Part shown: in pieces, positions 1 through 64,000 of the stretch
Layout: the number at the start of each line of letters is the position of its first letter
Position numbering within the stretch: position 1 is the first letter of the stretch
Made by a program: the position numbers and the translations under genes
Notes under the pieces: model-generated
Databases searched by the model: none
What the model was told of the DNA's origin: nothing
The model's input: the letters and a program-made list of their open reading frames with translations, nothing else
From: Candidatus Nanopelagicales bacterium
Lineage (GTDB): Bacteria > Actinomycetota > Actinomycetes > S36-B12 > CAIYMF01
Length of the DNA stretch: 64,000 bases
NCBI GenBank assembly: GCA_017848795.1
Contig: JAFIHG010000050.1
Location: 1 to 64,000 of the forward strand
Direction of reading: 5' to 3'

Positions 1-587
1 CCCCACCGGGACGGGCCGGTGCTGGTCCACAACCACACCGGCACCCCGACCAGCGCCATCCCCCCGGGCCGGATGCTGGTGTGGATGTCCGGCCCGAGCA
101 ACGTCATCGAGTCCACCGCCCGCTCGGCCAACTCCTCAGGGGTCACCGGGGTACCCGGTGGTGGGTCGGCGAACCACGCCCAAATGAGCCGCCAGCCGTT
201 CCCCGGTGATGGCGACGGCCAATAGCAAACACCGCGATACAGCTTCTGCCCGATTCTCCCGCCCGGATAGTTGGGATCCGAAAGACTCGGCTGCGGATCG
301 GCGAGCTTGAAATAGCATTGATGGGTCGCGCTCCACCATCCCCATTCTGGGACGTAGCAGTCGATCACTTCCGCACTGCTCTTGTTGTAACACGTTGTAT
401 TGGAACCGCCTGGGGTGCCGCCTCCACCGGGTGCTGGCGCACCCGGTTGAGCTGGTGTTTCCACCTCGATATTGCAATCGAGCGCGTCGGGTGGGCACTC
501 TACTGGCCCACTCGCAGTTGCGTGAGGCGCCCAAACAGCCGCGACAACAATGTAGGCCAGGACCGCGCAGATCATCCGCCTCAGCAT
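1..587 (-). CDS. Secreted protein of unknown function (3' end cut off by the window edge)
   Basis: The frame opens at an ATG at 587 and stays open for 195 codons to the window edge, so the C-terminus is missing. The first ~24 residues are a secretion signal (two Arg, a hydrophobic stretch, then an Ala-x-Ala-type site near PHATAS). A Pro/Gly-rich linker follows, then conserved-looking pieces: EWGWWSATHQCYF, PPPGTPVTPEELAERAVD, RPGGMALVGVPVWLW. I know this pattern from actinobacterial exported proteins often labelled ATP/GTP-binding protein, although no nucleotide motif is visible. The start overlaps the stop of the upstream lipoprotein gene by 7 nt, so the two are translationally coupled. Function unknown; that it is a real exported protein is fairly certain. 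Confidence 0.7.
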   Translation of the reverse strand, partial: MLRRMICAVLAYIVVAAVWAPHATASGPVECPPDALDCNIEVETPAQPGAPAPGGGGTPGGSNTTCYNKSSAEVIDCYVPEWGWWSATHQCYFKLADPQPSLSDPNYPGGRIGQKLYRGVCYWPSPSPGNGWRLIWAWFADPPPGTPVTPEELAERAVDSMTLLGPDIHTSIRPGGMALVGVPVWLWTSTGPSRW

Positions 588-1165
588 GACTCATCCCGGT
601 TCGGCGTCCAGGTAGAAATCTTCCATGAAGAAGAACGGAAATTCGCAACCGCGCGCACTCTCACCCGACGTTGCTGACCAGGAGCGAGAGCCGACTTACC
701 GGTGCTAACGAAGATCGGGGGCGACTCCGTCGAGTCGACACAGTCATCGATCCACACGCGACTGACAGGGTCTCCGCTTGTCTTCACGACGATCGGATGG
801 GAGGCAGGAGCACCCTTGATCGCAATTCCCCGTGACCTGTAATACACGGCAAGACTCAAGACGCCGTTCCTGGCGGGGCCTGTGCTCACGGAGGCGAGTC
901 TCTTGTCCGGTGGCTTGCGCGGATCGTTGAGGCTCTTGTTCCGCGCGTCCATGAAGATCGCATAGACGCGCAGCACCTCCGCGGCAGCAGCCGCCGACGG
1001 ATCAGGCGACGGACTCTGCGAAGGCGGCGGGCTCGTCACGGGGACCGTCGATCGGCTCTGGCCGGCCGGTGAGGGCGACTCCGCGACCGCCCCGCTGCTG
1101 CAACCGGCCAGCGGGACAACGATCAGCACCGCGAGCGCGAGCACCGAGGCGCCCCTCAGCTGCAT
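581..1165 (-). CDS. Putative lipoprotein, DUF-type, unknown function
   Basis: A 194-residue protein with a type II (lipoprotein) signal: Lys/Arg-poor n-region, hydrophobic core, lipobox LAGC with the acylated Cys at residue 22. A Ser/Pro-rich linker (about residues 25-55) follows and then a single globular domain of ~130 residues without a motif I recognise. Start chosen at the ATG at 1165 because GGGGAGGTGG lies just upstream and the signal begins there; longer upstream extensions in this frame would bury the signal. Coupled to the downstream secreted-protein gene (7-nt overlap), so both probably act together at the cell surface. It may be an accessory factor of that secreted protein; this is inference. 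Confidence 0.7.
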   Translation of the reverse strand: MQLRGASVLALAVLIVVPLAGCSSGAVAESPSPAGQSRSTVPVTSPPPSQSPSPDPSAAAAAEVLRVYAIFMDARNKSLNDPRKPPDKRLASVSTGPARNGVLSLAVYYRSRGIAIKGAPASHPIVVKTSGDPVSRVWIDDCVDSTESPPIFVSTGKSALAPGQQRRVRVRAVANFRSSSWKISTWTPNRDESC

Positions 1166-1304
1166 GGGCCACCTCCCCACCGCGGCGCTCCACCATCGGT
1201 CGCAGGTCCGCGTCCCGCTTGTTGTACCGCGTCCGGCACCCGGGCACACGGCGGTCACGCAAATCTGTGGACACCGCTCCGCGTAGTGGCGTGCCACGTC
1301 GCCG

Positions 1305-1357
1305 CACCGAATGGTTCGTCACGGCCGCGACACGCCGGTGCGACGAACCATTCGGTG
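1305..1357. repeat. 16-bp perfect inverted repeat, terminator- or operator-like
   Basis: CACCGAATGGTTCGTC at 1305-1320 is exactly mirrored at 1342-1357 with a 21-nt spacer. It lies about 70 nt downstream of the enoyl-CoA hydratase stop and 140 nt upstream of the lipoprotein start, both on the minus strand. There is no T-run, so it could be a factor-assisted terminator for the hydratase, or an operator for the lipoprotein operon. Confidence 0.6.
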
Positions 1358-1426
1358 GGACACTCTGGGGAGCTGGGCCGTGCTCGACAAGGCGAGGGCG
1401 AGCAGGGCCGGGCGTCTGGCGGGTTC

Positions 1427-2200
1427 TCAGCGGAACTTTGCTTTGCCGGGGCCGTGTTCGACGAACGACTCCATGCCGGTCTTGCGGTCCTCGGTGGCGA
1501 AAAGCGATGCGAACTGCACCCGCTCGTACGCCAGCCCGGTGTCGAGGTCGACCTCGAGGCCGGTGTCGATCGCCTCCTTGGCGGCGCGCAGCGCGTGCAT
1601 CGGTCCGGCCGCGAGCCGGGTGGCGAGCTCGACAGCGTCCGAGTAGACGTCGTCCGGGGCGGTGACCACGTCGACGAGCCCGATGTCGAGTGCCTCCTGC
1701 GCGTCGACGAACCGGCCGGTGAAGATGAGGTCCTTGGCCTTCGCCGGGCCGACGAGTCGCGGGAGCCGCTGCGTACCACCAGCCCCGGGGATGATGCCGA
1801 GCAGGATCTCCGGCTGCCCCAGCTTGGCGTTGTCGCCCGCGACGCGCAGGTCGGCGCACATCGCGAGCTCGCAGCCGCCGCCGAGCGCGTAGCCCGTGAC
1901 AGCGGCGATCGTCGGCTTCGGGATCCGGGCCACCGCGTTGAAACAGTCGTGCAGCGTCGCTGACTGCGACAGCATCTGCTCATGCGACATGCCGGCCATC
2001 TCCTTGACGTCCGCGCCCGCGGCGAACACCTTCGGCCCGCCGTACACGACGACGGCGCGGACGTCGGTGCGCTCGCCCGCCTCCCGCGCGGCGTCCCGCA
2101 GCTCCCGCTGCACCTGCAGCGAGAGCGCGTTCATCGGCGGCCGGTCCAGGCGGATCGTGCCGACCGCGCCGTCGACCTCGAGCCGTACGAATTCGCCCAC
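1427..2200 (-). CDS. Enoyl-CoA hydratase/isomerase family protein
   Basis: A 257-residue crotonase-fold protein of normal family length. It shows the oxyanion-hole pattern AAGADVKEMAGM near residues 60-72 and the second block GYALGGGCELAMCADLRVAG (about 103-122), followed by GQPEILLGIIPGAGGTQRLPRLVG, in which the Glu and the GAGGTQRL stretch are typical of true enoyl-CoA hydratases. It would hydrate trans-2-enoyl-CoA to 3-hydroxyacyl-CoA in fatty-acid or amino-acid breakdown in the cytoplasm. GTG start with AGGAGG 8 nt upstream. It stands divergent from glgX and alone on its strand. A 3-hydroxyacyl-CoA dehydrogenase and ethylmalonyl-CoA mutase lie a few kb away, compatible with shared acyl-CoA metabolism. 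Exact substrate not determinable. Confidence 0.88.
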   Translation of the reverse strand: MGEFVRLEVDGAVGTIRLDRPPMNALSLQVQRELRDAAREAGERTDVRAVVVYGGPKVFAAGADVKEMAGMSHEQMLSQSATLHDCFNAVARIPKPTIAAVTGYALGGGCELAMCADLRVAGDNAKLGQPEILLGIIPGAGGTQRLPRLVGPAKAKDLIFTGRFVDAQEALDIGLVDVVTAPDDVYSDAVELATRLAAGPMHALRAAKEAIDTGLEVDLDTGLAYERVQFASLFATEDRKTGMESFVEHGPGKAKFR

Positions 2201-2286
2201 GACCTGGACCTCCTGCGCGTTGCCGATAACGTCTCTGCGGACCCGGTGAGCCTAGCCGCGCCGCCGGCCGAGGCAGGAGGGCACCG

Positions 2287-4425
2287 GTGAGCGCTACGGG
2301 CTTGGGCGCCGCGCAGTCGCCGGACCTGCGCCCGCCCGGCAAGGCGACACCGCTCGGTGCCACCGTCACGCCGGACGGTGTGAACCTGGCGGTCTGGGCA
2401 CCGCAGGCCGAGCTCGTGGAGGCCTGCCTGTTCGACGAGGCGGGGCAGGAGCTGCGCGTCCCGCTGCTCGCCAACCATGATGGGGTCCATCACGGCTTCT
2501 TCCCCGGCGAAGGTCCGGGCCTGCGGTACGGGCTGCGCGCCCACGGTCCCTGGGACCCCCGCCGTGGTCAGCGCTTCAACCCCGCCAAGCTGCTCGTCGA
2601 CCCGTACGCCCGCGCGCTCGACGGAACCCTGCACTACAGCGACGCGCTGTGCGCGCACACTCCCGGGGACCGGAACGCCCGCGACGAACGGGACTCCGCC
2701 GCGCTCGTGCCGCGCTCGGTCGTCGTCGCGGATGCCTCGCACCAACCTCGCCCACCGCGACCCGGCACCTCCTGGAGCCGGACGGTGCTGTACGAGCTGC
2801 ACGTCAAGGGCTTCACCGCCCGGCACCCCCAGATCCCCGAACCTGTGCGCGGCACCTACGCCGGGCTCGCGCATCCGGCGGCGGTGCAACACCTCGTGGA
2901 CCTCGGCATCACCGCCGTCGAGCTGCTCCCGGTCCAGCACTTCGTCAGTGAGCCGGCGCTGGTGCGCCGCGGCCTCACGAACTACTGGGGGTACAACACG
3001 CTCGGTTACTTCGCCCCGCACGGGGGGTACTCCTCGTCCGGAACGCGTGGCGAGCAGGTGAGCGAGTTCCGCGCCATGGTCGACACGCTGCACGCTGCCG
3101 GCATCGAGGTGATCCTCGACGTGGTCTACAACCACACCTGCGAGGGCGGCGCGGACGGTCCGACGCTCTGCTTCCGTGGCCTGGGTGATGCCAACCACTA
3201 CAAGCTCGTCGACGGCGGCGAGACGTACTTCGATGCCACCGGGTGCGGCAACACGGTCGACGCCGGCGACTTCGGCGTACTGCGCCTGATCACCGACTCG
3301 CTGCGTTACTGGGTCACCGAGATGGGCGTCGACGGGTTCCGCTTCGACCTGGCCTCAGCGCTCGCGCGCGCCGAGCTCGCCTGGGACGCGCGCGCACCGT
3401 TCCTCGCCGCGGTGCACCAGGACCCGGTGCTGCGTACGGTCAAGCTGATCGCCGAGCCCTGGGACGTCGGCCCCGGCGGCTACCGCGTCGGCGAGTTCGG
3501 CCCGCCGTGGTCGGAGTGGAACGACAAGTACCGCGACACCGTCCGCAGCTTCTGGCGCGACGCGCCCGGTGACCGGACGGTGCTCGCCGACATGGGGTGG
3601 CGGCTCACCGGGTCGCAGGACCTCTACCACGCGCGTTCGCCGCGAGCGTCGATCAACTATGTGACCGCCCACGACGGGTTCACGCTGCGCGACCTGGTCT
3701 CCTACGACCGCAAGCACAACGAGGCGAACCAGGAGGACAACCGCGACGGCACCGACGACAACCGGTCCTGGAACCACGGAGTCGAGGGCGAGACGACCGA
3801 CGCGCCGGTGCGGGCCGCCCGCGCACGCTCGTCGCGGAACCTGCTCGCGACGCTGCTGCTGTCGACCGGTACGCCGATGTTGCTCATGGGCGACGAGCTC
3901 GGCAACACCCAACATGGCAACAACAACGCGTACTGCCAGGACAACGAGGTCTCCTGGATCGACTGGGAGCTCGACGACGACACGCGCGGTCTGCTGCAGT
4001 TCACCCGTGACCTCGTCGCCCTTCGCCGCGACCATCCGACGCTGCGCCAGAACCAGTTCTTCGAGGGCCGTCCCGACGCACCCGGGCTGCCGCCGGACCT
4101 GGCCTGGTTGACCGTCGACGCGACCCCGATGCCGGACGACGCCTGGCACGACCCGGGGACGCGGGTGCTGGTCCTGGCGCTGTCCGGCGAGCTCGGCGAG
4201 CGGGACCGCGCCGGTCGCCCGCTGCACGATGCCGCCTTCCTGATCATCTTGAACGGCAGCGACGACGACGTCGCGGTCGCGTTGCCCGAGCAGGTCCCCG
4301 GCGAGACGTACGCCCGGGTTCTCGACACGTTCCAGCAGACGGCGACGGGCGCTCCGCCGTACCATTCGGCAGGCGCACGCGCGACGGTCAGGGCGCAGAG
4401 CCTGGTGGTCCTGCGCGTGCAGTGA
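2287..4425 (+). CDS. glgX: Glycogen debranching enzyme GlgX (GH13 isoamylase type)
   Basis: A 712-residue GH13 enzyme with the order seen in GlgX: N-terminal CBM48-like domain (about 20-110), then the catalytic barrel. Visible catalytic elements are the region I block DVVYNH (D278), the nucleophile in GFRFDLA (D354), the acid/base in IAEPWD (E390) and the transition-state Asp in TAHDGFTL (D463). It hydrolyses alpha-1,6 branches of (limit-dextrin) glycogen. GTG start with AGGAGG about 7 nt upstream. The ABC exporter genes begin only 19 nt downstream, so a common transcript is likely although no functional link is obvious. TreX-like isoamylase is the closest alternative; the overall length fits GlgX. 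Confidence 0.93.
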   Translation: MSATGLGAAQSPDLRPPGKATPLGATVTPDGVNLAVWAPQAELVEACLFDEAGQELRVPLLANHDGVHHGFFPGEGPGLRYGLRAHGPWDPRRGQRFNPAKLLVDPYARALDGTLHYSDALCAHTPGDRNARDERDSAALVPRSVVVADASHQPRPPRPGTSWSRTVLYELHVKGFTARHPQIPEPVRGTYAGLAHPAAVQHLVDLGITAVELLPVQHFVSEPALVRRGLTNYWGYNTLGYFAPHGGYSSSGTRGEQVSEFRAMVDTLHAAGIEVILDVVYNHTCEGGADGPTLCFRGLGDANHYKLVDGGETYFDATGCGNTVDAGDFGVLRLITDSLRYWVTEMGVDGFRFDLASALARAELAWDARAPFLAAVHQDPVLRTVKLIAEPWDVGPGGYRVGEFGPPWSEWNDKYRDTVRSFWRDAPGDRTVLADMGWRLTGSQDLYHARSPRASINYVTAHDGFTLRDLVSYDRKHNEANQEDNRDGTDDNRSWNHGVEGETTDAPVRAARARSSRNLLATLLLSTGTPMLLMGDELGNTQHGNNNAYCQDNEVSWIDWELDDDTRGLLQFTRDLVALRRDHPTLRQNQFFEGRPDAPGLPPDLAWLTVDATPMPDDAWHDPGTRVLVLALSGELGERDRAGRPLHDAAFLIILNGSDDDVAVALPEQVPGETYARVLDTFQQTATGAPPYHSAGARATVRAQSLVVLRVQ

Positions 4426-4444
4426 GACGTGGGAAGGAGCACCG

Positions 4445-5316
<872 letters not shown>

Positions 5317-5320
<4 letters not shown>

Positions 5321-6159
5321 GCGCGGCGACCGGTGCCCCTCCGGCCGGAGCCCCGGCACGGGTTCCCACCGCGTGGCGGCTGGGCTGGCTGCGCGTCGTG
5401 GTGGAGCTCAAGCAGTTCTTCCGCGACCGCGAGTCCGCCGTCTTCAACTTCCTGCTCCCGGTCATCCTGCTGGCGATCTTCGGGGCGGTCTTCGGCAGCA
5501 CCACGCTGGAGCCCACGACGATCACGCTGGCGCAGTACTTCGTCGCGGGGATGATCGCCTCCGGGATCCTCTACACCTCTTTCCAGAACCTGGCGATCGC
5601 GATCCCGCTCGAGCGGGAGGACGGCACCCTCAAGCGGTTGCAGGGCACCCCGATGCCCAAGCTCGCCTACTTCATCGGCAAGTTCGGCATGGTGCTGGTC
5701 GCGTACGTCGCGCAGGTCTTCATCCTCATCGTCGTGGGGCGGATCTTCTTCGACATCCACGTCCCGGCGGGCGGCCAGTGGTTCACCTTCGTCTGGGCCA
5801 GCGTGCTCGGGCTGGTGTCGTGCACCTTGCTGGGCCTCGCGTTCTCCGTCGTACCGAAGCGCGGCCGGGGCGCCGCGGCGATCGTCACACCGATCGTGCT
5901 GGTCCTGCAGTTCACCTCGGGCGTGTTCTTCGCCTTCAACCAGCTCCCCGGTTGGATGCAGACCTTCGCCTCGATCTTCCCGTTGAAGTGGCTGACGCAG
6001 GCCATGCGCAGCGCCTTCCTGCCGCCCGAGGCGGCCGCGCTCGAGGTGACCGGCTCCTACGAGCTCGGCCGGTGCGCGCTGATCCTCGGCGCCTGGTGCA
6101 TCGCGGCACTCGTCCTTGCGCTCGTCTTCTTCCGGTGGAACCGCCGCGACGAGTCCTGA
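5317..6159 (+). CDS. ABC-2 type transporter permease
   Basis: A 280-residue membrane protein with six predicted hydrophobic segments and the ABC-2 pattern: a cytoplasmic N-terminus, first helix in VFNFLLPVILLAIFGAVFG, then the conserved GTLKRLQGTPMP linker, and C-terminal helices around LVLQFTSGVFFAFNQLP. It forms the channel for the ATPase encoded immediately upstream, with which it shares a 4-nt GTGA overlap. DrrB-like family; substrate (drug, lipid or polysaccharide) cannot be deduced. It is convergent with the mutase gene; only 6 nt separate the two stops, leaving no room for a separate terminator between them. Confidence 0.9.
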
Positions 6160-6165
6160 CGAGGG

Positions 6166-8154
6166 TCAGGCGGGCGGCTCTGCGGGAAGGTCGTTGGCCG
6201 TACGGATCGTCGCGAGGACCCGACTCATCACCTCGGTGGCGTCGTAGTCCTTGGGCGTGAACACCGCAGCCACGCCCGCCTCGCGCAGCACCGCGGCGTC
6301 CGCCTCCGGGATGATCCCGCCGACCACCACCGGAACCTCGCCGATCCCCGCCTCGGCAAGCCCACGCAGCACCTGCGGTACGAGCTCGAGGTGCGAGCCG
6401 GACAGGATCGACAGGCCCACGACGTGGACGTCCTCCTGCACCGCCGCGGAGACGATCTCCTCCGGGGTGAGCCGGATCCCCTGGTAGATCACCTCGAATC
6501 CCGCGTCCCGTGCCCGTACGGCGATCTGCTCGGCGCCGTTGCTGTGCCCGTCGAGGCCCGGCTTGCCGACCAGCATCCGCAACCGCCGGCCGAGCTGCTC
6601 ACCGGTGCCGGCGACCTGCCGGCGCAGCGCGGCGAGCGACTCCCCGGGCCGGGCGACGCCGGCGTCCGTGCCCACGCCGGTCGGCGCGCGGTACTCGCCG
6701 AACACCTCGCGCAGCACCCCCGCCCATTCGCCGGTCGTGGCGCCGGCCCGCGCGCACTCGAGCGTGGCGTCCATCAGGTTCTGCTCGGTGCCGGCCGCTG
6801 CGCGTAGCGCGTCGAGGGCATTTCGTACGGCCTGGGGGTCACGCTCGGCCCGCCAGCGCCGCAGCCCCTCCACCACCTGCGCCTCGACGGCCGGGTCGAC
6901 CGCCTGGACCGCTGTGGTGAGGTCGGCGGTGAGCGGGCTCGGCTCGGTGGTGGTGTATGCGTTCACCCCGACGACGACGGCGTCCCCGCTCTCCACCCGG
7001 CGGCGCTGCGCCGCATGGGAGGCGACGAGCTCGGACTTCAGGTAGCCGCTCTCGACCGCCGCGACGACCCCGCCGGCCGCCTCGATCCGGGCCATCTCCT
7101 CGCGCGCCGCCTCGACGAGCTCGCGCACCTTGCCCTCGACGACGACCGACCCGGTGAACAGGTCGTCGTACTCGAGCAGGTCGCTCTCGAAGGCCAGCAC
7201 CTGCTGGATCCGCAGCGACCACTGCTGGTCCCACGGCCGCGGCAGCCCGAGCGCCTCGTTCCACGCCGGGAGTTGCACGGCACGCGCCCGCGCGTCCTTG
7301 GAGAGGGTGACGCCGAGCATCTCGAGCACGATGCGCTGGACGTTGTTCTCCGGCTGCGCCTCGGTGAGGCCGAGCGAGTTCACCTGCACCCCGTACCGGA
7401 AGCGCCGCTGCTTGGCATCGGCGATGCCGTAGCGGTCACGGGTGATCTCGTCCCAGAGCGCGACGAACGCGCGCATCTTGCACAACTCCTCGACGAACCG
7501 CACACCCGCGTTGACGAAGAAGGAGATCCGCGCGACGACCTCGCCGAAGCGGTCCGGCGGCACCTGGCCGGAATCCCGGACGGCATCCAGCACGGCCGTC
7601 GCCGTCGACAGCGCGTACGCCAGCTCCTGCACCGGCGTGGCCCCGGCCTCCTGCAGGTGGTAGCTGCAGATGTTGACGGGATTCCACTTCGGAGCGTGCT
7701 GCACGGTCCAGGCGACCAGGTCGGTGACCAGCCGCATCGAGGGGGCGGGCGGGAAGGCGTACGTGCCGCGGGACAGGTACTCCTTGACGATGTCGTTCTG
7801 CGTGGTGCCCTGCAGCGCGGGCCACTCGACGCCCTGCTCCTCGGCGACGACCGCGTACAGCGCGAGCAGCCACATCGCCGTGGCGTTGATCGTCATCGAG
7901 GTGTTCATGCGGTCGAGCGGAATCCCGTCGAGCAGGGCGCGCATGTCCCCCACGTGCGCGACCGGCACACCGACCTTGCCGACCTCGCCGCGGGCGAGCG
8001 GGTCGTCCGCGTCGTACCCGGTCTGGGTCGGCAGGTCGAAAGCGACCGACAGGCCGGTCTGCCCCTTCTCCAGGTTGCGCCGGTAGAGCGCGTTGGACTC
8101 GCTCGCCGAGCTGTGCCCGGCGTACGTGCGCATCAGCCAGGGTCTGTCCCGCAT
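6166..8154 (-). CDS. meaA: Ethylmalonyl-CoA mutase (MeaA family, B12-dependent)
   Basis: A 662-residue acyl-CoA mutase with the substrate barrel first (RTYAGHSSASESN, GLSVAFDLPTQ, TTQNDIVKEYLSRGTY) and a C-terminal cobalamin domain. The B12 signature is DGHSNG at 535-540 (base-off His ligand H537), followed by GLSILSGSH and VVGGIIPEAD. The absence of a separate small subunit, and the length, fit the MeaA/Ecm clade that converts ethylmalonyl-CoA to methylsuccinyl-CoA in the ethylmalonyl-CoA pathway, rather than methylmalonyl-CoA mutase MutB. ATG start with GGGAG upstream. The neighbouring 3-hydroxybutyryl-CoA dehydrogenase and the nearby cobalamin adenosyltransferase fit the same pathway. I saw no crotonyl-CoA carboxylase/reductase in this window. 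Confidence 0.88.
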   Translation of the reverse strand: MRDRPWLMRTYAGHSSASESNALYRRNLEKGQTGLSVAFDLPTQTGYDADDPLARGEVGKVGVPVAHVGDMRALLDGIPLDRMNTSMTINATAMWLLALYAVVAEEQGVEWPALQGTTQNDIVKEYLSRGTYAFPPAPSMRLVTDLVAWTVQHAPKWNPVNICSYHLQEAGATPVQELAYALSTATAVLDAVRDSGQVPPDRFGEVVARISFFVNAGVRFVEELCKMRAFVALWDEITRDRYGIADAKQRRFRYGVQVNSLGLTEAQPENNVQRIVLEMLGVTLSKDARARAVQLPAWNEALGLPRPWDQQWSLRIQQVLAFESDLLEYDDLFTGSVVVEGKVRELVEAAREEMARIEAAGGVVAAVESGYLKSELVASHAAQRRRVESGDAVVVGVNAYTTTEPSPLTADLTTAVQAVDPAVEAQVVEGLRRWRAERDPQAVRNALDALRAAAGTEQNLMDATLECARAGATTGEWAGVLREVFGEYRAPTGVGTDAGVARPGESLAALRRQVAGTGEQLGRRLRMLVGKPGLDGHSNGAEQIAVRARDAGFEVIYQGIRLTPEEIVSAAVQEDVHVVGLSILSGSHLELVPQVLRGLAEAGIGEVPVVVGGIIPEADAAVLREAGVAAVFTPKDYDATEVMSRVLATIRTANDLPAEPPA

Positions 8155-8244
8155 CGCCGGAGCTCCCAGGTCGGTTCGGTACGTGCCACGACAGTAACCA
8201 GCGGGCGTACCTCGGCCACTGGGCGGCTCAGTCCGCGGTGGCGG

Positions 8245-9099
8245 TCAGTCCGGGTAGTCGTAGAAGCCCTTGCCGCTCTTGCGTCCCAGGTCGCCCGCCG
8301 CGACCATCCGGCGCAGCAGCTCGGGGGGCGCGAACTTCGGGTCCGCGCTCTCCTGGAACACGTTGTCCGTGGCGTTCATCATGACGTCGACGCCGGTCAG
8401 GTCGATGGTCTGCAGCGGACCCATGGCGTGCCCGAACCCGAGCCGGCACGCCGCGTCGACCTCCTCGGCGCTCGCCACGCCCGTCTCGACGAGGCGGATC
8501 GCCTCGACTGCGAGGGCCGAGATGAGCCGGGTCGTCACGAACCCGGCGATGTCGCGCGTCACGACGACCACCGTCTTGCCGACGTTCTCGGCGAACTCAC
8601 GCGCCGCCGCGAGGGTGGCATCGGAGGTCTTGTAGCCGCGTACCAGCTCGCAGAGCGCCATCATCGGCACCGGCGAGAAGAAGTGGGTGCCGACCACGTC
8701 CTGCGGCCGGGACGTCGCTGCCGCGATCTTGGTGATCGGCAGCGCGGAGGTGTTGCTCGCGAGGACGGCGCCGGGCTTGGCGATCCGGTCGAGTTCGGCG
8801 AACACCTCGGTCTTGACCTCGAGCTTCTCGAACACCGCCTCGACGACGATGTCGGCGCTGTCGAGCGCGTGCAGGTCCGTGGTGGTCGTGATGCGGCCGA
8901 GCGCGGCGTCGGCGTCCGCCTTGTCGAGCGTGCCCTTCTTCACGAAGCGGGCCAACGAGCTCGCGATGCTGTCATGACCGCGCTGCAGCGCTGCCTCGGT
9001 CACGTCCCGGACGACGACGTCGTACCCCGCCTGCGCGCTCACCTGCGCGATGCCGGCACCCATCAGCCCGGCCCCTACGACGGCGATCTGTCCGGCCAC
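8245..9099 (-). CDS. 3-hydroxybutyryl-CoA dehydrogenase
   Basis: A 284-residue NAD(P)-dependent 3-hydroxyacyl-CoA dehydrogenase. The Rossmann motif GAGLMGAGIAQ sits at the N-terminus, the catalytic His is in GTHFFSPVP, and the helical C-terminal domain contains GFGHAMGPLQTIDLTGVD. It interconverts acetoacetyl-CoA and 3-hydroxybutyryl-CoA. I chose the GTG at 9099 because GAGGGAGC lies 6-7 nt upstream and the Rossmann fold starts at once; an upstream start would add 22 unneeded residues. It lies 90 nt upstream of the mutase gene on the same strand and probably shares its transcript, supporting a C4-CoA pathway. PaaH/Hbd-like; stereospecificity not deducible. Confidence 0.9.
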   Translation of the reverse strand: MAGQIAVVGAGLMGAGIAQVSAQAGYDVVVRDVTEAALQRGHDSIASSLARFVKKGTLDKADADAALGRITTTTDLHALDSADIVVEAVFEKLEVKTEVFAELDRIAKPGAVLASNTSALPITKIAAATSRPQDVVGTHFFSPVPMMALCELVRGYKTSDATLAAAREFAENVGKTVVVVTRDIAGFVTTRLISALAVEAIRLVETGVASAEEVDAACRLGFGHAMGPLQTIDLTGVDVMMNATDNVFQESADPKFAPPELLRRMVAAGDLGRKSGKGFYDYPD

Positions 9100-9182
9100 G
9101 TGTCGCTCCCTCGCCGTCCGATCCGGTCCTCGCCAGCGTAGCGAGGGTGGCACCGCGCCCGGCACCGGCGCAGACTTGGGAG

Positions 9183-9488
9183 GTGACCGGTGCCGTGGTG
9201 ATCCCGCTGTCGCTGGTGTTCGTCGGCATCCTGGTGCTGCTGTTGCGCTGGACGTACAGCACCGGCCATTCGGTGGTGGCGCGGCGGCCGCGTCCGGGCC
9301 ACCAGGACGAGTACGGCCTGCTGGTCGCCGTGTCGGACCCGGCGACGTACATCGAGGGTGAGATGCAGCGCCAGACGCTCGAGGCGTCGGGCATCCGCGC
9401 CACGCTGGCGCAGACCCTCGACGGACCGCGCCTCATGGTGTTCCGGCACGACCGCGAACGCGCCCGCGCCCTGCTCCGCGTCCGCTGA
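9183..9488 (+). CDS. Small membrane-anchored protein, DUF2007-like tail
   Basis: A ~101-residue protein with one N-terminal transmembrane helix (VVIPLSLVFVGILVLLLRW) and a ~60-residue soluble tail (YGLLVAVSDPATYIEGEMQ, then RERARALL at the end) resembling the alpha-beta fold of DUF2007 putative signal-transducing proteins. Function unknown. The start is uncertain: GTG at 9183 places the helix at the N-terminus, but GTG at 9147 is in frame too; neither has a convincing ribosome site. It is divergent from the 3-hydroxybutyryl-CoA dehydrogenase gene and followed by a repeat-rich spacer. Confidence 0.6.
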   Translation: MTGAVVIPLSLVFVGILVLLLRWTYSTGHSVVARRPRPGHQDEYGLLVAVSDPATYIEGEMQRQTLEASGIRATLAQTLDGPRLMVFRHDRERARALLRVR

Positions 9489-9510
9489 GCCAAGTCAGCG
9501 GCACGGCCCC

Positions 9511-9605
9511 CTCCCGTTGATCATGACGTCGTAGGTCTCAAACTCGGTTTCGGACCCGCAACGTCATGATCAACGGGAGTTCGGACGCACGACCTCATGA
9601 TCAAC
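9511..9605. repeat. Inverted and direct copies of a GTTGATCATGA-type element
   Basis: A 19-bp arm at 9511-9529 (CTCCCGTTGATCATGACGT) is perfectly mirrored at 9561-9579, and a third partial copy (CCTCATGATCAAC) follows at 9593-9605. The cluster lies between the convergent ends of the small membrane-protein gene and murA, so it may act as a two-way terminator. I believe similar palindromes are dispersed in some actinomycete genomes, suggesting a REP-like intergenic element; this is from memory and untested here. Confidence 0.65.
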
Positions 9606-9652
9606 AACGGACGGGGTGGGCCGAGCGCGGGGGCGCGACGGCCGGGTGACGG

Positions 9653-10921
9653 TCAGGCCAGTTCGTAGGCGGGCACACGCGCGACGTCGGCGCCGAGGCG
9701 TACCAGGTCGTCCACGAAGTTCTCGTAGCCGCGGTCGACGTGGTGCGGTTCGTGCAGCGTCGTGACGCCGTCGGCGACGAGCCCGGCCAGGATCAAGCCG
9801 GCGCCGGCCCGGATGTCGGACGCCTCGACCGGGGCACCGGAGAGCTTCGGTACGCCGCGCACCATCGCGTGGTGGCCGTCGGTACGAACATCGGCACCGA
9901 GGCGTACGAGCTCGTTGACGAACCGGAAACGCGCCTCGAACAGGTTCTCGGTCACCATCGCCGCGCCCTCGGCGATGGCGTTCAGCGCCAGGAACTGCGG
10001 CTGCAGGTCCGACGGGAATCCCGGGTACGGCAGCGTGACGATGTCGACGGCGCGTGGGCGTCCCGCGGCGCGCACGCGGATCCCGTCGGGCAGCTCGGCG
10101 ACGTCGGCGCCGGCGCGGACCAGCTTGTCCAACGCGATCTCGAGGTGGTCGGCGCGGGCGCCTCGGATCGTGACGTCGCCCTGCGTCAGTGCCGCCGCCG
10201 TCGCCCAGGTGCCCACGACGACGCGGTCAGGCACCGTGGTGTGCTCGGCGGGCCCGAGCGCGTCGACGCCGTCGATCTCGAGGGTTGAGGTCCCGATGCC
10301 GCCGATCCGGGCGCCCATCTTGGTGAGCAGGGTGCAGATGTCGACGATCTCCGGCTCGCGGGCGGCGTTGTCGATGACGGTCGTGCCCTTGGCCGTGACC
10401 GCGGCCATGAGCAGGTTCTCGGTCGCGCCCACGCTCGGGAAGTCAAGCCAGACGGTGGTGCCGCGCAGCCGCTGGTCACGCGACGCGATCAGGTAGCCGT
10501 GCTCGCTGGTGACGGTCGCACCGAGCCGCTCCAGGCCCATCACATGCATGTCCAGGCCGCGGCTGCCGATGTTGTCCCCGCCCGGCAGCGCCACCTCGGC
10601 CACGCCGCAACGCGCGAGCAGCGGTCCGAGCACGTTGATGGACGCGCGCAGCCGGCGTACCAGGTCGTAGCCGGCGCTGTGGCCGAGCTGGGCGGGGACG
10701 GTGATCGACACGGTCCGCCCGACGCGCACCACGTCGCAGCCCAGGCGGCGCAGCAGCTCGGACTGGTAGTCGATGTCCAGGATCTCGGGCATGTCGTGCA
10801 GGACGGTGGTGCCCTCCGCGAGCAGCGAGGCGGCCATCAGCTTCAGGGCGGAGTTCTTCGCACCCCCGACCCGGACCTCACCGGCCAGCCGGGCGCCACC
10901 GGCCACCCGGATCGCCTCCAT
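9653..10921 (-). CDS. murA: UDP-N-acetylglucosamine 1-carboxyvinyltransferase MurA, Cys-to-Asp variant
   Basis: A 422-residue enolpyruvyl transferase of standard length that adds enolpyruvate from PEP to UDP-GlcNAc, the first committed step of peptidoglycan synthesis. The N-terminal catalytic Lys is visible in GGAKNSALK (K22). In the mobile loop the usual PGGCAIG is here PGGDNIG, with Asp116 replacing the catalytic Cys that fosfomycin alkylates. The same replacement is known in mycobacteria and makes the enzyme intrinsically insensitive. The rest ([30 protein letters not shown]) is normal. It is divergent from the adenosyltransferase gene, about 65 nt apart, and is probably transcribed from its own promoter. 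Confidence 0.94.
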
Positions 10922-10986
10922 GCCGGGCAGGATACCCGTGAGTAGCCTCCCGGCTACGCATCCTGGCCGCGCCCTACAGTGGGCGG

Positions 10987-11562
10987 GTGGTCAACCTCAC
11001 CCGCATCTACACCCGGACCGGCGACGACGGCACGACCGCGCTCGGCGACATGAGCCGCACCGACAAGAACGACCTGCGGCTGATCGCGTACGCCGACGTC
11101 GACGAGGCGAACAGCGCGCTCGGTGTGGCGCTCGCGCTCGGCGAGCCGTCCGAATCGCTGCGCGAGCTGCTCACGATCGTGCAGAACGACCTGTTCGACG
11201 TCGGCGCCGACCTGTGCACCCCGGTCGTGGCGGACCCGCCGTACCCGCAGCTGCGGGTCACCCAGGACTACATCGACCGGCTCGAAGCGGCCTGCGACGA
11301 GCACAATGCGCAGTTGGAGAAGCTGCGCTCGTTCGTCCTGCCCGGCGGCACTCCGGGTGCCGCACTGCTGCACGTCGCCCGCACCGTCGTACGCCGTGCC
11401 GAGCGCGCGACGTGGGCGGCGCTGGCCGAGCACCGCGACACCATGAACCCGTTGACCGCGACCTACCTGAACCGGCTCTCGGACCTGCTGTTCATCCTGG
11501 CCCGTACCGCGAACCTGCCGGCCGGCGGCGACGTGCTGTGGGTACCGGGCGCGAACCGGTGA
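10987..11562 (+). CDS. Cob(I)yrinic acid a,c-diamide / cob(I)alamin adenosyltransferase, PduO type
   Basis: A 191-residue PduO-family ATP:co(I)rrinoid adenosyltransferase. The ATP-binding N-terminus ([13 protein letters not shown]), the [10 protein letters not shown] block and the C-terminal [12 protein letters not shown] plus [12 protein letters not shown] are all intact. It makes adenosylcobalamin, the cofactor required by the ethylmalonyl-CoA mutase encoded 3 kb away. GTG start; no strong ribosome site is seen. It overlaps the following YbaK-type gene by 4 nt (GTGA), so the two are co-translated, although their functions do not obviously match. Confidence 0.92.
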
Positions 11563-12113
11563 CCGTCCTGCTGCCCTGGGCTCCCGAACCGGCGTTGGCG
11601 CATCCGGGGCTGCTGGCCGACCCGGTCCACGACGCGCTCGAGCGGTGGGCGGCGAGCGACCCGCGCGTCGGCACGCAGGTGTGCGTCGTCGAGATCGATC
11701 CGGCGCTCGCCGATACCGCCGCCCTGGTCGCGGCGTACGACCTCGAGCTGACTGCGTCGGTGAACTGCGTGCTGGTCGTGGGCAAGCGCGCCGGCGAGGA
11801 GCGCCTCGCCGCGGTGTGCGTCGCTGCCAGCACGCGTGCCGACGTGAACTACGCCGTGAAGGCGTTGCTCGACGTGCGCAAGGCCACCTTCCTGCCCATG
11901 GAGCGCGCCGTCGACGAGTCCGGCATGGAGTACGGCGGCATCACCCCGGTCGGCTTGCCGACCAGCTGGCGGATCCTCCTCGACGAGCGAGCTGCTGCGC
12001 AGGCCGGGGACATCGTCATCGGCAGCGGGCTGCGCCGTTCCAAACTGGTCCTGCCGGCAGACCTGCTCGCGACGATGCCGGGCATCGAGGTGGCCGCCGT
12101 CGCTCAGGGCTGA
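11559..12113 (+). CDS. YbaK/EbsC-family aminoacyl-tRNA deacylase-like protein
   Basis: A 184-residue protein with the YbaK/ProX fold: VCVVEIDPALADTAALVAAY at the start, a central beta-rich region (NCVLVVGKR), the conserved KALLDVRKATFLPMERAV, and a GGITPVGLPTSWRILLDE block corresponding to the GG(V/I)SPxG substrate-pocket motif. Family members clear mischarged Cys- or Ala-tRNAPro in trans; specificity here is unknown. The GTG at 11559 overlaps the stop of the adenosyltransferase gene. An extended upstream reading frame exists but is only antisense to murA and noise. Confidence 0.85.
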   Translation: MTVLLPWAPEPALAHPGLLADPVHDALERWAASDPRVGTQVCVVEIDPALADTAALVAAYDLELTASVNCVLVVGKRAGEERLAAVCVAASTRADVNYAVKALLDVRKATFLPMERAVDESGMEYGGITPVGLPTSWRILLDERAAAQAGDIVIGSGLRRSKLVLPADLLATMPGIEVAAVAQG

Positions 12114-12268
12114 GGGCGAGGACGACCGCTGCCGCCGACTGCCGGATCGTTCGCGTCGAGCAGCCGGGCATCGTCGAGGCTCGCTGCCAGCCCTGCCGTC
12201 GGCACCTGCGCGCCATGCTCGAAGACGAGGTTCGCGGCGTCCGGCCCGCCCAGCCGCTGCAGCGCCAT
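12104..12268 (-). pseudogene. Possible short remnant of a WS/DGAT-like acyltransferase start
   Basis: Between the convergent YbaK and HepT genes there is no convincing gene. A 54-codon minus-strand frame from the ATG at 12268 begins with RLGGPDAANLVFEHGAQ, which resembles the N-terminus of wax-ester synthase/diacylglycerol acyltransferases in actinomycetes (RLxGxDAxxLYxETP pattern) and then loses the resemblance. It may be a decayed fragment or chance. The rest of 12,114-12,350 holds nothing I can name. Confidence 0.2.
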
Positions 12269-12350
12269 GCCGTCATGATGGCCCCGCGAGGCATCGGATC
12301 GAGGGCGAACGAGGGCGCCGGCCCGGCCACGGCTGATCACGCCGCTCGCG

Positions 12351-12731
12351 TCATCCCTGCAGCAGTCCTCGGACCTGCGCCGCGAACGGCGGAATGTCGG
12401 TCTCCAGCGCAGCCCACACGACGGCAGGATCGACCCTGTCGTACCGATGCGAGACGAAGTTGCGAATGCCCTTCGCTCTCCGGAACGGTATCTCCGGATG
12501 GTCCGCCACCAGCTCCGGAGAGACCCGGCCGGACGCTTCCCCGATCCGATTGACGATCGCTTCGGCCGCAAGCGCGAGCATGCGGTCCGAGTCGTATGCT
12601 TCCCTTCCGCGCGAGACGAGCAATGCGGCATCATTGGCAAAGTCGAGAATGTCCTGCAGCGACAGGCACGTCCGCCTCCCGTACCGCTGCTCGACGACGG
12701 TGTGGGGACGACTCGCGGGATCGCCGCTCAC
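12351..12731 (-). CDS. hepT: HepT-like ribonuclease toxin (DUF86)
   Basis: A 126-residue HEPN-fold protein. The RNase signature Rx4HxY is seen as RNFVSHRY with R90, H95 and Y97, preceded by the typical AIVNRIGEASGRVSPEL helix. HepT toxins act on tRNA or mRNA and are neutralised by AMP-ylation by a cognate MntA nucleotidyltransferase. Here the ATG overlaps the MntA stop by 4 nt (ATGA), so antitoxin and toxin are translationally coupled, antitoxin first. The N-terminus (about 1-20) is longer than usual; a start near residue 23 is possible. High confidence as a type VII pair; target RNA unknown. Confidence 0.88.
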   Translation of the reverse strand: MSGDPASRPHTVVEQRYGRRTCLSLQDILDFANDAALLVSRGREAYDSDRMLALAAEAIVNRIGEASGRVSPELVADHPEIPFRRAKGIRNFVSHRYDRVDPAVVWAALETDIPPFAAQVRGLLQG

Positions 12732-13189
12732 AGGGCAACAGCCTCTTTGAGGATCCCCGCGTCGCGCGCCTTCAGTGCCCCTGTGGAGACGATGTCGACG
12801 GGAAAGCCGAGCAGCTCCTCCAGCTCCTCCTTCATGGCCACCAGCGAGAACAGACCGGTGCCGCTACGAAGCGTCACCAGTAGGTCGAGGTCGCTGTCGA
12901 ATCGGTCTTCGCCGCGCGCCACCGAACCGAATACCCGCACCTGCTCGGCACCGTGCCGGGTGGCGATCTCACGCACGCCGGCCGCGTGCCGTCGCAGGGT
13001 GACCGAGGGGGAGTCTCGAAGTGTGCGAAGGATCCGCTGTTCCTGGGCCGCGGAGATCGGCCGCGTACCGGCTTCGTACGCCGCGATGTGCGACTGGCTG
13101 ATGCCGCACCGATGCGCGACCTCTCGCTGAGTCAGTCCTGACGCCTTGCGCAGCTCGCGCAGGCGCTTACCGCGCCCTACCCGTTCCAT
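12728..13189 (-). CDS. mntA: MntA-type nucleotidyltransferase antitoxin with N-terminal XRE HTH
   Basis: A 153-residue fusion: a lambda-repressor-like HTH at about residues 8-45 (LRELRKASGLTQREVAHRCG, then SQSHIAAYE) followed by a minimal nucleotidyltransferase domain with GSx10DxD (G88-S89, D100, D102 in SDLDLLV). The transferase should AMP-ylate HepT; the HTH should let the same protein repress the operon, doing the job of a separate regulator. I chose ATG 13189: a promoter 5' to it predicts a leaderless transcript starting exactly there, and the HTH begins 8 residues in. The frame is open to 13225, but that extension crosses the promoter. Confidence 0.85.
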   Translation of the reverse strand: MERVGRGKRLRELRKASGLTQREVAHRCGISQSHIAAYEAGTRPISAAQEQRILRTLRDSPSVTLRRHAAGVREIATRHGAEQVRVFGSVARGEDRFDSDLDLLVTLRSGTGLFSLVAMKEELEELLGFPVDIVSTGALKARDAGILKEAVAL

Positions 13190-13225
13190 GCTCCGGTGAT
13201 ACCACCTGGTATTTCTCCGGGTCAA
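13190..13225 (-). promoter_or_regulatory. Promoter and palindromic operator of the mntA-hepT operon
   Basis: On the minus strand a TTGACC -35 (13225-13220), an 18-nt spacer and a TATCAC -10 (13201-13196) place the start of transcription on the A of the mntA ATG (13189), giving a leaderless mRNA. A perfect palindrome ATACCACCTGGTAT (13199-13212) lies in the spacer and touches the -10, an ideal site for autorepression by the HTH of MntA. Motifs are seen; their use is inferred. Confidence 0.6.
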
Positions 13226-13291
13226 CCTTCGCAGATCACAGTTCGGGTCGGATCCCGCAGCTGAATTTTCCGTGACGACCCTCGGGGAAGG

Positions 13292-13627
13292 TCAGTGGGT
13301 GGCGCCAGCGAGGTTGACGACGACCACCCCGGCGACGATGAGGGTGAGGCCGACAAGCTTGGCCGTGCTCAACGGCTCGCCGAGCCACAGCACCCCGATC
13401 ACCGCGATCGCCGCGGTGCCGACGCCGGACCACACCGCGTACACGATGCTCACCTGCAGCTCGGTCACGGCCTTGGCGAGCAGCGCGAAACTGACCAGGT
13501 ACGCCGCGACGACCGCGACCGAGGGCAGCAGCCGCGTGAACCCTTCGGTGGCGCGCAGCAGCGCGGTGCCGGCGACCTCCACGACGATGGCGATCGCGAC
13601 GAGCAGCCACGCGGCCGCGGCGCCCAT
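13292..13627 (-). CDS. Small multidrug resistance (SMR/EmrE-type) efflux protein
   Basis: A 111-residue protein with four transmembrane helices and the SMR essentials: the membrane-embedded Glu in helix 1 (VVEVAGTALLRATEGFTR, E17), the helix 3 motif YAVWSGVGTA and the helix 4 segment LVGLTLIVAGVVVVN. It would form a dimer exchanging protons for lipophilic cations or guanidinium compounds. It begins 2 nt downstream of the atpC stop on the same strand and may be read through from the atp operon, an unusual companion for ATP synthase. Whether it is a Gdx or a Qac type cannot be told. Confidence 0.9.
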   Translation of the reverse strand: MGAAAAWLLVAIAIVVEVAGTALLRATEGFTRLLPSVAVVAAYLVSFALLAKAVTELQVSIVYAVWSGVGTAAIAVIGVLWLGEPLSTAKLVGLTLIVAGVVVVNLAGATH

Positions 13628-13629
13628 GG

Positions 13630-14025
13630 CTAGTCGGGGACGCTGCCGGTGGCGACCTTGAGGCGCGTCTCGGCGCGCGCGATGGCCGCGACCATCTCCG
13701 GGTGGTCGGTGCCGGCGCTGCGGGCACGGGCGAGCGCGTCGCGCGCCCGTTCCACATCGATCTCGCTCGACAGTTCGGCGGCCTCCGCCAGGATCGACAC
13801 GTTGTCGCTGTCGACCGCGAAGAACCCACCGTGCACGGCAGCGGTGATCAGGTCACCGTCCGTGCAGTGGATGCGGACCGGGCTGTTGGCCAGCAGCGCG
13901 AGCACCGGTTCGTGCCTCGGCATGATGCCGATCTCGCCCTCCAGCGTCGTGGCCGAGACCATCGACGCGGTCCCCGACCACAGCTTGCGGTCGATCGCGA
14001 CGATGGACACGTTCAGCTCCGCCAT
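13630..14025 (-). CDS. atpC: F1Fo ATP synthase subunit epsilon
   Basis: A 131-residue epsilon subunit: N-terminal beta-sandwich (AELNVSIVAIDRKLWSGTASM, EGEIGIMPRHEPVLALL) and C-terminal helical hairpin (ERARDALARARS, AIARAETRLKVA). It sits in the central stalk, couples rotation and can inhibit ATP hydrolysis. Start at ATG 14025, 2 nt after the atpD stop; upstream extension in frame is antisense-like noise. Last gene of the atp operon proper. Confidence 0.95.
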   Translation of the reverse strand: MAELNVSIVAIDRKLWSGTASMVSATTLEGEIGIMPRHEPVLALLANSPVRIHCTDGDLITAAVHGGFFAVDSDNVSILAEAAELSSEIDVERARDALARARSAGTDHPEMVAAIARAETRLKVATGSVPD

Positions 14026-14027
14026 GG

Positions 14028-16399
<2,372 letters not shown>

Positions 16400-16408
16400 C
16401 GACAGCGC

Positions 16409-18040
16409 CTACCGCTTGACCCGGGTGATCGTGGCGTGGTCGACCTCTTCCTCGTCGAGCGCCTCCGCCGGTGCCTCGTGGAGCAGCGTGTCGCCCGCGC
16501 TGGTCACGAACCCGGCGGTGAAGTCGGCGATCGCCTTCTCCAGCAACGCGACGGTCTCGTCGGACAGGTCGCCGGTGTTGCGGATGGAGTCCAGGATGCC
16601 GCTGTCGTCCCGACGCAGCGAGTCGAGGAACTCGCGCTCGAAGCGGGCGATCTCGGCTGCCGGCACCAGGTCGAGCTTGCCGGTCGTACCGGCCCAGATC
16701 GACACGACCTCGTCCTCCATCGGGAACGGGGTGTACTGCGGCTGCTTGAGCAGTTCCACAAGCACGGCACCGCGGGCCAGCTGCGCCTTGGACGCCGCGT
16801 CCAGGTCGGAGCCGAATGCGGCGAACGCCTCCAGCTCGCGGTACTGCGCCAGGTCCAGGCGCAGCCGCCCCGCGACCTTGCGCATCGCCTTGGGCTGGGC
16901 CGATCCGCCGACGCGGGACACCGAGATGCCGACGTTGATCGCCGGACGTACTCCGGAGTTGAACAGGTCCGACTCCAGGAAGCACTGCCCGTCGGTGATG
17001 GAGATGACGTTGGTCGGGATGTACGCCGACACGTCGTTCGCCTTGGTCTCGATGATCGGCAGGCCGGTCATCGAGCCGCCGCCCAGCTCGTCGGAGAGCT
17101 TGGCGCACCGCTCGAGCAGGCGGCTGTGCAGGTAGAAGACGTCGCCGGGGTACGCCTCACGGCCCGGCGGGCGGCGCAGCAGCAAGGAGACCGCCCGGTA
17201 CGCCTCGGCCTGCTTGGAGAGGTCGTCGAAGACGATGAGCACGTGCTGGCCCTGGTACATCCAGTGCTGGCCGATCGCCGAACCGGTGTACGGCGCGAGG
17301 TACTTGAAGCCGGCCGGGTCGGAGGCGGGCGCCGCGACGATGGTGGTGTACTCCATCGCGCCGTGCTGCTCGAGCGCGTCCTTGACCGACGCGATCGTCG
17401 AGCCCTTCTGCCCGACCGCCACGTAGACGCACTTGACCTGCTTCTTGGGGTCGCCGGACTCCCAGTTCTGCTTCTGGTTGATGATCGTGTCGACGCAGAC
17501 CGCGGTCTTCCCGGTCTGCCGGTCGCCGATGATCAACTGCCGCTGGCCGCGACCGATGGCCGTCATGGCGTCGATCGCCTTGATGCCGGTCTGCATCGCC
17601 TCCTTGACGGGCTGGCGCTGCACGACCGACGGCGCCTGCAGCTCGAGCGCCCGGCGGCCCTCCGACTCGATCGGCCCGCGGCCGTCGATTGGGTTGCCCA
17701 GCGGGTCGACGACCCGGCCGAGGTAACCGTCGCCGACCGGCACCGAGAGGATCTCCCCGGTCCGCGTGACGCGCTGGCCCTCCTCGATGGCGGACCCGTC
17801 GCCGAGGAGCACGACGCCGATCTCGCGCACGTCCAGGTTCAGCGCCAGGCCCAGCAGACCGCCCTCGAGCTGGAGCAGCTCGTTGGTCATGGCCGAGTGC
17901 AGGCCCTCGACCCGCGCGATGCCGTCACCGGTCTCGGTGACGATGCCGACCTCCTCGCGGGTGGTCGACGGATCGTACGACTCGACGTTGCGCTCGATCG
18001 CCGCGCGGATGTCCTCCGGGCGGATCGTCAGCTCGGTCAT
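16409..18040 (-). CDS. atpA: F1Fo ATP synthase subunit alpha
   Basis: A 543-residue regulatory alpha subunit. The P-loop GDRQTGKT is at 172-179, with the conserved [15 protein letters not shown] before it, and the Arg-finger region [14 protein letters not shown]. It binds non-catalytic nucleotide and supplies the arginine finger to the catalytic sites. Start at ATG 18040, preceded by GAAGGA at good spacing; the 18 extra codons upstream are not needed. A slightly larger gap (104 nt) separates it from atpH. Confidence 0.97.
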
Positions 18041-18144
18041 CTCGGTCCTTCTCTGGCCTTCGCCGGTCCACGGTGCTCGGCGCCGCTGCGGCACCTGCGC
18101 TCCATTGTCGCTTCTCGCTGATTCGGTTCTTACGCGTGGTCGTC

Positions 18145-18951
18145 CTACGCCGACAGCACCCGCCGGGCTTGCTCGAGCCGGGTCGCGACGCTGCCGTCGA
18201 TCACCTCGTCGCCGACCTGGACCACGATGCCACCGACGACGTCGGGGGTCACCTCGATCTGCAGCCGCACCTGCCGACCGGTGATCCGGTCGAGTGCGGC
18301 GGTCAGCCGCCGCTGCTGCTCGTCGGTCAGTGCGACGACGCTACGCACCACGGCGAGCAGCCGTCCGCGCTGCGCTGCAGCGAGCGCCGACAGTTCGGCC
18401 ACCGCGGCGACCGGTGCCCGGCCGCGCAGGTGACCGGCGGTGTGGGCGAGCAGGTTCGTGGTGACCTCGCTGGCCTGGTTCCCGACCAGGTCGGTGACCA
18501 GGGCGGCCTTGCGCTCGGCGGTCAGCGCGGGATCGGTCAGGGCGAGCTGCAGCTGCGGAGACGACTCGATCGCGCGACCGAACCGGAACAGCTCGTCCTC
18601 GACGCGGTCCAGCTCGCCGCCGTTCGCCGCCTCGAGCAGCGCGGCGCCCACCGCGAGCGTCTCGAGCGCGGTCACCAGGTCGGCGTCCTCCGACCACCGA
18701 GCGGCCGCGACCTCCTCGAGCGTGCCGAGCGAGCTCGGTGCGACGCGCGAACCGAGCACGTCCGCGACGATCGCGCGGCGTGCCGGCGCCGGGACGCCGG
18801 AGTCGCTGAGCACGCTGCGCAGCGACTTCTCCGTCGCGAGCAGTGCCGCGACGGAGAACAGGTCGCCCGAGAGCGAGGAGAGGTCGCCCGGCGGGAAGGA
18901 CTGCAGTGATTCCTGCAGCCCCGCCAAGGAGTCCCGACTGGCGCCGATCAT
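18145..18951 (-). CDS. atpH: F1Fo ATP synthase subunit delta
   Basis: A 268-residue delta subunit, longer than the ~180-residue form of E. coli, as is common in actinomycetes. The C-terminal third carries the conserved [32 protein letters not shown] block that closes the F1-stator contact. It binds the top of F1 and the b subunit dimer. Start ATG overlaps the atpF stop by one base (TGATG), so translation is coupled. Confidence 0.95.
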
Positions 18952-19526
18952 CAGCGCGCCACCCCGGTCGCAGCGGCCTGCTCCTCCAGGTCGGCGAGGA
19001 ACCGGTCCACCGTCGCCCGCGCCCGCTCGTCATCGGAGAGCTGTTCGCCGACGACCTTGCCGGCGAGCTGCACCGCCAGGTCGCCGACGTGGCGCTGGAG
19101 CGCAGCCACGGTCGTCGCCCGCTCCGCCTCGATCGTCGCCTCGGCCCGAGCCCGGATGCCGGCGGCCGCTTCCGCCGCCTCCCGGCGGGCCTCCTCCAGG
19201 ATCGCGGTCTTGTCGGCCTGCGCCTGCGCCCGGATCGCCGCTGCCTCGTGACGCGCGTCCGCCAGCGCCTGCTGGTACTGCGCCTTGAGGGCGTCGGCCT
19301 CGGCCTGCGCGTTCTCGGCGCGGCTGATTCCGCCCTCGATCGCAGCGGTCCGCTCGTCGAGCGCCTTGCGGATCCCGGGCAGCGCGAGCTTGGCCAGCAG
19401 CCCGAAGACCACGAAGAACGCGACGAGCCCGATGATCAGCTCGGAGAGCGGGATGGCGAGCACGTTCGGCTCGGACTCGCCGCCCTCGGCAGCGAGCAGC
19501 GGCAGGAGTGCGTTCAGACTGTTCAC
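18951..19526 (-). CDS. atpF: F1Fo ATP synthase subunit b
   Basis: A 191-residue stator subunit. One transmembrane helix (LSELIIGLVAFFVVFGLLAKLALP) is followed by a long charged Ala/Glu/Arg helix (about 55-165) that forms the peripheral-stalk coiled coil. It holds F1 against the a subunit. Lies between atpE (42-nt gap) and atpH (1-nt overlap). Confidence 0.96.
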   Translation of the reverse strand: MNSLNALLPLLAAEGGESEPNVLAIPLSELIIGLVAFFVVFGLLAKLALPGIRKALDERTAAIEGGISRAENAQAEADALKAQYQQALADARHEAAAIRAQAQADKTAILEEARREAAEAAAGIRARAEATIEAERATTVAALQRHVGDLAVQLAGKVVGEQLSDDERARATVDRFLADLEEQAAATGVAR

Positions 19527-19568
19527 TGGTGGCCTCGTTGTGCGTTCGTTGGTCCGGCGGGACTCAGG

Positions 19569-19853
<285 letters not shown>

Positions 19854-20711
19854 TCAGTGGGCGTGCAGTGCGTCGTTGATGTACACGGCGGTCAGCAGGG
19901 CGAACACGTACGCCTGCAGCGCCTGGATGAGGATCTCGAACAGGACGAGCACGATCGCGACCAGCAAGGAGGCGATCGATCCAGCGATACCGATGATGTT
20001 CGGCGACCACAGGTACCACGCGGCCACGCTGAAGGACACGATCAGCAGGTGGCCGGCGAACATGTTGGCGAACAGACGCACCGAGTGGGTGAACGGTCGC
20101 ACCAGGAAGTTGGAGACGAACTCGATCGGGATGAGCAGGACGTACATGAGCTTGGGCACGTCCGGCGGCATCGTCATCATCTTCATGAACTTGCCGGGAC
20201 CCTGCTTGATCATCCCGACCGGGACCCACAGCAGGTAGACGATGGCGGCGAAGGCGACGGGGATCGCGAAGCGCGAGGTCGGGGCGAACTGGGCGAACGG
20301 CACGATGCCGAGGAAGTTCACGACCCAGACCAGGAAGAACAGCGCGAACAGCAGCGGTACGAACGCGTCGCCGGCCTTGCCCATCGTGTCCCGCGCGATG
20401 CCGTCACGGACGAACAGGTACCCGTACTCGCCGACGCTCTGCAGCCGGCCCGGCACGACCTTGGCGTTGCGGAATGCCGCGACGAAGAAGATCACCAGCG
20501 CAGCGCAGGCGATGAGCAGCAGGATGATCGGCTTGCCGATGCCGAAGTCGATCCCGAAGACCTGGAACTTCCAGAGCGGGGTGAAGTCGAAGATTCCGGC
20601 GCCGGGCGCGGGGAACCCGCACCCGCTGGGGAACAGGTGGCATCCCTGCGGGACACCGTCGGCGATCAGGTGCTCAGCGGCCACGGCGGGCCTCCCGGTC
20701 GACACCGGCAC
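19854..20711 (-). CDS. atpB: F1Fo ATP synthase subunit a
   Basis: A 285-residue membrane subunit. The essential arginine facing the c ring is R212 in HSVRLFANMFAGHLL, and the partner helix ILIQALQAYVFALL carries the conserved Gln and Tyr. At least five membrane helices are visible. It provides the two proton half-channels. The N-terminal ~40 residues contain two Cys in a periplasmic segment (GCHLFPSGC). An alternative start a few codons in is possible. Confidence 0.96.
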   Translation of the reverse strand: MPVSTGRPAVAAEHLIADGVPQGCHLFPSGCGFPAPGAGIFDFTPLWKFQVFGIDFGIGKPIILLLIACAALVIFFVAAFRNAKVVPGRLQSVGEYGYLFVRDGIARDTMGKAGDAFVPLLFALFFLVWVVNFLGIVPFAQFAPTSRFAIPVAFAAIVYLLWVPVGMIKQGPGKFMKMMTMPPDVPKLMYVLLIPIEFVSNFLVRPFTHSVRLFANMFAGHLLIVSFSVAAWYLWSPNIIGIAGSIASLLVAIVLVLFEILIQALQAYVFALLTAVYINDALHAH

Positions 20712-20720
20712 ACACCTTGG

Positions 20721-21083
20721 TCATGACACGTCCTGTCGTGGCGTCGTCGTCCCGGAGCGCTTGGCTCCGATGCGGGCGTACACGAGGTAGAGCGCGAAGG
20801 ACGCCCCGAGCAGGGCTCCCACGGCGGCGCCGACGCTGTGGCTGCCCAGCCAGCCTCCGACGAGCCATCCCAGCAGGGTGTAGAGAGCGATCCCGGCCCC
20901 GAGGTGGCTGACGGCGACCCAGGCCAGGTCGTCGGTGGCCCTGCCCTCCGGCAGCGGCTCCGACGTCGCCTCGGACGTCTTCGTCGCGGCGGCACGGTAC
21001 CACCGGCGATCGTGGTGGCCGGACACCGGGGCGCGGAACGGCGGGCGATCGGCGTCGGGTCCGACGCGGACCCCGAACATCAC
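20721..21083 (-). CDS. AtpI/AtpZ-like ATP synthase accessory protein
   Basis: A 120-residue protein with a variable charged N-terminus (~1-50) and two closely spaced transmembrane helices (SHLGAGIALYTLLGWLVGGWLG and AAVGALLGASFALYLVYARIG), the AtpZ/AtpI family hallmark. These proteins assist c-ring assembly or Mg2+/Ca2+ supply. The GTG at 21083 overlaps the preceding stop by 4 nt (GTGA); an ATG follows directly at 21080. Ten nt before atpB. Confidence 0.8.
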   Translation of the reverse strand: MMFGVRVGPDADRPPFRAPVSGHHDRRWYRAAATKTSEATSEPLPEGRATDDLAWVAVSHLGAGIALYTLLGWLVGGWLGSHSVGAAVGALLGASFALYLVYARIGAKRSGTTTPRQDVS

Positions 21084-21529
21084 CGCTGCTCACCGCCCGG
21101 GGCCATCGGGCCGGACCCGGGTTCCACGACGAGCATGCGGGTCTTGCCGACGGCCCACACCTCGGCGACGGTCCAGGTCAGCGTGCAGGCCAGCACGCTG
21201 AGCCCGAACACCTGGGCGTCGAACACGGTGACGTCCTTGAGCACGGCGATCAGCGCGATGAGCACCCCGACCTTGACCAGGTAGAGCACCAGCGCGGCGG
21301 ACATCGCGGTCTGCGGGTTGCGCTCGAGGATGACGCCGAGGACGTACTGGCCCACGGAGAAGAACGCGAGCACGACCACCGCGCCGATGGCGGCCCCGAG
21401 GGCACCGGCGCCGCCGCGCACGAGTGCGGCGATGACGACGACGAGGACGCCGACCAGCACGGTGGGGCCGGCAGCGGCACGCAGGATCACCCGGTTCGCC
21501 TGTGACGCGGGTACGACGGGCGCGGACAC
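21080..21529 (-). CDS. Small four-helix membrane protein, ATP synthase I-like
   Basis: A 149-residue protein with four transmembrane helices (VLVGVLVVVIAALVRGG; AIGAVVVLAFFSVGQYVLG; ALVLYLVKVGVLIALIAVL; FGLSVLACTLTWTVAEVW), matching the ATP synthase I (UncI) topology at the head of atp operons. First atp-associated gene here, coupled by a 4-nt overlap to the AtpZ-like gene. GTG start at 21529; the frame extends upstream only as antisense noise over wecA. Role in ATP synthase assembly inferred from position. Confidence 0.75.
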   Translation of the reverse strand: MSAPVVPASQANRVILRAAAGPTVLVGVLVVVIAALVRGGAGALGAAIGAVVVLAFFSVGQYVLGVILERNPQTAMSAALVLYLVKVGVLIALIAVLKDVTVFDAQVFGLSVLACTLTWTVAEVWAVGKTRMLVVEPGSGPMAPGGEQR

Positions 21530-21618
21530 GCCGCAAAGGCTACCGGCCACCGTGCAGCGCTCCTGACACCGCGGGCGGCGGCTGTGACGAACGGCGCCCT
21601 CCGGCTGGTGCGCGACCC

Positions 21619-22719
21619 TCAGGCCGACGCGCTCCAGCGCCGGCGCAACCGGGGCCAGCGGACCGCCAGCACCAGCCCGGCGAACCCGACGAGGAGGATG
21701 CTGAACGCGACGCTGGGCCGTACGAACGCCAGGCTCACGGCCGGGAACGCGATCACAGCCGTCCAGCCGTACATCAGCAGCACCGCGCGGCGCTGGCTGT
21801 GGCCCATCTCGAGCAACCGGTGGTGCAGGTGCTGCTTGTCCGGTGCGAACGGGCTGCGGTGAGCCCGGGTGCGCCGTACGACCGCGAGCACCAGGTCGAC
21901 CAGGGGCACGGCGAGCACAGCCACCGGGAGCAGGATCGGCAGCAGCGCGGGCAGCAGCACCGCCGTGCCGAGGGCCGAGGGGTCGAGCTGGCCGGAGAGG
22001 GAGATCACGCTCGCGGCGAGCAGCAGGCCGATGAGCATCGAGCCGGTGTCCCCCATGAACACCTTCGCCGGGTAGATGTTGTGCGGCAGGAAGCCGAGGC
22101 ACATGCCTGCCAGGCAGGCGCAGATGAGCGTGGCGAGCGTCGCCCGCTCGAACCCGTTCTCGACGGAGAGCAGGTAGCAGTACGCGAAGAACGCGATCGC
22201 GCCGATGCCCACGATCCCCGCGGCGAGCCCATCGAGGCCGTCCACGAAGTTCACCGCGTTGACGGCGACCACCACGATGAGGATCGTCAGCAGCGTCGAG
22301 GTGAGCGGGTCGAGCTGGAAGGTCCCGCCGATCGGCAGCCACAGGATCGACACGCCCTGCAGTGACATGACAGCGGCGGCGAGCGCCTGGCCGGCGAACT
22401 TGGTCGGGGCGTCGAGGCCCCACTTGTCGTCGAGCATGCCGAGCACGACGAGGATCAGGCACCCCGAGAGCAGCCCGACCGCCTCCCGGCTGCCCTCGAA
22501 CACCGAGCTCATGCGCGGTAGCTGCCAGGCCAGCAGGAAGGCCGCCAGCAGACCGCCGAACATCGCGAGCCCGCCCAGCCGCGGCTTCGGGGTCGCGTGC
22601 ACGTCGCGGTCGCGCACCTCGGCCATGGCCCCCCAGCGCAGCGCGAACCGGCGCGCCGGCGGCGTCAGCAGGTAGGTGACGGCCGCGGCGACCGCGAGGC
22701 ACAGCAGGTACTCGCGCAT
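21619..22719 (-). CDS. wecA: Undecaprenyl-phosphate glycosyl-1-phosphate transferase (MraY/WecA family)
   Basis: A 366-residue polytopic membrane enzyme. Family motifs are visible: [31 protein letters not shown] (the catalytic DD pair), [15 protein letters not shown], and [13 protein letters not shown], plus the HxxHRL-like [17 protein letters not shown] that marks the WecA/TagO/Rfe branch rather than MraY. It transfers a sugar-1-phosphate (usually GlcNAc-P) to undecaprenyl phosphate to start wall-polymer or arabinogalactan-type synthesis. ATG 22719 with GAGGAG upstream, 7 nt after the glyA stop. The wecA-atp order is conserved in actinomycetes. Confidence 0.9.
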
Positions 22720-22726
22720 CGGCTCC

Positions 22727-24004
22727 TCAGGAGGTGGCGTAGGCGGGCTTGCCCGCCACCAGCTCGGCGACCTCGGCGGCGACGGCGGCGGTCTGTGACC
22801 CGTCCGCATCCTTGACCGCCCGCACGATCAGCGAGGCGACCTGCTTCATGTCGGCCTCGTCCATGCCCTGCGTCGTCACCGACGGCGTACCGACCCGGAT
22901 GCCGGAGGCGACCCGCGGAGGCTGCGGGTCGTTCGGGATCGCGTTCTTGTTGAGCACGATGCGCGCGGCCCCGGTACGGGCCTCGGCCTCGGCCCCGGTC
23001 ACCCCGATGCCACGCAGGTCGAGCAGCGCCAGGTGGGTGTCGGTGCCGCCGGTGACCGCACGCATCCCCTCGGCGGTGAGCTCGGCGACGAGCGCCTGGG
23101 CGTTGGAGATGACCTGCCGCGCGTACTGCTGGTACTCGGGGGTCGCGGCCTCCTTGAGGGCCACCGCCTTCGCCGCCACGGCGTGCATCAGCGGCCCGCC
23201 CTGCATCATCGGGAAGACCGCCTTGTCCAGGGCGGCGGCGTGCTCGGCCTTGCTCACGAGCATCCCGCCCCGCGGCCCGCGCAGCACCTTGTGCGTCGTG
23301 AAGGTGACGACGTCGGCGTACGGGACCGGGCTGGGGATCGCCTTGCCGGCGACGAGCCCGATGAAGTGGGCCGCGTCGACGAACATGATCGCGCCGACCT
23401 CGTCGCAGATCTCGCGGAACGCGGCGAAGTCGATCAGCCGCGGGATCGCCGAGCCGCCGCAGATGATCATCTTGGGCCGGTGCTCGCGGGCCAGGTCGCG
23501 CACCTGGTCGTAGTCGATGTCCTCGGTCTCGGCGTCGACGCCGTAGTGCACCGCGTCGAACCACTTGCCGGAGAACGACACCTTGGCCCCGTGGGTGAGG
23601 TGTCCGCCGTGCGGCAGGCTCATCGCGAGGACAGTGTCCCCTGGCGCGCAGAACGCGCCGTACACCGCCTGGTTCGCGCTCGCCCCGCTGTGCGGCTGCA
23701 GGTTCGCGTGCTCCGCCCCGAAGAGCGCCTTGGCGCGCTCGATGCCGATCGTCTCGGCCTCGTCGACGACCTCGCACCCGCCGTAGTACCGGCGACCGGG
23801 GTAGCCCTCGGCGTACTTGTTCGACAGCGTCGAGCCGAGCGCCGCGAGCACGGCCGGCGAGGTGAAGTTCTCGCTCGCGATCAGCTGGAGCCCGGCGTTG
23901 AGGCGGTCCCGCTCGGCCAGGACGACGCGCGCGATCTCGGGGTCGGTGCGCTCCAGCGCCGCGAAGTCGGGGCCCCAGGCGGGCACGGCGGGGGACTCGG
24001 TCAT
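22727..24004 (-). CDS. glyA: Serine hydroxymethyltransferase
   Basis: A 425-residue PLP enzyme converting serine and tetrahydrofolate to glycine and methylene-tetrahydrofolate. The PLP lysine is K239 in [14 protein letters not shown]. Other family blocks are intact: [48 protein letters not shown] prefer ATG 24004, which has GGAAG ten nt upstream; a GTG at 24013 would leave no spacing. In-operon with wecA, downstream of sua5. Confidence 0.96.
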
Positions 24005-24096
24005 CGGTGTCACTTCCGTGGGCGGTGAGCGGGACTGCAGGAATGCACAAACGCAGCGAGCCTACTCGCGGCGCCGCGCACGGCCCGGCACGCCGC

Positions 24097-24798
24097 TCAG
24101 TCGCTGCGCTCCGCGCCGGTATCGGGCGGCTCCTCGCCGGCACCGGCCGCGCCGCCCGGAGGCTCGAGGTCGGGTACGACGGTGCGCAGCACGTCCAGGT
24201 CGAACGCGCCGGTGCGCAGTACGCGGGGCGTCGCGCCCGTGAGGTCGACGATGGTGCTGGGCACCGGCGCCTGGCACGGTCCGCCGTCGAGGTAGACCGA
24301 GACGGTGTCGCCGAGTTGCCCGCGGGCCTGCGGCGCGGTTGTCGCCGGCGGCTGGCCGGTGACGTTCGCGCTGCTCACCCCCATCGGGCCGGTCTCCCGC
24401 AGCAGCTCGATTGCGACCGGGTGCAGTGGCATGCGTAGGGCGACGGTCCCGTCCGCGTCGCCGAGGTCCCAGGCGAGGGTGGGCTGGGCCCGTACGACGA
24501 CGGTCAGCGCGCCGGGCCAGAACGCCTCGATGAGGTCGCGCGCCGTACGCCCCAGCCCGGCGGCGAGCCCTTCGACGGTGCGCGGTGAGGGGACCAGCAC
24601 CGGCACCGGCATGTCCCTTCCGCGTCCCTTCGCGATCAGCAGCCGGCCGATCGCGTCGGGGTTGAAGGCGTCGGCGCCCAGGCCGTACACGGTGTCGGTC
24701 GGCAGCACGACCAGCTCGCCGCGCCGTACCGCGGCCACCGCGATCGCCAGTCCCTGCTCACGGGCGGACGGGTCGGCGCAGTCGAAGTAGCGGCTCAC
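24097..24798 (-). CDS. L-threonylcarbamoyladenylate synthase (Sua5/YwlC/TsaC)
   Basis: A 233-residue YrdC-domain enzyme making threonylcarbamoyl-AMP from threonine, bicarbonate and ATP for the t6A37 tRNA modification. Conserved pieces: LPTDTVYGLGADAFN, AKGRGRDMPVPVLV, WPGALTVVV, VALRMPLHP, and the SSANVTGQ motif. Start set at GTG 24798, because GGGAGG lies upstream and the alternative GTG at 24816 contains that ribosome site. The C-terminal tail (~25 residues) is Gly/Glu-rich. Part of the conserved prmC-sua5-glyA order. Confidence 0.9.
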   Translation of the reverse strand: MSRYFDCADPSAREQGLAIAVAAVRRGELVVLPTDTVYGLGADAFNPDAIGRLLIAKGRGRDMPVPVLVPSPRTVEGLAAGLGRTARDLIEAFWPGALTVVVRAQPTLAWDLGDADGTVALRMPLHPVAIELLRETGPMGVSSANVTGQPPATTAPQARGQLGDTVSVYLDGGPCQAPVPSTIVDLTGATPRVLRTGAFDLDVLRTVVPDLEPPGGAAGAGEEPPDTGAERSD

Positions 24799-24828
24799 GG
24801 CCGCCGATCCTCCCACGCACCTACACCC

Positions 24829-24893
24829 CGCGTGTCCCTGCTCGAATCGTCGTCAACTCGCGGAGTCGACGACGATTCGAGCAGGGACACGCG
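24829..24893. terminator. Long perfect hairpin, 26-bp arms
   Basis: The arm at 24829-24854 is exactly mirrored at 24868-24893; the 13-nt loop itself is nearly self-complementary, so almost the whole 65 nt folds as one stem. It begins one base after the stop of the hemerythrin gene and ends before sua5, both on the minus strand. It fits a strong intrinsic-type terminator without T-run, or a dispersed palindromic element. Confidence 0.6.
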
Positions 24894-25319
24894 TCAGGCG
24901 GACACGTGGGCCGCCACGGCGTCCCAGGTCGACCCGTCGACGGCTACGGCGACCGCGGGGAACAACCCGTTGTCCTCCTTGTCGATGTGCCGGTAGAGCA
25001 GGTCCACGAGCGCGGCGACCGCGTCGCCCTCCCCGTCCCGTACCCGGGACAGCAGCACCTCGATGTCGTCGTGCTCGTCGCAGAGCCGGGCGATGTGCGT
25101 CGCGAACTCGGGGTCGGTACGCAGCTCGGCGAACAGCCCGGTCTCCTCACGCGCCAGGTGCGCCGCGAGGTGCTCGGACAGTACGACGAACGCCTGGGCG
25201 GTGCCGGCGCCGCTGCGGTGCGCCCGCAGCAAGGCACCAACGTCGTTGACGATCTGCTCGTGCTGGTCCATCAGCAGGCCGATCTCGGGTGTCTCGCGGC
25301 ACCCGCAGTACGAGCACAT
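24894..25319 (-). CDS. Hemerythrin HHE-domain protein with N-terminal Cys motif
   Basis: A 141-residue four-helix protein. Iron-ligand candidates are in DQHEQIVND, SEHLAAHLAREE, LCDEHDDIEVLL and YRHIDKEDNGLFP. The N-terminus MCSYCGCRE carries three Cys in seven residues, an unusual extra metal or redox motif. Start at ATG 25319, 8 nt after the stop of the upstream DUF2249 gene; in-frame upstream sequence only overlaps that gene. Likely oxygen or NO sensing/repair; function inferred. Confidence 0.75.
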   Translation of the reverse strand: MCSYCGCRETPEIGLLMDQHEQIVNDVGALLRAHRSGAGTAQAFVVLSEHLAAHLAREETGLFAELRTDPEFATHIARLCDEHDDIEVLLSRVRDGEGDAVAALVDLLYRHIDKEDNGLFPAVAVAVDGSTWDAVAAHVSA

Positions 25320-25327
25320 CGTGCGCG

Positions 25328-26116
25328 TCAGGCTCCCGTGCGCGAGAACAGCAGTCGCCAGGCCTCCGGTCCGCGCTCGAGGTAGCCGACCGACCACACC
25401 CCGGGTTCGCGTCCCTCGATCTGGGCGAGCAGCGGCAGCGGGTCGTGCGGTGCGACGAGCACCATCTGACCGCCTGCCGGTACTGCGGAAAGCGCACCGA
25501 AGATCGTCGCGTGCCGGATGTCGTGCGGCACGAACCGCGCGTCCAGCTCCGGCACCGCCTGGTCGTGCTCGTGGCCGCAGCCGCAGCTGTGTCCGCCGGC
25601 CGGCTGATCCGCGTCCGCGGCGTCGGCCGGTTCCTCGCCGGTGCCCTGCCCCGCTCCACGCAGTTCCTCGAGCATCGCGGCGACCGACACCTCGGAGTCA
25701 GCGGCGAGCAGCGGCAGCAACAGGTCGTTCTCCTTGGCGAGGTGGCTGTCGAGCAGCACCTGCAGCGCGCGGCCGTAGCCGGCGGCCTCCACCCCGGTCG
25801 GCGCGGCGGCGATCCGGTCGGCGAGCCCGCGGAGCGTGGCGTTGTCGGCGAGCAGCGCGTCGACCAGCAGCGCGGCCGCCGGGTCGCGGCGTGCGGCGGC
25901 GTACATCGTCCGCTCCTTGGCCTCAGCCTGCGGGAGCACCTCGCTCCGCACGAACGCGACGAGGGCGTCCCGTTCGGCTCCCAGCGGCGCGGCCGCGGCC
26001 AGCGTGAGCCGGTCGACGAGGGCACCGACCTGGCCGGACAACTGCGCGTGGTGGGTCTCGACTGCCTCGACGGCGGCCGCGTCCTCGCGGCTCGACGCGA
26101 CGACAAGGGTGCTCAT
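25328..26116 (-). CDS. Hemerythrin-like domain plus DUF2249 fusion protein
   Basis: A 262-residue protein. Residues ~10-165 form a helical hemerythrin-like domain (ETHHAQLSGQVGALVDRL, VLPQAEAKERTMYAAA, LLDSHLAKENDLLLPLL). A linker with HSCGCGHEHD (metal-binding) leads to a DUF2249 domain (ELDARFVPHDIRHATIFGAL, MVLVAPHDPLPLLAQI). DUF2249 proteins accompany nitrosative-stress and hemerythrin genes. Start at ATG 26116 with GAGGAGGCGCC upstream. Co-transcribed with the small hemerythrin gene downstream. Suggests a two-gene O2/NO response unit placed between prmC and sua5. Confidence 0.75.
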   Translation of the reverse strand: MSTLVVASSREDAAAVEAVETHHAQLSGQVGALVDRLTLAAAAPLGAERDALVAFVRSEVLPQAEAKERTMYAAARRDPAAALLVDALLADNATLRGLADRIAAAPTGVEAAGYGRALQVLLDSHLAKENDLLLPLLAADSEVSVAAMLEELRGAGQGTGEEPADAADADQPAGGHSCGCGHEHDQAVPELDARFVPHDIRHATIFGALSAVPAGGQMVLVAPHDPLPLLAQIEGREPGVWSVGYLERGPEAWRLLFSRTGA

Positions 26117-26287
26117 GGGCGCCTCCTCGTAGGTTGGCGCCACATTACTACGGAGTCTGCCGTGTAAAAACCCGCCTCACGAGGTCGACTCACACCACCT
26201 TGCTGGTGTTGGTCTGTTCCGCAGCGGCGGCCCCCAACCCCGCGTCGGCCGGTCATTGCGCGAGTGCGCTCGACCCGTCGAGTTGCG

Positions 26288-27193
26288 TCAGGTGCGTACG
26301 GCGGTGGTGTACCGGTCGCGTCCGGCCAGGTCGGGGTGGTCGAGCACCTCGGTGAACCACCCGGTCTCCCGTACGACCTGGGGCACGCCGGCCTCCTCGG
26401 CGTCCTCGCCCTGGGTATCGCCGTGCTCGACGACGAACCAACCGCCCGGGCGCAGCAGCGCCGCCGCGCTGTCGGTGACCGCTCGTACGACGTCGAGCCC
26501 GTCGTCGCCGCCGTACAGGGCGACCGGCGGGTCGTAGTCGCGCACCTCGGGCTCGCGCGGGACTGCGCGGTCCGGCACGTACGGCGGGTTGCACACGACG
26601 ACGTCGACCGCGCCGCACAGCGCGGCGAGCGGACCCCGGTGCACCCGTCCCGCGTCGGCGACGTGCACCTGCACCCGCGAGCCCGCCTCCGCCACGGCGC
26701 CGGCGGTACGTTCCACGTTGCGGCGCAACCATTGTGCGGCGATGGGATCGGTCTCCACGAGGTGCACGACCGAGCCCGGCACCTCGGTGGCGAGGCTCAG
26801 CCCGAGGGCGCCCGACCCCGCGCACAGATCGACCGCGAGCCGGCCGCTCGACCCGACCAGCGCCCGCAGCGCTGCCTCGGCCACGATCTCCGTCTCCGGC
26901 CGGGGTACGAAGACCCCGCGACCGACCTGCAGAGTCAGGTGCCGGAAGGGCGCCTCGCCGACGAGATGCTGCAAGGGCTGGCGGGCGGCGCGGCGTGCGA
27001 GCAGCGACTCGTACCGCACCAGCAGCCCACGCTCGACCTCGTCGGAGAGCACCAGCCGGGTCCGCGGGACGCCGAGCAGGTGGGCGAGCAGCAGTTCGGC
27101 ATCCGTACGCGGGCTGGGCACGCCCGCTGCCGCGAGCCGCCGTTCGGCGTCCACCAGAACGGTGCGCAGCGGCCGGAGCGCGGTCTGCGTCAC
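26288..27193 (-). CDS. prmC: Peptide chain release factor N5-glutamine methyltransferase
   Basis: A 301-residue SAM-dependent methyltransferase that methylates the Gln of the GGQ loop of release factors. Features: N-terminal helical domain, [15 protein letters not shown]-binding [14 protein letters not shown], and the catalytic NPPY at 202-205. It overlaps the end of prfA, its substrate gene, by 4 nt. Standard actinobacterial prfA-prmC pair. Confidence 0.95.
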
Positions 27194-28269
27194 GCGTCCG
27201 CGCCCGTGGCGGCGATCCGCGCGGCGCTGTCCGCGTCGATGCAGGCCTGCACCACCGCGTCCAGGTCGCCGTCGAGCACCTGGTCGAGGTTGTAGGCCTT
27301 GTAGCCGACCCGGTGGTCGCTGATCCGGTTCTCCGGGAAGTTGTACGTGCGGATGCGTTCGCTGCGGTCCACGGTGCGCACCTGCGAGCGCCGCGCGTCG
27401 GCAGCCTCCTGCGCCGCCGCCTCCTCCGCCAGCGCGGTGAGCCGCGCGCGCAGGATCCGCAGCGCCGATTCGCGGTTCTGCAGCTGGCTCTTCTCGTTCT
27501 GGCAGCTGACGACGGTGCCGGTCGGAAGGTGAGTGATCCGGACCGCCGAGTCGGTGGTGTTGACGCTCTGCCCGCCGGGACCGCTCGAGCGGTAGACGTC
27601 GATGCGCAGGTCGTTCGGGTCGATCTCGACCTCGACGTCCTCGGTCTCCGGCAGCACGAGCACCCCGGCCGCGCTCGTGTGGATCCGCCCCTGCGACTCG
27701 GTGGCCGGCACCCGCTGGACGCGGTGCACCCCGCCCTCGTACTTCAGCCGGGCGTACGGCGCCTCCCCGGGCTCGAGGTGGCCGCGCGCCTTCACCGCGA
27801 CCGTGGCGTCCTTGTAGCCGCCGAGGTCGGACTGCTCGCCTTCGAGCAGGTCGGCCTTCCAGCCCCGGCTCTCGGCGTACCGCAGGTACATGCGCAGCAG
27901 GTCGCCGGCGAAGAGCGCGGACTCCTCGCCGCCCTCCCCCGCCTTGATCTCCAGGATCACGTCGGAGTCGTCGAGCGGGTCGCGCGGCACGAGGAGCGCG
28001 GAGAGCCGGTCGGCGAGCTCCGCGCGACGGGACGCGAGCTCGTCGGCCTCGGCGCGGAACGCCGTGTCCTCCGCGGCGAGCTCACGGGCCGCCTCGAGGT
28101 CAGCGCCCGTACGCTGCCACTCCCCGTAGGTGGTGACGATCGGGCGCAGCTCGGCGTACCGGCGGCCCAGCCGGCGTGCGAGCTGCTGGTCGGCGTGCAC
28201 TGCCGGGTCGGCAAGTTGCGCTTCCAGCTCGGCGTGCTCCGCGACGAGGGCGGCTACGGCCTCGAACAC
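27190..28269 (-). CDS. prfA: Peptide chain release factor 1
   Basis: A 359-residue RF1. The stop-codon recognition tripeptide is PAT (188-190, in [10 protein letters not shown]), which defines RF1 (UAA/UAG) as opposed to RF2. The peptidyl-hydrolysis motif GGQ is at 232-234 ([17 protein letters not shown]). GTG start at 28269 preceded by GAGGAGCGAGGC; the very long upstream extension of this frame runs through rpmE and is not coding. Followed by prmC (4-nt overlap), preceded by rpmE (89 nt). Confidence 0.96.
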
Positions 28270-28358
28270 GCCTCGCTCCTCGCTCGCCCTGGGCCGGTTG
28301 GGAAGGTGCACCACGACGAGAGCGGCCAGGCGACCCCCATCAGCGCGGAGGGGGAAGG

Positions 28359-28580
28359 TCAGGAGGAGGGGGTGGTCTTCTTGCCGAACCGCTTCTCGAA
28401 CCGGGCCACGCGACCACCGGTGTCCAGGATCTTCTGCTTGCCCGTGTAGAACGGGTGGCAGGCACTGCACACCTCGACGTGGATGGCACCGTTCTTCGCG
28501 GTGCTGCGCGTGGTGAACGTGTTGCCGCAGTTGCAGGTGACCTGCGTCTCGACGTACGCGGGGTGGATGTCGGTCTTCAT
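28359..28580 (-). CDS. rpmE: 50S ribosomal protein L31, zinc-binding (C+) form
   Basis: A 73-residue L31 with four zinc-ligand cysteines C16, C18, C38 and C41 (VTCNCGNTF and [14 protein letters not shown]). As a C+ form it can be displaced by a zinc-free paralogue under Zur control when zinc is scarce; I see no such paralogue here. ATG start with AAGGAGC upstream. It normally sits directly after rho in actinomycetes; here a secretion module intervenes. Confidence 0.96.
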
Positions 28581-28747
28581 CGGTGCTCCTTGTCATCGGC
28601 GCCGGGTCGCCGACCCGCTCGCTGCGGGACGTACGGCGTGAACCGGACCAGTCGTGCAGTCTGCCACCCGGGCACCGGCCCGGCCAAACCGCACAGCACC
28701 GCCGCAACCATGCGGCGGGCGCAGGCATTCCCGGTACGAAGGCGGGC

Positions 28748-30286
28748 TCACCGGGTGAAGTAGAGGAAGGCGACCTCCGAGGCGGTCAACGCCTTGGTCC
28801 AGACGGCCGCCTCGTCGAGGCCGCCCTGGAAGGTGTAGTTCGTCGGCGTGGCGTCGGCGGGCGGAGCGTTCGGCCCGCTCCAGCCACTGGCCCAGCCCGC
28901 CAGGTTGCCGCAACCGGCCCGCCACCAGCCGCTCGTGTTGGACTCGGCAGCGTTGTTCGAGTTCGTCCCGACCCGCACACCGTCCACGTAGAGCGCCATA
29001 CCGGCGCTGTTCATCGTCCCCACGGCCAGGTGCCAGGCGTTGTCGTCCCAGCCGCCTGCGGTGCTGATCAGCTGGTACCCGCCGTTGTAGACACCGAACC
29101 GGAGGCGCGCGTTGCCGTCGAGGTAGAGCATGCGGTCGTACTGGCCGACCGAGGGGGCCGCCACACCGGTACGCGGCCGCTCGAACCCGATCAGCTTCCC
29201 GCCCTTGCTGTAGCCGACCGGGGCCTTGAACCACGCGGCGACGGTGAACGCGGCCGGTGCCGTCGTCGCGGCCACGGAGGATGCCGTGTTGATGCAGGAG
29301 TTCGCGCTGGTGAGGCTGACCGCGTTGTTGGGCGTGTCCGTCACGAGCGCACCGGTGATCCCCTTGGTGATGCTTCCGTTGTACTCGCCGGGCCGGCCGT
29401 TGCCGGAGCTGTCCGTGGCGGCCGTCGTACCGGTGCCGGTCTCGTCGAGCTTCCAGTACAGGTACGGGCCGAGCGCTTTCACCTCGTTGGTGTAGTCGTA
29501 GTTCGGCACCGACCAGCTGTTGCCGGTGCTGCGGGTCGTCGCGCTGAAGGCAGCGGTGGACGTGGGCAGCAGCAGAGCGGCGGCGAGCGCGACGGCGTAC
29601 CCGATGCGCCAGGCCCACCGGTGCCGGTGGCTGGCGCGCGCCAGCGGGATGGGCCGGCTGGCGGCGATGTCGAGGCCGGACCTGGTCGGCGCCGCTTGCG
29701 CGGAGAGCATGCGGTCTGTGGGCGGATCGCCCGGCGCGTCGTCCTGTTCGTCCTCGTGGTCGCGGCTCACCCAGCGGACGGACAGGGCGATGCTGACCAG
29801 GAACAGCACCAGCCAGAGCCACTGACCGCTCTGCAGCCAGACGACAGGCAGTCCGACGAATCCCACCAGCAGCCGGCCCAGTCCGTGCACGTCGCTGACG
29901 GCGACGTGCTGGGAGTCGGGCGTGGGGTTGGCGTCGCCCTTCGTCACGAGCCTGCCGTCGTCCGCTGCCTCGATGACGCGGTGCGTCTTGTTGCGGTCCG
30001 GGCGGTCGGGATCGGTGAACACCGCGACCCGGCCGAGCAGCGCCTGCGGGTCCTGCTCGGGTGAGGCGATGACGACGTCGCCGACATGGATCCGCGGCTC
30101 CATGGAGCCACTCTCGATCAGGTACGGGCGCCACCCGAACAGCACCGGCACGAGGGTGATGACAAGGCATCCGGCCAGGAACCAGAGCCACATCCGCCCG
30201 ACCAGCCCGCCGGCGAGGCGGACCCGGCTGTACGCAGCCTGCTGCGCTGAATCACTACAGGTCGCGGGGTCGGTGTCGATGTCCAT
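28748..30286 (-). CDS. SipW-type signal peptidase fused to a SipW-signal LamG domain
   Basis: A 512-residue two-part protein. Residues ~30-170 are an S26 signal peptidase of the ER/SipW type: Ser nucleophile S61 in SGSMEP, His (not Lys) general base H102 in NKTHRV, and GDAN at 117-120, flanked by membrane helices (32-50 and 148-171). A charged linker follows. At 226-251 a second membrane segment ends in [17 protein letters not shown], the same SipW-substrate signature as the neighbouring TasA-like protein. Residues ~275-512 form a LamG/concanavalin-like domain ([40 protein letters not shown]). So protease and exported substrate are one polypeptide; self-cleavage is likely. ATG 30286 with GGAGGA upstream. 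Confidence 0.8.
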
Positions 30287-30389
30287 GAGTCCTCCTCTCC
30301 TGGAGCGAGATCGGACGAATGGCAGCGGGGCAGCCCCGGACCCGCCGGCCAGCTGGCGCGGTGTGCTTCGGGTCCGGGGCGGGCGCTGA

Positions 30390-30986
30390 TCAGGAGCTCT
30401 GCTGCTCCCAGATGAAGTCAGCTGTCGCGGTCTGGCCCATCCCGGCGGTTGCGCCACCCGGGAGCGCCCAGCTGAAGCGGTAGGTTCCGTACTTGGTCCC
30501 CGTTCCCGCCGACCAGTTGCCCAGTCCGTTCGACCAGTTGGTGGCCGCTGCAAGCCCGGAGAGCGTGCTGTTGTACACGTTCGTGGGTGAGGCCGGGAAC
30601 GAGGCACAGTTCGCAAACTGCCCCGCGGCGAAGTCGATCTTCATCGTCATTGCGCCGCTGAGCGCGTTGCTCGACACGTTCGCCGTCTCCAGCTTGACCA
30701 GGTTGCCGATGTCAGCGGTGCTCTCGACGACGATGCACTTCGCTCCGCTGTCGCCGGGCTTGATCGCGGCCACCGTGAATGCAGCAGGCGTCGAGGAAAC
30801 CGCAAAGGACCCACCGGCGCCGTCGTTCCTTAGCTTGACGCTTCCGGCGGCCCAACTGTTGCCGGCGTTGTCGGTGGTGGCGCTGAAGGCGGCGTAGGAG
30901 CCTTGCCAGACGAGCAGACCGGCGGCGAGCAGACCGGCGACGGGGGCGACGGCGCGCAGCGTGCGGCGCCGGGACTGTGCGGACAT
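30390..30986 (-). CDS. TasA/camelysin-like SipW-dependent exported protein
   Basis: A 198-residue protein. The N-terminal hydrophobic segment (residues 10-34) ends in YAAFSATTDNAGNSWAAGSVKL, the hallmark of CalY/TasA-type SipW substrates, followed by a ~150-residue beta-rich domain (FTVAAIKPGDSGAKCIVVES, two Cys, NGLGNWSAGTGTKYGTYRFSW). In Bacillus such proteins form biofilm fibres after SipW cleavage; here a cell-surface fibre or adhesive role is inferred. ATG 30986 with GGAGGGG upstream. First gene of a two-gene unit with the fused signal peptidase 103 nt downstream. Confidence 0.82.
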   Translation of the reverse strand: MSAQSRRRTLRAVAPVAGLLAAGLLVWQGSYAAFSATTDNAGNSWAAGSVKLRNDGAGGSFAVSSTPAAFTVAAIKPGDSGAKCIVVESTADIGNLVKLETANVSSNALSGAMTMKIDFAAGQFANCASFPASPTNVYNSTLSGLAAATNWSNGLGNWSAGTGTKYGTYRFSWALPGGATAGMGQTATADFIWEQQSS

Positions 30987-31166
30987 GGGTTCCCCTCCGA
31001 GGGATGCTGATGATGCGTTCAACACCCCTTCGGGCTCACCCGATCGGCTCTTGAGCCTCTTGACCGTTCCTATACCAAATGCCTACGGATCGTGGCCGAA
31101 CGGCTCACGGCCGCGGACGAACGACCCAGCCCACGCATGGACGCTCCCGCAGCGGCTGGCGAAAGG

Positions 31167-31200
31167 CGTCGAGCCGGCACCGACCGGCACCGGCTCGACG
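31167..31200 (-). terminator. Terminator hairpin downstream of rho
   Basis: CGTCGAGCCGG (31167-31177) pairs with CCGGCTCGACG (31190-31200) around a 12-nt loop, 15 nt after the rho stop. GC-rich stem without T-run, as usual in actinomycetes. It separates rho from the TasA-like gene. Confidence 0.6.
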
Positions 31201-31215
31201 AAGTGAGGTTGCGGG

Positions 31216-33084
31216 TCAGCTGTCGTCGCCGCCGGGACCCACGGCCGGCGAGGTCTGCTGCACCTGCAGGAGGAACTCGTAGTTGGTACGCGTCTCGCGC
31301 AGCTTGCCCAGGAGCAGCTCGATCGCCTGCTGCTGCTCGAGCGCGTGCAGCACCCGCCGCAGCTTCCACACGATCTTCAGCTCGTCGGGCGCGAGCAGGA
31401 TCTCCTCCTTGCGGGTTCCTGAGGCGTCGATGTCGACGGCCGGGAAGATGCGCTTGTCGGCGAGCTTGCGATCGAGCTTGAGCTCCATGTTGCCGGTGCC
31501 CTTGAACTCCTCGAAGATCACCTCGTCCATCCGGGAGCCGGTCTCGACCAGCGCCGTGGCGAGGATCGTCAGCGAACCGCCGTGCTCGATGTTTCGGGCC
31601 GCGCCGAAGAACCGCTTCGGCGGGTACAGCGCCGCCGAGTCCACACCACCGGACAGGATGCGCCCGCTCGCCGGCGCGGAGAGGTTGTACGCGCGCCCCA
31701 GCCGGGTCATCGAGTCGAGCAGCACCACCACGTCGTGCCCGAGCTCGACCAGCCGCTTGGCGCGCTCGATCGCCAGCTCGGCGACGGTCGTGTGGTCCTC
31801 GGCGGGCCGGTCGAAGGTGGAGGCGATGACCTCCCCCTTGACCGAGCGCTGCATGTCGGTGACCTCTTCCGGGCGCTCGTCGACGAGCACCACCATCAGG
31901 TGCACCTCGGGGTTGTTGACCGTGATCGCGTTCGCGATCGCCTGCAGCACCATGGTCTTGCCCGCCTTCGGCGGGGACACGATCAGACCGCGCTGCCCCT
32001 TGCCGATCGGCGCCACCAGGTCGATGACGCGGGTGACGAGGTTGGCCGGGTCGGTCTCGAGGCGCAGCCGGTCCTGCGGGTAGAGCGGGGTGAGCTTGGT
32101 GAACTCGACCCGGGAACGGGAGCTGTCAGGCTCCGCGCCGTTGATCGAGTCGACCCGGACCATCGGGTTGAACTTCTGCTGCTTCTCGCCCTCGCGCGGC
32201 TGGCGGACGACGCCGGTGATCGCGTCGCCCTTGCGCAGGCCGTACTTGCGCACCATCGACAGCGACAGGTAGACGTCGTTGCTGCCGGGCAGGTAGCCGC
32301 TGGTGCGTACGAACGCGTAGCTGTCGAGGATGTCCAGGATCCCGGCGACCGGGGTCAGGACGTCGTCCTCGGCGATCTCGGGCTCGCTCTCATAACGGTT
32401 TCCGCGCCCACGGTTACCGCGGTCGTCGCGGTACCGGTCTCGCCCGCGGCGCCGGCTGCGGCGGCTGCGGCCGCCCTGGCCGTCGTCGTCGTAGTCCCGT
32501 CCGCCGTTCTGGTTGCGCTGCCGGTCGGTCCCGCCGTCATGGCCGCGGTCGTTCTTCTGACGCGCGGACTGGTCGTGGCCGCTCTGCACGCTCGCCGTGC
32601 CGCTGTCCGCGGTCGTGCCGCCGCCCTGGTGCTCGCGGGCCGCAGGCTCCGACCCACTGTCGGTCCGGGTCTGCGGGCTCGCGGACGAGGTCCCGCCGCG
32701 CTGCGGACCGGTCGACGCGCGGTCCGCTGCCTCGACGCCCCGTTCGGCGGCGGAGGTAGCGACGTGGTCGACAGCGGGCGCCGCGGCTTCGCTCGCGGGT
32801 GCTGCCGGGGCCTGGTCTCGGGTGGCCCGACGCGGCCGGGCCGTCGTCGTCCCATTGGCATGTTCGGCCCGGTCGGCCCGGTCGGGCCGGCCGCTCTGGC
32901 GCGCGCCGATCGCGGCGACCAGGTCTGCCTTGCGCATGCCGGAGGCACCGGCGATCCCGAGCTGGGAGGCGAGAGACTTGAGCTCGGGCAGCAGCATGGC
33001 CGACAGGCCGGAGCCGCTGGAGCGTCGCCCGCGGGCGGCAGGGGCGGAGTCGCCGGTGGCGATGTCTTGGGTGGCCTCGGTCAC
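31216..33084 (-). CDS. rho: Transcription termination factor Rho with actinobacterial insert
   Basis: A 622-residue Rho. Rho_N helices (LPELKSLASQLGIAG, MRKADLVAAIG) are followed by a ~180-residue low-complexity insert (about 60-240) rich in Arg, Gly, Asp, Asn and Gln (e.g. RQRNQNGGRDYDDDGQ). The RNA-binding cold-shock domain (GILDILDSYAFVRTSGYLPG) and the RecA-like motor with P-loop PPKAGKT (371-377) and LLDSMTRLGRAYN come next. It is the hexameric helicase that ends transcription. Similar inserts in actinobacterial Rho add RNA affinity. GTG start at 33084. Between thrB and rpmE, as in related genomes. Confidence 0.96.
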   Translation of the reverse strand: MTEATQDIATGDSAPAARGRRSSGSGLSAMLLPELKSLASQLGIAGASGMRKADLVAAIGARQSGRPDRADRAEHANGTTTARPRRATRDQAPAAPASEAAAPAVDHVATSAAERGVEAADRASTGPQRGGTSSASPQTRTDSGSEPAAREHQGGGTTADSGTASVQSGHDQSARQKNDRGHDGGTDRQRNQNGGRDYDDDGQGGRSRRSRRRGRDRYRDDRGNRGRGNRYESEPEIAEDDVLTPVAGILDILDSYAFVRTSGYLPGSNDVYLSLSMVRKYGLRKGDAITGVVRQPREGEKQQKFNPMVRVDSINGAEPDSSRSRVEFTKLTPLYPQDRLRLETDPANLVTRVIDLVAPIGKGQRGLIVSPPKAGKTMVLQAIANAITVNNPEVHLMVVLVDERPEEVTDMQRSVKGEVIASTFDRPAEDHTTVAELAIERAKRLVELGHDVVVLLDSMTRLGRAYNLSAPASGRILSGGVDSAALYPPKRFFGAARNIEHGGSLTILATALVETGSRMDEVIFEEFKGTGNMELKLDRKLADKRIFPAVDIDASGTRKEEILLAPDELKIVWKLRRVLHALEQQQAIELLLGKLRETRTNYEFLLQVQQTSPAVGPGGDDS

Positions 33085-33382
33085 CGAGTGAACCTTTCCG
33101 AGACGGGACAGGATTCTGCGCGCCGGTACGAAGAGCCGTACGAGCGTTCCGACGATGCGGACGTCAGCGCCTGGTGTGGCGCCGCGCGCTTGCAGCGTCG
33201 ATTCGCGGAAATGGTGCGTTGCGCTCTGGACGCGATCAGGAAATCCCCGGTGAGAGTCTCGCTTGGCACCGACCTACGTGAACCAGACGGGCTGTCCAGG
33301 GGTCTCGGGCCCAGGTGCAGGTCCGATGGTAGCACCCGTCGCGCTGCGGGTCGCATCCGTCGGTCCGGCGCGTCGCAGTCGG
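33085..33382 (-). promoter_or_regulatory. Long rho leader with candidate promoter; no gene seen
   Basis: No coding frame is convincing in these 298 nt between thrB and rho. On the minus strand a TACCAT -10 (33331-33326) with TGCGAC about 18 nt upstream could start transcription near 33320, leaving a ~235-nt untranslated leader before the rho GTG. A long leader is known for autoregulated rho genes; here it is inference from spacing only. Confidence 0.35.
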
Positions 33383-34336
33383 TCACACGTCGGCTCGGGA
33401 GTCGGTCCGGACGACCGCTGCGCCGTCGCGGTCGATGCTCAGTTCGTGCGTCGTGAACCGCGCACCCGCCATCCCCGGGACCTGCGCGGCCGTCGTCTCG
33501 TCCGCCAGCGCCAGCACGGTCGGCCCGGCGCCACTGATGGTCGCGGGGATCGCCGAGCGGCGCAGCTTCTCGACCAGGTCGACCGACCGGGGGTAGGCGG
33601 AGCGGCGGTACGGCTGGTGCAGCGCGTCCTCGGTCGCGGTCAGCAGCAGGTCCCGTCGGCCGGCGGCCAGTGCGGCGACGAGCAGGCCGGCGCGCGCGAC
33701 GTTTCGTGTGGCGTCGACGTGCGGCACCTGCTCGGGGATCAGCCGCCGTGCCTTGCGGGTCGCCAGCTCCTTGGCCGGCACACACACCACGGGCACGATC
33801 CCGTCCGGCACGTCCAGGCGCAGCGCGCCCGCGCGGGAACGGCCCTCGCTAGCGGACTGCACCCAGGCGACCGTGAAGCCGCCGAGCAGCGCGGCGGCGA
33901 CGTTGTCGGGGTGGCCCTCGAGGTCGGTCGCGAGCTGCAGCGCTGCATCGTCGGGCAGCCGCTCCTCGCCACCCACGACCAGCGCGCGCGCGAGCGCGAT
34001 CCCGCCCACGATCGCGGCTGCGCTGGACCCGAGACCCCTGCCGTGCGGAATCCGGTTGGCGCACACCAGGTCCAGCCCTCGGGGACGGCCACCGAGCTGG
34101 TCGAACGCCGCCAGCATCGCCTTGGCGACAAGGTGCTTCGCGTCCCGCGGCAGCCGTTCCGCGCCCTCACCGTGCACGTCGACCCGTACGCCGCGTTCGT
34201 CCTTGACCTGCGCCATGACGTCGTCGTGCAGCGACAGTGCGAGCGCGAAGCTGTCGTAGCCGGGACCGACGTTGGCGCTGCTCGCCGGCACGCGTACCTG
34301 TACCGGGGCGGCGCGGAAGACCGGGCGGGCTGCCAT
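33383..34336 (-). CDS. thrB: Homoserine kinase
   Basis: A 317-residue GHMP kinase phosphorylating homoserine for threonine synthesis. GHMP motif 1 is VPASSANVGPGYDSF, the ATP loop motif 2 is PHGRGLGSSAAAIVGG, and motif 3 is ATISGAGPTVLAL. Start at ATG 34336, 8 nt after the thrC stop; the frame extends upstream antisense-free over thrC but without a start signal. Third gene of a hom-thrC-thrB operon. Confidence 0.95.
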   Translation of the reverse strand: MAARPVFRAAPVQVRVPASSANVGPGYDSFALALSLHDDVMAQVKDERGVRVDVHGEGAERLPRDAKHLVAKAMLAAFDQLGGRPRGLDLVCANRIPHGRGLGSSAAAIVGGIALARALVVGGEERLPDDAALQLATDLEGHPDNVAAALLGGFTVAWVQSASEGRSRAGALRLDVPDGIVPVVCVPAKELATRKARRLIPEQVPHVDATRNVARAGLLVAALAAGRRDLLLTATEDALHQPYRRSAYPRSVDLVEKLRRSAIPATISGAGPTVLALADETTAAQVPGMAGARFTTHELSIDRDGAAVVRTDSRADV

Positions 34337-34344
34337 GGCGAGGC

Positions 34345-35415
34345 TCAGGCCAGTCCGAGCCGCAGCGCGGCCTGGTAGGCGTCGACCTCGACGGCGAGCG
34401 GCTTGGGCGCGCCGGCGATCGCCCAGTCCGGGTCCTTCAGGCCGTGGCCGGTCACCGTGCACACGACGGTCTGGCCGGGATCGAGCCGCCCGGCCGCGTG
34501 GAACTTGAGCAGCCCCGCCACCGAGGCTGCCGAGGCGGGCTCCACGAACACGCCTTCGCGCTGGGCGAGCAGCCGGTAGGCCTGCAGGATCTCGCGGTCG
34601 GTCACCTCGTCGATAGCGCCGCCGGAGTCGTCGCGGGCCTGCTCGGCCTGCTCCCACGACGCCGGGTTGCCGATCCGGATCGCGGTGGCGATCGTGGCGG
34701 GGTTGCTGACCGGCGCGCCGCGGACGATCGGCGCCGCACCGGCGGCCTGGAAGCCCCACATCCGCGGCCGGGAGGACGCACTGCCGTCCGCGGCGTACTC
34801 GCCGTACCCCTTCCAGTAGGCCGTGATGTTGCCGGCGTTGCCGACGGGCAGGCAGTGGATCGCGGGCGCGTCGCCGAGGAAGTCGACGATCTCGAACGCG
34901 GCCGTCTTCTGGCCCTCGATCCGCGCCGGGTTGACGGAGTTCACCAGGGCCACCGGATAGCTGTCGGACAGCTTGCGGGCCAACGTGAGGCAGTCGTCGA
35001 AGTTGCCCTGCACCTGCAGCAGTTTCGCGCCATGTACGAGCGCCTGGGCGAGCTTGCCGAGCGCGATCTTCCCGTCGGGCACCAGCACGGCACAGATCAT
35101 CCCGGCCTTCACGGCGTACGCGGCGGCGCTCGCGGACGTGTTGCCTGTCGACGCGCAGATCACCGCCTTGGCGCCGGCCTCGGCGGCCTTCGAGATCGCC
35201 ATCGTCATCCCGCGGTCCTTGAACGACCCCGTCGGGTTCTGCCCCTCGACCTTCACCCAGACCGCGCACCCGGTCCGCTCCGAGAGGTGACCGGCCGCCA
35301 CCAGCGGCGTACCACCCTCGCGCAGCGTCACGACGGGCGTATCGGGTCCGACCGGCAGCCGGCTCCGGTACTCCTCGATGACCCCACGCCATTGGGAGGT
35401 ACGGGTGGCGGTCAC
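34345..35415 (-). CDS. thrC: Threonine synthase
   Basis: A 356-residue fold-type II PLP enzyme that converts O-phosphohomoserine to threonine. The Schiff-base Lys is K66 in [11 protein letters not shown]; the phosphate-binding loop is [12 protein letters not shown]. The short form without the long N-terminal domain is typical for actinomycetes. Its start overlaps the hom stop by 4 nt. Confidence 0.95.
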
Positions 35416-36713
35416 CGGCCCGCCTCCCCCTCGACCCGCATCACGCCGAGCACGTCGCGCACGACGTCCGAGCCGTGCAGCGCCTCGATGGTGCGCGCGA
35501 GCGCCGCGTCCGGCGCGAGGTGGGTGCGTACGACAAGGCTGGCCTGGTCGCCCAGGCCCTCCTGGCGGACGTTCTGGATGCTGACCCCGTTCTCGGCGAA
35601 CAGCGTCGCGACGGCCGCCAGCACGCCGGGCTTGTCGGTGACGTGCAGGTTGACGTAGTAGCGGGTGATGGCCTCGGCGACCGGTCGCACCTGCAGGTCG
35701 GCGTACGTCGACTCGCCAGGCCCGCGGCTGCCGCTGCGCCGGTTGCGGGCCACCGCGACGACGTCGCCGAGGACCGCGCTCGCCGTCGGCGCTCCCCCGG
35801 CGCCGCGGCCGTAGAACATGACGTCGCCGGCCGCCTCGGCATCGACGAAGACCGCGTTGAACGCGTCCCGTACCGAGGCGAGCGGGTGGGTGCGCGGCAC
35901 CATCGTCGGGTGCACCCGCACGACGACGCCGCGCTCGTCGGCGGTCAGCTCGGCCACGGCGAGCAGCTTGATGACGAACCCCATCTCGCGCGCGGCGGCG
36001 ACGTCGACGGCGGTCACCGACTCGACGCCCTCGACGTGGACGTCGTCGATCGTCACGCGGGTGTGGAACGCGAGCCCCGCGAGGATCGCCGCCTTCGCGG
36101 CCGCGTCGTGGCCGCCGACGTCGGCGGTCGGGTCGGCCTCCGCGTACCCGAGCGCCTGTGCCTCGGCGAGCGCGACGGCGTAGTCGGTGCCCTGCTCGTC
36201 CATCCGGGTGAGGATGAAGTTGGTGGTGCCGTTCACGATGCCGAGCACGCGGCGCACCTTGTCCCCGGCGAGCGACTCGCGCAGCGGGCGCAGCAGCGGG
36301 ATCGCGCCGGCGACCGAGGCCTCGTAGTAGAGGTCGACGCCGTACTTCTCCGCGGCGGCGTGCAGGGCCGCGCCGTCCGCCGCGAGCAGTGCCTTGTTGG
36401 CCGTGACGACGCTGCTGCCGGACTCCATCGCGGCGAGCACGAGGGTGCGCGCGGGCTCGATGCCGCCCACGAGCTCGACGACCACGTCCGCCCCCGATCG
36501 GGCCAGCGCCTCGGCGTCACCGGTGATCAGGTCGGCGGGGATGTCGGCCCGCTCCCGGCCGGTGTCGCGTACGGCGACCCCGCAGAGCTCCAGCGAGGCG
36601 CCCACCCGCGCCGAGAGGTCGTCGGCCGTCTCACGCAGCAGCCGCGCGACCTGCGAGCCCACCGTGCCGCCCCCGAGCAGGGCTACGGTCACGCGCGCAC
36701 CGGGGTTGCTCAT
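35412..36713 (-). CDS. hom: Homoserine dehydrogenase with C-terminal ACT domain
   Basis: A 433-residue enzyme reducing aspartate semialdehyde to homoserine. NAD(P)-binding [15 protein letters not shown] is at the N-terminus, the catalytic region includes [19 protein letters not shown] and [11 protein letters not shown], and the C-terminus carries an ACT domain ([21 protein letters not shown]) for threonine feedback inhibition. ATG 36713 preferred: AAGGA is 8 nt upstream, while the GTG at 36719 would sit too close. First gene of the threonine operon. Confidence 0.95.
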
Positions 36714-36957
36714 CAGCACGATCCTTCACCGAACGTCACGACGGGAGCGCTGCAGCACACCGCGCGGCGGGCAGCGCGCCCAAGCCTGTCACGCGGCCGG
36801 GACCGGGCCGTATCGGACCCTCGGTTCGCCCGCGCGGGCTGGGGCGCCTCCCGTCCGGATGCGACGGCGAGCAGCGCGAGTCATCCTGGATGAAGTACGC
36901 GCAGGACCCGTCGCCGGCGATCTGGACCAAGACACCCCGTATGCCGAAGGAGCGGTG

Positions 36958-37713
36958 ATGGCTACCGCAGCTGAGATTCGACACTCGTACCGACACCCTG
37001 CCATGGCCGAGCGCATGCGGGTCGCCCGCAGCCGGGGGGCGCTGAGTGGCCTGCTGTTGGTACTGCTGGGACTCTGGGGCGGGCTGGTCCCGTTCATCGG
37101 TCCGTACTTCGGCTACGCCTACACGCCCGACTCGGCGTGGACCTACACCATGGGTCGGCTGTGGCTCGAGATCCTCCCGGCGGTCGCGGTCGTCATCGGA
37201 GGTCTGCTGCTGCTCTTGTCCACGCAGCGCGCGTTCGCGCTCGCCGGCGCGGTGCTTGCGCTCGCCGGTGGCGCCTGGTTCGTGGTCGGTCCCAGCCTGA
37301 GCCAGCTCTGGCACGGCGGCACGTCCGCAGCGGGGATGCCTTCGTCCACCTCGACCCTCGGCTCGGTGGCCGAGCAGATCGGGTTCTTCTACGGGCTGGG
37401 TGCCGTGATCCTGATCTTCGCGGGTGTCGCCCTCGGGCGGATGAGCCTGGTGGGCCTGCGCGACCTGCGGGCCATCGACGAGAACCGGCGCGCGGCCGAC
37501 GAGCTCGCCGCTATGCGCGCCGAGCCCGAGCCGCGCACCGTGGTGGTGCACGACGTACCCGAGGGCCGGACCGACGACGGTGCCCGACTCGACCGGCCGG
37601 CAGTGCACGAGGAACGCGGCGCCACCGATGACGGCGTGGACGACACAGCGGCGACGGCGGGCGAGCGCGCCGATGACGAGCCGCCGATCGGGCAGCACCA
37701 TCGCCCGGAATAG
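36958..37713 (+). CDS. Four-helix membrane protein of unknown function
   Basis: A 251-residue protein with four hydrophobic segments (about 30-50, 70-90, 95-113 and 140-162: ALSGLLLVLLGLWGGLVPFI, LEILPAVAVVIGGLLLLLS, FALAGAVLALAGGAWFVVG, GFFYGLGAVILIFAGVALG) and a ~75-residue acidic cytoplasmic tail. No family recognised. ATG 36958 has GAAGGAG six nt upstream. It runs opposite to the hom-thr and lysA genes around it. Confidence 0.75.
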   Translation: MATAAEIRHSYRHPAMAERMRVARSRGALSGLLLVLLGLWGGLVPFIGPYFGYAYTPDSAWTYTMGRLWLEILPAVAVVIGGLLLLLSTQRAFALAGAVLALAGGAWFVVGPSLSQLWHGGTSAAGMPSSTSTLGSVAEQIGFFYGLGAVILIFAGVALGRMSLVGLRDLRAIDENRRAADELAAMRAEPEPRTVVVHDVPEGRTDDGARLDRPAVHEERGATDDGVDDTAATAGERADDEPPIGQHHRPE

Positions 37714-37809
37714 CCATACGGCCGCGGGCGATGCGGCTGCCCCACCGGAGGGTCCGTCAGCGAGGCGACACGCCGCCCCCACGGACCGGAAGGTACGGCA
37801 GCGAGTGGC

Positions 37810-39264
37810 TCACCCCGCCCCTGGACTGCGGGTGACGCCGGGGTCGAGGGCGAGCAGCCGATCGACCGTCTCGCGCTGCAGGATCACGGTGGAGCGCCCG
37901 TCCCGCACGGCGACGACGGCCGGTGCGGGCAGATAGTTGTAGTTCGACGTCATGGCCCGGCAATAGGCGCCGGTGGCCGCGACAGCGAGCAGGTCGCCGG
38001 CCGTCACATCGGCGGGCAGCCATGCGTCGCGGACCACGATGTCCCCGCTCTCGCAGTGCTTTCCGACGACGCGCGAGAGAACCGCCGCTGCCTGCGAGAC
38101 CCGCGAGGCGAGCGTGACGGTGTAGTCGGCGTCGTAGAGCGCCGTACGGATGTTGTCGCTCATCCCCCCGTCCACGCTGACGTACCTACGTGAGCGACCA
38201 CCCCCGAGGTCGACCTGCTTGACGGTGCCCACCTCGTACAGCGTGAACGTGGTCGGCCCGACGATCGCCCGTCCCGGCTCGACCGAGATGCGCGGGAGCG
38301 GCAACCCGTGGTCCGCGCACTCCTTCGCCACGATGTCCTGCAGCCGCGCGGCCATCTCCCGCACATCGAGCGGGCTGTCGGCTGCCGTGTACGCGATCCC
38401 CATGCCGCCACCGAGGTCCAGCTCGGCGACCTCGACGCCCAGCTCCTCGCGCACCTGGACGGCGAGCCGCACCAGGCGGTGGGCCGACACCTCGAACCCG
38501 GCCGCGTCGAAGATCTGCGAACCGATGTGCGAGTGCAGCCCGGCGAGGTCCAGCCCGTCGAGCGCGACCACCCGGCGGACCGCCTCGAGCGCATCACCGT
38601 TCGCGAGCGAGAACCCGAACTTCTGGTCCTCGTGCGCCGTCGCGATGTACTCGTGGGTGTGCGCCTCGACGCCGACCGTGGCCCGCACCAGCACCCGGGC
38701 GCGTACGCCCTGCTCGGCGGCGAGCGCCGCCAGGCGGGTGATCTCCTCGAACGAGTCGACGACGTACCGGCCGACACCGTGCGCGAGCGCCGCACGCAGC
38801 TCGGGACCGCTCTTGTTGTTGCCGTGGAAGGCGATCCGGTCCGCGGGGAAGCCGGCGGCGACCGCGACGGCGAGCTCGCCGCCGCTGCACACGTCGAGCC
38901 CGAGCCCCTCCTCGGCGACCCAGCTGGCGACCGTCGTGCACAGGAAGGCCTTGCCGGCGTAGTAGACGACGCAGTCGAGCGGGCCGGACGCGTAGGCGTC
39001 ACGCATGGCCGCGGCGCGCTCCCGGAAGTCCGCCTCGTCGAGCACGAACAGCGGCGTGCCGTGCTGCGCGGCGAGGTCGCGCACGTCGATTCCGCCCACC
39101 TGGATCGCCTGGGAGCGCAGCCCTTCTCCGCCCGCCCGTCGCGTGGTGGACGACCAGATGGTCCGGTCGAGCTCGTGCATCGCGGCCGGATCCGCCGGCG
39201 GCGACGGCGTCCCCTGGGGCGCCAACAGCTCACCGTGTCGCGGTCCGGCCGGATGTGCACGCAT
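37810..39264 (-). CDS. lysA: Diaminopimelate decarboxylase
   Basis: A 484-residue PLP decarboxylase for the last step of lysine synthesis. The Schiff-base Lys is K105 in VYYAGKAFL; other motifs are DVCSGGELAVA, HSHIGSQIFD, GGGMGIAY, EPGRAIVG and CESGD. The N-terminus (~40 residues) is longer than usual, so the ATG near residue 29 (39180) is an alternative start. Upstream of and near the hom-thrC-thrB genes, grouping aspartate-family synthesis. Confidence 0.95.
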   Translation of the reverse strand: MRAHPAGPRHGELLAPQGTPSPPADPAAMHELDRTIWSSTTRRAGGEGLRSQAIQVGGIDVRDLAAQHGTPLFVLDEADFRERAAAMRDAYASGPLDCVVYYAGKAFLCTTVASWVAEEGLGLDVCSGGELAVAVAAGFPADRIAFHGNNKSGPELRAALAHGVGRYVVDSFEEITRLAALAAEQGVRARVLVRATVGVEAHTHEYIATAHEDQKFGFSLANGDALEAVRRVVALDGLDLAGLHSHIGSQIFDAAGFEVSAHRLVRLAVQVREELGVEVAELDLGGGMGIAYTAADSPLDVREMAARLQDIVAKECADHGLPLPRISVEPGRAIVGPTTFTLYEVGTVKQVDLGGGRSRRYVSVDGGMSDNIRTALYDADYTVTLASRVSQAAAVLSRVVGKHCESGDIVVRDAWLPADVTAGDLLAVAATGAYCRAMTSNYNYLPAPAVVAVRDGRSTVILQRETVDRLLALDPGVTRSPGAG

Positions 39265-39333
39265 CCCCGCATTCTCCCGGGCACGGCGAGCGCCACCGGA
39301 GGCGGTGCCCGCGAGGGGTCCGCCGGGCGGCGT

Positions 39334-40056
39334 TCAGATCCGGTGCGGCGGCTCGATGCCGAGCCGCCCGAGGTCCCGGCCCAGTGCGGCACGCACCGGC
39401 GCGGCGAGCGGTGCCGCGTCCGCACGTGCGACGAGCGCGAGGAACGCGTCCGCCAGCCCGGACAGCCGACGCCCCGTGCGGAACCGGGTGTCGCAGGCCG
39501 GGCCGGCGACCTCGGCGACCCGTACCCGGACCGGACGACGGGCCGTCTGCGCGCCGCGGTCCGGCGGGGACGGGGAGCGCTCGATCAGGGCCGCGTGCGC
39601 GTATGCATGCAGCACCCGGAACACCGGGTTGTCCTGCGTACGGCGCAGGACGCGCTCGCGGTCGACGCGCGCCGGATCGGCGCCGGGGTCGAGTGCACGC
39701 ACCAGCAGTGCCACGTCCGGGCCGGCCTCCCGCGCGAGCGCGGCCCATGCCCCGACCGGTCCCACCTGCGCGACCGCCGGTGCGCGATCGAGCAAGCTGT
39801 CGGCTGCCCGTACCAGCGCCGCGTCGGTCACCCGGATGTCCAGGAACCCCGGACCGGCCACCCGCACCTCGGCGACCTCGTCGCACCCCAGCAGCAGCTC
39901 GGCGAGCCGCTCGGCGAAGCGGCGCCGGTCCGGCACCCGCGCACGCAGCGCGGCGGCGCACACGAAGTCCGCACGCGACGGGTCGGCGGCAAGCCGCACG
40001 TCGACGGGCGCCGGCGCAGCGTCGGCGAGCACCGACGCCAGCTCGGCAGGCGTCAT
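39334..40056 (-). CDS. ArgRS-related anticodon-binding protein without catalytic core (NrtL-like)
   Basis: A 240-residue protein joining the N-terminal additional domain of arginyl-tRNA synthetase (FVCAAALRARVPDRRRFAERLAELL, VAGPGFLDIRV) directly to a DALR-type C-terminal anticodon-binding domain (RRTQDNPVFRVLHAYAHAALIERS, FRTGRRLSGLADAFLALVARA). The HIGH/KMSKS Rossmann core is absent, so it cannot aminoacylate. It sits next to lysA where argS stands in many actinomycetes. It may bind tRNA-Arg or be a remnant under selection. The family name NrtL is recalled, not checked. Confidence 0.7.
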   Translation of the reverse strand: MTPAELASVLADAAPAPVDVRLAADPSRADFVCAAALRARVPDRRRFAERLAELLLGCDEVAEVRVAGPGFLDIRVTDAALVRAADSLLDRAPAVAQVGPVGAWAALAREAGPDVALLVRALDPGADPARVDRERVLRRTQDNPVFRVLHAYAHAALIERSPSPPDRGAQTARRPVRVRVAEVAGPACDTRFRTGRRLSGLADAFLALVARADAAPLAAPVRAALGRDLGRLGIEPPHRI

Positions 40057-40178
40057 GCCGCCACGGTCCGCGGAAGCGAGAGGTGGGCAGCGGCGGACAT
40101 CCGGCGAGCGTACGGGCGACGCGCCGCCGGCTCGGAAACCGGCCTGCCGGCACCACCGCTGACGCCTAGGTTCGAGCC

Positions 40179-40460
40179 ATGTGCCGGAACATCACGGTCC
40201 TGCGCGGGCTCGAGCCCGCCGCGACGACCGAGGAGATCGAGGCGGCCGCCCGCCAGTACGTGCGCAAGGTCAGCGGGGTCACGGCGGTCTCGGAAACCAC
40301 CCGGGAGCCGTTCGAGGCGGCGGTCGCCCAGGTCGCCGCCGCGACGGCGACGCTGCTGGGCGCCCTGCCCCCGCGGCGCCGGGCGCCGGGCACGGTCCCG
40401 CCGCTACGACGCCCTGAGGTCCGGGCCCGGCTGGAGGCGGCAGCGCGCGGGGGCGGCTGA
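40179..40460 (+). CDS. DUF2277 family protein
   Basis: A 93-residue protein beginning MCRNITVLRGLEP, followed by EEIEAAARQYVRKVSGVT and AAVAQVAAATATLLGALPPR; this is the DUF2277 pattern. Function unknown; the conserved Cys-Arg-Asn start is the family hallmark. Convergent with the ClpB-like gene, 3 nt apart. ATG 40179 with no clear ribosome site, possibly leaderless. Confidence 0.82.
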   Translation: MCRNITVLRGLEPAATTEEIEAAARQYVRKVSGVTAVSETTREPFEAAVAQVAAATATLLGALPPRRRAPGTVPPLRRPEVRARLEAAARGGG

Positions 40461-40463
40461 CGG

Positions 40464-42491
40464 TCAGCCAGCAGCCACCCACCTCAGACCAGCGCCCTCG
40501 GGAACGGCCCGCCACGTTCCGGGCGGGCAGGACGCGAGCGGTAAGAGCAGCAGGCGCTCCACCGCCCGCTGCAGCGGGCGCGCGCCGTACGCCGGGTCGT
40601 AGCCGGCGGTGACGAGCACGTCCAGCACGGCCTCGTCGTAGTCGACGGCGTAGCCGCGGGGCGCCATCCGGGTTGTCACCTCGGCCAGCAGGCGGCGCGC
40701 GATCTCGCGGATCTGCGCACGCCCGAGCGGAGCGAACACCAGGACCTCGTCGAGACGGTTCACCAGCTCGGGCGGCATGCGCTCCTTGACCGCGGCGAGC
40801 ACCGCGGCGGAGTCGGTCGCGGGGTCGCGCTCGCCGCCCTGGGTCGCGAACACACGCGCCCCGATGTTCGTGGTCATCACGACCACGGTGCGGGAGAAGT
40901 CGGCGGTGCGGCCCAACCCATCGGTGAGCCGGCCGGCGTCGAAGACCTGCAGGAAGGTGTTCCACACCGCGGGGTCCGCCTTCTCGATCTCGTCCAGGAG
41001 CAGGACACCGTCGGGCTGGGCGAGGATCTTGGTCGTGAGCCAGGACGACGGGTCGGTCGAGCCGACGTAGCCGGGTGGCGACCCGACGAGCTTGGCGACC
41101 GTGTGGGGTTCGGTGTATTCGCTCATGTCGAGGCGCACGAGCCTCTCGTCGGTGCCGGTCAGGGCGCGGGCGATTGCCTCGGCGAGGGACGTCTTGCCGG
41201 TGCCCGTCGGTCCGGCGAACATCAGCACGCCATCGGGGCGACGCGGTCGCAGGTCCAGCTCGGCGCGCGTCACCGACAGCCGCCGGGTCACGGCGTCGAG
41301 TGCCGCGTCCTGACCGACGATCGCCTGGGCCAGCGCGGCACGGAAGGCGACAGCGTCGAAGCGCGGGCGGCTGACCGGCGGCACGACGTCGGAGGGCTGG
41401 ACCGTGCGGTCGTCGCGCAGCGCGGCGAGTGCCGCCGCGCGCTCCAGCCGGCGCACGGCCAGCCCCGGGTTCACCTCCGCGTCCGCCGGACCCGGGGGCG
41501 ACACCGCAGCCCGTACCGCCTCGGGGTGGAACGCGACCCCGGCGGTTGCGGCGAGTTCCTGGGTGCGCCGCCTCGCGATCGCCTCGACCTGGTCGGGCGC
41601 CAGCGGCCCCAGCTCGACCCGCATGCACTCCTCGACGAGCTCGCGCTCCTGCCCCGCGAACGCGTGCTCGTACGCCCGCGCGAGCAGCAGCACGACCCGG
41701 TGGCGGGACTCGTGCGCGGCGCTGCGTACCACCGCCAGCAGCCCGGCGTCGAGCCGCGCGGCGCCGGCGATCCCCGACAGGACCTCCAGGTCGTCCAGCA
41801 CGACGACGGCCCTCCCGGCGACCTCCTGCAGCAGCCGCAGCACCGGCGGGCCGGTCTCCACGGCCACCACGTCGGCGGTACGGACGCGTACGACCGGCAT
41901 CCCCTGCAGCGGCCCGCCGTAGCCGGGGTCCGCCAGCCGGGCGGCGAGCAGTGCAGCGCAGGTGGTGCGCCCGGCCCCCTCAGCGCCCACGACCAGCGCA
42001 GCGCGTCCGGTCGCCAGCGCCGCCAGCACCGCGTCGCACACGTCGGGTCGCGGCACCAGCCAGGGCGGCGGGGACACGACCTCGGCGTACTGCTCGCTCA
42101 CCGCGGTGAGCGACGGTGCAGGCGCGAGAGGCGGTGCCGGGCGCGGCGCGAGCGGCGCTCCAGGCGCCACCGGACCGGACCGCAGGGCGGTGGCGAGCGC
42201 CGCCAGCGGATCGCTGCCGGCGGCCGCCGCCACCAGGGCCGCGACGCAGTCCGGCGTCGGCCGGGGGTCGGCGAACGTACGCGGTACGGCCGCGAGCCGC
42301 ATCGTCGCATCGCTGACGGCCGGACGCCCGAGCACGCCGTCGACCAGGTCGGGGCGGGCGGCGGCGAGCGCCATCACCAGGTGCCATCGCGTCAGTTCGC
42401 CGTGGCCGCTGCGGGCGGCGGCACCCGTGGCGCTGGAGACCAGCCGGGTCAGCTCCGGCGGCAGCGCCGGTAGGACGGCCGAGGTCGTCAT
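40464..42491 (-). CDS. ClpB/ClpC-like AAA+ ATPase with degenerate first nucleotide site
   Basis: A 675-residue double-AAA+ protein. An N-domain-like helical part (about 10-105) and a Pro/Ala linker precede D1, whose P-loop reads GAEGAGRT (169-176), with Arg175 instead of Lys, and whose Walker B ends in DD (VVVLDD, 229-234) instead of DE. D2 is intact: GPTGTGKT (427-434), GSPPGYVGS pore loop (470-478), GVLLLDE (495-501), and the C-terminal domain. No coiled-coil M-domain or ClpP-binding loop is evident, so neither a true disaggregase nor a typical protease partner. Role unknown; D1 is probably structural. Confidence 0.8.
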   Translation of the reverse strand: MTTSAVLPALPPELTRLVSSATGAAARSGHGELTRWHLVMALAAARPDLVDGVLGRPAVSDATMRLAAVPRTFADPRPTPDCVAALVAAAAGSDPLAALATALRSGPVAPGAPLAPRPAPPLAPAPSLTAVSEQYAEVVSPPPWLVPRPDVCDAVLAALATGRAALVVGAEGAGRTTCAALLAARLADPGYGGPLQGMPVVRVRTADVVAVETGPPVLRLLQEVAGRAVVVLDDLEVLSGIAGAARLDAGLLAVVRSAAHESRHRVVLLLARAYEHAFAGQERELVEECMRVELGPLAPDQVEAIARRRTQELAATAGVAFHPEAVRAAVSPPGPADAEVNPGLAVRRLERAAALAALRDDRTVQPSDVVPPVSRPRFDAVAFRAALAQAIVGQDAALDAVTRRLSVTRAELDLRPRRPDGVLMFAGPTGTGKTSLAEAIARALTGTDERLVRLDMSEYTEPHTVAKLVGSPPGYVGSTDPSSWLTTKILAQPDGVLLLDEIEKADPAVWNTFLQVFDAGRLTDGLGRTADFSRTVVVMTTNIGARVFATQGGERDPATDSAAVLAAVKERMPPELVNRLDEVLVFAPLGRAQIREIARRLLAEVTTRMAPRGYAVDYDEAVLDVLVTAGYDPAYGARPLQRAVERLLLLPLASCPPGTWRAVPEGAGLRWVAAG

Positions 42492-42582
42492 CGCAGCACC
42501 GTCGCCGCCGGGAGCCCAGGCCGTCGCGACACCGAGCGATTAGTGCCCAGGGCTGGTGGATTGCTAGGGTTTCTGCGCCCTG

Positions 42583-42655
42583 GCCCGCGTAGCTCAGGGG
42601 ATAGAGCGTCTGCCTCCGGAGCAGAAGGCCGCAGGTTCAAATCCTGCCGCGGGCA
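42583..42655 (+). tRNA. tRNA-Arg (anticodon CCG)
   Basis: Cloverleaf is complete: acceptor GCCCGCG (42583-42589) pairs with CGCGGGC (42648-42654); anticodon stem TCTGC/GCAGA encloses the loop CTCCGGA, anticodon CCG (reads CGG, Arg); T arm GCAGG-TTCAAAT-CCTGC. The CCA is encoded next (42656-42658). A TAGGGT -10 lies just upstream at about 42565. It is the integration site of the prophage that follows, and remains intact at this end. Confidence 0.97.
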
Positions 42656-42965
42656 CCAGTGACACGACATCAGCGTCCTCCCCCGACCGGGGGAAAGGGA
42701 CGCCGTCGTCACCGTCTCCCGGAGCGAGCGGCCCGCCGAACGTGAGCCAGTCGCGGTCGTATCCGGTCGCGGCTGCGATCCGACTCACTGCCGTGATGAA
42801 GTCCCGTGGGTGCGCGCCGCGCTCCCACGAGGAGTAGGTGGCGGCCTTGATGCCGCACCGGCGAGCCATCTCCTCGACGGTATCGCCGAGTTCGCTGCGG
42901 ATCATGAGCAGCCGGACGGGGAAGGTGTCGCGGGGTACCCGGCGACCTGCTGGCTGAGTAGTCAT
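42594..42965 (-). CDS. Phage repressor (XRE family) reading into the tRNA attachment site
   Basis: A 123-residue protein with an XRE HTH near residues 18-60 (RLLMIRSELGDTVEEMARRCG, KAATYSSWERG). The last ~22 residues (LVPAAGFEPAAFCSGGRRSI) are the antisense translation of the tRNA-Arg gene, and the stop lies inside the tRNA D arm. Integration therefore fixes the C-terminus of the protein, as in phages with integration-dependent immunity. Probably leaderless from ATG 42965. Divergent from the excisionase-like gene. Confidence 0.75.
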   Translation of the reverse strand: MTTQPAGRRVPRDTFPVRLLMIRSELGDTVEEMARRCGIKAATYSSWERGAHPRDFITAVSRIAAATGYDRDWLTFGGPLAPGDGDDGVPFPRSGEDADVVSLVPAAGFEPAAFCSGGRRSIP

Positions 42966-43079
42966 GCCCTGATGATCGACACTAACCCCGCATTGCGCAA
43001 CATATCCCGCGCAAAGATAGTCCGAAATGCCTACTGCTTCATCCTTGCAGTCAACCTAGCGAGTCGCTAGGTTCCTCGC
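42966..43079. promoter_or_regulatory. Divergent immunity control region with a 21-bp palindrome
   Basis: Rightward: TTGCAG (43045-43050), a 17-nt spacer and TAGGTT (43068-43073) place transcription at 43080, the A of the excisionase-like ATG (leaderless). The palindrome AACCTAGCGA-G-TCGCTAGGTT (43053-43073) covers spacer and -10, a clear operator. Leftward: TTGCGC (43000-42995), 17 nt and GATCAT (42977-42972) predict a leaderless repressor mRNA; TTGCGCAA at 42993-43000 is a second small palindrome. Sites seen; usage inferred. Confidence 0.6.
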
Positions 43080-43256
43080 ATGGCACCAATAAACCCCTAC
43101 ACCACGGGTCAAGTCGCGGCCCTGTTCGGTGTCCACGCCGCCACGGTGGCGCGCTGGGCGGACGAGGGCAAGCTGCCGCACTTCCTCACCCCCTCCGGGC
43201 ACCGGCGCTTCCCGCGCGAGGCGATCGACGCGCTGCTGACCAAGGCGTCGGCATGA
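43080..43256 (+). CDS. MerR/BldC-type excisionase or Cro-like protein
   Basis: A 58-residue winged-helix protein: TTGQVAALFGVHAATVARWADEGKLPHFLTPSGHRRFPREAIDALL (helix-turn-helix plus wing GHRRF), the standard MerR/Xis architecture. Too short for the ORF listing threshold and starts leaderless at ATG 43080. Being the first rightward gene opposite the repressor, it may both repress the immunity promoter and assist excision. Its stop overlaps the next ATG by 4 nt. Confidence 0.8.
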   Translation: MAPINPYTTGQVAALFGVHAATVARWADEGKLPHFLTPSGHRRFPREAIDALLTKASA

Positions 43257-43750
43257 GGCGCGACGCCGGCCACTACGTGTACGTCGCCTGGCGCGGCGAC
43301 GAGGCGCTGTACGTCGGCATGACCTACGACTACGAGCAGCGACTGCTCGACTGGGAGAGGTCCGGCGGATGGTGGCGCGACGCGACCCACGTCGACGTGT
43401 GGGAGGTCGGCCCCGGCCGCACGAACGCCGAGCACATCGAGCGTGACGCGATCCGCGCGCTCGACCCGGCCCACAACAGGATGCACAGTCCGCGCGTCGA
43501 GCGGGACAAGCAGGCATGGCAGGACTACTGCCGGTGGAGTGACGCGCTCCTGAGTTGCGACACCTTCCCCGACAGGTCGTGGGCGGCCGATCAGGCGCTC
43601 GCTGACCGCGTGTGCGCCGCGGTCGGGGTGCAGTCGCCGGACGTCGCAGCGGTCGTCGAGTCGAACCGCGAGCGGATGCGCCGCATCGTCGAGTCGGTCG
43701 GTTCGCTCAAGGCTGACCGGCGGCCCGAGGCCGAGCGGGCGGCGTCGTGA
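43253..43750 (+). CDS. GIY-YIG nuclease-family protein
   Basis: A 165-residue protein whose N-terminal ~90 residues show the GIY-YIG layout: HYVYVAWRGDEALYVGMTYDYEQRLLDWERSGGW, with YVY/YVG in place of GIY/YIG, the Arg in EQRL, and a Glu in AEHIERDAI. The C-terminal half is helical without motif. Possible DNA end processing or host/competitor DNA cleavage; being second in the lytic operon it is expressed very early. ATGA overlap upstream and GTGA downstream. Confidence 0.75.
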   Translation: MRRDAGHYVYVAWRGDEALYVGMTYDYEQRLLDWERSGGWWRDATHVDVWEVGPGRTNAEHIERDAIRALDPAHNRMHSPRVERDKQAWQDYCRWSDALLSCDTFPDRSWAADQALADRVCAAVGVQSPDVAAVVESNRERMRRIVESVGSLKADRRPEAERAAS

Positions 43751-44019
43751 GCCTCCGCCGCATCTACGTGCCGAACCTCGCCGCGCACGCCCTGATCTCG
43801 ACTCCTGCGGTCGCCTACCTCGCGGCCATCGGCTGGACCGAGCAGGCGTGGCTCGCGGCGGGCGCGTGTGCCGCCTCGCTGCTGTTCATGTTCGCGGCAG
43901 TCGAGATCTCCGTTGCCCGGTCCAAGGGTCACGGTCCCGCACCTCAAACTCGATCTCGGAGACGAGGAACCTCTGGCTACGCCGCTTCTTCCGGCGCGTC
44001 GGGGGTGAGGTCCAAGTGA
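43747..44019 (+). CDS. Small membrane protein
   Basis: A 90-residue protein with two hydrophobic segments (HALISTPAVAYLAAIGW and AWLAAGACAASLLFMFAAVE) and a basic tail. No family recognised. GTG start overlaps the previous stop by 4 nt. Its last 134 nt overlap the 3' end of the oppositely oriented gene 43886-44419, an unusual convergent overlap; the tail after residue ~60 is low-complexity and may be dispensable. Confidence 0.55.
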   Translation: MSLRRIYVPNLAAHALISTPAVAYLAAIGWTEQAWLAAGACAASLLFMFAAVEISVARSKGHGPAPQTRSRRRGTSGYAASSGASGVRSK

Positions 44020-44419
44020 GCGTCACGCTTGCATCAGCCGCACCCGGCGCGTTCGGGTCTTCAAAGACGTCCAGCCGCACTCGGTCACCCGAGCGCAGGA
44101 CAGCCACGCTGCCCACCGGTGCGACCCCCTTCGCGGTCTCAACGATGAGTCGGGCGCGGCACTTCACTGGCTCGACAGCGAGCCCGTACGCCGGGCCATC
44201 ACCCGCGTTCACGAGCTGTAGACCGAACCGCTGGTCCGTCGCGCCTCCAAGCCCGCCCGTCTGGAATACCCATTCAGCCTCAGGTCGGTCTGCCCAGCGC
44301 CACCACAGTGCGAGCACCGTCGCTGCGGTGGTTGATACCGCGGTGGCGACCGCGGCGGCGATTGCGGCGATGGCCCAGAAGTTTCCCTCCACGCGCTCGA
44401 CCGTACCGATGGATGCCAC
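43886..44419 (-). CDS. Leftward membrane-anchored protein inserted in the early operon
   Basis: A 177-residue protein with one N-terminal transmembrane helix (FWAIAAIAAAVATAVSTTAATVLALWW) and a soluble beta-rich domain (FGLQLVNAGDGPAYGLAVEP, VAVLRSGDRVRLDVFEDP, ASVTLTWTSPPT) that looks like an immunoglobulin-type fold. Function unknown. Opposite strand to all neighbours, GTG start 3 nt from the next rightward gene; it is likely expressed in the lysogen like a moron, perhaps in superinfection exclusion. Inference from orientation and membrane anchor. Confidence 0.65.
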   Translation of the reverse strand: MASIGTVERVEGNFWAIAAIAAAVATAVSTTAATVLALWWRWADRPEAEWVFQTGGLGGATDQRFGLQLVNAGDGPAYGLAVEPVKCRARLIVETAKGVAPVGSVAVLRSGDRVRLDVFEDPNAPGAADASVTLTWTSPPTRRKKRRSQRFLVSEIEFEVRDRDPWTGQRRSRLPRT

Positions 44420-44422
44420 CCG

Positions 44423-44590
44423 ATGAACGCCACCACAGCCTCCGCGCCCGTCACGTCCGCGCGCGCAGCCCTGACCCAGGCGCTGCGGTCCTGGCAGTTC
44501 CTGACCCGCCGGGACAACGACCTCGGCGTGGACCTGCTGCTCGACGCGCTCGCCCGAGCCGGATACGACCTAGAGGAGCGTGCGTCGTGA
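44423..44590 (+). CDS. Small phage protein, unknown
   Basis: A 55-residue helical protein (ALTQALRSWQFLTRRDNDLGV, LLLDALARAGYDLEERAS). No family recognised. Supported by its place in the overlap chain: the next GTG at 44587 overlaps its stop by 4 nt. Position immediately after the leftward gene. Confidence 0.5.
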   Translation: MNATTASAPVTSARAALTQALRSWQFLTRRDNDLGVDLLLDALARAGYDLEERAS

Positions 44591-44829
44591 GCCTCCGTGA
44601 CTACCTGCCCGCCACCCGCCGCTGGGTGCGAGCGGAAGCCGAACGGCGAGACAGCGCCGACGCCGAACAGTTCAGGTCAGGGGTGGCCGCGACGTTCAAG
44701 AAGGTAAGCGAGCGTCTCCATCGCGCCCATGTCTCTCCTTCGCTGGGTGGTGGGGAAGCCGCCAGCGTAGGAGCGCCTGACCCGGCCAGGGGTGGAAACG
44801 CCCCGGCCGGGGACGGGGGTGCGCGATGA
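44587..44829 (+). CDS. Small phage protein, unknown
   Basis: An 80-residue protein: a charged helical N-terminal half (LRDYLPATRRWVRAEAERRD, then GVAATFKKVSERLHRAH) and a Gly/Ala/Pro-rich tail. No domain recognised. Linked by 4-nt overlaps to both neighbours; the downstream gene is the ParB-like one. Probably soluble. Confidence 0.5.
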   Translation: MSLRDYLPATRRWVRAEAERRDSADAEQFRSGVAATFKKVSERLHRAHVSPSLGGGEAASVGAPDPARGGNAPAGDGGAR

Positions 44830-45755
44830 GCTACCAGGTCATGCCTCCGCTCTCGCCGGAGGAGCGCGCGTCGTTGCGGTCGAGCATCGCGGAGAACGGC
44901 GTCATGGTGCCGATCGACGTGGACGAGGATGGCGCCATCCTCGACGGGCACCACCGCAGCCTCATCGCCGCAGAACTTGGCCTGCCGTGCCCGCAGCGGG
45001 TCGTGTCCGGGCTGAGCGAGGAGGAGAAGCTCGCGCACGCGATGACGGTCAACGTCGAGCGCCGGCAGTTGACCCGCGAGCAGCGTCGGGACCTGATCGC
45101 GCGCAGCCTGCGCAGCCAGCCGGAGGTCAGCGACCGCGAGCACGCGCGGCGTACGGGCGCAGACCACAAGACAGTCGCATCCGTGCGCGCAGACGCAGAG
45201 TCGACTGGGGAAATTCCCCAGTCGGAGCATCGCGTCTCCGGTGACGGTCGGGTCCGGCCAGCGACGCAACCACCCCGGCCCGAGCGCGTCGACACCGAGA
45301 CCGGCGAGGTCGGTGGCGGGTTCGACGAGTTCCACCCCGCCACGACGCACAACCCCGAACCCTCCGGGGCGGGCAGCACTGCGACAACTCCTAACGGTGT
45401 GGGTAGTGCCTCCTCAAGCTGTGTGGCAACAGCGCCCGCCCCGGAGCCCCGCCCGATCCAGGGCCGCGACGGCAAGACGTACAGCCGGCCCGCACCGAAG
45501 CCGGACCGCGAGCGCGAGCGGCAACGCGAGGCGCTGGCCGAGTACACCGCCACCCCGGCCGACGTGGAGTACCGGCAGAACTTCCGCGCGGCCTACCGCA
45601 AGGCGCTGGGCATCGTGCAGTTCGACGCCGCGCGGGTCGCCGAGGTCATCGACTCCGACCAGTGGGACCTGCTGCTCGAACTGCCTTCGGACATCGCCGC
45701 GTTCGTCGCCAAGGTCAAGGCGGCGCGACCCCGGAACCTCAGGAGCGTCAAGTGA
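44826..45755 (+). CDS. ParB/Srx nuclease-domain phage protein
   Basis: A 309-residue protein. The N-terminus has the ParB-like fold: LSPEERASLRSSIAENGVMVPIDVDEDGAILDGHHRSLIAAELG, with the GHHR motif used for nucleotide binding, then an HTH-type helical part (LTREQRRDLIARSLRSQPEVS, HARRTGADHKTVASVRAD). A long Pro/Ser/Thr linker and a C-terminal helical domain follow. Phage ParB-like proteins act as DNA-binding regulators, nucleases or partition factors. Here partition is unlikely since the phage integrates; regulation or replication is more likely. Confidence 0.8.
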   Translation: MSYQVMPPLSPEERASLRSSIAENGVMVPIDVDEDGAILDGHHRSLIAAELGLPCPQRVVSGLSEEEKLAHAMTVNVERRQLTREQRRDLIARSLRSQPEVSDREHARRTGADHKTVASVRADAESTGEIPQSEHRVSGDGRVRPATQPPRPERVDTETGEVGGGFDEFHPATTHNPEPSGAGSTATTPNGVGSASSSCVATAPAPEPRPIQGRDGKTYSRPAPKPDRERERQREALAEYTATPADVEYRQNFRAAYRKALGIVQFDAARVAEVIDSDQWDLLLELPSDIAAFVAKVKAARPRNLRSVK

Positions 45756-46297
45756 AGTTCTCAGAACTGCCAGAGGAGGAGCGCGCCGAGGTCGTCGCCG
45801 CGGTGCGCGACTCCTACCGCACTCCGACCGGGACGACCCGCTCCCACCGTGCCGCACTCACCGCGTTCATGCAGACGCTCGACGACGCGGAGCAGGCGCA
45901 CCGCCCCTGGGTCGCAGACCTGCGGCGTCAGTGGCTCATCGAAGGGATGCGGAAGTTCCTTCAGTCGCAATGGAAGATGCTGGGAGTCCCGTTCGAGATT
46001 GTCGACGGCTCCGGCAAGAGCCACAGTCGCACGACCACCCGCGGCGCCCAGCGGCCAGACGAGACGGGCAAGTACGTCTGGACGCAACTGGAACTGCTCG
46101 ACTGGGGCGCCGAGGACCTGAAGCTCGCGCTCACCATCGAGGCAGGCCACGTCGAAGAGGCGCGGGTCAACATCGGCATGTTCCGTCGCCTGCTCGACCT
46201 GCTGGAGCAGACCGCCGCACCGACCGTGGCCGATGCGCTCGGGATCGTCGGCAAGACGCTCGACGAGTTCCTCAACAGCGACACCAAGTCCGCCTGA
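45752..46297 (+). CDS. Phage protein, unknown, helical
   Basis: A 181-residue mostly helical protein (FSELPEEERAEVVAAVRDSYR, LTAFMQTLDDAEQAHRPW, LTIEAGHVEEARVNIGMFRR). No family recognised. GTG at 45752 overlaps the ParB-like stop by 4 nt. A hairpin follows it, so it may be the last gene of the first early segment. Confidence 0.6.
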   Translation: MKFSELPEEERAEVVAAVRDSYRTPTGTTRSHRAALTAFMQTLDDAEQAHRPWVADLRRQWLIEGMRKFLQSQWKMLGVPFEIVDGSGKSHSRTTTRGAQRPDETGKYVWTQLELLDWGAEDLKLALTIEAGHVEEARVNIGMFRRLLDLLEQTAAPTVADALGIVGKTLDEFLNSDTKSA

Positions 46298-46307
46298 CAA
46301 AAAGCCC

Positions 46308-46345
46308 GCGGCCTGGGCGCGCTGCCAGCGAAACACCCAGGCCGC
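46308..46345 (+). terminator. Hairpin between early segments
   Basis: GCGGCCTGGG (46308-46317) and CCCAGGCCGC (46336-46345) form a perfect 10-bp stem with an 18-nt loop, 10 nt after a stop codon and 8 nt before a GGAGG ribosome site. Preceded rather than followed by an A-run, so it may terminate leftward transcription or attenuate rightward transcription. Confidence 0.5.
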
Positions 46346-46365
46346 AGAACAACCCGGAGGATACC

Positions 46366-46608
46366 GTGACCTACACCCCCACTCAGGTCGCCGCGCTGCA
46401 CGGCGAGGCGACGCCCGTCCCGTGGGCACCCTCGGCCCAGTTGTACGACGCCCGCGCCGCCGCCCGCGCGCTCGCCTGCGGGGCCGGCATCGCCGCCGTA
46501 CGCAGCGGGCACATCACCGACTACGACCGGGAGTGCGTCGCCGTCTACGACCAGGTCAGCGACGCGATCGATGCCCGCCGTGAGGCGATCCTGGCGGTGA
46601 CCTCATGA
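46366..46608 (+). CDS. Small phage protein, unknown
   Basis: An 80-residue protein (TYTPTQVAALHGEATPVPW, LYDARAAARALACGAGIAAV, ITDYDRECVAVYDQVSDAI). GTG start with CCCGGAGG upstream, the first clear ribosome site in this stretch because it is the only gene here not overlapping its predecessor. No domain recognised. Downstream ATGA overlap. Confidence 0.5.
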   Translation: MTYTPTQVAALHGEATPVPWAPSAQLYDARAAARALACGAGIAAVRSGHITDYDRECVAVYDQVSDAIDARREAILAVTS

Positions 46609-46874
46609 CCGCCAGAACCGTCCCGATCTCCCTGAGCATCATCGACACGGACGGCATCACCGCCGGCCTCATCGCGCCCGGCCGCGTCCGTATCCGGCTC
46701 GGCGCGGACGACGCCTCGCCCTGGATGTACGTGTCGGACGTGCGGGTCGTGGACCGTCTCGCCGGTGTCCTCATGGACGCGCGGCGGATGCTCGCCCCGG
46801 ACGACCCGGCGCCGCTGGTGCAGGTGGTGGCGTCGGGTGAGCCGGTCGCGGAGGCACCGGGCGGTGCGTCATGA
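46605..46874 (+). CDS. Small phage protein, unknown
   Basis: An 89-residue, probably beta-rich protein (TVPISLSIIDTDGITAGLIAP, VRIRLGADDASPWMYVSDV, RVVDRLAGVLMDARRML). No family recognised. ATGA overlaps on both sides keep it in the translational chain. Confidence 0.5.
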   Translation: MTARTVPISLSIIDTDGITAGLIAPGRVRIRLGADDASPWMYVSDVRVVDRLAGVLMDARRMLAPDDPAPLVQVVASGEPVAEAPGGAS

Positions 46875-47212
46875 GCGAGAAGCCGATGCCCAAGACAGGT
46901 GACCGCGTGCGGGTGGTGTTGGAAGGCGAGGTGACCGATGTGCACTCCGTGGGATTCGCTGTAGGGAGGAGGGGCGGCAACTGCGACTACATCTACCCCC
47001 CCGCCGAGCACGTCGTCTCCGTCGAGATCCTGCCGCCGCCGCCGCCCGAGGAACCACCGGTCGGGTCGGTGGTGCTGGACCAGGACGGCGACGCCTGGCA
47101 GCGGAAGCCCAGGGGGTGGGTGCTCGCGGGTGGTGTCGGCGTCCCCCTCTCGTGGGAATCCCTGCACCCCTCCCTCGCGCTCCGCATCATTCACCGTGGC
47201 GGTGCGTCGTGA
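46871..47212 (+). CDS. Small phage protein with SH3-like pattern, unknown
   Basis: A 113-residue protein with beta-strand pieces typical of small barrel folds (GDRVRVVLEGEVTDVHSVGF, VGSVVLDQDGDAWQRKPRGW) around a PPPPPEEPP linker. No catalytic motif. ATGA overlap with the previous gene and GTGA with the next. Function unknown. Confidence 0.5.
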   Translation: MSEKPMPKTGDRVRVVLEGEVTDVHSVGFAVGRRGGNCDYIYPPAEHVVSVEILPPPPPEEPPVGSVVLDQDGDAWQRKPRGWVLAGGVGVPLSWESLHPSLALRIIHRGGAS

Positions 47213-47865
47213 GCGCGTACTGGAAGGCGACCAGGCCGAACGGGCTGGACTTCCGCACCGGCACCATCGACTACGCGGGTGCGCTCGCCACGGGCGAGCC
47301 GGTGATGCACCCGACGCCGGACCTGCACGGTGGCGCGTCGTCGTACCTGTCGGTGGCGACGGTGCCAACGGACTGCACGGGTTTCCGGTGGCCGTGCCGC
47401 CTGTTCCGTGTCGAGCCGGTGGGGGAGCACGTGGCGGACGGGTCGTACCCGAACAAGGTGCGGGTGACCGGGCTGCGGGTCATCGAGGAGCGTCCTGCGC
47501 ATGAGGTGTTCGGCCCGAACGGGCCGGCCGTGGTAGCGGTGATCGAGCGGGCGGGGCGGCTGACCCGCGAGGAGGCGGAGTCGCTGGCCGCCGCGTGGGA
47601 CGCCGCGTGGGACGCCGCGAGGTATGCCGCGCGGGACGCCGCGAGGGACGCCGCGTGGGAGGCCGCGTGGGACGCCGCGAGGGACGCCGCGAGGGACGCC
47701 GCGTGGGACGCCGCGTGGGACGCCGCGAGGTATGCCGCGCGGGACGCCGCGAGGGACGCCGCGTGGGAGGCCGCGCTCGCCGAGTTGGCACGGGACCTCA
47801 TCACACCCGACCAGTACGAGGCGCTGATCGGCCCGTGGCGGTCCGTGACCGGGGGTGCGTCGTGA
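47209..47865 (+). CDS. Phage protein with 15 tandem AxxA-type tetrapeptide repeats
   Basis: A 218-residue protein. The N-terminal ~125 residues form a beta-rich domain (GLDFRTGTIDYAGALATG, FRWPCRLFRVEP, KVRVTGLRVIEERPAHEVFG). Residues ~129-188 are 15 consecutive 4-residue repeats of the form A-W/R-D/E/Y-A (AWDA, ARDA, ARYA, AWEA), predicted as one long Ala-rich helix, then ELARDLITPDQYEALIG. The repeats are encoded by nearly identical 12-bp DNA units, so recently expanded. Function unknown; repeat helices with Trp/Arg faces could bind DNA, membrane or themselves. Confidence 0.6.
   Translation: MSAYWKATRPNGLDFRTGTIDYAGALATGEPVMHPTPDLHGGASSYLSVATVPTDCTGFRWPCRLFRVEPVGEHVADGSYPNKVRVTGLRVIEERPAHEVFGPNGPAVVAVIERAGRLTREEAESLAAAWDAAWDAARYAARDAARDAAWEAAWDAARDAARDAAWDAAWDAARYAARDAARDAAWEAALAELARDLITPDQYEALIGPWRSVTGGAS
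47593..47772. repeat. Tandem 12-bp repeat, 15 units, containing a 72-bp exact duplication
   Basis: Units GCGTGGGACGCC and variants run without interruption from 47593 to 47772. Units 1-6 (47593-47664) are identical to units 10-15 (47701-47772), with three units between them, so the array grew by block duplication. It lies inside the coding frame of the preceding entry and keeps it open. Confidence 0.95.
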
Positions 47866-48005
47866 GCGACGTCGTCACCCCCGCCGCGGGAATCATCCTG
47901 CCGATCCTCGCCTTCGCCACGCTCGTCGTGCTGGCGATCATCCCTTCCGAGCGGTTCCAGGACTGGCTCGCGCGGACAGTCGGGGGGAGGCGGTCGGAGT
48001 GGTGA
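47862..48005 (+). CDS. Small single-pass membrane protein
   Basis: A 47-residue protein with one transmembrane helix (AAGIILPILAFATLVVLAII) and a short basic tail (RFQDWLARTVGGRR). GTG start, 4-nt overlaps at both ends. No family recognised; size and topology would suit a regulator of a membrane complex or a toxin-like peptide, but that is a guess. Confidence 0.5.
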   Translation: MSDVVTPAAGIILPILAFATLVVLAIIPSERFQDWLARTVGGRRSEW

Positions 48006-48502
48006 GCCGGGAGGAACGCGCCGCGATACGGGCGCGGCTGGACGCGGCGACGCCGGGCGAGTGGGTCGCGGAGGAAGGCGCTGGCGCGAACCCCGACCGG
48101 AGCTGCTGGGTAGAGGTTCGCAACCGCGCGACCATCGCGGAGCAGTCGCGCTGGGCAGACGCTGACCTCATCGCCCACGCCCCCACCGACCTGGCCGCGC
48201 TGCTCGACGCGCTGGACGAGGCGGAGCGGTGGCGTAGCGAGTCAGAAGCACACGCGGCAGCAGCCGACGATGCGGCGACAGCGGCCCGAGCAGCGCTCGA
48301 CAGCCTCATCTTTTTGCTCAACAACCCGTCCGACGAGCTGGTCGAGGTGATTGCACGGGCGATCTATGCCGACCCATGCACCCACGGACGGGCATTACCC
48401 ACCCACCCGGCCAGGCGCTGCCCGGCCGCCCGTGCCGCGATAGCCGCTGTGGCGCAACACCTGCTCGGGGAGAGTAGGGCCGGGGGTGAGCCGGATGCCT
48501 GA
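48002..48502 (+). CDS. Phage protein, helical, unknown
   Basis: A 166-residue protein: the N-terminus EERAAIRARLDAATPGEW and DADLIAHAPTDLAALLDALDEAERWR is a pattern common in actinophage early proteins that carry an APTDLAALLD motif. A coiled-coil-like Ala/Glu stretch and a Cys-containing end follow. Function unknown. GTGA overlap upstream. Confidence 0.6.
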   Translation: MSREERAAIRARLDAATPGEWVAEEGAGANPDRSCWVEVRNRATIAEQSRWADADLIAHAPTDLAALLDALDEAERWRSESEAHAAAADDAATAARAALDSLIFLLNNPSDELVEVIARAIYADPCTHGRALPTHPARRCPAARAAIAAVAQHLLGESRAGGEPDA

Positions 48503-48737
48503 GCATGTGCTGGCCCCGCTGATCTGCGAGCCGGAGGCGCGGGACGGGTCGTGGTGGACCCGCGAGCAGGCCATCAAGCGGGTGGCGAAGGTGCTGCTGG
48601 CGGAAGGCGCGGGTGCCGACAACAGCATCCACTCCTGGCGATGCCAGTACGAGCAATACGGGGAGTGCACCTGCGTGGCGGACGTAGCGGCCGAGGTCGT
48701 CGCCGCGCTGCTCGGACGGGGTGAGTCGGATGACTGA
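48495..48737 (+). CDS. Small phage protein, unknown
   Basis: An 80-residue protein (DGSWWTREQAIKRVAKVLLAEGAGA, then HSWRCQYEQYGECTC and VADVAAEVVAALLG). Three Cys near the middle may bind metal. ATG 48495 preferred over GTG 48486 because GGGGGTG lies just upstream. Overlaps both neighbours. Shares layout with the next gene (both begin at SRM-PE/TE), perhaps an old duplication of the start region. Confidence 0.5.
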   Translation: MPEHVLAPLICEPEARDGSWWTREQAIKRVAKVLLAEGAGADNSIHSWRCQYEQYGECTCVADVAAEVVAALLGRGESDD

Positions 48738-48927
48738 GCCGAGCCTGCGGGAGCGGGTGCGGGACGCCGTGTCCGGCTGGCCTATCGGAAGCGGCTACTA
48801 CCAGACGGCCATCCACTTTGACGAGGCGCAGGAAATCGCTGACGCCGTGCTCGCGGTCGTGCGGGACGCGCTGCCGGACCCCGGCTGGAACGAATGCCTG
48901 GACAAGATCGAAGGGAGCCTGCCGTGA
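48730..48927 (+). CDS. Small phage protein, unknown
   Basis: A 65-residue protein (SLRERVRDAVSGWPIGSGYY, FDEAQEIADAVLAVVRDALPDPGW). Helical, no motif. ATG 48730 has GGGGTGAG upstream; a GTG nine nt earlier is in frame. Coupled by overlap to the next gene (GTGA). Confidence 0.5.
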   Translation: MTEPSLRERVRDAVSGWPIGSGYYQTAIHFDEAQEIADAVLAVVRDALPDPGWNECLDKIEGSLP

Positions 48928-49091
48928 TCGACCTCGCATTCTGCGGCATGGTCGCGCTCGTCATATCGGCCGCAGTCGTCGTGTTCCGAGTCGCACGCAA
49001 CGACGAACGCGACGAGCAACTCACCGACCGCGGCGGGCACGTACGGACCCTGCGCGGCGACGACCAAGCCGACGAATGGATGCAGCAATGA
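48924..49091 (+). CDS. Small membrane protein
   Basis: A 55-residue protein with an N-terminal transmembrane helix (IDLAFCGMVALVISAAVVVF) and a charged cytoplasmic tail. GTG start. No family recognised. Overlaps by 4 nt with the exonuclease gene, so it is expressed with the recombination module. Confidence 0.5.
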   Translation: MIDLAFCGMVALVISAAVVVFRVARNDERDEQLTDRGGHVRTLRGDDQADEWMQQ

Positions 49092-49906
49092 CCACCACGA
49101 CCACCATCAAGATACCCCGCGACCGCTGGCAGCGGCCCCTCGTCCTCCCGCTATACGGCGACGGCGAACCGCAGCCGTACCAGCGTGTCTCCACCCTCGC
49201 CAAACTCCTCGACGACCAGTCGGCGCTCATGGCGTGGAAGGCGCGCAAGACCGTCGAGGGCCTGGTGCGCCGGCCCGACCTGCTCACCCGCGCAGCCGGG
49301 GCGATGGCGACCGGCGACCCCGACCACGACTGGCCCACCAAGAAGGAGCTGAACGCCGTCGTGCGGGAGGCGACCGAGGCGGCCGGGTCCTCGCGCGGGT
49401 CGAGCGCCGGCACCGGGCTGCACGCACTCACCGAAGCGATCGACCGCGGCACCGAACCACTGTTCGTCCCCGAGGCCGACCGACCACGCCTCGACGCCTA
49501 CCGCGCCGCGATGGCCGGGTACGAGGCGTTGGACGTGGAGACGTTCATCGTCAACGACTTCGTGCGCGCGGCTGGCACGTTCGACCGGCTGCTGATGTGC
49601 CCTGACGGGCGGGTGCGCATCGCCGACTTGAAGACGGGCAAGAGCGAGGCGGACTACCCGACCGCGACGACCATCCAGATCGCTACCTACGCCAACGGGA
49701 AACGCTACGACCCGGCCACGGGTGCACGCTCACCGATCCACCCCGACCTCGACACGGCCGTGGGCCTGCTCGTCCACATGCCACCCTCGGGCGGCTGCTC
49801 GGTGTACGAGCTCGACCTCGTCGAGGGGTGGGGTGCGGCGCTGCTCGCGGCGAAGGTGCGCGACGTGCGCGCGTGGAAGGCCGACGACATCAGGCGCCCG
49901 GCATGA
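49088..49906 (+). CDS. RecB/Cas4-like PD-(D/E)XK exonuclease
   Basis: A 272-residue nuclease. The N-terminal His motif is GTGLHALTEAID (H112); the core PD-(D/E)XK signature is FDRLLMCPDGRVRIADLKTGK (D166, D180, K182), followed by the QxxxY motif in IQIATYANG (Q197, Y201). This is the RecB-nuclease/Cas4/lambda-exonuclease superfamily. No Cys cluster for an Fe-S site is apparent, unlike true Cas4. Directly upstream of and coupled to an ERF annealase: together a lambda Red-like pair that resects DNA and anneals strands during phage replication. Confidence 0.82.
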   Translation: MTTTTTIKIPRDRWQRPLVLPLYGDGEPQPYQRVSTLAKLLDDQSALMAWKARKTVEGLVRRPDLLTRAAGAMATGDPDHDWPTKKELNAVVREATEAAGSSRGSSAGTGLHALTEAIDRGTEPLFVPEADRPRLDAYRAAMAGYEALDVETFIVNDFVRAAGTFDRLLMCPDGRVRIADLKTGKSEADYPTATTIQIATYANGKRYDPATGARSPIHPDLDTAVGLLVHMPPSGGCSVYELDLVEGWGAALLAAKVRDVRAWKADDIRRPA

Positions 49907-50616
49907 GCGACACTGCCGCGCCCGCGGCGCCGCGCCCCCTCGCGCACCTCGCCGAGGCGCTGGCCGCATTCCAGGCCGAGATGCCCACCGTCACCAAGAC
50001 GCACACCGCGCAGGTCAAGTCCGAGCGCGGCGCCTACTCGTACACCTACGCCGACCTGGCTGACGTGTCCGAGGCGGCGATGCCGCTGCTCGCGAAGCAT
50101 GGACTGTCGTTCACCTGCCTACCGAGCGAGCAGCGACTCACCGGGATGCTGCTGCACACGAGCGGCGAGTACCTGACTGCGTCCCTGCCGCTCACCGGGG
50201 CGAACCCGCAGCAGGTCGGCTCGTCGCTCACCTACATGCGTCGCTACCTGCTCGGCTGCATGACCGGTGTCGTGACCGACGACGACGACGACGGCGCTGC
50301 CGCGTCGACGCCGCGCACCAAGCCGCGGCGCACCACACGTCCCGGGCCGGTCGAGCCCGCTGGCGACGCCCCCCCCAGCGCCGCCGCTGCTCCCGGCCCG
50401 GGACTCATCACCGACGCGCAGCAGCGGCTCATGCGCCGCCTGCTTGCCGACTACGGCATGGGAGGCAAGGAGATGCGGGAGACGGTGCTCGCGCTCGTCT
50501 CGGAGGTCGTGGGCCGTGAGGTCTCGACGTCGAGCGAATTGACGCGCAAGGAGGCCGGCGAGGTCATCACGCACCTGCAAGCGCAGCTCGGCGAGCTCCC
50601 GGATGGTGCGGCATGA
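49903..50616 (+). CDS. erf: ERF-family single-strand annealing protein
   Basis: A 237-residue protein. The ERF core spans about 10-125: LAHLAEALAAFQAEMPTVTK, YSYTYADLADVSEAAMPLLAKHGLSF, TGANPQQVGSSLTYMRRYLL with the G-S-x-x-T-Y-x-R-R-Y signature. A Pro/Ala linker leads to a C-terminal helical part (LITDAQQRLMRRLLADYG). It anneals complementary single strands produced by the exonuclease encoded just before it (4-nt overlap). Part of the phage homologous recombination system. Confidence 0.88.
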   Translation: MSDTAAPAAPRPLAHLAEALAAFQAEMPTVTKTHTAQVKSERGAYSYTYADLADVSEAAMPLLAKHGLSFTCLPSEQRLTGMLLHTSGEYLTASLPLTGANPQQVGSSLTYMRRYLLGCMTGVVTDDDDDGAAASTPRTKPRRTTRPGPVEPAGDAPPSAAAAPGPGLITDAQQRLMRRLLADYGMGGKEMRETVLALVSEVVGREVSTSSELTRKEAGEVITHLQAQLGELPDGAA

Positions 50617-50846
50617 GCGCCGCGTGGTGGCTGTCCGGGCTGCTGCTCGGCCTCGCCCTCGGCGCCGGGTACGTGTCGTGGCTGGACCGCCGGGAGCGGG
50701 ACGAGCGGCAGGCGCAGTCCGTCGAGTTGTGGCGGGCGGCGCGCTGGTGGCAGCAGCGGTTCGTGTATGCGGAGCGGGCGCGCATGGCGGAGCGGGACCG
50801 GGCCGACCGCGCGGAAGCCGCGCTACGGCGGGACGTGACGTTGTGA
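50613..50846 (+). CDS. Small membrane-anchored coiled-coil protein
   Basis: A 77-residue protein: one N-terminal membrane helix (AAWWLSGLLLGLALGAGYVSWL) and a charged Arg/Glu helix. The layout resembles an Rz-like spanin, but its place in the early recombination block speaks against lysis. Function unknown. ATGA overlap with erf. Confidence 0.5.
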   Translation: MSAAWWLSGLLLGLALGAGYVSWLDRRERDERQAQSVELWRAARWWQQRFVYAERARMAERDRADRAEAALRRDVTL

Positions 50847-50998
50847 CCCGCGACGACCTCGTCACCCTCGCCCAATCCGTCATGGCGATGCACAACAAAC
50901 CCATCACCCCCACCGACCCGCCCTACCCCGCGTCGCTGCGGCCCATCGCTGAAGCCGTCGTCGACGCGCTCACCGAAGCACTGGGGGTCGAGCAGTGA
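50843..50998 (+). CDS. Small phage protein, unknown
   Basis: A 51-residue helical protein (TRDDLVTLAQSVMAMHNKP, LRPIAEAVVDALTEALG). GTG start with 4-nt overlap. Last rightward gene before the leftward XRE/RAMP-like pair. No family recognised. Confidence 0.45.
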   Translation: MTRDDLVTLAQSVMAMHNKPITPTDPPYPASLRPIAEAVVDALTEALGVEQ

Positions 50999-51001
50999 AT
51001 G

Positions 51002-51376
51002 TCACCGTGCGCCGAGTTCGTCCGCGGTCCCGACGAGCACTCCCGGCACCTCCTCACACGCCCGCGCGGCCACCTGCCGCCACCACCGGGCAGTCAGGTG
51101 TGCGGCATCCGGCCGGGCCGCATGCAGGTCCGCATCCGACCGATACACCACGACCGCGGGATCACGCATGTCGCACAGCGCGGCGACCAGCTCCCCGACC
51201 GCCCGCGCCGTGTCGTCCTCGACCTGCTCGACTTCGAGCCGTACCCGCTCCGGGATCGGCTCCCTGCCCGACTCCCACGATCGGAGCGTGCGCGGATTCA
51301 CCTGCAGCATCCCGGCGAGCGCGTCCCCGGACAGTCCCAGGTACTCGCGGACCATCTGCAGCTCGCCGCCGGTCAT
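51002..51376 (-). CDS. XRE-type regulator, leftward, coupled to the RAMP-like gene
   Basis: A 124-residue protein. N-terminal HTH (GELQMVREYLGLSGDALAGMLQVNPRTLRSWESGREPIPERVRLEVEQ), then a conserved C-terminal part (DPAVVVYRSDADLHAARPD, ARWWRQVAARACEEVPGVLV) that I associate with a family of actinobacterial/phage regulators. ATG overlaps the stop of the RAMP-like gene by 4 nt (ATGA), so both are translated from one leftward message. Orientation against the lytic operon suggests expression in the lysogen. Confidence 0.78.
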   Translation of the reverse strand: MTGGELQMVREYLGLSGDALAGMLQVNPRTLRSWESGREPIPERVRLEVEQVEDDTARAVGELVAALCDMRDPAVVVYRSDADLHAARPDAAHLTARWWRQVAARACEEVPGVLVGTADELGAR

Positions 51377-51678
51377 GCCTCAGTCCCCTGCGTCCAGCTG
51401 GACGCAGGGGGCGGCCACAGCAGGTCCACGGCAGCCTTGGACAGGGAGCCGTCCGCGACTCCGACGGTGCGGACCGCGTGCCAGGCGAGCGCGTCGCGCA
51501 GCTGGTGGCGCAGCGAGTTCCCGGACACGTACGGCACGGATGCGTGTCGGCCGTCCGGGGTGATGATGTCCTGCGCGCGCAGCAGCGATGTATTCCCGGC
51601 TGTACCGGCGCCGTGGTGCAGCGGACTGGTGAGGGTGGCGGCGGTGGAGTCTGGTCCCGCGCCCGCATCCGCGTCCAC
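51373..51678 (-). CDS. RAMP/Cas7-like protein, N-terminal half only
   Basis: A 101-residue protein from GTG 51678 (start uncertain, no good ribosome site). Its core reads TLTSPLHHGAGTAGNTSLLRAQ and VPYVSGNSLRHQLRDALAWH: a Pro-Leu-His-x-Gly-x-Gly strand followed by a Gly-x-Ser-Leu-Arg-x-x-Leu-Arg helix, the order seen in RAMP-fold Cas7-type proteins. It stops shortly after DGSLSKAAVDLLW, where full-length members should continue for another 150-200 residues, so it looks truncated by a deletion fusing it to the XRE gene. No cas genes or repeats are nearby. Family assignment by eye only. Confidence 0.5.
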   Translation of the reverse strand: MDADAGAGPDSTAATLTSPLHHGAGTAGNTSLLRAQDIITPDGRHASVPYVSGNSLRHQLRDALAWHAVRTVGVADGSLSKAAVDLLWPPPASSWTQGTEA

Positions 51679-51693
51679 GAACTCGCGACGGAC

Positions 51694-51876
51694 GTGGGCG
51701 ATGCCGAGTGGGAGTGCGCCTACTACCCGGATATGGGGCAGGCGCTCAACGCGGCCAAAGCATCCGCGACCGCCGACCCGGACGACGGCGACCTGACCTG
51801 CAGCGAATGCGACGGCCACGGCACGCGGGTACGCCGCGACGGCCTCGAAGTCCCCTGCAAGGAGTGCGAGGAATGA
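51694..51876 (+). CDS. Small DnaJ-type zinc-finger protein
   Basis: A ~60-residue protein ending in CSECDGHGTRVRRDGLEVPCKEC, a pair of CxxC motifs as in DnaJ zinc fingers, preceded by YYPDMGQALNAAKASATADPDD. The start is uncertain (GTG 51694; in-frame GTGs also at 51613/51616 but those overlap the RAMP-like gene antisense). ATGA overlap with the RusA gene. Probably a metal-binding adaptor; function unknown. Confidence 0.55.
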   Translation: MGDAEWECAYYPDMGQALNAAKASATADPDDGDLTCSECDGHGTRVRRDGLEVPCKECEE

Positions 51877-52241
51877 CCCGCACTTGGACGATCCCGCTCG
51901 GCTGGTCCCGCCCACCCCTGTCCGACAACGACCGGCTGCACCACATGGCCCTGCACCGGCTCAAGGCGCGCATCCGCCGTTCCGTCGCCTGGCGCATCGG
52001 CGCGGCCCGCGTCCCCGAGCTCGACAGGTGCGCCGTCTGGCTCGTCTACGTGCCGCGGGACTCCCGCCGCCGTGACACAGACAACCTGAACTTGCCACGC
52101 AAAGTCGCGGCAGACGCCGTGGTGGACGCGGGGGTCGTTCCCGATGACACCCCGCAGTACATGAGCAAACCCGAGTGCGAGATATGGCCCGCCGACCCGC
52201 GTAACCCGCGGGTGCTGTTGATGATCCGGGAGGAACCGTGA
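51873..52241 (+). CDS. rusA: RusA-like Holliday junction resolvase
   Basis: A 122-residue endonuclease. The catalytic region PRDSRRRDTDNLNLPRKVAADAVVDAGVVPDD holds the acidic residues D68, D70 and D91/D92 and Lys78, spaced as in RusA. It resolves four-way junctions made by the upstream recombination genes before packaging. ATG overlaps the preceding stop; followed by another overlap. Confidence 0.85.
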   Translation: MTRTWTIPLGWSRPPLSDNDRLHHMALHRLKARIRRSVAWRIGAARVPELDRCAVWLVYVPRDSRRRDTDNLNLPRKVAADAVVDAGVVPDDTPQYMSKPECEIWPADPRNPRVLLMIREEP

Positions 52242-52483
52242 CCCACGACTCTGCCGCCGTTGAGGCGCTGTCCCGCGCGCTCGACGCGCGAGGCGACCGG
52301 CTCGAGGCCGAAGCTGCGATCCGCGCGCTGAACGCCGCCGGATGGAGCATCGTGCGACTGCCGCCGCCGATGCCCCCCAAGGACTTCTCGTGGTACGGAA
52401 CCGCAATCGACGATGCCCACGCGGGCGGGTTCAACTTCTGCCTGAAGCAGATCGCGCGGTTGAGCCAGGCGGGCACGCCATGA
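52238..52483 (+). CDS. Small phage protein, unknown
   Basis: An 81-residue protein starting MTHDSAAVEALSRALDAR with RLEAEAAIRALNAAGWSIVRLPP and a soluble C-terminus. GTG start; no domain recognised. Its first codons closely match those of the next gene (MTHDSA), suggesting a duplicated start region. Confidence 0.5.
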   Translation: MTHDSAAVEALSRALDARGDRLEAEAAIRALNAAGWSIVRLPPPMPPKDFSWYGTAIDDAHAGGFNFCLKQIARLSQAGTP

Positions 52484-52635
52484 CCCACGACTCCGCGTGC
52501 ACGGCCGTCGGCGTCGCCCTCGGGTGCAGCTTCGCCGCTGGGGTGTTGCTCTCCGGCCACGTCGTGCGCCTCGGCGTGCGCGCCGGGAACGCCGCGGCGG
52601 ACTGGCTGACCGAGCAGATCGGCATAGCGCTATGA
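52480..52635 (+). CDS. Small membrane protein
   Basis: A 51-residue protein (MTHDSACTAVGVALGCSFAAG, VLLSGHVVRLGVRAG) with one weak hydrophobic helix. Overlaps by 4 nt on both sides. Function unknown. Confidence 0.45.
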   Translation: MTHDSACTAVGVALGCSFAAGVLLSGHVVRLGVRAGNAAADWLTEQIGIAL

Positions 52636-52877
52636 AGCGCCGACTGCCCGCGTGGGACGCAGCCGACCTGGACATCCCGATCGCGGACCTGCCGGCCGCG
52701 CGGCGGCTACGTCGCTGGCATTGCCTGAGTCTCTGCTGGCAGCACGACGGCGGCCGGCTGCCGCGAGTGCTGCGAGCGCGTTCGTGCGCACGCCCCGCCG
52801 GCCACACCGGCCGGCACTTCGCCGTACGCGACGGCCGGATCATCGCCGTCTGGCCGGAGATCGAGGTGGACCGGTGA
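52632..52877 (+). CDS. Small Cys/His-containing phage protein
   Basis: An 81-residue basic protein with CLSLCWQHDGG and SCARPAGHTGRHFAVRDG, giving a C-x3-C-x2-H ... C-x5-H-x3-H set that may bind zinc. No family assigned. In the overlap chain between 52,238 and 53,610 of several such mini-proteins. Confidence 0.5.
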   Translation: MKRRLPAWDAADLDIPIADLPAARRLRRWHCLSLCWQHDGGRLPRVLRARSCARPAGHTGRHFAVRDGRIIAVWPEIEVDR

Positions 52878-53050
52878 GCGACGACTACCGGGTCCGCAAC
52901 GCCGACTGGATGGACGGCTACCGCGCCGGATACCGCCAGGCGCAGCGGGAAGCCGACCCGCCACCCCGCTGCGAGGTCGACGGGTGCGAGCGCATCCCAC
53001 TGCTCGACCCGGACCGGCGACGCTGCCGCGAACACCGGGAGGCGCCGTGA
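52874..53050 (+). CDS. Small zinc-ribbon-like phage protein
   Basis: A 58-residue protein: NADWMDGYRAGYRQAQREA, then RCEVDGCERIPLLDPDRRRCREH with Cys and His spaced as a small zinc ribbon. GTG start, 4-nt overlaps with both neighbours, directly before the WhiB-like gene. Function unknown. Confidence 0.5.
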   Translation: MSDDYRVRNADWMDGYRAGYRQAQREADPPPRCEVDGCERIPLLDPDRRRCREHREAP

Positions 53051-53610
53051 GCGACTGGCGCGAGCGCGCCGCCTGCCGCAGCGCGGACCCCGACCTGTTC
53101 TACGCCCCGGCCCGCGCCGAACGCGAAGACGAACGCGACGAACGGGTCACCCTCGCCCTGTCCTACTGCGACATCTGCCCCGTCCGTGACGACTGCGCGG
53201 CCTTCCACGCCGACGACAGGTACGCCATCGCCGGCGGCACCCTCCCCGAGCAACGCGGCGGACGGGCCACCCGACGCACCCTGGTCCCGCACGGGTCCCT
53301 CGCCGCCTACGAACGCCACCGCGCGGCCGGGGAACCACCCTGCGAGGACTGCGCCGAGTACCGCCGCGAGTACGACCGCGACCGTTACGCCCGACGCCAG
53401 GGCATCGCCGCCCCGGAGAACATCCTCGACCCCGTCATCGTCGACCGGCTCGCCTCCGGCTCCGACTGGCGCGACCTCGGAGCCAACCGCGCCGAACGCA
53501 TCGCCGCCTACGCACTCGCCCGCGAACGCGGGGAGACCCGCCTCGCCGCACGCAGACGCCTCGGGCTGCGCACGGGCGACCCCATGCCCAGACGCCGGGA
53601 GGCATCGTGA
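53047..53610 (+). CDS. WhiB-family Fe-S regulator, phage-encoded, with C-terminal extension
   Basis: A 187-residue protein. The WhiB core has four Cys (C10, C41, C44, C50: AACRSADPDLFY and YCDICPVRDDCAAF) for a 4Fe-4S cluster. The usual G-V/I-W-G-G turn is AIAGG (residues 60-64), lacking the Trp that contacts SigA region 4, followed by LPEQR. Beyond ~90 there is an extra Cys pair (PCEDCAEYRREYDRDRYAR) and an HTH-like helical part. Phage WhiB proteins can repress host WhiB2 and block superinfection. Here it probably redirects host transcription. Confidence 0.85.
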   Translation: MSDWRERAACRSADPDLFYAPARAEREDERDERVTLALSYCDICPVRDDCAAFHADDRYAIAGGTLPEQRGGRATRRTLVPHGSLAAYERHRAAGEPPCEDCAEYRREYDRDRYARRQGIAAPENILDPVIVDRLASGSDWRDLGANRAERIAAYALARERGETRLAARRRLGLRTGDPMPRRREAS

Positions 53611-53942
53611 GGTCCGCGAGGTACGTGACGTGCGGCATGTGCGGGCGCTGGCGGCCGCACAACGCCCGCGGCCTGTGCTCCACCTGCCGCAAGCGGGCAC
53701 GGGCCGCCGGCACCCTCGACGACTGGCCGCCGCTGCGCCGACTCTCGGCCGAGGTCGCCGAGGACGTGGAATGGCTCACCGGGTGCCCCGCGGAGGAGAT
53801 CACCACACGGATCGGCATGACGCCGAGCGCGATCGCCCGCGCGCTACGTCGGGCTGGACGGCCCGACCTCGCGCGCGCGTTCGACCGGCTCGCCTGTGCC
53901 GAGCAGTGGGCCCGCACCAAGGCCGCACGGGAGGCGTCGTGA
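53607..53942 (+). CDS. Zinc-ribbon plus HTH phage protein
   Basis: A 111-residue protein. An N-terminal zinc ribbon (VTCGMCGRWRPHNARGLCSTCRKR, CxxC...CxxC) is joined to a helix-turn-helix (EITTRIGMTPSAIARALRRAGRP). The combination suggests DNA binding. Starts at GTG 53607, overlapping the WhiB-like stop, so both probably act in regulation. Confidence 0.6.
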   Translation: MRSARYVTCGMCGRWRPHNARGLCSTCRKRARAAGTLDDWPPLRRLSAEVAEDVEWLTGCPAEEITTRIGMTPSAIARALRRAGRPDLARAFDRLACAEQWARTKAAREAS

Positions 53943-54106
53943 AGGTCTGCGACTTCGTCGACTGCGACACCGAAGCGCGGCTCTACCCGTGCGGGCTGCG
54001 CTGCGACACCCACTCCCCGTGGGCGCTCGCCGGACACACCCTGCCGGACCCGGCCATCGCCGCCGAGCTGGCCTCCAACGAGGACGAGAGGCGGCAGCGC
54101 CGATGA
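53939..54106 (+). CDS. Small Cys-rich phage protein
   Basis: A 55-residue protein with VCDFVDCDTEARLYPCGLRCDTH (four Cys, one His), a likely single zinc site, and a charged helical tail. GTG start in the overlap chain. Function unknown. Confidence 0.5.
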   Translation: MKVCDFVDCDTEARLYPCGLRCDTHSPWALAGHTLPDPAIAAELASNEDERRQRR

Positions 54107-54258
54107 CCTGCCACGTCGAGACGGCCACCTCCACCGGCCCCGGACACGACTGCTGGGTCACCTGCACGTGCGGCTTCCAGGAGTACTACCCGACCCTCTC
54201 GGCCGCCGCCACGGCCATCCGCGAACACCTGCCGAAACTCCAGGAGGCGCAGTCCTGA
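54103..54258 (+). CDS. Small Cys-containing phage protein
   Basis: A 51-residue protein: MTCHVETATSTGPGHDCWVTCTCGF, then a helix AAATAIREHLPKL. The pattern (GHDCWVTCTCGF...A..A...H) is common in small actinophage proteins. ATGA overlap upstream; shares one base with the next ATG. Confidence 0.5.
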   Translation: MTCHVETATSTGPGHDCWVTCTCGFQEYYPTLSAAATAIREHLPKLQEAQS

Positions 54259-55274
54259 TGGCACGCGACCACGGCCGGGTCATGGCGAGTATCTGGGACG
54301 ACCCGGACTTCATCGGCCTCAGCGCCACCGCGCAGCGGCACTACCTGTTCCTCGTCTCGCAGTCCGACCTCGCGCACACCGGGGTCATCCCGCTGCGCTG
54401 GACGCGGTGGACCCGCGCGCAGGCCGGGATGACCGTACGCCAGCTGCGCGCCGACACCGAGGCGCTGGCGAACGCCCGATTCGTCGTGCTCGACGAGGAC
54501 ACCGAGGAACTGCTCGTGCGCACCCTCATCCGCAACGACGGCATCTACAAGCAGCCGAACGTGATGCGCGCCGTCGTCAAGGCGGCCGACGCGATCGCCT
54601 CGCCGATCCTGCGTGACGCCCTCGCCGACGAGCTCGCACGCCTACCCCTCGACGAGCTCAGCGACGCACCCACCAAGACGGGTGGGCGCTCGCAGCGGGA
54701 GGTCGTGGCGGGGTGCGTCGAAGACCTCCTGCGCACCCTCCGGCGACCTGTTCCCGGAAGGGTATCGAGAACCCTTCCGGGAACCCCTCGCGATGGGTAT
54801 GGCGAGGGGTCGGGGGTAGGGGTAGGGGAAGTACTACAGGTTCAAGATGGTCTTAACACGGGTTCTTCTTCTCGTCCGAGATCGCTTCGCGATTCGGACG
54901 CCGACGACGACCGGCCCGACGTCGACGCCCTCTGCCAGCATCTCGCCGAGCGCATCGAAGCCAACGGCAGCAAGCGACCCACCATCACCAAACGCTGGCG
55001 CACCAGCGCCCGCCTCCTGCTCGACGTCGACGGCCGCACCCCCGACCAGGTCCGGGCCGCCATCGACTGGTGCCAGACCGACGAGTTCTGGCGCGCCAAC
55101 GTCATGTCCATGCCCAAACTCCGCGAGAAGTACGACCAGCTACGACTCGCAGCCACCCGCAACCGACCAGGCCGGGACCGCGTCAGCGACATCCTCCGCG
55201 GCGAGTACGCCTGGGCCGAACAGGCCGAACGCGAACACGCCGCCTCCCGCCCTGCCATCGGAGGCGCATCGTGA
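54258..55274 (+). CDS. Phage replication-type protein (winged-helix plus C-terminal domain)
   Basis: A 338-residue protein. The N-terminal ~120 residues look like a replisome-organiser winged helix (RVMASIWDDPDFIGLSATAQRHYLFLVSQ, VRTLIRNDGIYKQPNVMRAVVKAA), a variable Gly/Ser linker follows, and the C-terminal part (TKRWRTSARLLLDVDGRTPDQVRAAIDWCQTDEFWRANVMSMPKLREKYDQL) matches the end common to phage DnaD/replication proteins. Probably opens or loads the replication origin. ATG 54258 with AGGAGGCG upstream. Function by analogy. Confidence 0.65.
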   Translation: MARDHGRVMASIWDDPDFIGLSATAQRHYLFLVSQSDLAHTGVIPLRWTRWTRAQAGMTVRQLRADTEALANARFVVLDEDTEELLVRTLIRNDGIYKQPNVMRAVVKAADAIASPILRDALADELARLPLDELSDAPTKTGGRSQREVVAGCVEDLLRTLRRPVPGRVSRTLPGTPRDGYGEGSGVGVGEVLQVQDGLNTGSSSRPRSLRDSDADDDRPDVDALCQHLAERIEANGSKRPTITKRWRTSARLLLDVDGRTPDQVRAAIDWCQTDEFWRANVMSMPKLREKYDQLRLAATRNRPGRDRVSDILRGEYAWAEQAEREHAASRPAIGGAS

Positions 55275-55738
55275 ACCCGAAAGAAACACTCAACATCGTC
55301 GGCCGGCTCGTCATCGCCGGACTCATCCCCGCCCGCGAAGGCCAAGGGCCCATCTGGCACGAGGCCATCGGCCACCTCGACTACCAGCAGGCCCTCGACG
55401 GGGTCGTCTGGCTCGAACGCAACCGGGGCAGCGAGGCGTACGGCCCGGCCAAGCCCGCCGACGTCATCGACGCCACCCGCCGGGTCCGCTCTGAGCGGGT
55501 GCCGCAGAACATGCCCGAGCCGCCCGTCGACCCGGCGGACGTGCCCCGGCACCTCGCCTGGCAGCGGGAGTGGCGCCGGGCGTGCGCGGACGGGCTGGGC
55601 AGCGACGCGGCCGAGGAGCGGGCCGACGCGGCGCTCGGGATCGTCCGCCCGGCCGTGGAGTGCCGCCAGCGGGACGTACGGGCGCTCGTAGCGGCCGTCG
55701 CGCAGTCCACGCACATGCCGAGCCGGGAGCGCGCATGA
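55271..55738 (+). CDS. Phage replication-associated protein, unknown
   Basis: A 155-residue protein (NPKETLNIVGRLVIAGLIPA, WHEAIGHLDYQQALDGVVWL, PADVPRHLAWQREWRRACADG). Helical, no catalytic motif. GTG overlaps the stop of the replication-type gene by 4 nt, so it may be its partner (helicase-loader-like position). Family not recognised. Confidence 0.5.
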   Translation: MNPKETLNIVGRLVIAGLIPAREGQGPIWHEAIGHLDYQQALDGVVWLERNRGSEAYGPAKPADVIDATRRVRSERVPQNMPEPPVDPADVPRHLAWQREWRRACADGLGSDAAEERADAALGIVRPAVECRQRDVRALVAAVAQSTHMPSRERA

Positions 55739-56076
55739 GACACAACCCGATGATCTGCCAGTGCCCGGACTGCGGCGCGACCTACAGCGGCGCACAGCGC
55801 TCCGGCGGGCACTGCCGCGACGGGTGCCACCGGACGTTCCGGTCGCAGAGCGCCTTCGACGCGCACCGCACAGGCCCCTACTCGAACCGGTCCTGCATCG
55901 ACGTGACGGCCACCGAGGGGTGGCGGAACACCGACCGTGGCTGGACGGACCAGCCGGAGATGCCGCTTGCAGCATTTGCGACTCGATGCAGGAGCGACGA
56001 ACACGGGCAGGGTGGCACTCAGGTACCCCTTGGCACCCCCGACGCCGCTACGGCCCGCACAGAGGCTTCCGCATGA
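55735..56076 (+). CDS. FDXHR-type putative zinc-binding protein
   Basis: A 113-residue protein with a CPDCGATYSG ribbon, GGHCRDGCHRTF, and SAFDAHRTGPYSNRSC. The F-D-x-H-R signature is that of a family of small zinc-binding proteins frequent in actinophages. ATGA overlap upstream. Biological role unknown. Confidence 0.7.
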   Translation: MRHNPMICQCPDCGATYSGAQRSGGHCRDGCHRTFRSQSAFDAHRTGPYSNRSCIDVTATEGWRNTDRGWTDQPEMPLAAFATRCRSDEHGQGGTQVPLGTPDAATARTEASA

Positions 56077-56435
56077 CGATGACAATGACCGCGAGAGACG
56101 TCTTGGCGGCTGGGCACTGCAGCCCACCGTGCCTGCTGGCGCTTATGGACCACGGTCGATGCGACTGCCGATGCGGCGGGAAAGGGCACGGCATCCTGGC
56201 CGACGTCGAGTTCGGCTGGCCGACGTGGGTTCCTGTCCGAATCGCCGTCCCGACCGTCCGCGCCATGCCCGTGGTCATCGACCGACTCAAAGAGGTGCTA
56301 CAGGGCCATCCGGGAGACCGCGGCCGGACGGCATGGCTCGAGCTGGGGAGCAGTCACGCCGTGGCGCCCAGCAGGGAACTCTTCGCCGACCTCGCGAGGC
56401 TGATGGGGCCGTCGTGGAGCGGGTGGTCCGCGTGA
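56073..56435 (+). CDS. Phage protein with CRCGGKGHG motif
   Basis: A 120-residue protein: LAAGHCSPPCLLALMDHGRCDCRCGGKGHG at the start (five Cys, two His) then an alpha-beta part (VIDRLKEVLQGHPGDRGRTAWLE). The C-R-C-G-G-x-x-H-G pattern recurs in actinophage early proteins. Function unknown; likely zinc-binding. Confidence 0.55.
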   Translation: MTMTMTARDVLAAGHCSPPCLLALMDHGRCDCRCGGKGHGILADVEFGWPTWVPVRIAVPTVRAMPVVIDRLKEVLQGHPGDRGRTAWLELGSSHAVAPSRELFADLARLMGPSWSGWSA

Positions 56436-56512
56436 CCCGCAACCGCACCCGCGAAGCCGCCACCACGACCATCCGCGGCCTGAGTAACGCGCACGAAGGG
56501 CAGCACCAATGA
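56432..56512 (+). CDS. Very small phage peptide
   Basis: A 26-residue frame (VTRNRTREAATTTIRGLSN) from GTG 56432, overlapping the previous stop and the next ATG by 4 nt each. Only the overlap pattern supports it; it may be a mere translational bridge. Confidence 0.3.
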   Translation: MTRNRTREAATTTIRGLSNAHEGQHQ

Positions 56513-57183
56513 CCGTCCGACCCTGCATCCACCCCGGCTGCCACGACACCGACGGCAACCCACGACTCACCGACCAAACCATCTGCGACCCCTGCCGCCA
56601 CCACTACCGCGCCACCCTCCGCCGACTCGTCCTCGACTACATCAACATCCGCACCACCTGGCCCACCCCCGCCAGACGCGAAACCACCCGACGCACCCGC
56701 CCCGGCACCAGCGGACACCCCCGCGAATGGGCCAGCGACACCCTCGCCGACATCGCCGGCACCCTCGACGGCATCGAAGACGGCCTCCGCGACCACCTCA
56801 CCGACACCCCCGCAGGAGCCCCCAGAGTGGCCGCAGAGGCACGAATAGTGGCAAGGGCGTACAAGTACCTAGACCGGCACTTCGAAGCGCTCTGCGGCTA
56901 TCCAGGGGCCGCGGCGTCCGTCGTCGAGATAACCGACCTCCACCGCCGCATCGCCAACCAACTCGGCCAGAACAGACTCCACACACGCCTCCCCACCCCA
57001 TGCCCGACCTGCCTGCACATCACGCTCGTCCGCACCATCGACCGCAACCGCACCGACAGCATCAGCTGCGACAACTGCGCCCGCGAAATCCCCGAAGACC
57101 ACTACGGCCTGTACGCGCGCATCCTCCTCGACGAACTCATCGCCCAAGCCGACGACGACACGCCCGACCAGGCCACGGCTTGA
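56509..57183 (+). CDS. Phage two-zinc-finger protein, helical
   Basis: A 224-residue protein: an N-terminal Cys/His module (RPCIHPGCHDT, TICDPCRHHYRAT), a helical centre, and a C-terminal zinc ribbon (CPTCLHITLVR, ISCDNCAREIP). The layout is common to actinophage proteins of unknown role just before or after the replication genes. AT-poor, Cys-rich, no catalytic site. Followed by a terminator-like hairpin, so it closes the early operon. Confidence 0.55.
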   Translation: MTVRPCIHPGCHDTDGNPRLTDQTICDPCRHHYRATLRRLVLDYINIRTTWPTPARRETTRRTRPGTSGHPREWASDTLADIAGTLDGIEDGLRDHLTDTPAGAPRVAAEARIVARAYKYLDRHFEALCGYPGAAASVVEITDLHRRIANQLGQNRLHTRLPTPCPTCLHITLVRTIDRNRTDSISCDNCAREIPEDHYGLYARILLDELIAQADDDTPDQATA

Positions 57184-57193
57184 CCAAGGTCAA

Positions 57194-57207
57194 GTTCGCA
57201 TGCGAAC
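57194..57207. promoter_or_regulatory. 14-bp perfect palindrome
   Basis: GTTCGCATGCGAAC lies 10 nt after the stop of the preceding gene and ~90 nt before the HTH gene at 57296. It could be an operator for that HTH protein. No promoter is obvious beside it. Confidence 0.4.
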
Positions 57208-57240
57208 ATCCTGCCAACGGGACAACTGTCTCCGCACACC

Positions 57241-57276
57241 GAAGCCCTCGGCCAGCACACGCTGATCGGGGGCTTT
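57241..57276 (+). terminator. Rho-independent-type terminator closing the early operon
   Basis: GAAGCCCTCGGCCAG and CTGATCGGGGGCTTTC form a ~14-bp stem (one mismatch, two G-T pairs) with a 6-nt loop; a short T-run sits in the descending arm (CTTTCGTC). Located between the two-zinc-finger gene and the HTH/HicA-like pair. Confidence 0.6.
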
Positions 57277-57295
57277 CGTCATGCCCGGAGGTCGA

Positions 57296-57538
57296 ATGTC
57301 AGTGGCCGCAGAGCCCATCGCCCGAGGCACCAACCCTCTCGACCGGCTCAACGAACTCGTCACCACCAGCGAAGCCGCACGACTCGCCGGAGTCGCCGTC
57401 AACACCATCACCACATGGCGCGACCGCGGCACGCTCACACCCGCAGGCACCGACGACCGCGGCCGACCCCTCTACCGGTTCCTCGACGTCGCCAAAGCCG
57501 AACGCGCCACCCGCGACCGCGCCCGCAGACACCGATGA
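57296..57538 (+). CDS. MerR-like HTH protein
   Basis: An 80-residue protein with LVTTSEAARLAGVAVNTITTWRDRGTLTPAGTDDRGRPLYRFLDVAKAERA, a winged helix of the MerR/excisionase type. ATG 57296 has CGGAGG six nt upstream. Coupled (ATGA) to the HicA-like gene that follows; a regulator-plus-RNase pair would resemble a toxin-antitoxin unit. It could also be an additional phage transcription factor. Confidence 0.7.
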   Translation: MSVAAEPIARGTNPLDRLNELVTTSEAARLAGVAVNTITTWRDRGTLTPAGTDDRGRPLYRFLDVAKAERATRDRARRHR

Positions 57539-57975
57539 CCACCACGGCCCACCCGCGCCACGCCCGGAAAGAAGTCCGGCAACTCGCCGAATGGCTGCGC
57601 CGACACGGCTACGAACTCGACAGCTTCGACAGCGAGCGACACGCGACCTACCGGCACCCCAACGGTCATCACGTCACACTCCCCGAAACACCCCGCGGCA
57701 CCACCTGGTACGAGAACATCCAGAAGGACGCTCGCAACGCGCTCGGCATCGCGGCCAACAAGCGCGACCCCGCAGCCATTCGATCCCGAGCGAAACTAGA
57801 CCGACAACTCCGTGCTGCTGCAGCACAACGCCACCGCGAGCGGCTCGCCGCCGAACTCACCCGACGCGAACACGAACAGGCCGACCGGAACAGACTCATC
57901 CGGGACGAAGACACCTTCAACCGGTACGCCGCGCTCATGGGCGGCGGCGGCTACCGACGCTCCGCAGTCGGCTAG
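57535..57975 (+). CDS. HicA-like RNA-binding protein
   Basis: A 146-residue protein. Residues ~10-75 (HARKEVRQLAEWLRRHGYELD, ERHATYRHPNGHHVTLPETPRG, DARNALG) follow the HicA double-stranded-RNA-binding fold with the conserved His (H36) in the RHATYRHPNG strand. The C-terminal half is a charged helix. HicA proteins are mRNA interferases; the usual HicB antitoxin is absent, but an HTH gene overlaps upstream. Toxin activity is possible, not shown. Confidence 0.6.
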   Translation: MTTTAHPRHARKEVRQLAEWLRRHGYELDSFDSERHATYRHPNGHHVTLPETPRGTTWYENIQKDARNALGIAANKRDPAAIRSRAKLDRQLRAAAAQRHRERLAAELTRREHEQADRNRLIRDEDTFNRYAALMGGGGYRRSAVG

Positions 57976-58027
57976 CCGCTGTCGGAAGACGGCGGCATCC
58001 GCGTCTCAAGGGCGATACGGTGCGGGG

Positions 58028-58465
58028 ATGAAAGCGGGGACGATCGCAAGCGCCGTGCTCGCGGCAGCGGTGCTGACGGGATGCGGGGCGAGCGGCGACC
58101 CAGCCACCCCCGGGCCAAGCCACACCGTTGAAACCTTCGAGATCAACGGGACCCTCTCCGTCGCAGGCGGACTCGCCACCAACATGGCGGCCGGCGCTCC
58201 CTGCTCCAGCAAGGACTACGCGACCAAGCCCGGCGTGCAGGTACTCGTGAAGGACGCGGCCTCGAAGACCATCGCGGTGGGTGCACTCGAAGAAGGCGCA
58301 CTCGACCGGTCCCAGGGCAAGTACCTCGCCCGCTGCGTATACCCGTTCACCGTTCCGGACATCCCCGACGGCGAGGCGCTGTACGCCGTCGAGGTCGGTC
58401 AGTGGGGCGGCCAGACCTACCCCCGCGACAAGCTCACTGCACCGCTGACGCTGACGCTCGGGTAG
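58028..58465 (+). CDS. Phage-encoded lipoprotein
   Basis: A 145-residue protein with a lipoprotein signal (KAGTIASAVLAAAVLTGCG, lipobox LTGC) and a compact domain (VETFEINGTLSVAGG, GVQVLVKDAASKTIAVGAL, YPFTVPDIPDGEALYAVEV) resembling a transthyretin-like beta sandwich with two Cys. ATG 58028 with GGGG upstream. Surface lipoproteins carried by prophages often block superinfection; that role is inferred. Confidence 0.7.
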   Translation: MKAGTIASAVLAAAVLTGCGASGDPATPGPSHTVETFEINGTLSVAGGLATNMAAGAPCSSKDYATKPGVQVLVKDAASKTIAVGALEEGALDRSQGKYLARCVYPFTVPDIPDGEALYAVEVGQWGGQTYPRDKLTAPLTLTLG

Positions 58466-58506
58466 CCCACGAGAGTGGGCGGCGGCGACCCCTAGAGGAG
58501 GTCCCG

Positions 58507-58833
58507 GTGCCCCGAGCGTGGCGCGTCTGCCTCGACTGCCCCGAACCCGTCCCACCCGGCCGCTCCCGCTGCGACGAATGCAGACGAGCCGCCGACAAGG
58601 CACGAGGCAGCAGACAAGAACGCGGGTACGGACCCGAACACACCCGACTCCGGCGCACATGGGAACGACGCGGAGTCGTCGGCCTCACCTGTCCACGGTG
58701 CGGCGAACTACTGCTACCCGGCCAGCCGTGGGACCTCGACCACACGGACGACCGCACGGCGTACAACGGGCCGGCGCACGCGACCTGCAACCGCGCTCGA
58801 CGCCCGGCGGCGACCGCGCCCCCCGGGGGATGA
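58507..58833 (+). CDS. HNH endonuclease
   Basis: A 108-residue nuclease. An N-terminal Cys4 ribbon (VCLDCPEP, CDECRR) precedes the HNH core: CPRCG (C62, C65), DLDHTDDRTAYNGPAHATCNRARR with H79, H91 and N95. GTG 58507 preceded by AGAGGAGG. HNH proteins next to terminase genes are required for cos-end DNA packaging in many phages, and this one sits 130 nt upstream of the small terminase gene. Confidence 0.88.
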   Translation: MPRAWRVCLDCPEPVPPGRSRCDECRRAADKARGSRQERGYGPEHTRLRRTWERRGVVGLTCPRCGELLLPGQPWDLDHTDDRTAYNGPAHATCNRARRPAATAPPGG

Positions 58834-58962
58834 CCCCCTGACGCCGCCACTCCGGGACCGCGGGGGAGGGTGATTCCGCCCCGTACGGGTTCCACAAGAT
58901 CTTCCACCGTGACGCAAGGTGACGGTGTGTGACGACCGCGCAAGGCGGTCAGGAGGTCACTC
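58834..58962. other. Intergenic segment before terminase; candidate packaging region
   Basis: No gene in these 129 nt. It holds four copies of GTGACG-like words (58,910-58,935) and a small hairpin GACCGC-GCAAG-GCGGTC (58934-58950) immediately before the AGGAGG of the small terminase gene. Position between HNH and terminase suits a cos site, but nothing proves it. Confidence 0.3.
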
Positions 58963-59409
58963 ATGCCCGGCCCACCCCCGAAACATGCGAGCGCCCGTTC
59001 GCGACGGAACAAGACGTCGACACAGGCGGCGCTTCGCGCGGATCACGCGATCGTGGCGCCCGAGCTGCCGAGCGGGGAATGGCACCCGATGACGCTCGCC
59101 TGGTGGCGCGACGTGTGGGCGTCGCCGATGGCACCGGAGTACGACGACTCGGACAGGCACGGGCTGTACGTGCTGGCGGTTCTTGTCGAGGACTTCTGGC
59201 GCGCAGAGGGCAGCGACCGGTTGAAGCTGGCTGCGGAACTGCGCCAGCAAGGGCAGCGGTTCGGGCTGTCGCCGATCGACCGTCGCCGGCTTCAGTGGGA
59301 GATCACCCGCACGGATGAGGCGGTCGAGAAGGCGACGGCGTCGCGGGCTCGGAAGTCCGCCTCGCGGAAGCCGGCGGCCGACCCCCGTGCGGTGCTGCGC
59401 TCGGTCTGA
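58963..59409 (+). CDS. Terminase small subunit
   Basis: A 148-residue protein beginning MPGPPPKHASARSRRNK, the basic N-terminus typical of P27-like small terminases, followed by HPMTLAWWRDVWASPM, DRHGLYVLAVLVEDFWRAEG and ELRQQGQRFGLSPIDRRRLQWEI. It recognises the packaging site and recruits the large subunit, whose gene starts 3 nt downstream. AGGAGG upstream of the ATG. Confidence 0.85.
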   Translation: MPGPPPKHASARSRRNKTSTQAALRADHAIVAPELPSGEWHPMTLAWWRDVWASPMAPEYDDSDRHGLYVLAVLVEDFWRAEGSDRLKLAAELRQQGQRFGLSPIDRRRLQWEITRTDEAVEKATASRARKSASRKPAADPRAVLRSV

Positions 59410-59412
59410 CCG

Positions 59413-61035
59413 ATGGCGGTGTTCGTCGTCCCGTCGATGGACGAGGAACCGTGGCCGAGCCTCGGCGGACCGGTCTGCGACCTGATCGAGGAGCGCGCAG
59501 TGTTCGGCCCCGGCTCGCTGAAGGGCGAACCGGCGCGCTTGGACGACGAGAAGCGCGCGGCGGTCTGGAAGGCGTACGAGGTCTATCCGCGCGGCCACGA
59601 GCTCGCCGGCAGACGTCGGTTCCGCCGCGTCCGGTTCTCGTGGCGCAAGGGCACCGCGAAGACCGAACTCATGGCATGGATCGCCTTCGCGGAGTTGCAC
59701 CCGGAAGGGCCGGTCCGGTTCGACGGCTGGGATGCGCGGGGCAACCCTGTGGGTCGGCCGGTCCGTGACCCGTACATCCCGCTGCTGGCGTACACGTCGG
59801 AGCAAGTGCAGGAGCTGGCGTACGGCGCGCTGATGGTGGTCTGCCAGGAGGGACCGGACGCGGACCTGTTCGACGCGGGGCTTGAGCGGATCATCCGCTT
59901 GGACGCTCGTGGCAGGGCGGATGGCAAAGCGGTCCCGCTGGCGCAGTCGCCGAATGCCCGTGACGGCGCGCGTACGACGTTCCAGGGGTATGACGAGACC
60001 CACCGTCTCGACCTGCCGCGCAACCTCGCGGCGTACGAGACGATGGAGGCGAACCTCCCGAAACGGCCCCTGGATGACCCGTGGTCGCTTGGCATCACGA
60101 CGGCCGGGGTGCCCGGCGGCGGCTCGGTCGCGGAGAAGGACAAGGACGAGGCCGAGTCGATCGCCCGCGGCGAGGTCGACGAGCCGGAGTTGTTCTACTT
60201 CCACCGGGAGGCCGGACCAGGCCACGACCTCTCAACCCTCGCCGGTCGCATCGAGGCGATCCGCGAGGCGTCCGGCCCGTCCGTGGCTGCGTGGTCGGAC
60301 TTGCGTGGGATTGCGAAGCAGTGGGATCGCCCGAATGCCGACACGCGGTACCTCGAACGGACCTGGCTGAATCGCTGGACGCAGGCCGACGCGCAGGCGT
60401 TCGATGCGAAGCGGTGGCGCGAGGAGCTTGCGCGCCCCTTCGCGTTGCCGCCCGGATGCGGCGTCGCGGTCGGGTTCGATGGGTCGAAGTGGAAGGACAC
60501 GACGGCGCTCGTCCTGACGCACATCGAGTCGGGACACCAAGTCAAGCGAGCCATCTGGACCCCGGACGAGGACAACCCGGTTCCCGGAGTTGAGGTTGAC
60601 CAGATCGTCGACGACATCTTCGAGACGTACGACGTGGCGCGGCTCTACGGCGACCCCGCGCAGGGGTGGGATGACAACCTGTCGCGCTGGGCGGGTAAGT
60701 ACGGCCACAAGCGGGTGCTGTTCTGGTACACGGACTCACGCAATCTGCGCCGGACGGCGACCATGTGTCGCGCTTACGCGGCAGCGATCCGCACCGGCGC
60801 CGTGACCCACGACGGTGACGACGAGTTCGCGCGGCATATCGGGGCGGCCCACAAGCGGGACGTGAAGATGGCCGACGAGGACGGCACCCCCTTGTGGGTG
60901 ATGACCAAGGAACGCCACGACTCCCCGAACAAGATCGACGCCGCAATGGCGGGCGCACTGTCATGGCAGGCGCGACTGGATGCGATCGCTTCGGGCTGGG
61001 AGTCGAGCGGCGACGAGTACGCCTACGTCTTCTGA
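59413..61035 (+). CDS. Terminase large subunit
   Basis: A 540-residue packaging ATPase/nuclease. The ATPase P-loop is SWRKGTAKTE (76-85, K83) and Walker B is TFQGYDETHRLD (D194, E195). The nuclease domain includes VGFDGSKWKDTTALVL with the first catalytic Asp. It translocates DNA into the prohead and cuts it. Intact, normal length for actinophage TerL. Followed by the portal gene after 12 nt. Confidence 0.93.
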   Translation: MAVFVVPSMDEEPWPSLGGPVCDLIEERAVFGPGSLKGEPARLDDEKRAAVWKAYEVYPRGHELAGRRRFRRVRFSWRKGTAKTELMAWIAFAELHPEGPVRFDGWDARGNPVGRPVRDPYIPLLAYTSEQVQELAYGALMVVCQEGPDADLFDAGLERIIRLDARGRADGKAVPLAQSPNARDGARTTFQGYDETHRLDLPRNLAAYETMEANLPKRPLDDPWSLGITTAGVPGGGSVAEKDKDEAESIARGEVDEPELFYFHREAGPGHDLSTLAGRIEAIREASGPSVAAWSDLRGIAKQWDRPNADTRYLERTWLNRWTQADAQAFDAKRWREELARPFALPPGCGVAVGFDGSKWKDTTALVLTHIESGHQVKRAIWTPDEDNPVPGVEVDQIVDDIFETYDVARLYGDPAQGWDDNLSRWAGKYGHKRVLFWYTDSRNLRRTATMCRAYAAAIRTGAVTHDGDDEFARHIGAAHKRDVKMADEDGTPLWVMTKERHDSPNKIDAAMAGALSWQARLDAIASGWESSGDEYAYVF

Positions 61036-61047
61036 TCGGAGGTCAGC

Positions 61048-62490
61048 GTGGACGCAGCCGACGCGCTGACCCTCGCCACCAAACTCGACCGGCGCCTCGC
61101 GAACCGCCGTCCGCTCGTCGAGCAGCGGGACAACTACTACGCAGGTGAGCAGCGACTGAAGTACGCCACCGAGGAGTGGGCGAAGTCGCACGCCGAGCGG
61201 TACCGGGACTTCTCCGACAACTGGTGCGGGGTCGTGGCGGACTCTCCCGCGGAGCGCGTCGCCGTGATCGGGTTCCGCCTCGACACGGATTCGGCGATCT
61301 CCCGCGCCGAGTCGCAACTGTGGTCGGACTGGCAGCGCAACGACCTCGACGCGATCTCCGCGCAGGGCTGGTTGGAGGCGTTCATCGCGTCCCGCTCGCT
61401 GGCGCTCGTGTGGGGCAGCGACGACGACGAGCCGCTCGTCACCTGGGAGCATCCGGGGCAGGCGCTGGTGGCCTACGACCCGGAGAACCCGCGCAGGCGT
61501 GTCGCCGGGGTGAAGCGGTGGGCCGACGACGACTTCGAGTACCTGACGCTGTACACGCCGGGCGAGGTGTGGAAGTGGCAGCAGGAGCGCGTGTCGACGT
61601 CCGGGCTGATCCTGCCCGCCGGCGTGCAGGTCGGTGGTGGCTCCTGGGCGCCGCGCCTGGTCGACGACGTGTGGCCGTTGCCGAACCCGCTCGGCGTGGT
61701 GCCGCTGGTGGAGTTCCCGAACCGGCCGCGACTGGGTGCTGAGCCGCTCTCGGACATCGCCGGGACGATGGCGATGCAGGACGCGATCAACCTGCTGTGG
61801 GCGTACCTGTTCAACGCGGCGGACTATGCGTCGATGCCGGCCCGCGTGGTCATGGGCCAGCAGCCTCCGAAGATCCCGATCCTCGACGAGAACGGCCAGA
61901 AGGTCGGCGAGCTCCCGGTCGACGAGAAGGTGCTCAAGGAGGGCCGGCTGCTCTGGCTGACGGGGCAAAACACGACGATCGGCACATTCCCCGCCGCGAC
62001 GTTGACGGCGTTCACGGACGTGGTGGAGGTCGCCGTGGGGCACGTGGCGGCGCAGACACGCACGCCGCAGCACTACCTCATCGGCAAGATGGCGAACCTG
62101 TCCGGGGACGCGCTGAAGGCTGCGGAGACCGGACTGGTGAAGAAGGCCGACGAGGCGACATTGCACTTCACCGCGCCGGTGCGTGAGCTGTTCCGGCTGA
62201 TGGCGATGGTGCGCGGTGACCGGGGCGCGGCTGACGCGGCGCGCATGGGGACGGTGCAGTGGAAGGACCGCGAATCGCGTTCGGAAGCGCAGCTCGTGGA
62301 CGCCCTGTCCAAGCTCGGCCAGTTGGGTGTGCCGCTGCGGTTCCTGCTGGAGCGGTACGGACTCTCGGATGCCGAGGTCGAGCGGGTTATGCGGATGCGC
62401 GAGGACGAGGCGTTGGCGGACCCGGCGCTCAAGCTCGCGTCGTCGCTGATCTCGCCGGAGTCGCCGAATGCTGCCCCGAGCGGCGACTGA
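61048..62490 (+). CDS. Portal protein (SPP1 gp6-like)
   Basis: A 480-residue protein with the pattern of actinophage portals: RRPLVEQRDNYYAGEQRLKYA, RYRDFSDNWCGVVADSPAERVAV, the core LSDIAGTMAMQDAINLLWAYLFNAADYAS, and the clip/crown helices (TRTPQHYLIGKMANLSGDALKAAETGL). It forms the dodecameric ring at the capsid vertex through which DNA passes. GTG 61048 with GGAGG upstream. The MuF gene starts 23 nt before its stop. Confidence 0.9.
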   Translation: MDAADALTLATKLDRRLANRRPLVEQRDNYYAGEQRLKYATEEWAKSHAERYRDFSDNWCGVVADSPAERVAVIGFRLDTDSAISRAESQLWSDWQRNDLDAISAQGWLEAFIASRSLALVWGSDDDEPLVTWEHPGQALVAYDPENPRRRVAGVKRWADDDFEYLTLYTPGEVWKWQQERVSTSGLILPAGVQVGGGSWAPRLVDDVWPLPNPLGVVPLVEFPNRPRLGAEPLSDIAGTMAMQDAINLLWAYLFNAADYASMPARVVMGQQPPKIPILDENGQKVGELPVDEKVLKEGRLLWLTGQNTTIGTFPAATLTAFTDVVEVAVGHVAAQTRTPQHYLIGKMANLSGDALKAAETGLVKKADEATLHFTAPVRELFRLMAMVRGDRGAADAARMGTVQWKDRESRSEAQLVDALSKLGQLGVPLRFLLERYGLSDAEVERVMRMREDEALADPALKLASSLISPESPNAAPSGD

Positions 62491-64000
62491 GCACTACCGC
62501 CGCCAGCAGGTCCTCACGGCTGCCGTGCTGCGTGGCACCCGTCGCACGTGGGCGGCGATGGGCCGCGGCGACTGGGATGCCGCCTGGCGACGTGTCGGTC
62601 CGCGCCTGACGGTCCTCGTGGCCGCCGGGCAGCTCCGGTCGGCCGTCGAATCTGCGTCGTACGTGCCCGATGTGGCGGCCGAGGTCGGAATCGACCCGGA
62701 GTCGGTGGCACGGGTGCGTCCGTCCGGGTTCGCCGGGGTCGCGTCGGACGGCCGCCCGCTAGATTCGCTGCTCTACCAGTCGGTGACGACGGCGCGCACG
62801 TCCGGGCTGGACGCGGCCGGTTCGCTGGCCGCCGGTGAGCGGTTCCTCGAGATGGCCGTGCAGACGCAACTCGCGGACGCCGGTCGGGCCGCGGAGTCGG
62901 TGGCGATGACAGCGACCCCGGCGGTGACCGGGTACGTGCGGATGCTGAACCCGCCGTCCTGCTCACGGTGCGCTGTGCTCGCGGGCCGCTGGTACCGCTG
63001 GAACTCGGGCTTCCTACGCCATCCGCGCTGCTTCCCGGCTGGCGTGGTGGTGTCAGGCCCTGCGGTCGACGCGGCCACGCGGCGGTGGTACGAGGGCGAA
63101 CTCGTCGTCATCACGACTGCCGGTGGCGAGCAGTTGCCCGCCACCGGAAATCACCCGGTACTGACCGACCGTGGGTGGGTTCCGGCGAACCTGCTCATGG
63201 AAGGCGACAACGTAGTCCGCGGCACCGGTCGTGAGGGCGCTGTCCCCCTCGTGGTTCCACACGAACACCAGGTGCCATCCTGCATCGAGGATCTGTGGCG
63301 TCCGGACCGCATGGTGGCGCTTGGTGAGGTGCCAACCGCCGCCGAGGACTTCCACGGCGACGGGGGGTATGGCAAGGTCGACGTTGTACTTGCCGATCGC
63401 CTTCTGTGGAACGACGCCCATGCCACGAGTGGCGAGCTCGCCGAGCAGGAACAGTTCGCCGGGACTGTCGCAGAGCCCCTTCTGTTCGCGCAGTTGGGCA
63501 CGCCGGACGAGCGAGTCCAAGGGCTGAGTCGTGCCGCGGACGGCGTCATGGGCGGCGGCGGCCTGTTGTCGGCGCTCGTCAGCGGTCATGCGACGAGCGC
63601 GCACCTTGCCAGCGCGGGAGCGGTCTCGCGGCCGGAGGCCCTGTTCGACGAGGCGCTTGCGGATCGCCTCGCGGCTCACGTTGTAGCGGAGGCTGAGCGC
63701 GTACTCGCTCTCGCCGGCGCGGTATGCCGCCGCGATCTCGTCGGCGGGCAGCGTGAGGACCCGCCGCGGTGGGATGCCCCGGCGGGTCCGTTCACGATGG
63801 AGAGTCGTGGCGGATATGCCAGTCGCGGCGAGGATCTGCGCCTGCGCCTGTCCGGACAGGTAGCGCTTGATCGCGTCGTCGATGTTCGCCGGGTCGAGTG
63901 GAGTGGCCACGTCTACAACCTCACGTCAGTTGAGGGCTGGTATAGCGCTAATGGGTTGATTGTATCAAACTGCGATTGCAGGCATATCCCGGCCGCCGAG
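62468..64000 (+). CDS. MuF-type minor capsid protein interrupted by an intein (3' end cut off)
   Basis: The frame from ATG 62468 is open for 511 codons to the window edge. N-extein (1-187) is a helical head protein ending in the metal-binding motif PSCSRCAVLAGRWYRWNSGFLRHPR; C-extein resumes at residue 502 with CDCRHIPAAE. Joined, they read ..HPR-CDCRHIP.., the conserved MuF motif. Residues 188-501 between them are an intein. MuF proteins sit inside the head near the portal. The gene is expected to continue past 64000. Start lies inside the portal gene; no separate ribosome site is obvious. Confidence 0.88.
   Translation, partial: MLPRAATEHYRRQQVLTAAVLRGTRRTWAAMGRGDWDAAWRRVGPRLTVLVAAGQLRSAVESASYVPDVAAEVGIDPESVARVRPSGFAGVASDGRPLDSLLYQSVTTARTSGLDAAGSLAAGERFLEMAVQTQLADAGRAAESVAMTATPAVTGYVRMLNPPSCSRCAVLAGRWYRWNSGFLRHPRCFPAGVVVSGPAVDAATRRWYEGELVVITTAGGEQLPATGNHPVLTDRGWVPANLLMEGDNVVRGTGREGAVPLVVPHEHQVPSCIEDLWRPDRMVALGEVPTAAEDFHGDGGYGKVDVVLADRLLWNDAHATSGELAEQEQFAGTVAEPLLFAQLGTPDERVQGLSRAADGVMGGGGLLSALVSGHATSAHLASAGAVSRPEALFDEALADRLAAHVVAEAERVLALAGAVCRRDLVGGQREDPPRWDAPAGPFTMESRGGYASRGEDLRLRLSGQVALDRVVDVRRVEWSGHVYNLTSVEGWYSANGLIVSNCDCRHIPAAE
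63029..63970 (+). other. Intein (314 residues) in the MuF protein
   Basis: Starts with Cys188 (CFPAGVVVSG, block A), has the block B pattern PATGNHPVLTDRGWVPA (T226, H229), and ends with blocks F/G: HVYNLTSVEGWYSANGLIVSN followed by Cys502 as +1 nucleophile. The penultimate residue is Ser500 where most inteins have His. The insertion point splits the conserved zinc motif of the host protein. Its middle (about residues 250-480) is open on both strands: an endonuclease is encoded antisense. Confidence 0.88.
63053..63910 (-). CDS. Vsr/DUF559-like homing endonuclease encoded antisense within the intein
   Basis: A 285-residue protein entirely inside the intein on the opposite strand. Two HTH motifs (AIKRYLSGQAQAQILAATGIS; EIAAAYRAGESEYALSLRYNVSREAIRKRL) precede a PD-(D/E)XK domain of the Vsr type: SPGELFLLGELATRG (E152), NVDLAIPPVAVEVLGGGWH (D178, E187, H194) and RTPQILDAGWHLVFVWN. 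GTG start at 63910 with GTGAGG about 9 nt upstream. It should cut intein-less MuF alleles and drive homing. The sense strand stays open across it, so two proteins share the DNA. Confidence 0.82.
   Translation of the reverse strand: MATPLDPANIDDAIKRYLSGQAQAQILAATGISATTLHRERTRRGIPPRRVLTLPADEIAAAYRAGESEYALSLRYNVSREAIRKRLVEQGLRPRDRSRAGKVRARRMTADERRQQAAAAHDAVRGTTQPLDSLVRRAQLREQKGLCDSPGELFLLGELATRGMGVVPQKAIGKYNVDLAIPPVAVEVLGGGWHLTKRHHAVRTPQILDAGWHLVFVWNHEGDSALTTGAADYVVAFHEQVRRNPPTVGQYRVISGGGQLLATGSRDDDEFALVPPPRGRVDRRA

Follow-up and report, generated by a model that had tools for sequence, protein, structure and literature searches.

The locus lies in a prophage on a 64,000-nt contig segment (the window, that is, the whole stretch of DNA that was analysed) of a Candidatus Nanopelagicales bacterium, among + strand early phage genes for an exonuclease, ERF, RusA, WhiB and replication initiation, with terminase and portal genes following. 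Genes of this strand run on at both sides of the locus, and the minus-strand pair at its centre opposes the lytic operon, as the original prediction had described. The features are as follows.

51002-51376, minus strand: Aca2/YdiL-like XRE regulator, 124 aa (PF08965, 35.1 bits against a cut-off of 23.8, residues 1-105)
51373-51678, minus strand: 101-aa open reading frame (ORF) with a GTG start and no Shine-Dalgarno match upstream
51376-51414, minus strand: 13 non-csf2 codons (PPPASSWTQGTEA) forming the end of this ORF, a read-through of the 26-bp palindrome and its flanks
51385-51410: perfect 26-bp palindrome CCCCTGCGTCCAGCTGGACGCAGGGG, 8 bp before the XRE start codon
51415-51642, minus strand: 5' fragment of csf2 (type IV Cas7), about codons 7-82 of about 284, native start codon lost
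51640-51738, + strand: 3' fragment of cysH, the C-terminal ~33 codons of a type IV-B CysH-like protein
51694-51876, + strand: 'zinc-finger' ORF, the cysH tail running on into a CXXC-rich tail, with GTG 51694 as the first usable start past the junction

The 101-residue product carries the PLHHGAG and SGNSLRHQLR motifs from which a Cas7/RAMP protein had been predicted, and the profile search proposed at the time bore this out. Residues 13-89 matched positions 11-84 of 280 in the PADLOC typeIV_Cas7 profile (PDLC01572) with an E-value of 1.9e-30, whereas other Cas7 models reached 1e-4 or worse. A csf2 profile built from 13 relatives matched the fragment within the 64-kb window at E 2.6e-36, and a six-sequence profile (A3) had one match in the whole genome, the fragment itself, at E 6.1e-38; matches of this strength rule out a chance resemblance to type IV Cas7. 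Matches to Pfam DevR (E 6.5e-4, under the curated cut-off) and to NCBIfam Csf2 (weak, under its cut-off) were also recorded. The phage family phrog_22746 (304 aa, unknown function) was matched over the same residues 13-89 at E 6e-13; its profile, unlike the fragment, is full length, and by this evidence it would be a type IV Cas7 (Csf2)-like family. At the nucleotide level, blastn of 51301-51760 against the relatives gave 79% identity to the csf2 gene of relative L002 over 223 bp. By homology, the ORF is thus identified as containing a csf2 remnant.

The predicted truncation was likewise upheld. The csf2 homology begins at about codon 7 and ends after the conserved VDLLW (51415), so that the piece lies within the first ~82 of ~284 Csf2 positions and some 75-76 codons survive. 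Compared with Csf2 of type IV-B systems (PDB 7jhy; PDLC01572), the fragment retains nearly all invariant residues; some 70% of the Csf2 length, the start codon and the remaining genes of the ribonucleoprotein are gone; the complete RRM palm and thumb of a 280-340-aa Csf2 are absent, and the lone piece has no predicted fold of this kind. Profile searches for remnants of csf1, csf3, cas11 and cas6 in the window gave nothing above noise, so that of the csf1, cas11, csf2, csf3 and cysH set that makes up a type IV-B locus only fragments of csf2 and cysH are present. The genome contains no csf1 (protein query), no further csf2 and no remainder of csf2 (profile A3). The host genome also contains no Cas1, a gene found in only 1 of 17 genomes of the family.

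Type IV-B-like operons around full-length relatives

Close csf2 relatives were collected from six viral contigs and four GTDB genomes (Phytoactinopolyspora and three Corynebacterium), and distant ones from Skermania phage SPI1, Rhodococcus and Xylanimonas plasmids and three further class genomes, one of which apparently represents the Phytoactinopolyspora locus again; tblastx comparisons of L030-L032 were left out of the evidence as GC-rich noise. The relatives read are full length, about 280-340 aa, and every one sits in a type IV-B-like operon (csf1-cas11-csf2-csf3, usually with cysH and often with cas6) carried by actinobacterial phages, prophages and, in one case, a plasmid. Ten loci contain csf1, cas11 and csf3 around csf2, nine of them also cysH, and seven a Cas6e-like gene. 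The system is accordingly type IV-B-like and phage-borne. Type IV loci are known from prophages (PMC11656645). The suggestion of a stand-alone Cas7-like phage protein is therefore wrong. The assignment agrees with structure comparison: the AlphaFold model of full-length L002 Csf2 matched type IV-A Csf2 chains at E 2e-11 and the type IV-B Csf2 7jhy at E 4e-7, and the A3 profile found 7jhy among PDB sequences at E 2e-19.

Type IV-B has been described as devoid of a crRNA-processing enzyme (PMC8175902). Intact phage or prophage loci with csf1, cas11, csf2, csf3 and cysH together with a Cas6e-like gene were seen in L002/L017 (4.2-8.5 kb), L003, L004, L018, L019, L020 and L030, and the Cas6e-like genes matched PF08798 with E-values of 1e-13 to 1e-20 in the four tested. 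No convincing CRISPR array was found within ~6 kb on each side of the six loci scanned (L002, L003, L006 and L018-L020). Downstream of the type IV locus in L019, a 21-nt G-rich direct repeat occurs four times at a spacing of 23-34 nt (9310-9411); an ordinary CRISPR array would have longer and more regular repeats. Visual inspection of the reading frames suggests DNA methyltransferase-like genes next to csf3/cysH in L018 (7333-8253), L019 (7992-8960), L002 (8.5-9.5 kb) and L020 (7358-8215), and it is possible that they are part of the type IV-B-like system.

A cysH fragment on the opposite strand

The original prediction placed no cas genes near the ORF, a statement that has to be revised since a cysH tail abuts it on the + strand. 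The tail shares 20 of 32 amino acids with the L030 CysH (GGGVWSRARIRVHELATDVGDAEWECAYYPDM versus GGGTWDRGRLRVHALRTEVGDEVWERRYWPDM), and the cysH profile found its best match in the window here (E 9.7e-6), compared with 0.74 for the next match and 0.047 for the best of 12 shuffled windows. In the same blastn comparison of 51301-51760, the end of L002 cysH aligned with positions 51703-51734 (+) at 87.5% identity over 32 nt, and L023 cysH matched 51651-51738. The cysH piece starts at 51640, exactly where the csf2 homology on the minus strand ends (contact zone 51637-51643), and the sequence on both sides of this junction is coding in phase. In the relatives, csf2 and cysH lie on a common strand with csf3 between them. 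A search of phage DNA for an empty site or a rearrangement intermediate gave no match.

Within 51694-51876, a DnaJ-like CXXC-rich tail stands in frame with the cysH remnant (PF00684, a weak match at E 0.0095, under the cut-off). The resulting 'zinc-finger' ORF may encode a new small zinc protein or have no function; the sole candidate relative, in L014, proved to be a chance match.

The Aca2-like regulator and the palindrome

The XRE gene, whose predicted 4-nt overlap with the 101-aa ORF is present as ATGA at 51373-51376, belongs by its full-domain, above-cut-off PF08965 match to the Aca2 family, and the four best PDB sequence matches of its product are all Aca2. The palindrome is the longest in the window, where simulations gave an expectation of 0 at such a length, and no other site in the genome comes within 3 mismatches of it. 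Palindromes in their own promoters are the binding sites of Aca proteins, which makes autorepression likely here: by analogy, the palindrome is a likely candidate operator of the Aca2-like gene, and the regulator probably represses itself through it. The gene resembles known Aca2 systems in its match over the length of the family, its PDB matches and the palindrome before its start; it differs from them in that the acr is only putative and the palindrome lies between fragment and regulator rather than in a promoter ahead of the acr.

The genes of the Aca2-like relatives share no palindrome sequence at their starts, and the relative in phage Gilgamesh has a different, 10-bp inverted repeat. The relatives in Streptomyces, Mycobacterium and Thermobifida phages and in one viral contig have no recognised cas gene beside them. 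The proposed look for a full-length version next to the same XRE gene led to full-length csf2 relatives, and no XRE relative adjoined csf2 in the other genomes and contigs examined. The Aca2-like family is known from varied contexts (PMC8434428), and only about 3% of its proteins have an upstream acr gene (PMC9410906), so that the presence of the regulator lends weak support to an anti-CRISPR association.

Decay or retained function of the csf2 fragment

We consider the feature, with a probability of about 0.72, to be the decayed and rearranged remains of a type IV-B-like CRISPR-Cas locus borne by a phage, beside an autoregulated Aca2-like gene. An inversion with breakpoints at the csf2 start and inside cysH would have put the two pieces on opposite strands, and a subsequent deletion would have taken csf3, the bulk of cysH and the remainder of csf2, placing the Aca2-like gene directly downstream of the csf2 piece; such a sequence of events would account for the opposite-strand junction. 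The living minus-strand unit would then be the Aca2-like regulator.

The initiation signals of the fragment fit this reading. Where L002 has the native ATG of csf2, the fragment has GCG, and GTG 51678, its sole nearby in-frame start, has no Shine-Dalgarno match. A scan for sigma-70-type promoters, which actinobacterial promoters may escape, found none for the fragment or a leader. The piece is predicted to contain a beta-hairpin and the first long helix, the remaining strands of the RRM core being absent. Modelled alone, it reached a pLDDT of 65.5 and a pTM of 0.41, with residues 8-27 and 93-101 below 50; the model contains no ferredoxin core, and a PDB fold search with it returned nothing at E<=0.001. 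Of the two findings on which the Cas7 reading had been staked, the profile match is therefore strong and the ferredoxin-like core is missing from the fragment alone, while full-length relatives do match solved Csf2 structures.

Other properties count against decay. The fragment has no internal stop or frameshift, and GC by codon phase is coding-like in its frame across 51400-51640. It keeps 18 of the 19 positions that are invariant among nine csf2 relatives (counted without the L002 row, which is misaligned by its 5' extension), the exception being a conservative F to Y, and it shares the ATGA overlap typical of operon partners. Differences from L002 fall mostly on third codon positions (13/8/25 by position), which together with the absence of stops fits either recent truncation or retained function; residue conservation is equally expected after recent truncation. 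Evidence for decay comes from the two broken ends of csf2, the missing start signals, the incomplete fold, the broken cysH at the junction, the lack of csf1 and Cas1 in the genome and the lack of a second truncated copy in the data searched: close relatives in viral contigs, GTDB genomes and 394 class genomes included none, and four weak class-genome matches at profile positions 190-265 sit in long frames. We conclude that a working protein is probably not produced from the csf2 piece. Of the two options originally put forward, decay is thus the better one, the sole positive evidence for a decoy being the Aca2-like neighbour and the retained conserved residues.

A Cas-derived anti-CRISPR, in which the N-terminal Csf2 piece, co-expressed with the Aca2-like autorepressor, would act as a dead subunit that enters or blocks the Cas7 filaments of class 1 complexes, type IV or other, belonging to hosts or to competing elements, is rather unlikely. 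In addition to the conserved residues, the directly downstream Aca2-like gene, the ATGA overlap and the palindrome speak for it, and there is a precedent in the Cas-homologous AcrIB3, a Cas5 mimic, and AcrIB4, a 9 kDa protein homologous to the Cas8b C-terminus (PMC13131331). Like these, the fragment is a small phage-encoded piece homologous to a class 1 effector subunit; unlike them, its inhibitor role is putative, it has no known cognate system in the host, and no short intact version of it was found in other phages. The palindrome moreover follows the putative acr, whereas an acr-aca operon has its inverted-repeat operator in the promoter ahead of acr. The small acr-linked share of Aca2-like proteins, the different location of their relatives in actinophages, the loss of the native start, the missing Shine-Dalgarno match and the poor predicted folding of the fragment, the absence of Cas1 from the host and its scarcity in the family, and the adjoining cysH tail, which argues for breakage, all weigh in the same direction. 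According to a 2024 review, viruses have apparently made no broad use of Cas proteins as inhibitors (PMC11656645). It is unlikely that a type IV-B Cas7, cut down to its N-terminal quarter, became a short anti-CRISPR with which the phage poisons the type IV complexes of rival phages or plasmids, controlled by an Aca2-like autorepressor whose palindromic site separates the two genes.

A leader role is distinctly unlikely. Translation of the csf2-derived ORF through the palindrome would open an RNA hairpin holding the AGGGG ribosome site of the Aca2-like gene, the remnant being kept as a coupling leader and the Aca2-like protein binding the hairpin. Indeed, the ORF passes through the palindrome and ends in ATGA, a 91-nt transcript around the palindrome folds strongly (z -5.05), and one arm holds the AGGGG that precedes the start codon; against this, Aca2-like relatives have no conserved palindrome at their starts, neither a promoter nor a start signal was found for such a leader, and comparative support is lacking. 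An assembly or library artefact is very improbable: inverted junctions and palindromes are typical of chimeric reads and no second example of the locus turned up in the genomes searched, yet same-strand early phage genes flank it on both sides and both sides of the junction are coding in phase.

Read as a decayed locus, the feature would be a snapshot of the breakdown of a phage-borne type IV-B locus that leaves Cas fragments beside Aca-type regulators, and such breakdown is one plausible route to Cas-derived anti-CRISPRs. The intact phage-borne type IV loci of Corynebacterium and other Actinomycetota, with cysH and cas6 and no visible array, bear on what type IV-B systems do.

Follow-up and report, generated by a model that had tools for sequence, protein, structure and literature searches.

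Can the splicing and the homing functions of a mobile intein be encoded on opposite strands of the same base pairs? The usual description of a mobile intein is of a single polypeptide whose splicing and endonuclease domains share one frame, and this arrangement is put in question by a capsid gene at the right end of the window (the whole 64,000-nucleotide stretch of DNA analysed here, part of a 158 kb contig in an assembly of 3.4 Mb). The gene is a MuF-type head morphogenesis ORF transcribed rightwards (62468–64387, the window ending inside it at 64000); it matches phrog_1522, a head maturation protease, at 1e-71 in a PHROG search, and upstream of it are TerL, then an SPP1-type portal. A preliminary description made from the sequence had claimed that this gene is interrupted by an in-frame intein with a TxxH block B and an NGLIVSN-C end, that the plus strand lacks LAGLIDADG and HNH motifs, and that a Vsr-like nuclease is encoded on the minus strand within the intein.

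The intein was recovered as described. It spans 63029–63970 on the plus strand and is 314 aa long, running from Cys1 to Asn314 and followed by Cys+1, with TGNH as block B, GHVYNL as block F (63905–63922, plus), and NGLIVSN, then C, at block G; as judged from the sequence, the Cys1, TxxH and Asn-Cys+1 junction of an intein are all present. The translation matches PF14890, and in an AF2 model the Hint ends have pLDDT values >90 and the middle is of low confidence; VIA comparison with the Mtu RecA intein identifies the Hint fold (Z 12.4, rmsd 1.7, 106 aligned). A family profile search of the plus strand gave a Hint match only, with no LAGLIDADG or HNH family match, in agreement with the earlier claim. 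Two other readings of the element were considered and dropped: a nested in-frame endonuclease, because the plus-strand middle is unconstrained (see below), modelled with low confidence and without a nuclease family match, and a group I intron, because the host ORF runs in frame through the element, the Hint domain is conserved, and an Rfam search over the gene gave no match.

The putative antisense homing endonuclease gene occupies 63053–63910 on the minus strand, with a GTG start at 63910 and a TGA stop at 63055–63053, and lies entirely within the intein. It encodes 285 aa, and the overlap is codon-in-register throughout, such that each plus codon XYZ is opposite a minus codon Z′Y′X′. Structure prediction of both translations places a nuclease fold on the minus strand and the Hint ends on the plus strand. 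The AF2 model of the minus protein (pLDDT 91.7) contains two helix-turn-helix (HTH) domains and a Vsr/I-Bth0305I-type nuclease domain, and VIA comparison with solved structures gives Z scores of 10.4 to Vsr, 9.6 to I-Bth0305I, and 9.2 to 3hrl. Pfam and PHROG searches with the single minus protein give weak nuclease matches, and the family profile and AF2 model were required for the assignment; the family profile matches 3r3p at E 1e-4 and 3hrl at 2e-6. The lack of any nuclease match had been named at the outset as evidence against an antisense nuclease, and nuclease folds do match; on the strength of the model and the profile, we assign the minus protein to the Vsr/EDxHD-type nucleases, with two HTHs, as had been claimed. 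The active-site segment (63329–63457, minus), delimited by conserved residues and by alignment to I-Bth0305I and 3hrl, contains E152 (63455–63457), N176 and D178 (63377–63385), E187 (63350–63352) and H194 (63329–63331). Among 211 nucleases D178 and E187 are invariant (211/211 each), and N176 (210/211), E152 (203/211) and H194 (188/211) are nearly so; E152, D178, E187 and H194 are the candidate counterparts, in this alignment, of the EDxHD motif positions of I-Bth0305I. The HTH part differs in family among the members. The top BFVD structural match of the nuclease model is A0A3G3BXE8 (297 aa, 24% identity, E 2e-17), which may be an annotated copy of the nuclease.

The element belongs to a large family. 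A tblastn search with the minus protein found 130 phage records, including phages of Gordonia, Salmonella, Escherichia, Klebsiella, Pseudomonas, Vibrio, Haemophilus and others, and in those inspected the nuclease is opposite the MuF gene. The family was widened by scans of viral contigs and bacterial genomes, with an intein alignment as the query for genome contigs, and its host genomes include Microbacterium, Actinomyces, Streptomyces, Paenibacillus, Chitinophaga, Anaerolineae, Planctomycetes, Rhabdochlamydiaceae and Acinetobacter, a range that extends from Actinobacteria to Chlamydiae with GC as low as 39%. The nuclease is antisense and in phase in 343/343 family loci (234 distinct proteins; two of the loci, L164 at a contig edge and the truncated L218, have nuclease fragments only), so that the proposal of a splicing domain and an endonuclease sharing base pairs in opposite directions holds for the whole family. 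None of the 343 loci has an intein without a nuclease or with a sense nuclease, and no full-length free-standing copy of the nuclease was found in 297 genomes. A minus frame closed over a conserved plus frame, which was to count against the antisense gene, was seen nowhere in the family, bar L218, in which both strands are truncated, and the one contig-edge fragment. The host protein is of MuF type in 6/6 tested (Pfam Phage_Mu_F/VG15), and the insertion site is always before a Cys, in an HPxC-RC context in most. All 322 delimited inteins end N|C (the search pattern permitted C, S or T), and 308 start with Cys, the other 14 having been given a Ser start by the delimitation rule. The L218 copy (Kitasatospora, about 3001–3363), with intein and antisense nuclease both truncated, appears to be decaying. 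The antisense nuclease is unannotated in every phage record inspected (L001, L201, L204, L205, L206, L208, L210), in which the MuF gene is annotated as hypothetical, as a head protein, or 'with inserted intein'.

Open antisense frames are common in GC-rich DNA, and at 68% GC the window intein could owe its minus-strand ORF to base composition and the codons of the plus protein, in which case only the intein would be real. We give this by-product explanation almost no credence, and consider it refuted by the low-GC relatives together with the substitution rates by codon position. First, when each gene was resampled synonymously from its own codon usage (ignoring the kinship of loci), the chance of an open antisense frame was about 6e-4 for the window and as low as 5.7e-13 in relatives of 39–50% GC, in which the frame is nonetheless open; unrelated inteins mostly have 14–39 in-phase antisense stops, with GC-rich exceptions. 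Secondly, divergence at plus codon positions 1/2/3 is.33/.28/.47 in the exteins,.17/.05/.23 in the Hint N part,.35/.15/.22 in the intein middle (63434–63790, plus) and.11/.10/.35 in blocks F/G; the order in the middle, with position 1 greater than 3 and 3 greater than 2, reverses that of the exteins and is the mirror signature of minus-strand coding. Thirdly, the substitution check on both strands that had been proposed gives pN/pS values, which are descriptive because the 90 pairs are not independent, of 0.51 on the minus and 1.14 on the plus strand in the middle (minus pN < pS in 90/90 pairs), 0.32 and 0.81 in the active-site part, 0.68 and 0.41 in Hint N, and 2.49 and 0.15 in F/G, which lies outside the nuclease. 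Hence constraint acts on both strands in the Hint N-blocks but on the minus strand alone in the middle; as read from these substitution patterns, purifying selection maintains the minus protein in its own reading frame. The nuclease fold with its invariant D and E also argues against a by-product.

A plus-strand DFHGD motif (63347–63361) is the codon mirror of the V-A-V-E-V strand of the nuclease and is conserved beyond the needs of the minus protein, with F in 102/111, H in 105/111, G in 107/111 and D in 107/111, minus-synonymous positions included. Because its conservation extends to positions at which the minus strand could change freely, the plus peptide seems to be constrained there too, although DNA-level constraints other than the plus peptide could explain the third-codon choice of some minus residues. 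Elsewhere in the overlap there is an inverted repeat, CCGGTGGCG/CGCCACCGG (window 63120–63128 and 63139–63147), and the peptides read across it are similar, QLPATG on the plus and QLLATG on the minus strand.

The preliminary description had also proposed that the nuclease has its own leftward expression, and matching signals are present within the splicing blocks; expression itself is predicted from them. In 84/108 loci the distance between nuclease start and intein end is exactly 60 bases, with the start opposite the block-F His, and in the window the His codon at 63908–63910 mirrors the start codon; this His is CAT, giving ATG, in 63/84 compared with 34% expected. A Shine-Dalgarno-like TGAGG (63919–63923, minus) mirrors the block-F Asn-Leu codons, and an extended −10 promoter-like TGATACAAT (63959–63967, minus) mirrors the block-G codons ATT GTA TCA, with 7/8 defined bases matching the consensus in this GC-rich member. 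Among 155 little-related members, the match to the extended −10 (TGnTATAAT) opposite block G averages 6.29/8 compared with 5.1 expected, and is perfect in 32/155 and in none at four control offsets. The motif occurs in two registers one codon apart, tracking the GIITHN and GLIVSN forms of block G, and a clade with block G ending in SSN has TTGACA-17-TATAAT instead, perfect in 9/18 (score 11.1 vs 7.6 expected). The SSN clade comprises L046, L075, L079, L082, L266, L276 and relatives, with the site antisense of the intein C-terminus. These are consensus matches, and three promoter solutions at one place argue for selection on promoter function, with the putative promoter, ribosome site and start lying inside splicing blocks G and F.

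It might be supposed that the element is now immobile and that the nuclease is kept only because its loss would damage the overlapping splicing blocks; the in-register overlap of the Hint N-blocks with the nuclease C-terminus would indeed make loss costly. We think this very improbable, because the nuclease-only middle (126–255) is also under minus-strand purifying selection and the promoter and Shine-Dalgarno signals are kept beyond coding needs. Comparison of close relatives likewise points to mobility. In the Kagunavirus phages Snoke and KMB36, whose exteins are 91.5% identical, family members are at two different MuF sites, and the site occupied in one is empty in the other; the MuF gene of fEg-Eco19, 93% identical to that of Snoke, is empty at both. 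In Brevibacterium AGM4 the HPAC-KC site is uninterrupted, and the intein-less MuF relatives that the preliminary description suggested looking for, precise empty alleles of the host gene, exist in both groups. In some pairs inteins and exteins also differ in their degree of identity: for example, L085 and L101 have exteins 95% and inteins 49% identical, and L079 and L082 have exteins 21% and inteins 60% identical. These alignments indicate exact presence and absence, two insertion sites, and replaced copies among close relatives.

A real antisense nuclease could instead have a role other than homing that benefits the phage or prophage: it might keep out competing phages, or its antisense transcription might regulate MuF. 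Some free-standing nucleases do act against rival phages, the promoter-like signals are the nuclease's own and lie opposite a late gene, and no family member has lost the nuclease; yet it is always confined to an intein preceding a MuF Cys, close relatives differ in presence, insertion site and copy as just described, and a homing endonuclease, I-Bth0305I, is a close solved relative, such that we regard a non-homing role as unlikely. The computed features are coding on both strands, the embedded signals, the two folds (nuclease and Hint), conservation of the catalytic residues, and presence/absence with site polymorphism. From them we infer with considerable confidence that the element is a mobile intein and that its homing endonuclease comes from a distinct antisense gene with its own expression; cleavage, splicing, transcription and homing are inferred as part of this reading. 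On the plus strand, MuF would be translated through the element and the end Hint blocks would splice the insert out, the middle being a tolerated linker, so that capsid assembly would be unharmed. On the minus strand, a host-type promoter in block G and the ribosome site and start in block F would drive the HTH-HTH-Vsr-like nuclease, which host polymerase could express independently of late capsid transcription. The nuclease would presumably cut intein-less MuF alleles in mixed infections at the HPxC insertion site, which we take as the homing site solely from the position of insertion, and repair of the break would copy the element into the cut MuF gene, spreading the intein together with the nuclease gene.

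In the Gordonia phages Lennon and Barsten, the MuF site that is occupied in Vivi2 holds an unrelated intein, in which the in-phase antisense frame codes for a LAGLIDADG protein (MKLDPVAAAYVAAFIDGEGTV...; L202 and L203, 2381–3205 in each), with a further example in a viral contig (L398, 2501–3325). The protein matches a cyanophage endonuclease (2e-6), I-MsoI (1.3e-5) and free-standing phage relatives, and has a weak Pfam match. In the middle of the element, the Lennon/Barsten intein and L398 are 57% identical on the minus strand and 34% on the plus. L409, also a LAGLIDADG relative but a free one, has a long antisense ORF; it was dropped as a further case as it is not an intein. With an apparently independent LAGLIDADG intein of this form, the antisense arrangement most likely evolved at least twice, as far as these comparisons indicate. 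This second case, the large conserved family and the expression signals in the splicing blocks all go beyond the preliminary description.

In the description of nuclease-bearing inteins in PMC8966425, the endonuclease is nested within the intein. The window intein shares with such elements (PI-MtuI RecA, TliVMA and PI-PkoII) the Hint domain, Cys1, TxxH block B, C-terminal Asn and Cys+1, a long insertion between blocks B and F, and a linked homing-type endonuclease, but its nuclease is outside the intein polypeptide, on the other strand, overlapping the Hint blocks themselves, and has its own promoter-like signals and start. I-Bth0305I shares the catalytic fold, the E...D...E...H arrangement and N-terminal DNA-binding modules, whereas here the nuclease is antisense inside an intein and its HTH front end varies across the family; similarly, the relatives of the Lennon/Barsten LAGLIDADG protein are free-standing endonucleases in other phages. 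We found no prior report of an antisense nuclease in an intein in the open-access literature searched. The closest precedent found is that of antisense homing endonuclease genes in nuclear rDNA group I introns, e.g. I-DsqI, which also lie opposite the host-gene strand inside a self-splicing element (PMC9548176); in an RNA intron of this kind dual protein coding does not arise, whereas here both strands code in mirrored codons and a splicing motif also acts as promoter and ribosome site. We think it likely that these inteins represent a distinct mobile architecture that arose on at least two occasions, at one and the same capsid-gene site but with nucleases of unrelated fold (Vsr/EDxHD and LAGLIDADG). 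Splicing and homing would be read from the two strands of shared base pairs, splicing motifs would also be the nuclease promoter, ribosome site and start codon, and homing could precede late capsid expression. With splicing and nuclease as separate proteins, nuclease timing would be freed from host-gene expression, and the mirrored codons would make nuclease loss costly. Long in-register coding on both strands, with two products that can each be interpreted structurally, is rare, and this case offers a natural test bed for overlapping-gene evolution; in the antisense nuclease the deposited phage genomes overlook a gene.

Other inteins were noted among the phage records. In Vibrio phage 1.238.A (L207, 2–2815 and 3353–3670) the TerL gene has one apparently complete intein and a second with its N- and C-parts in separate ORFs, resembling a fractured gene with a split intein. 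In Salmonella phage STP4-a (L209, 1646–4625) the gene for a uvsW-like helicase is in pieces, spread over several ORFs and containing an intein N-part; next to it is an ORF for a homing endonuclease.
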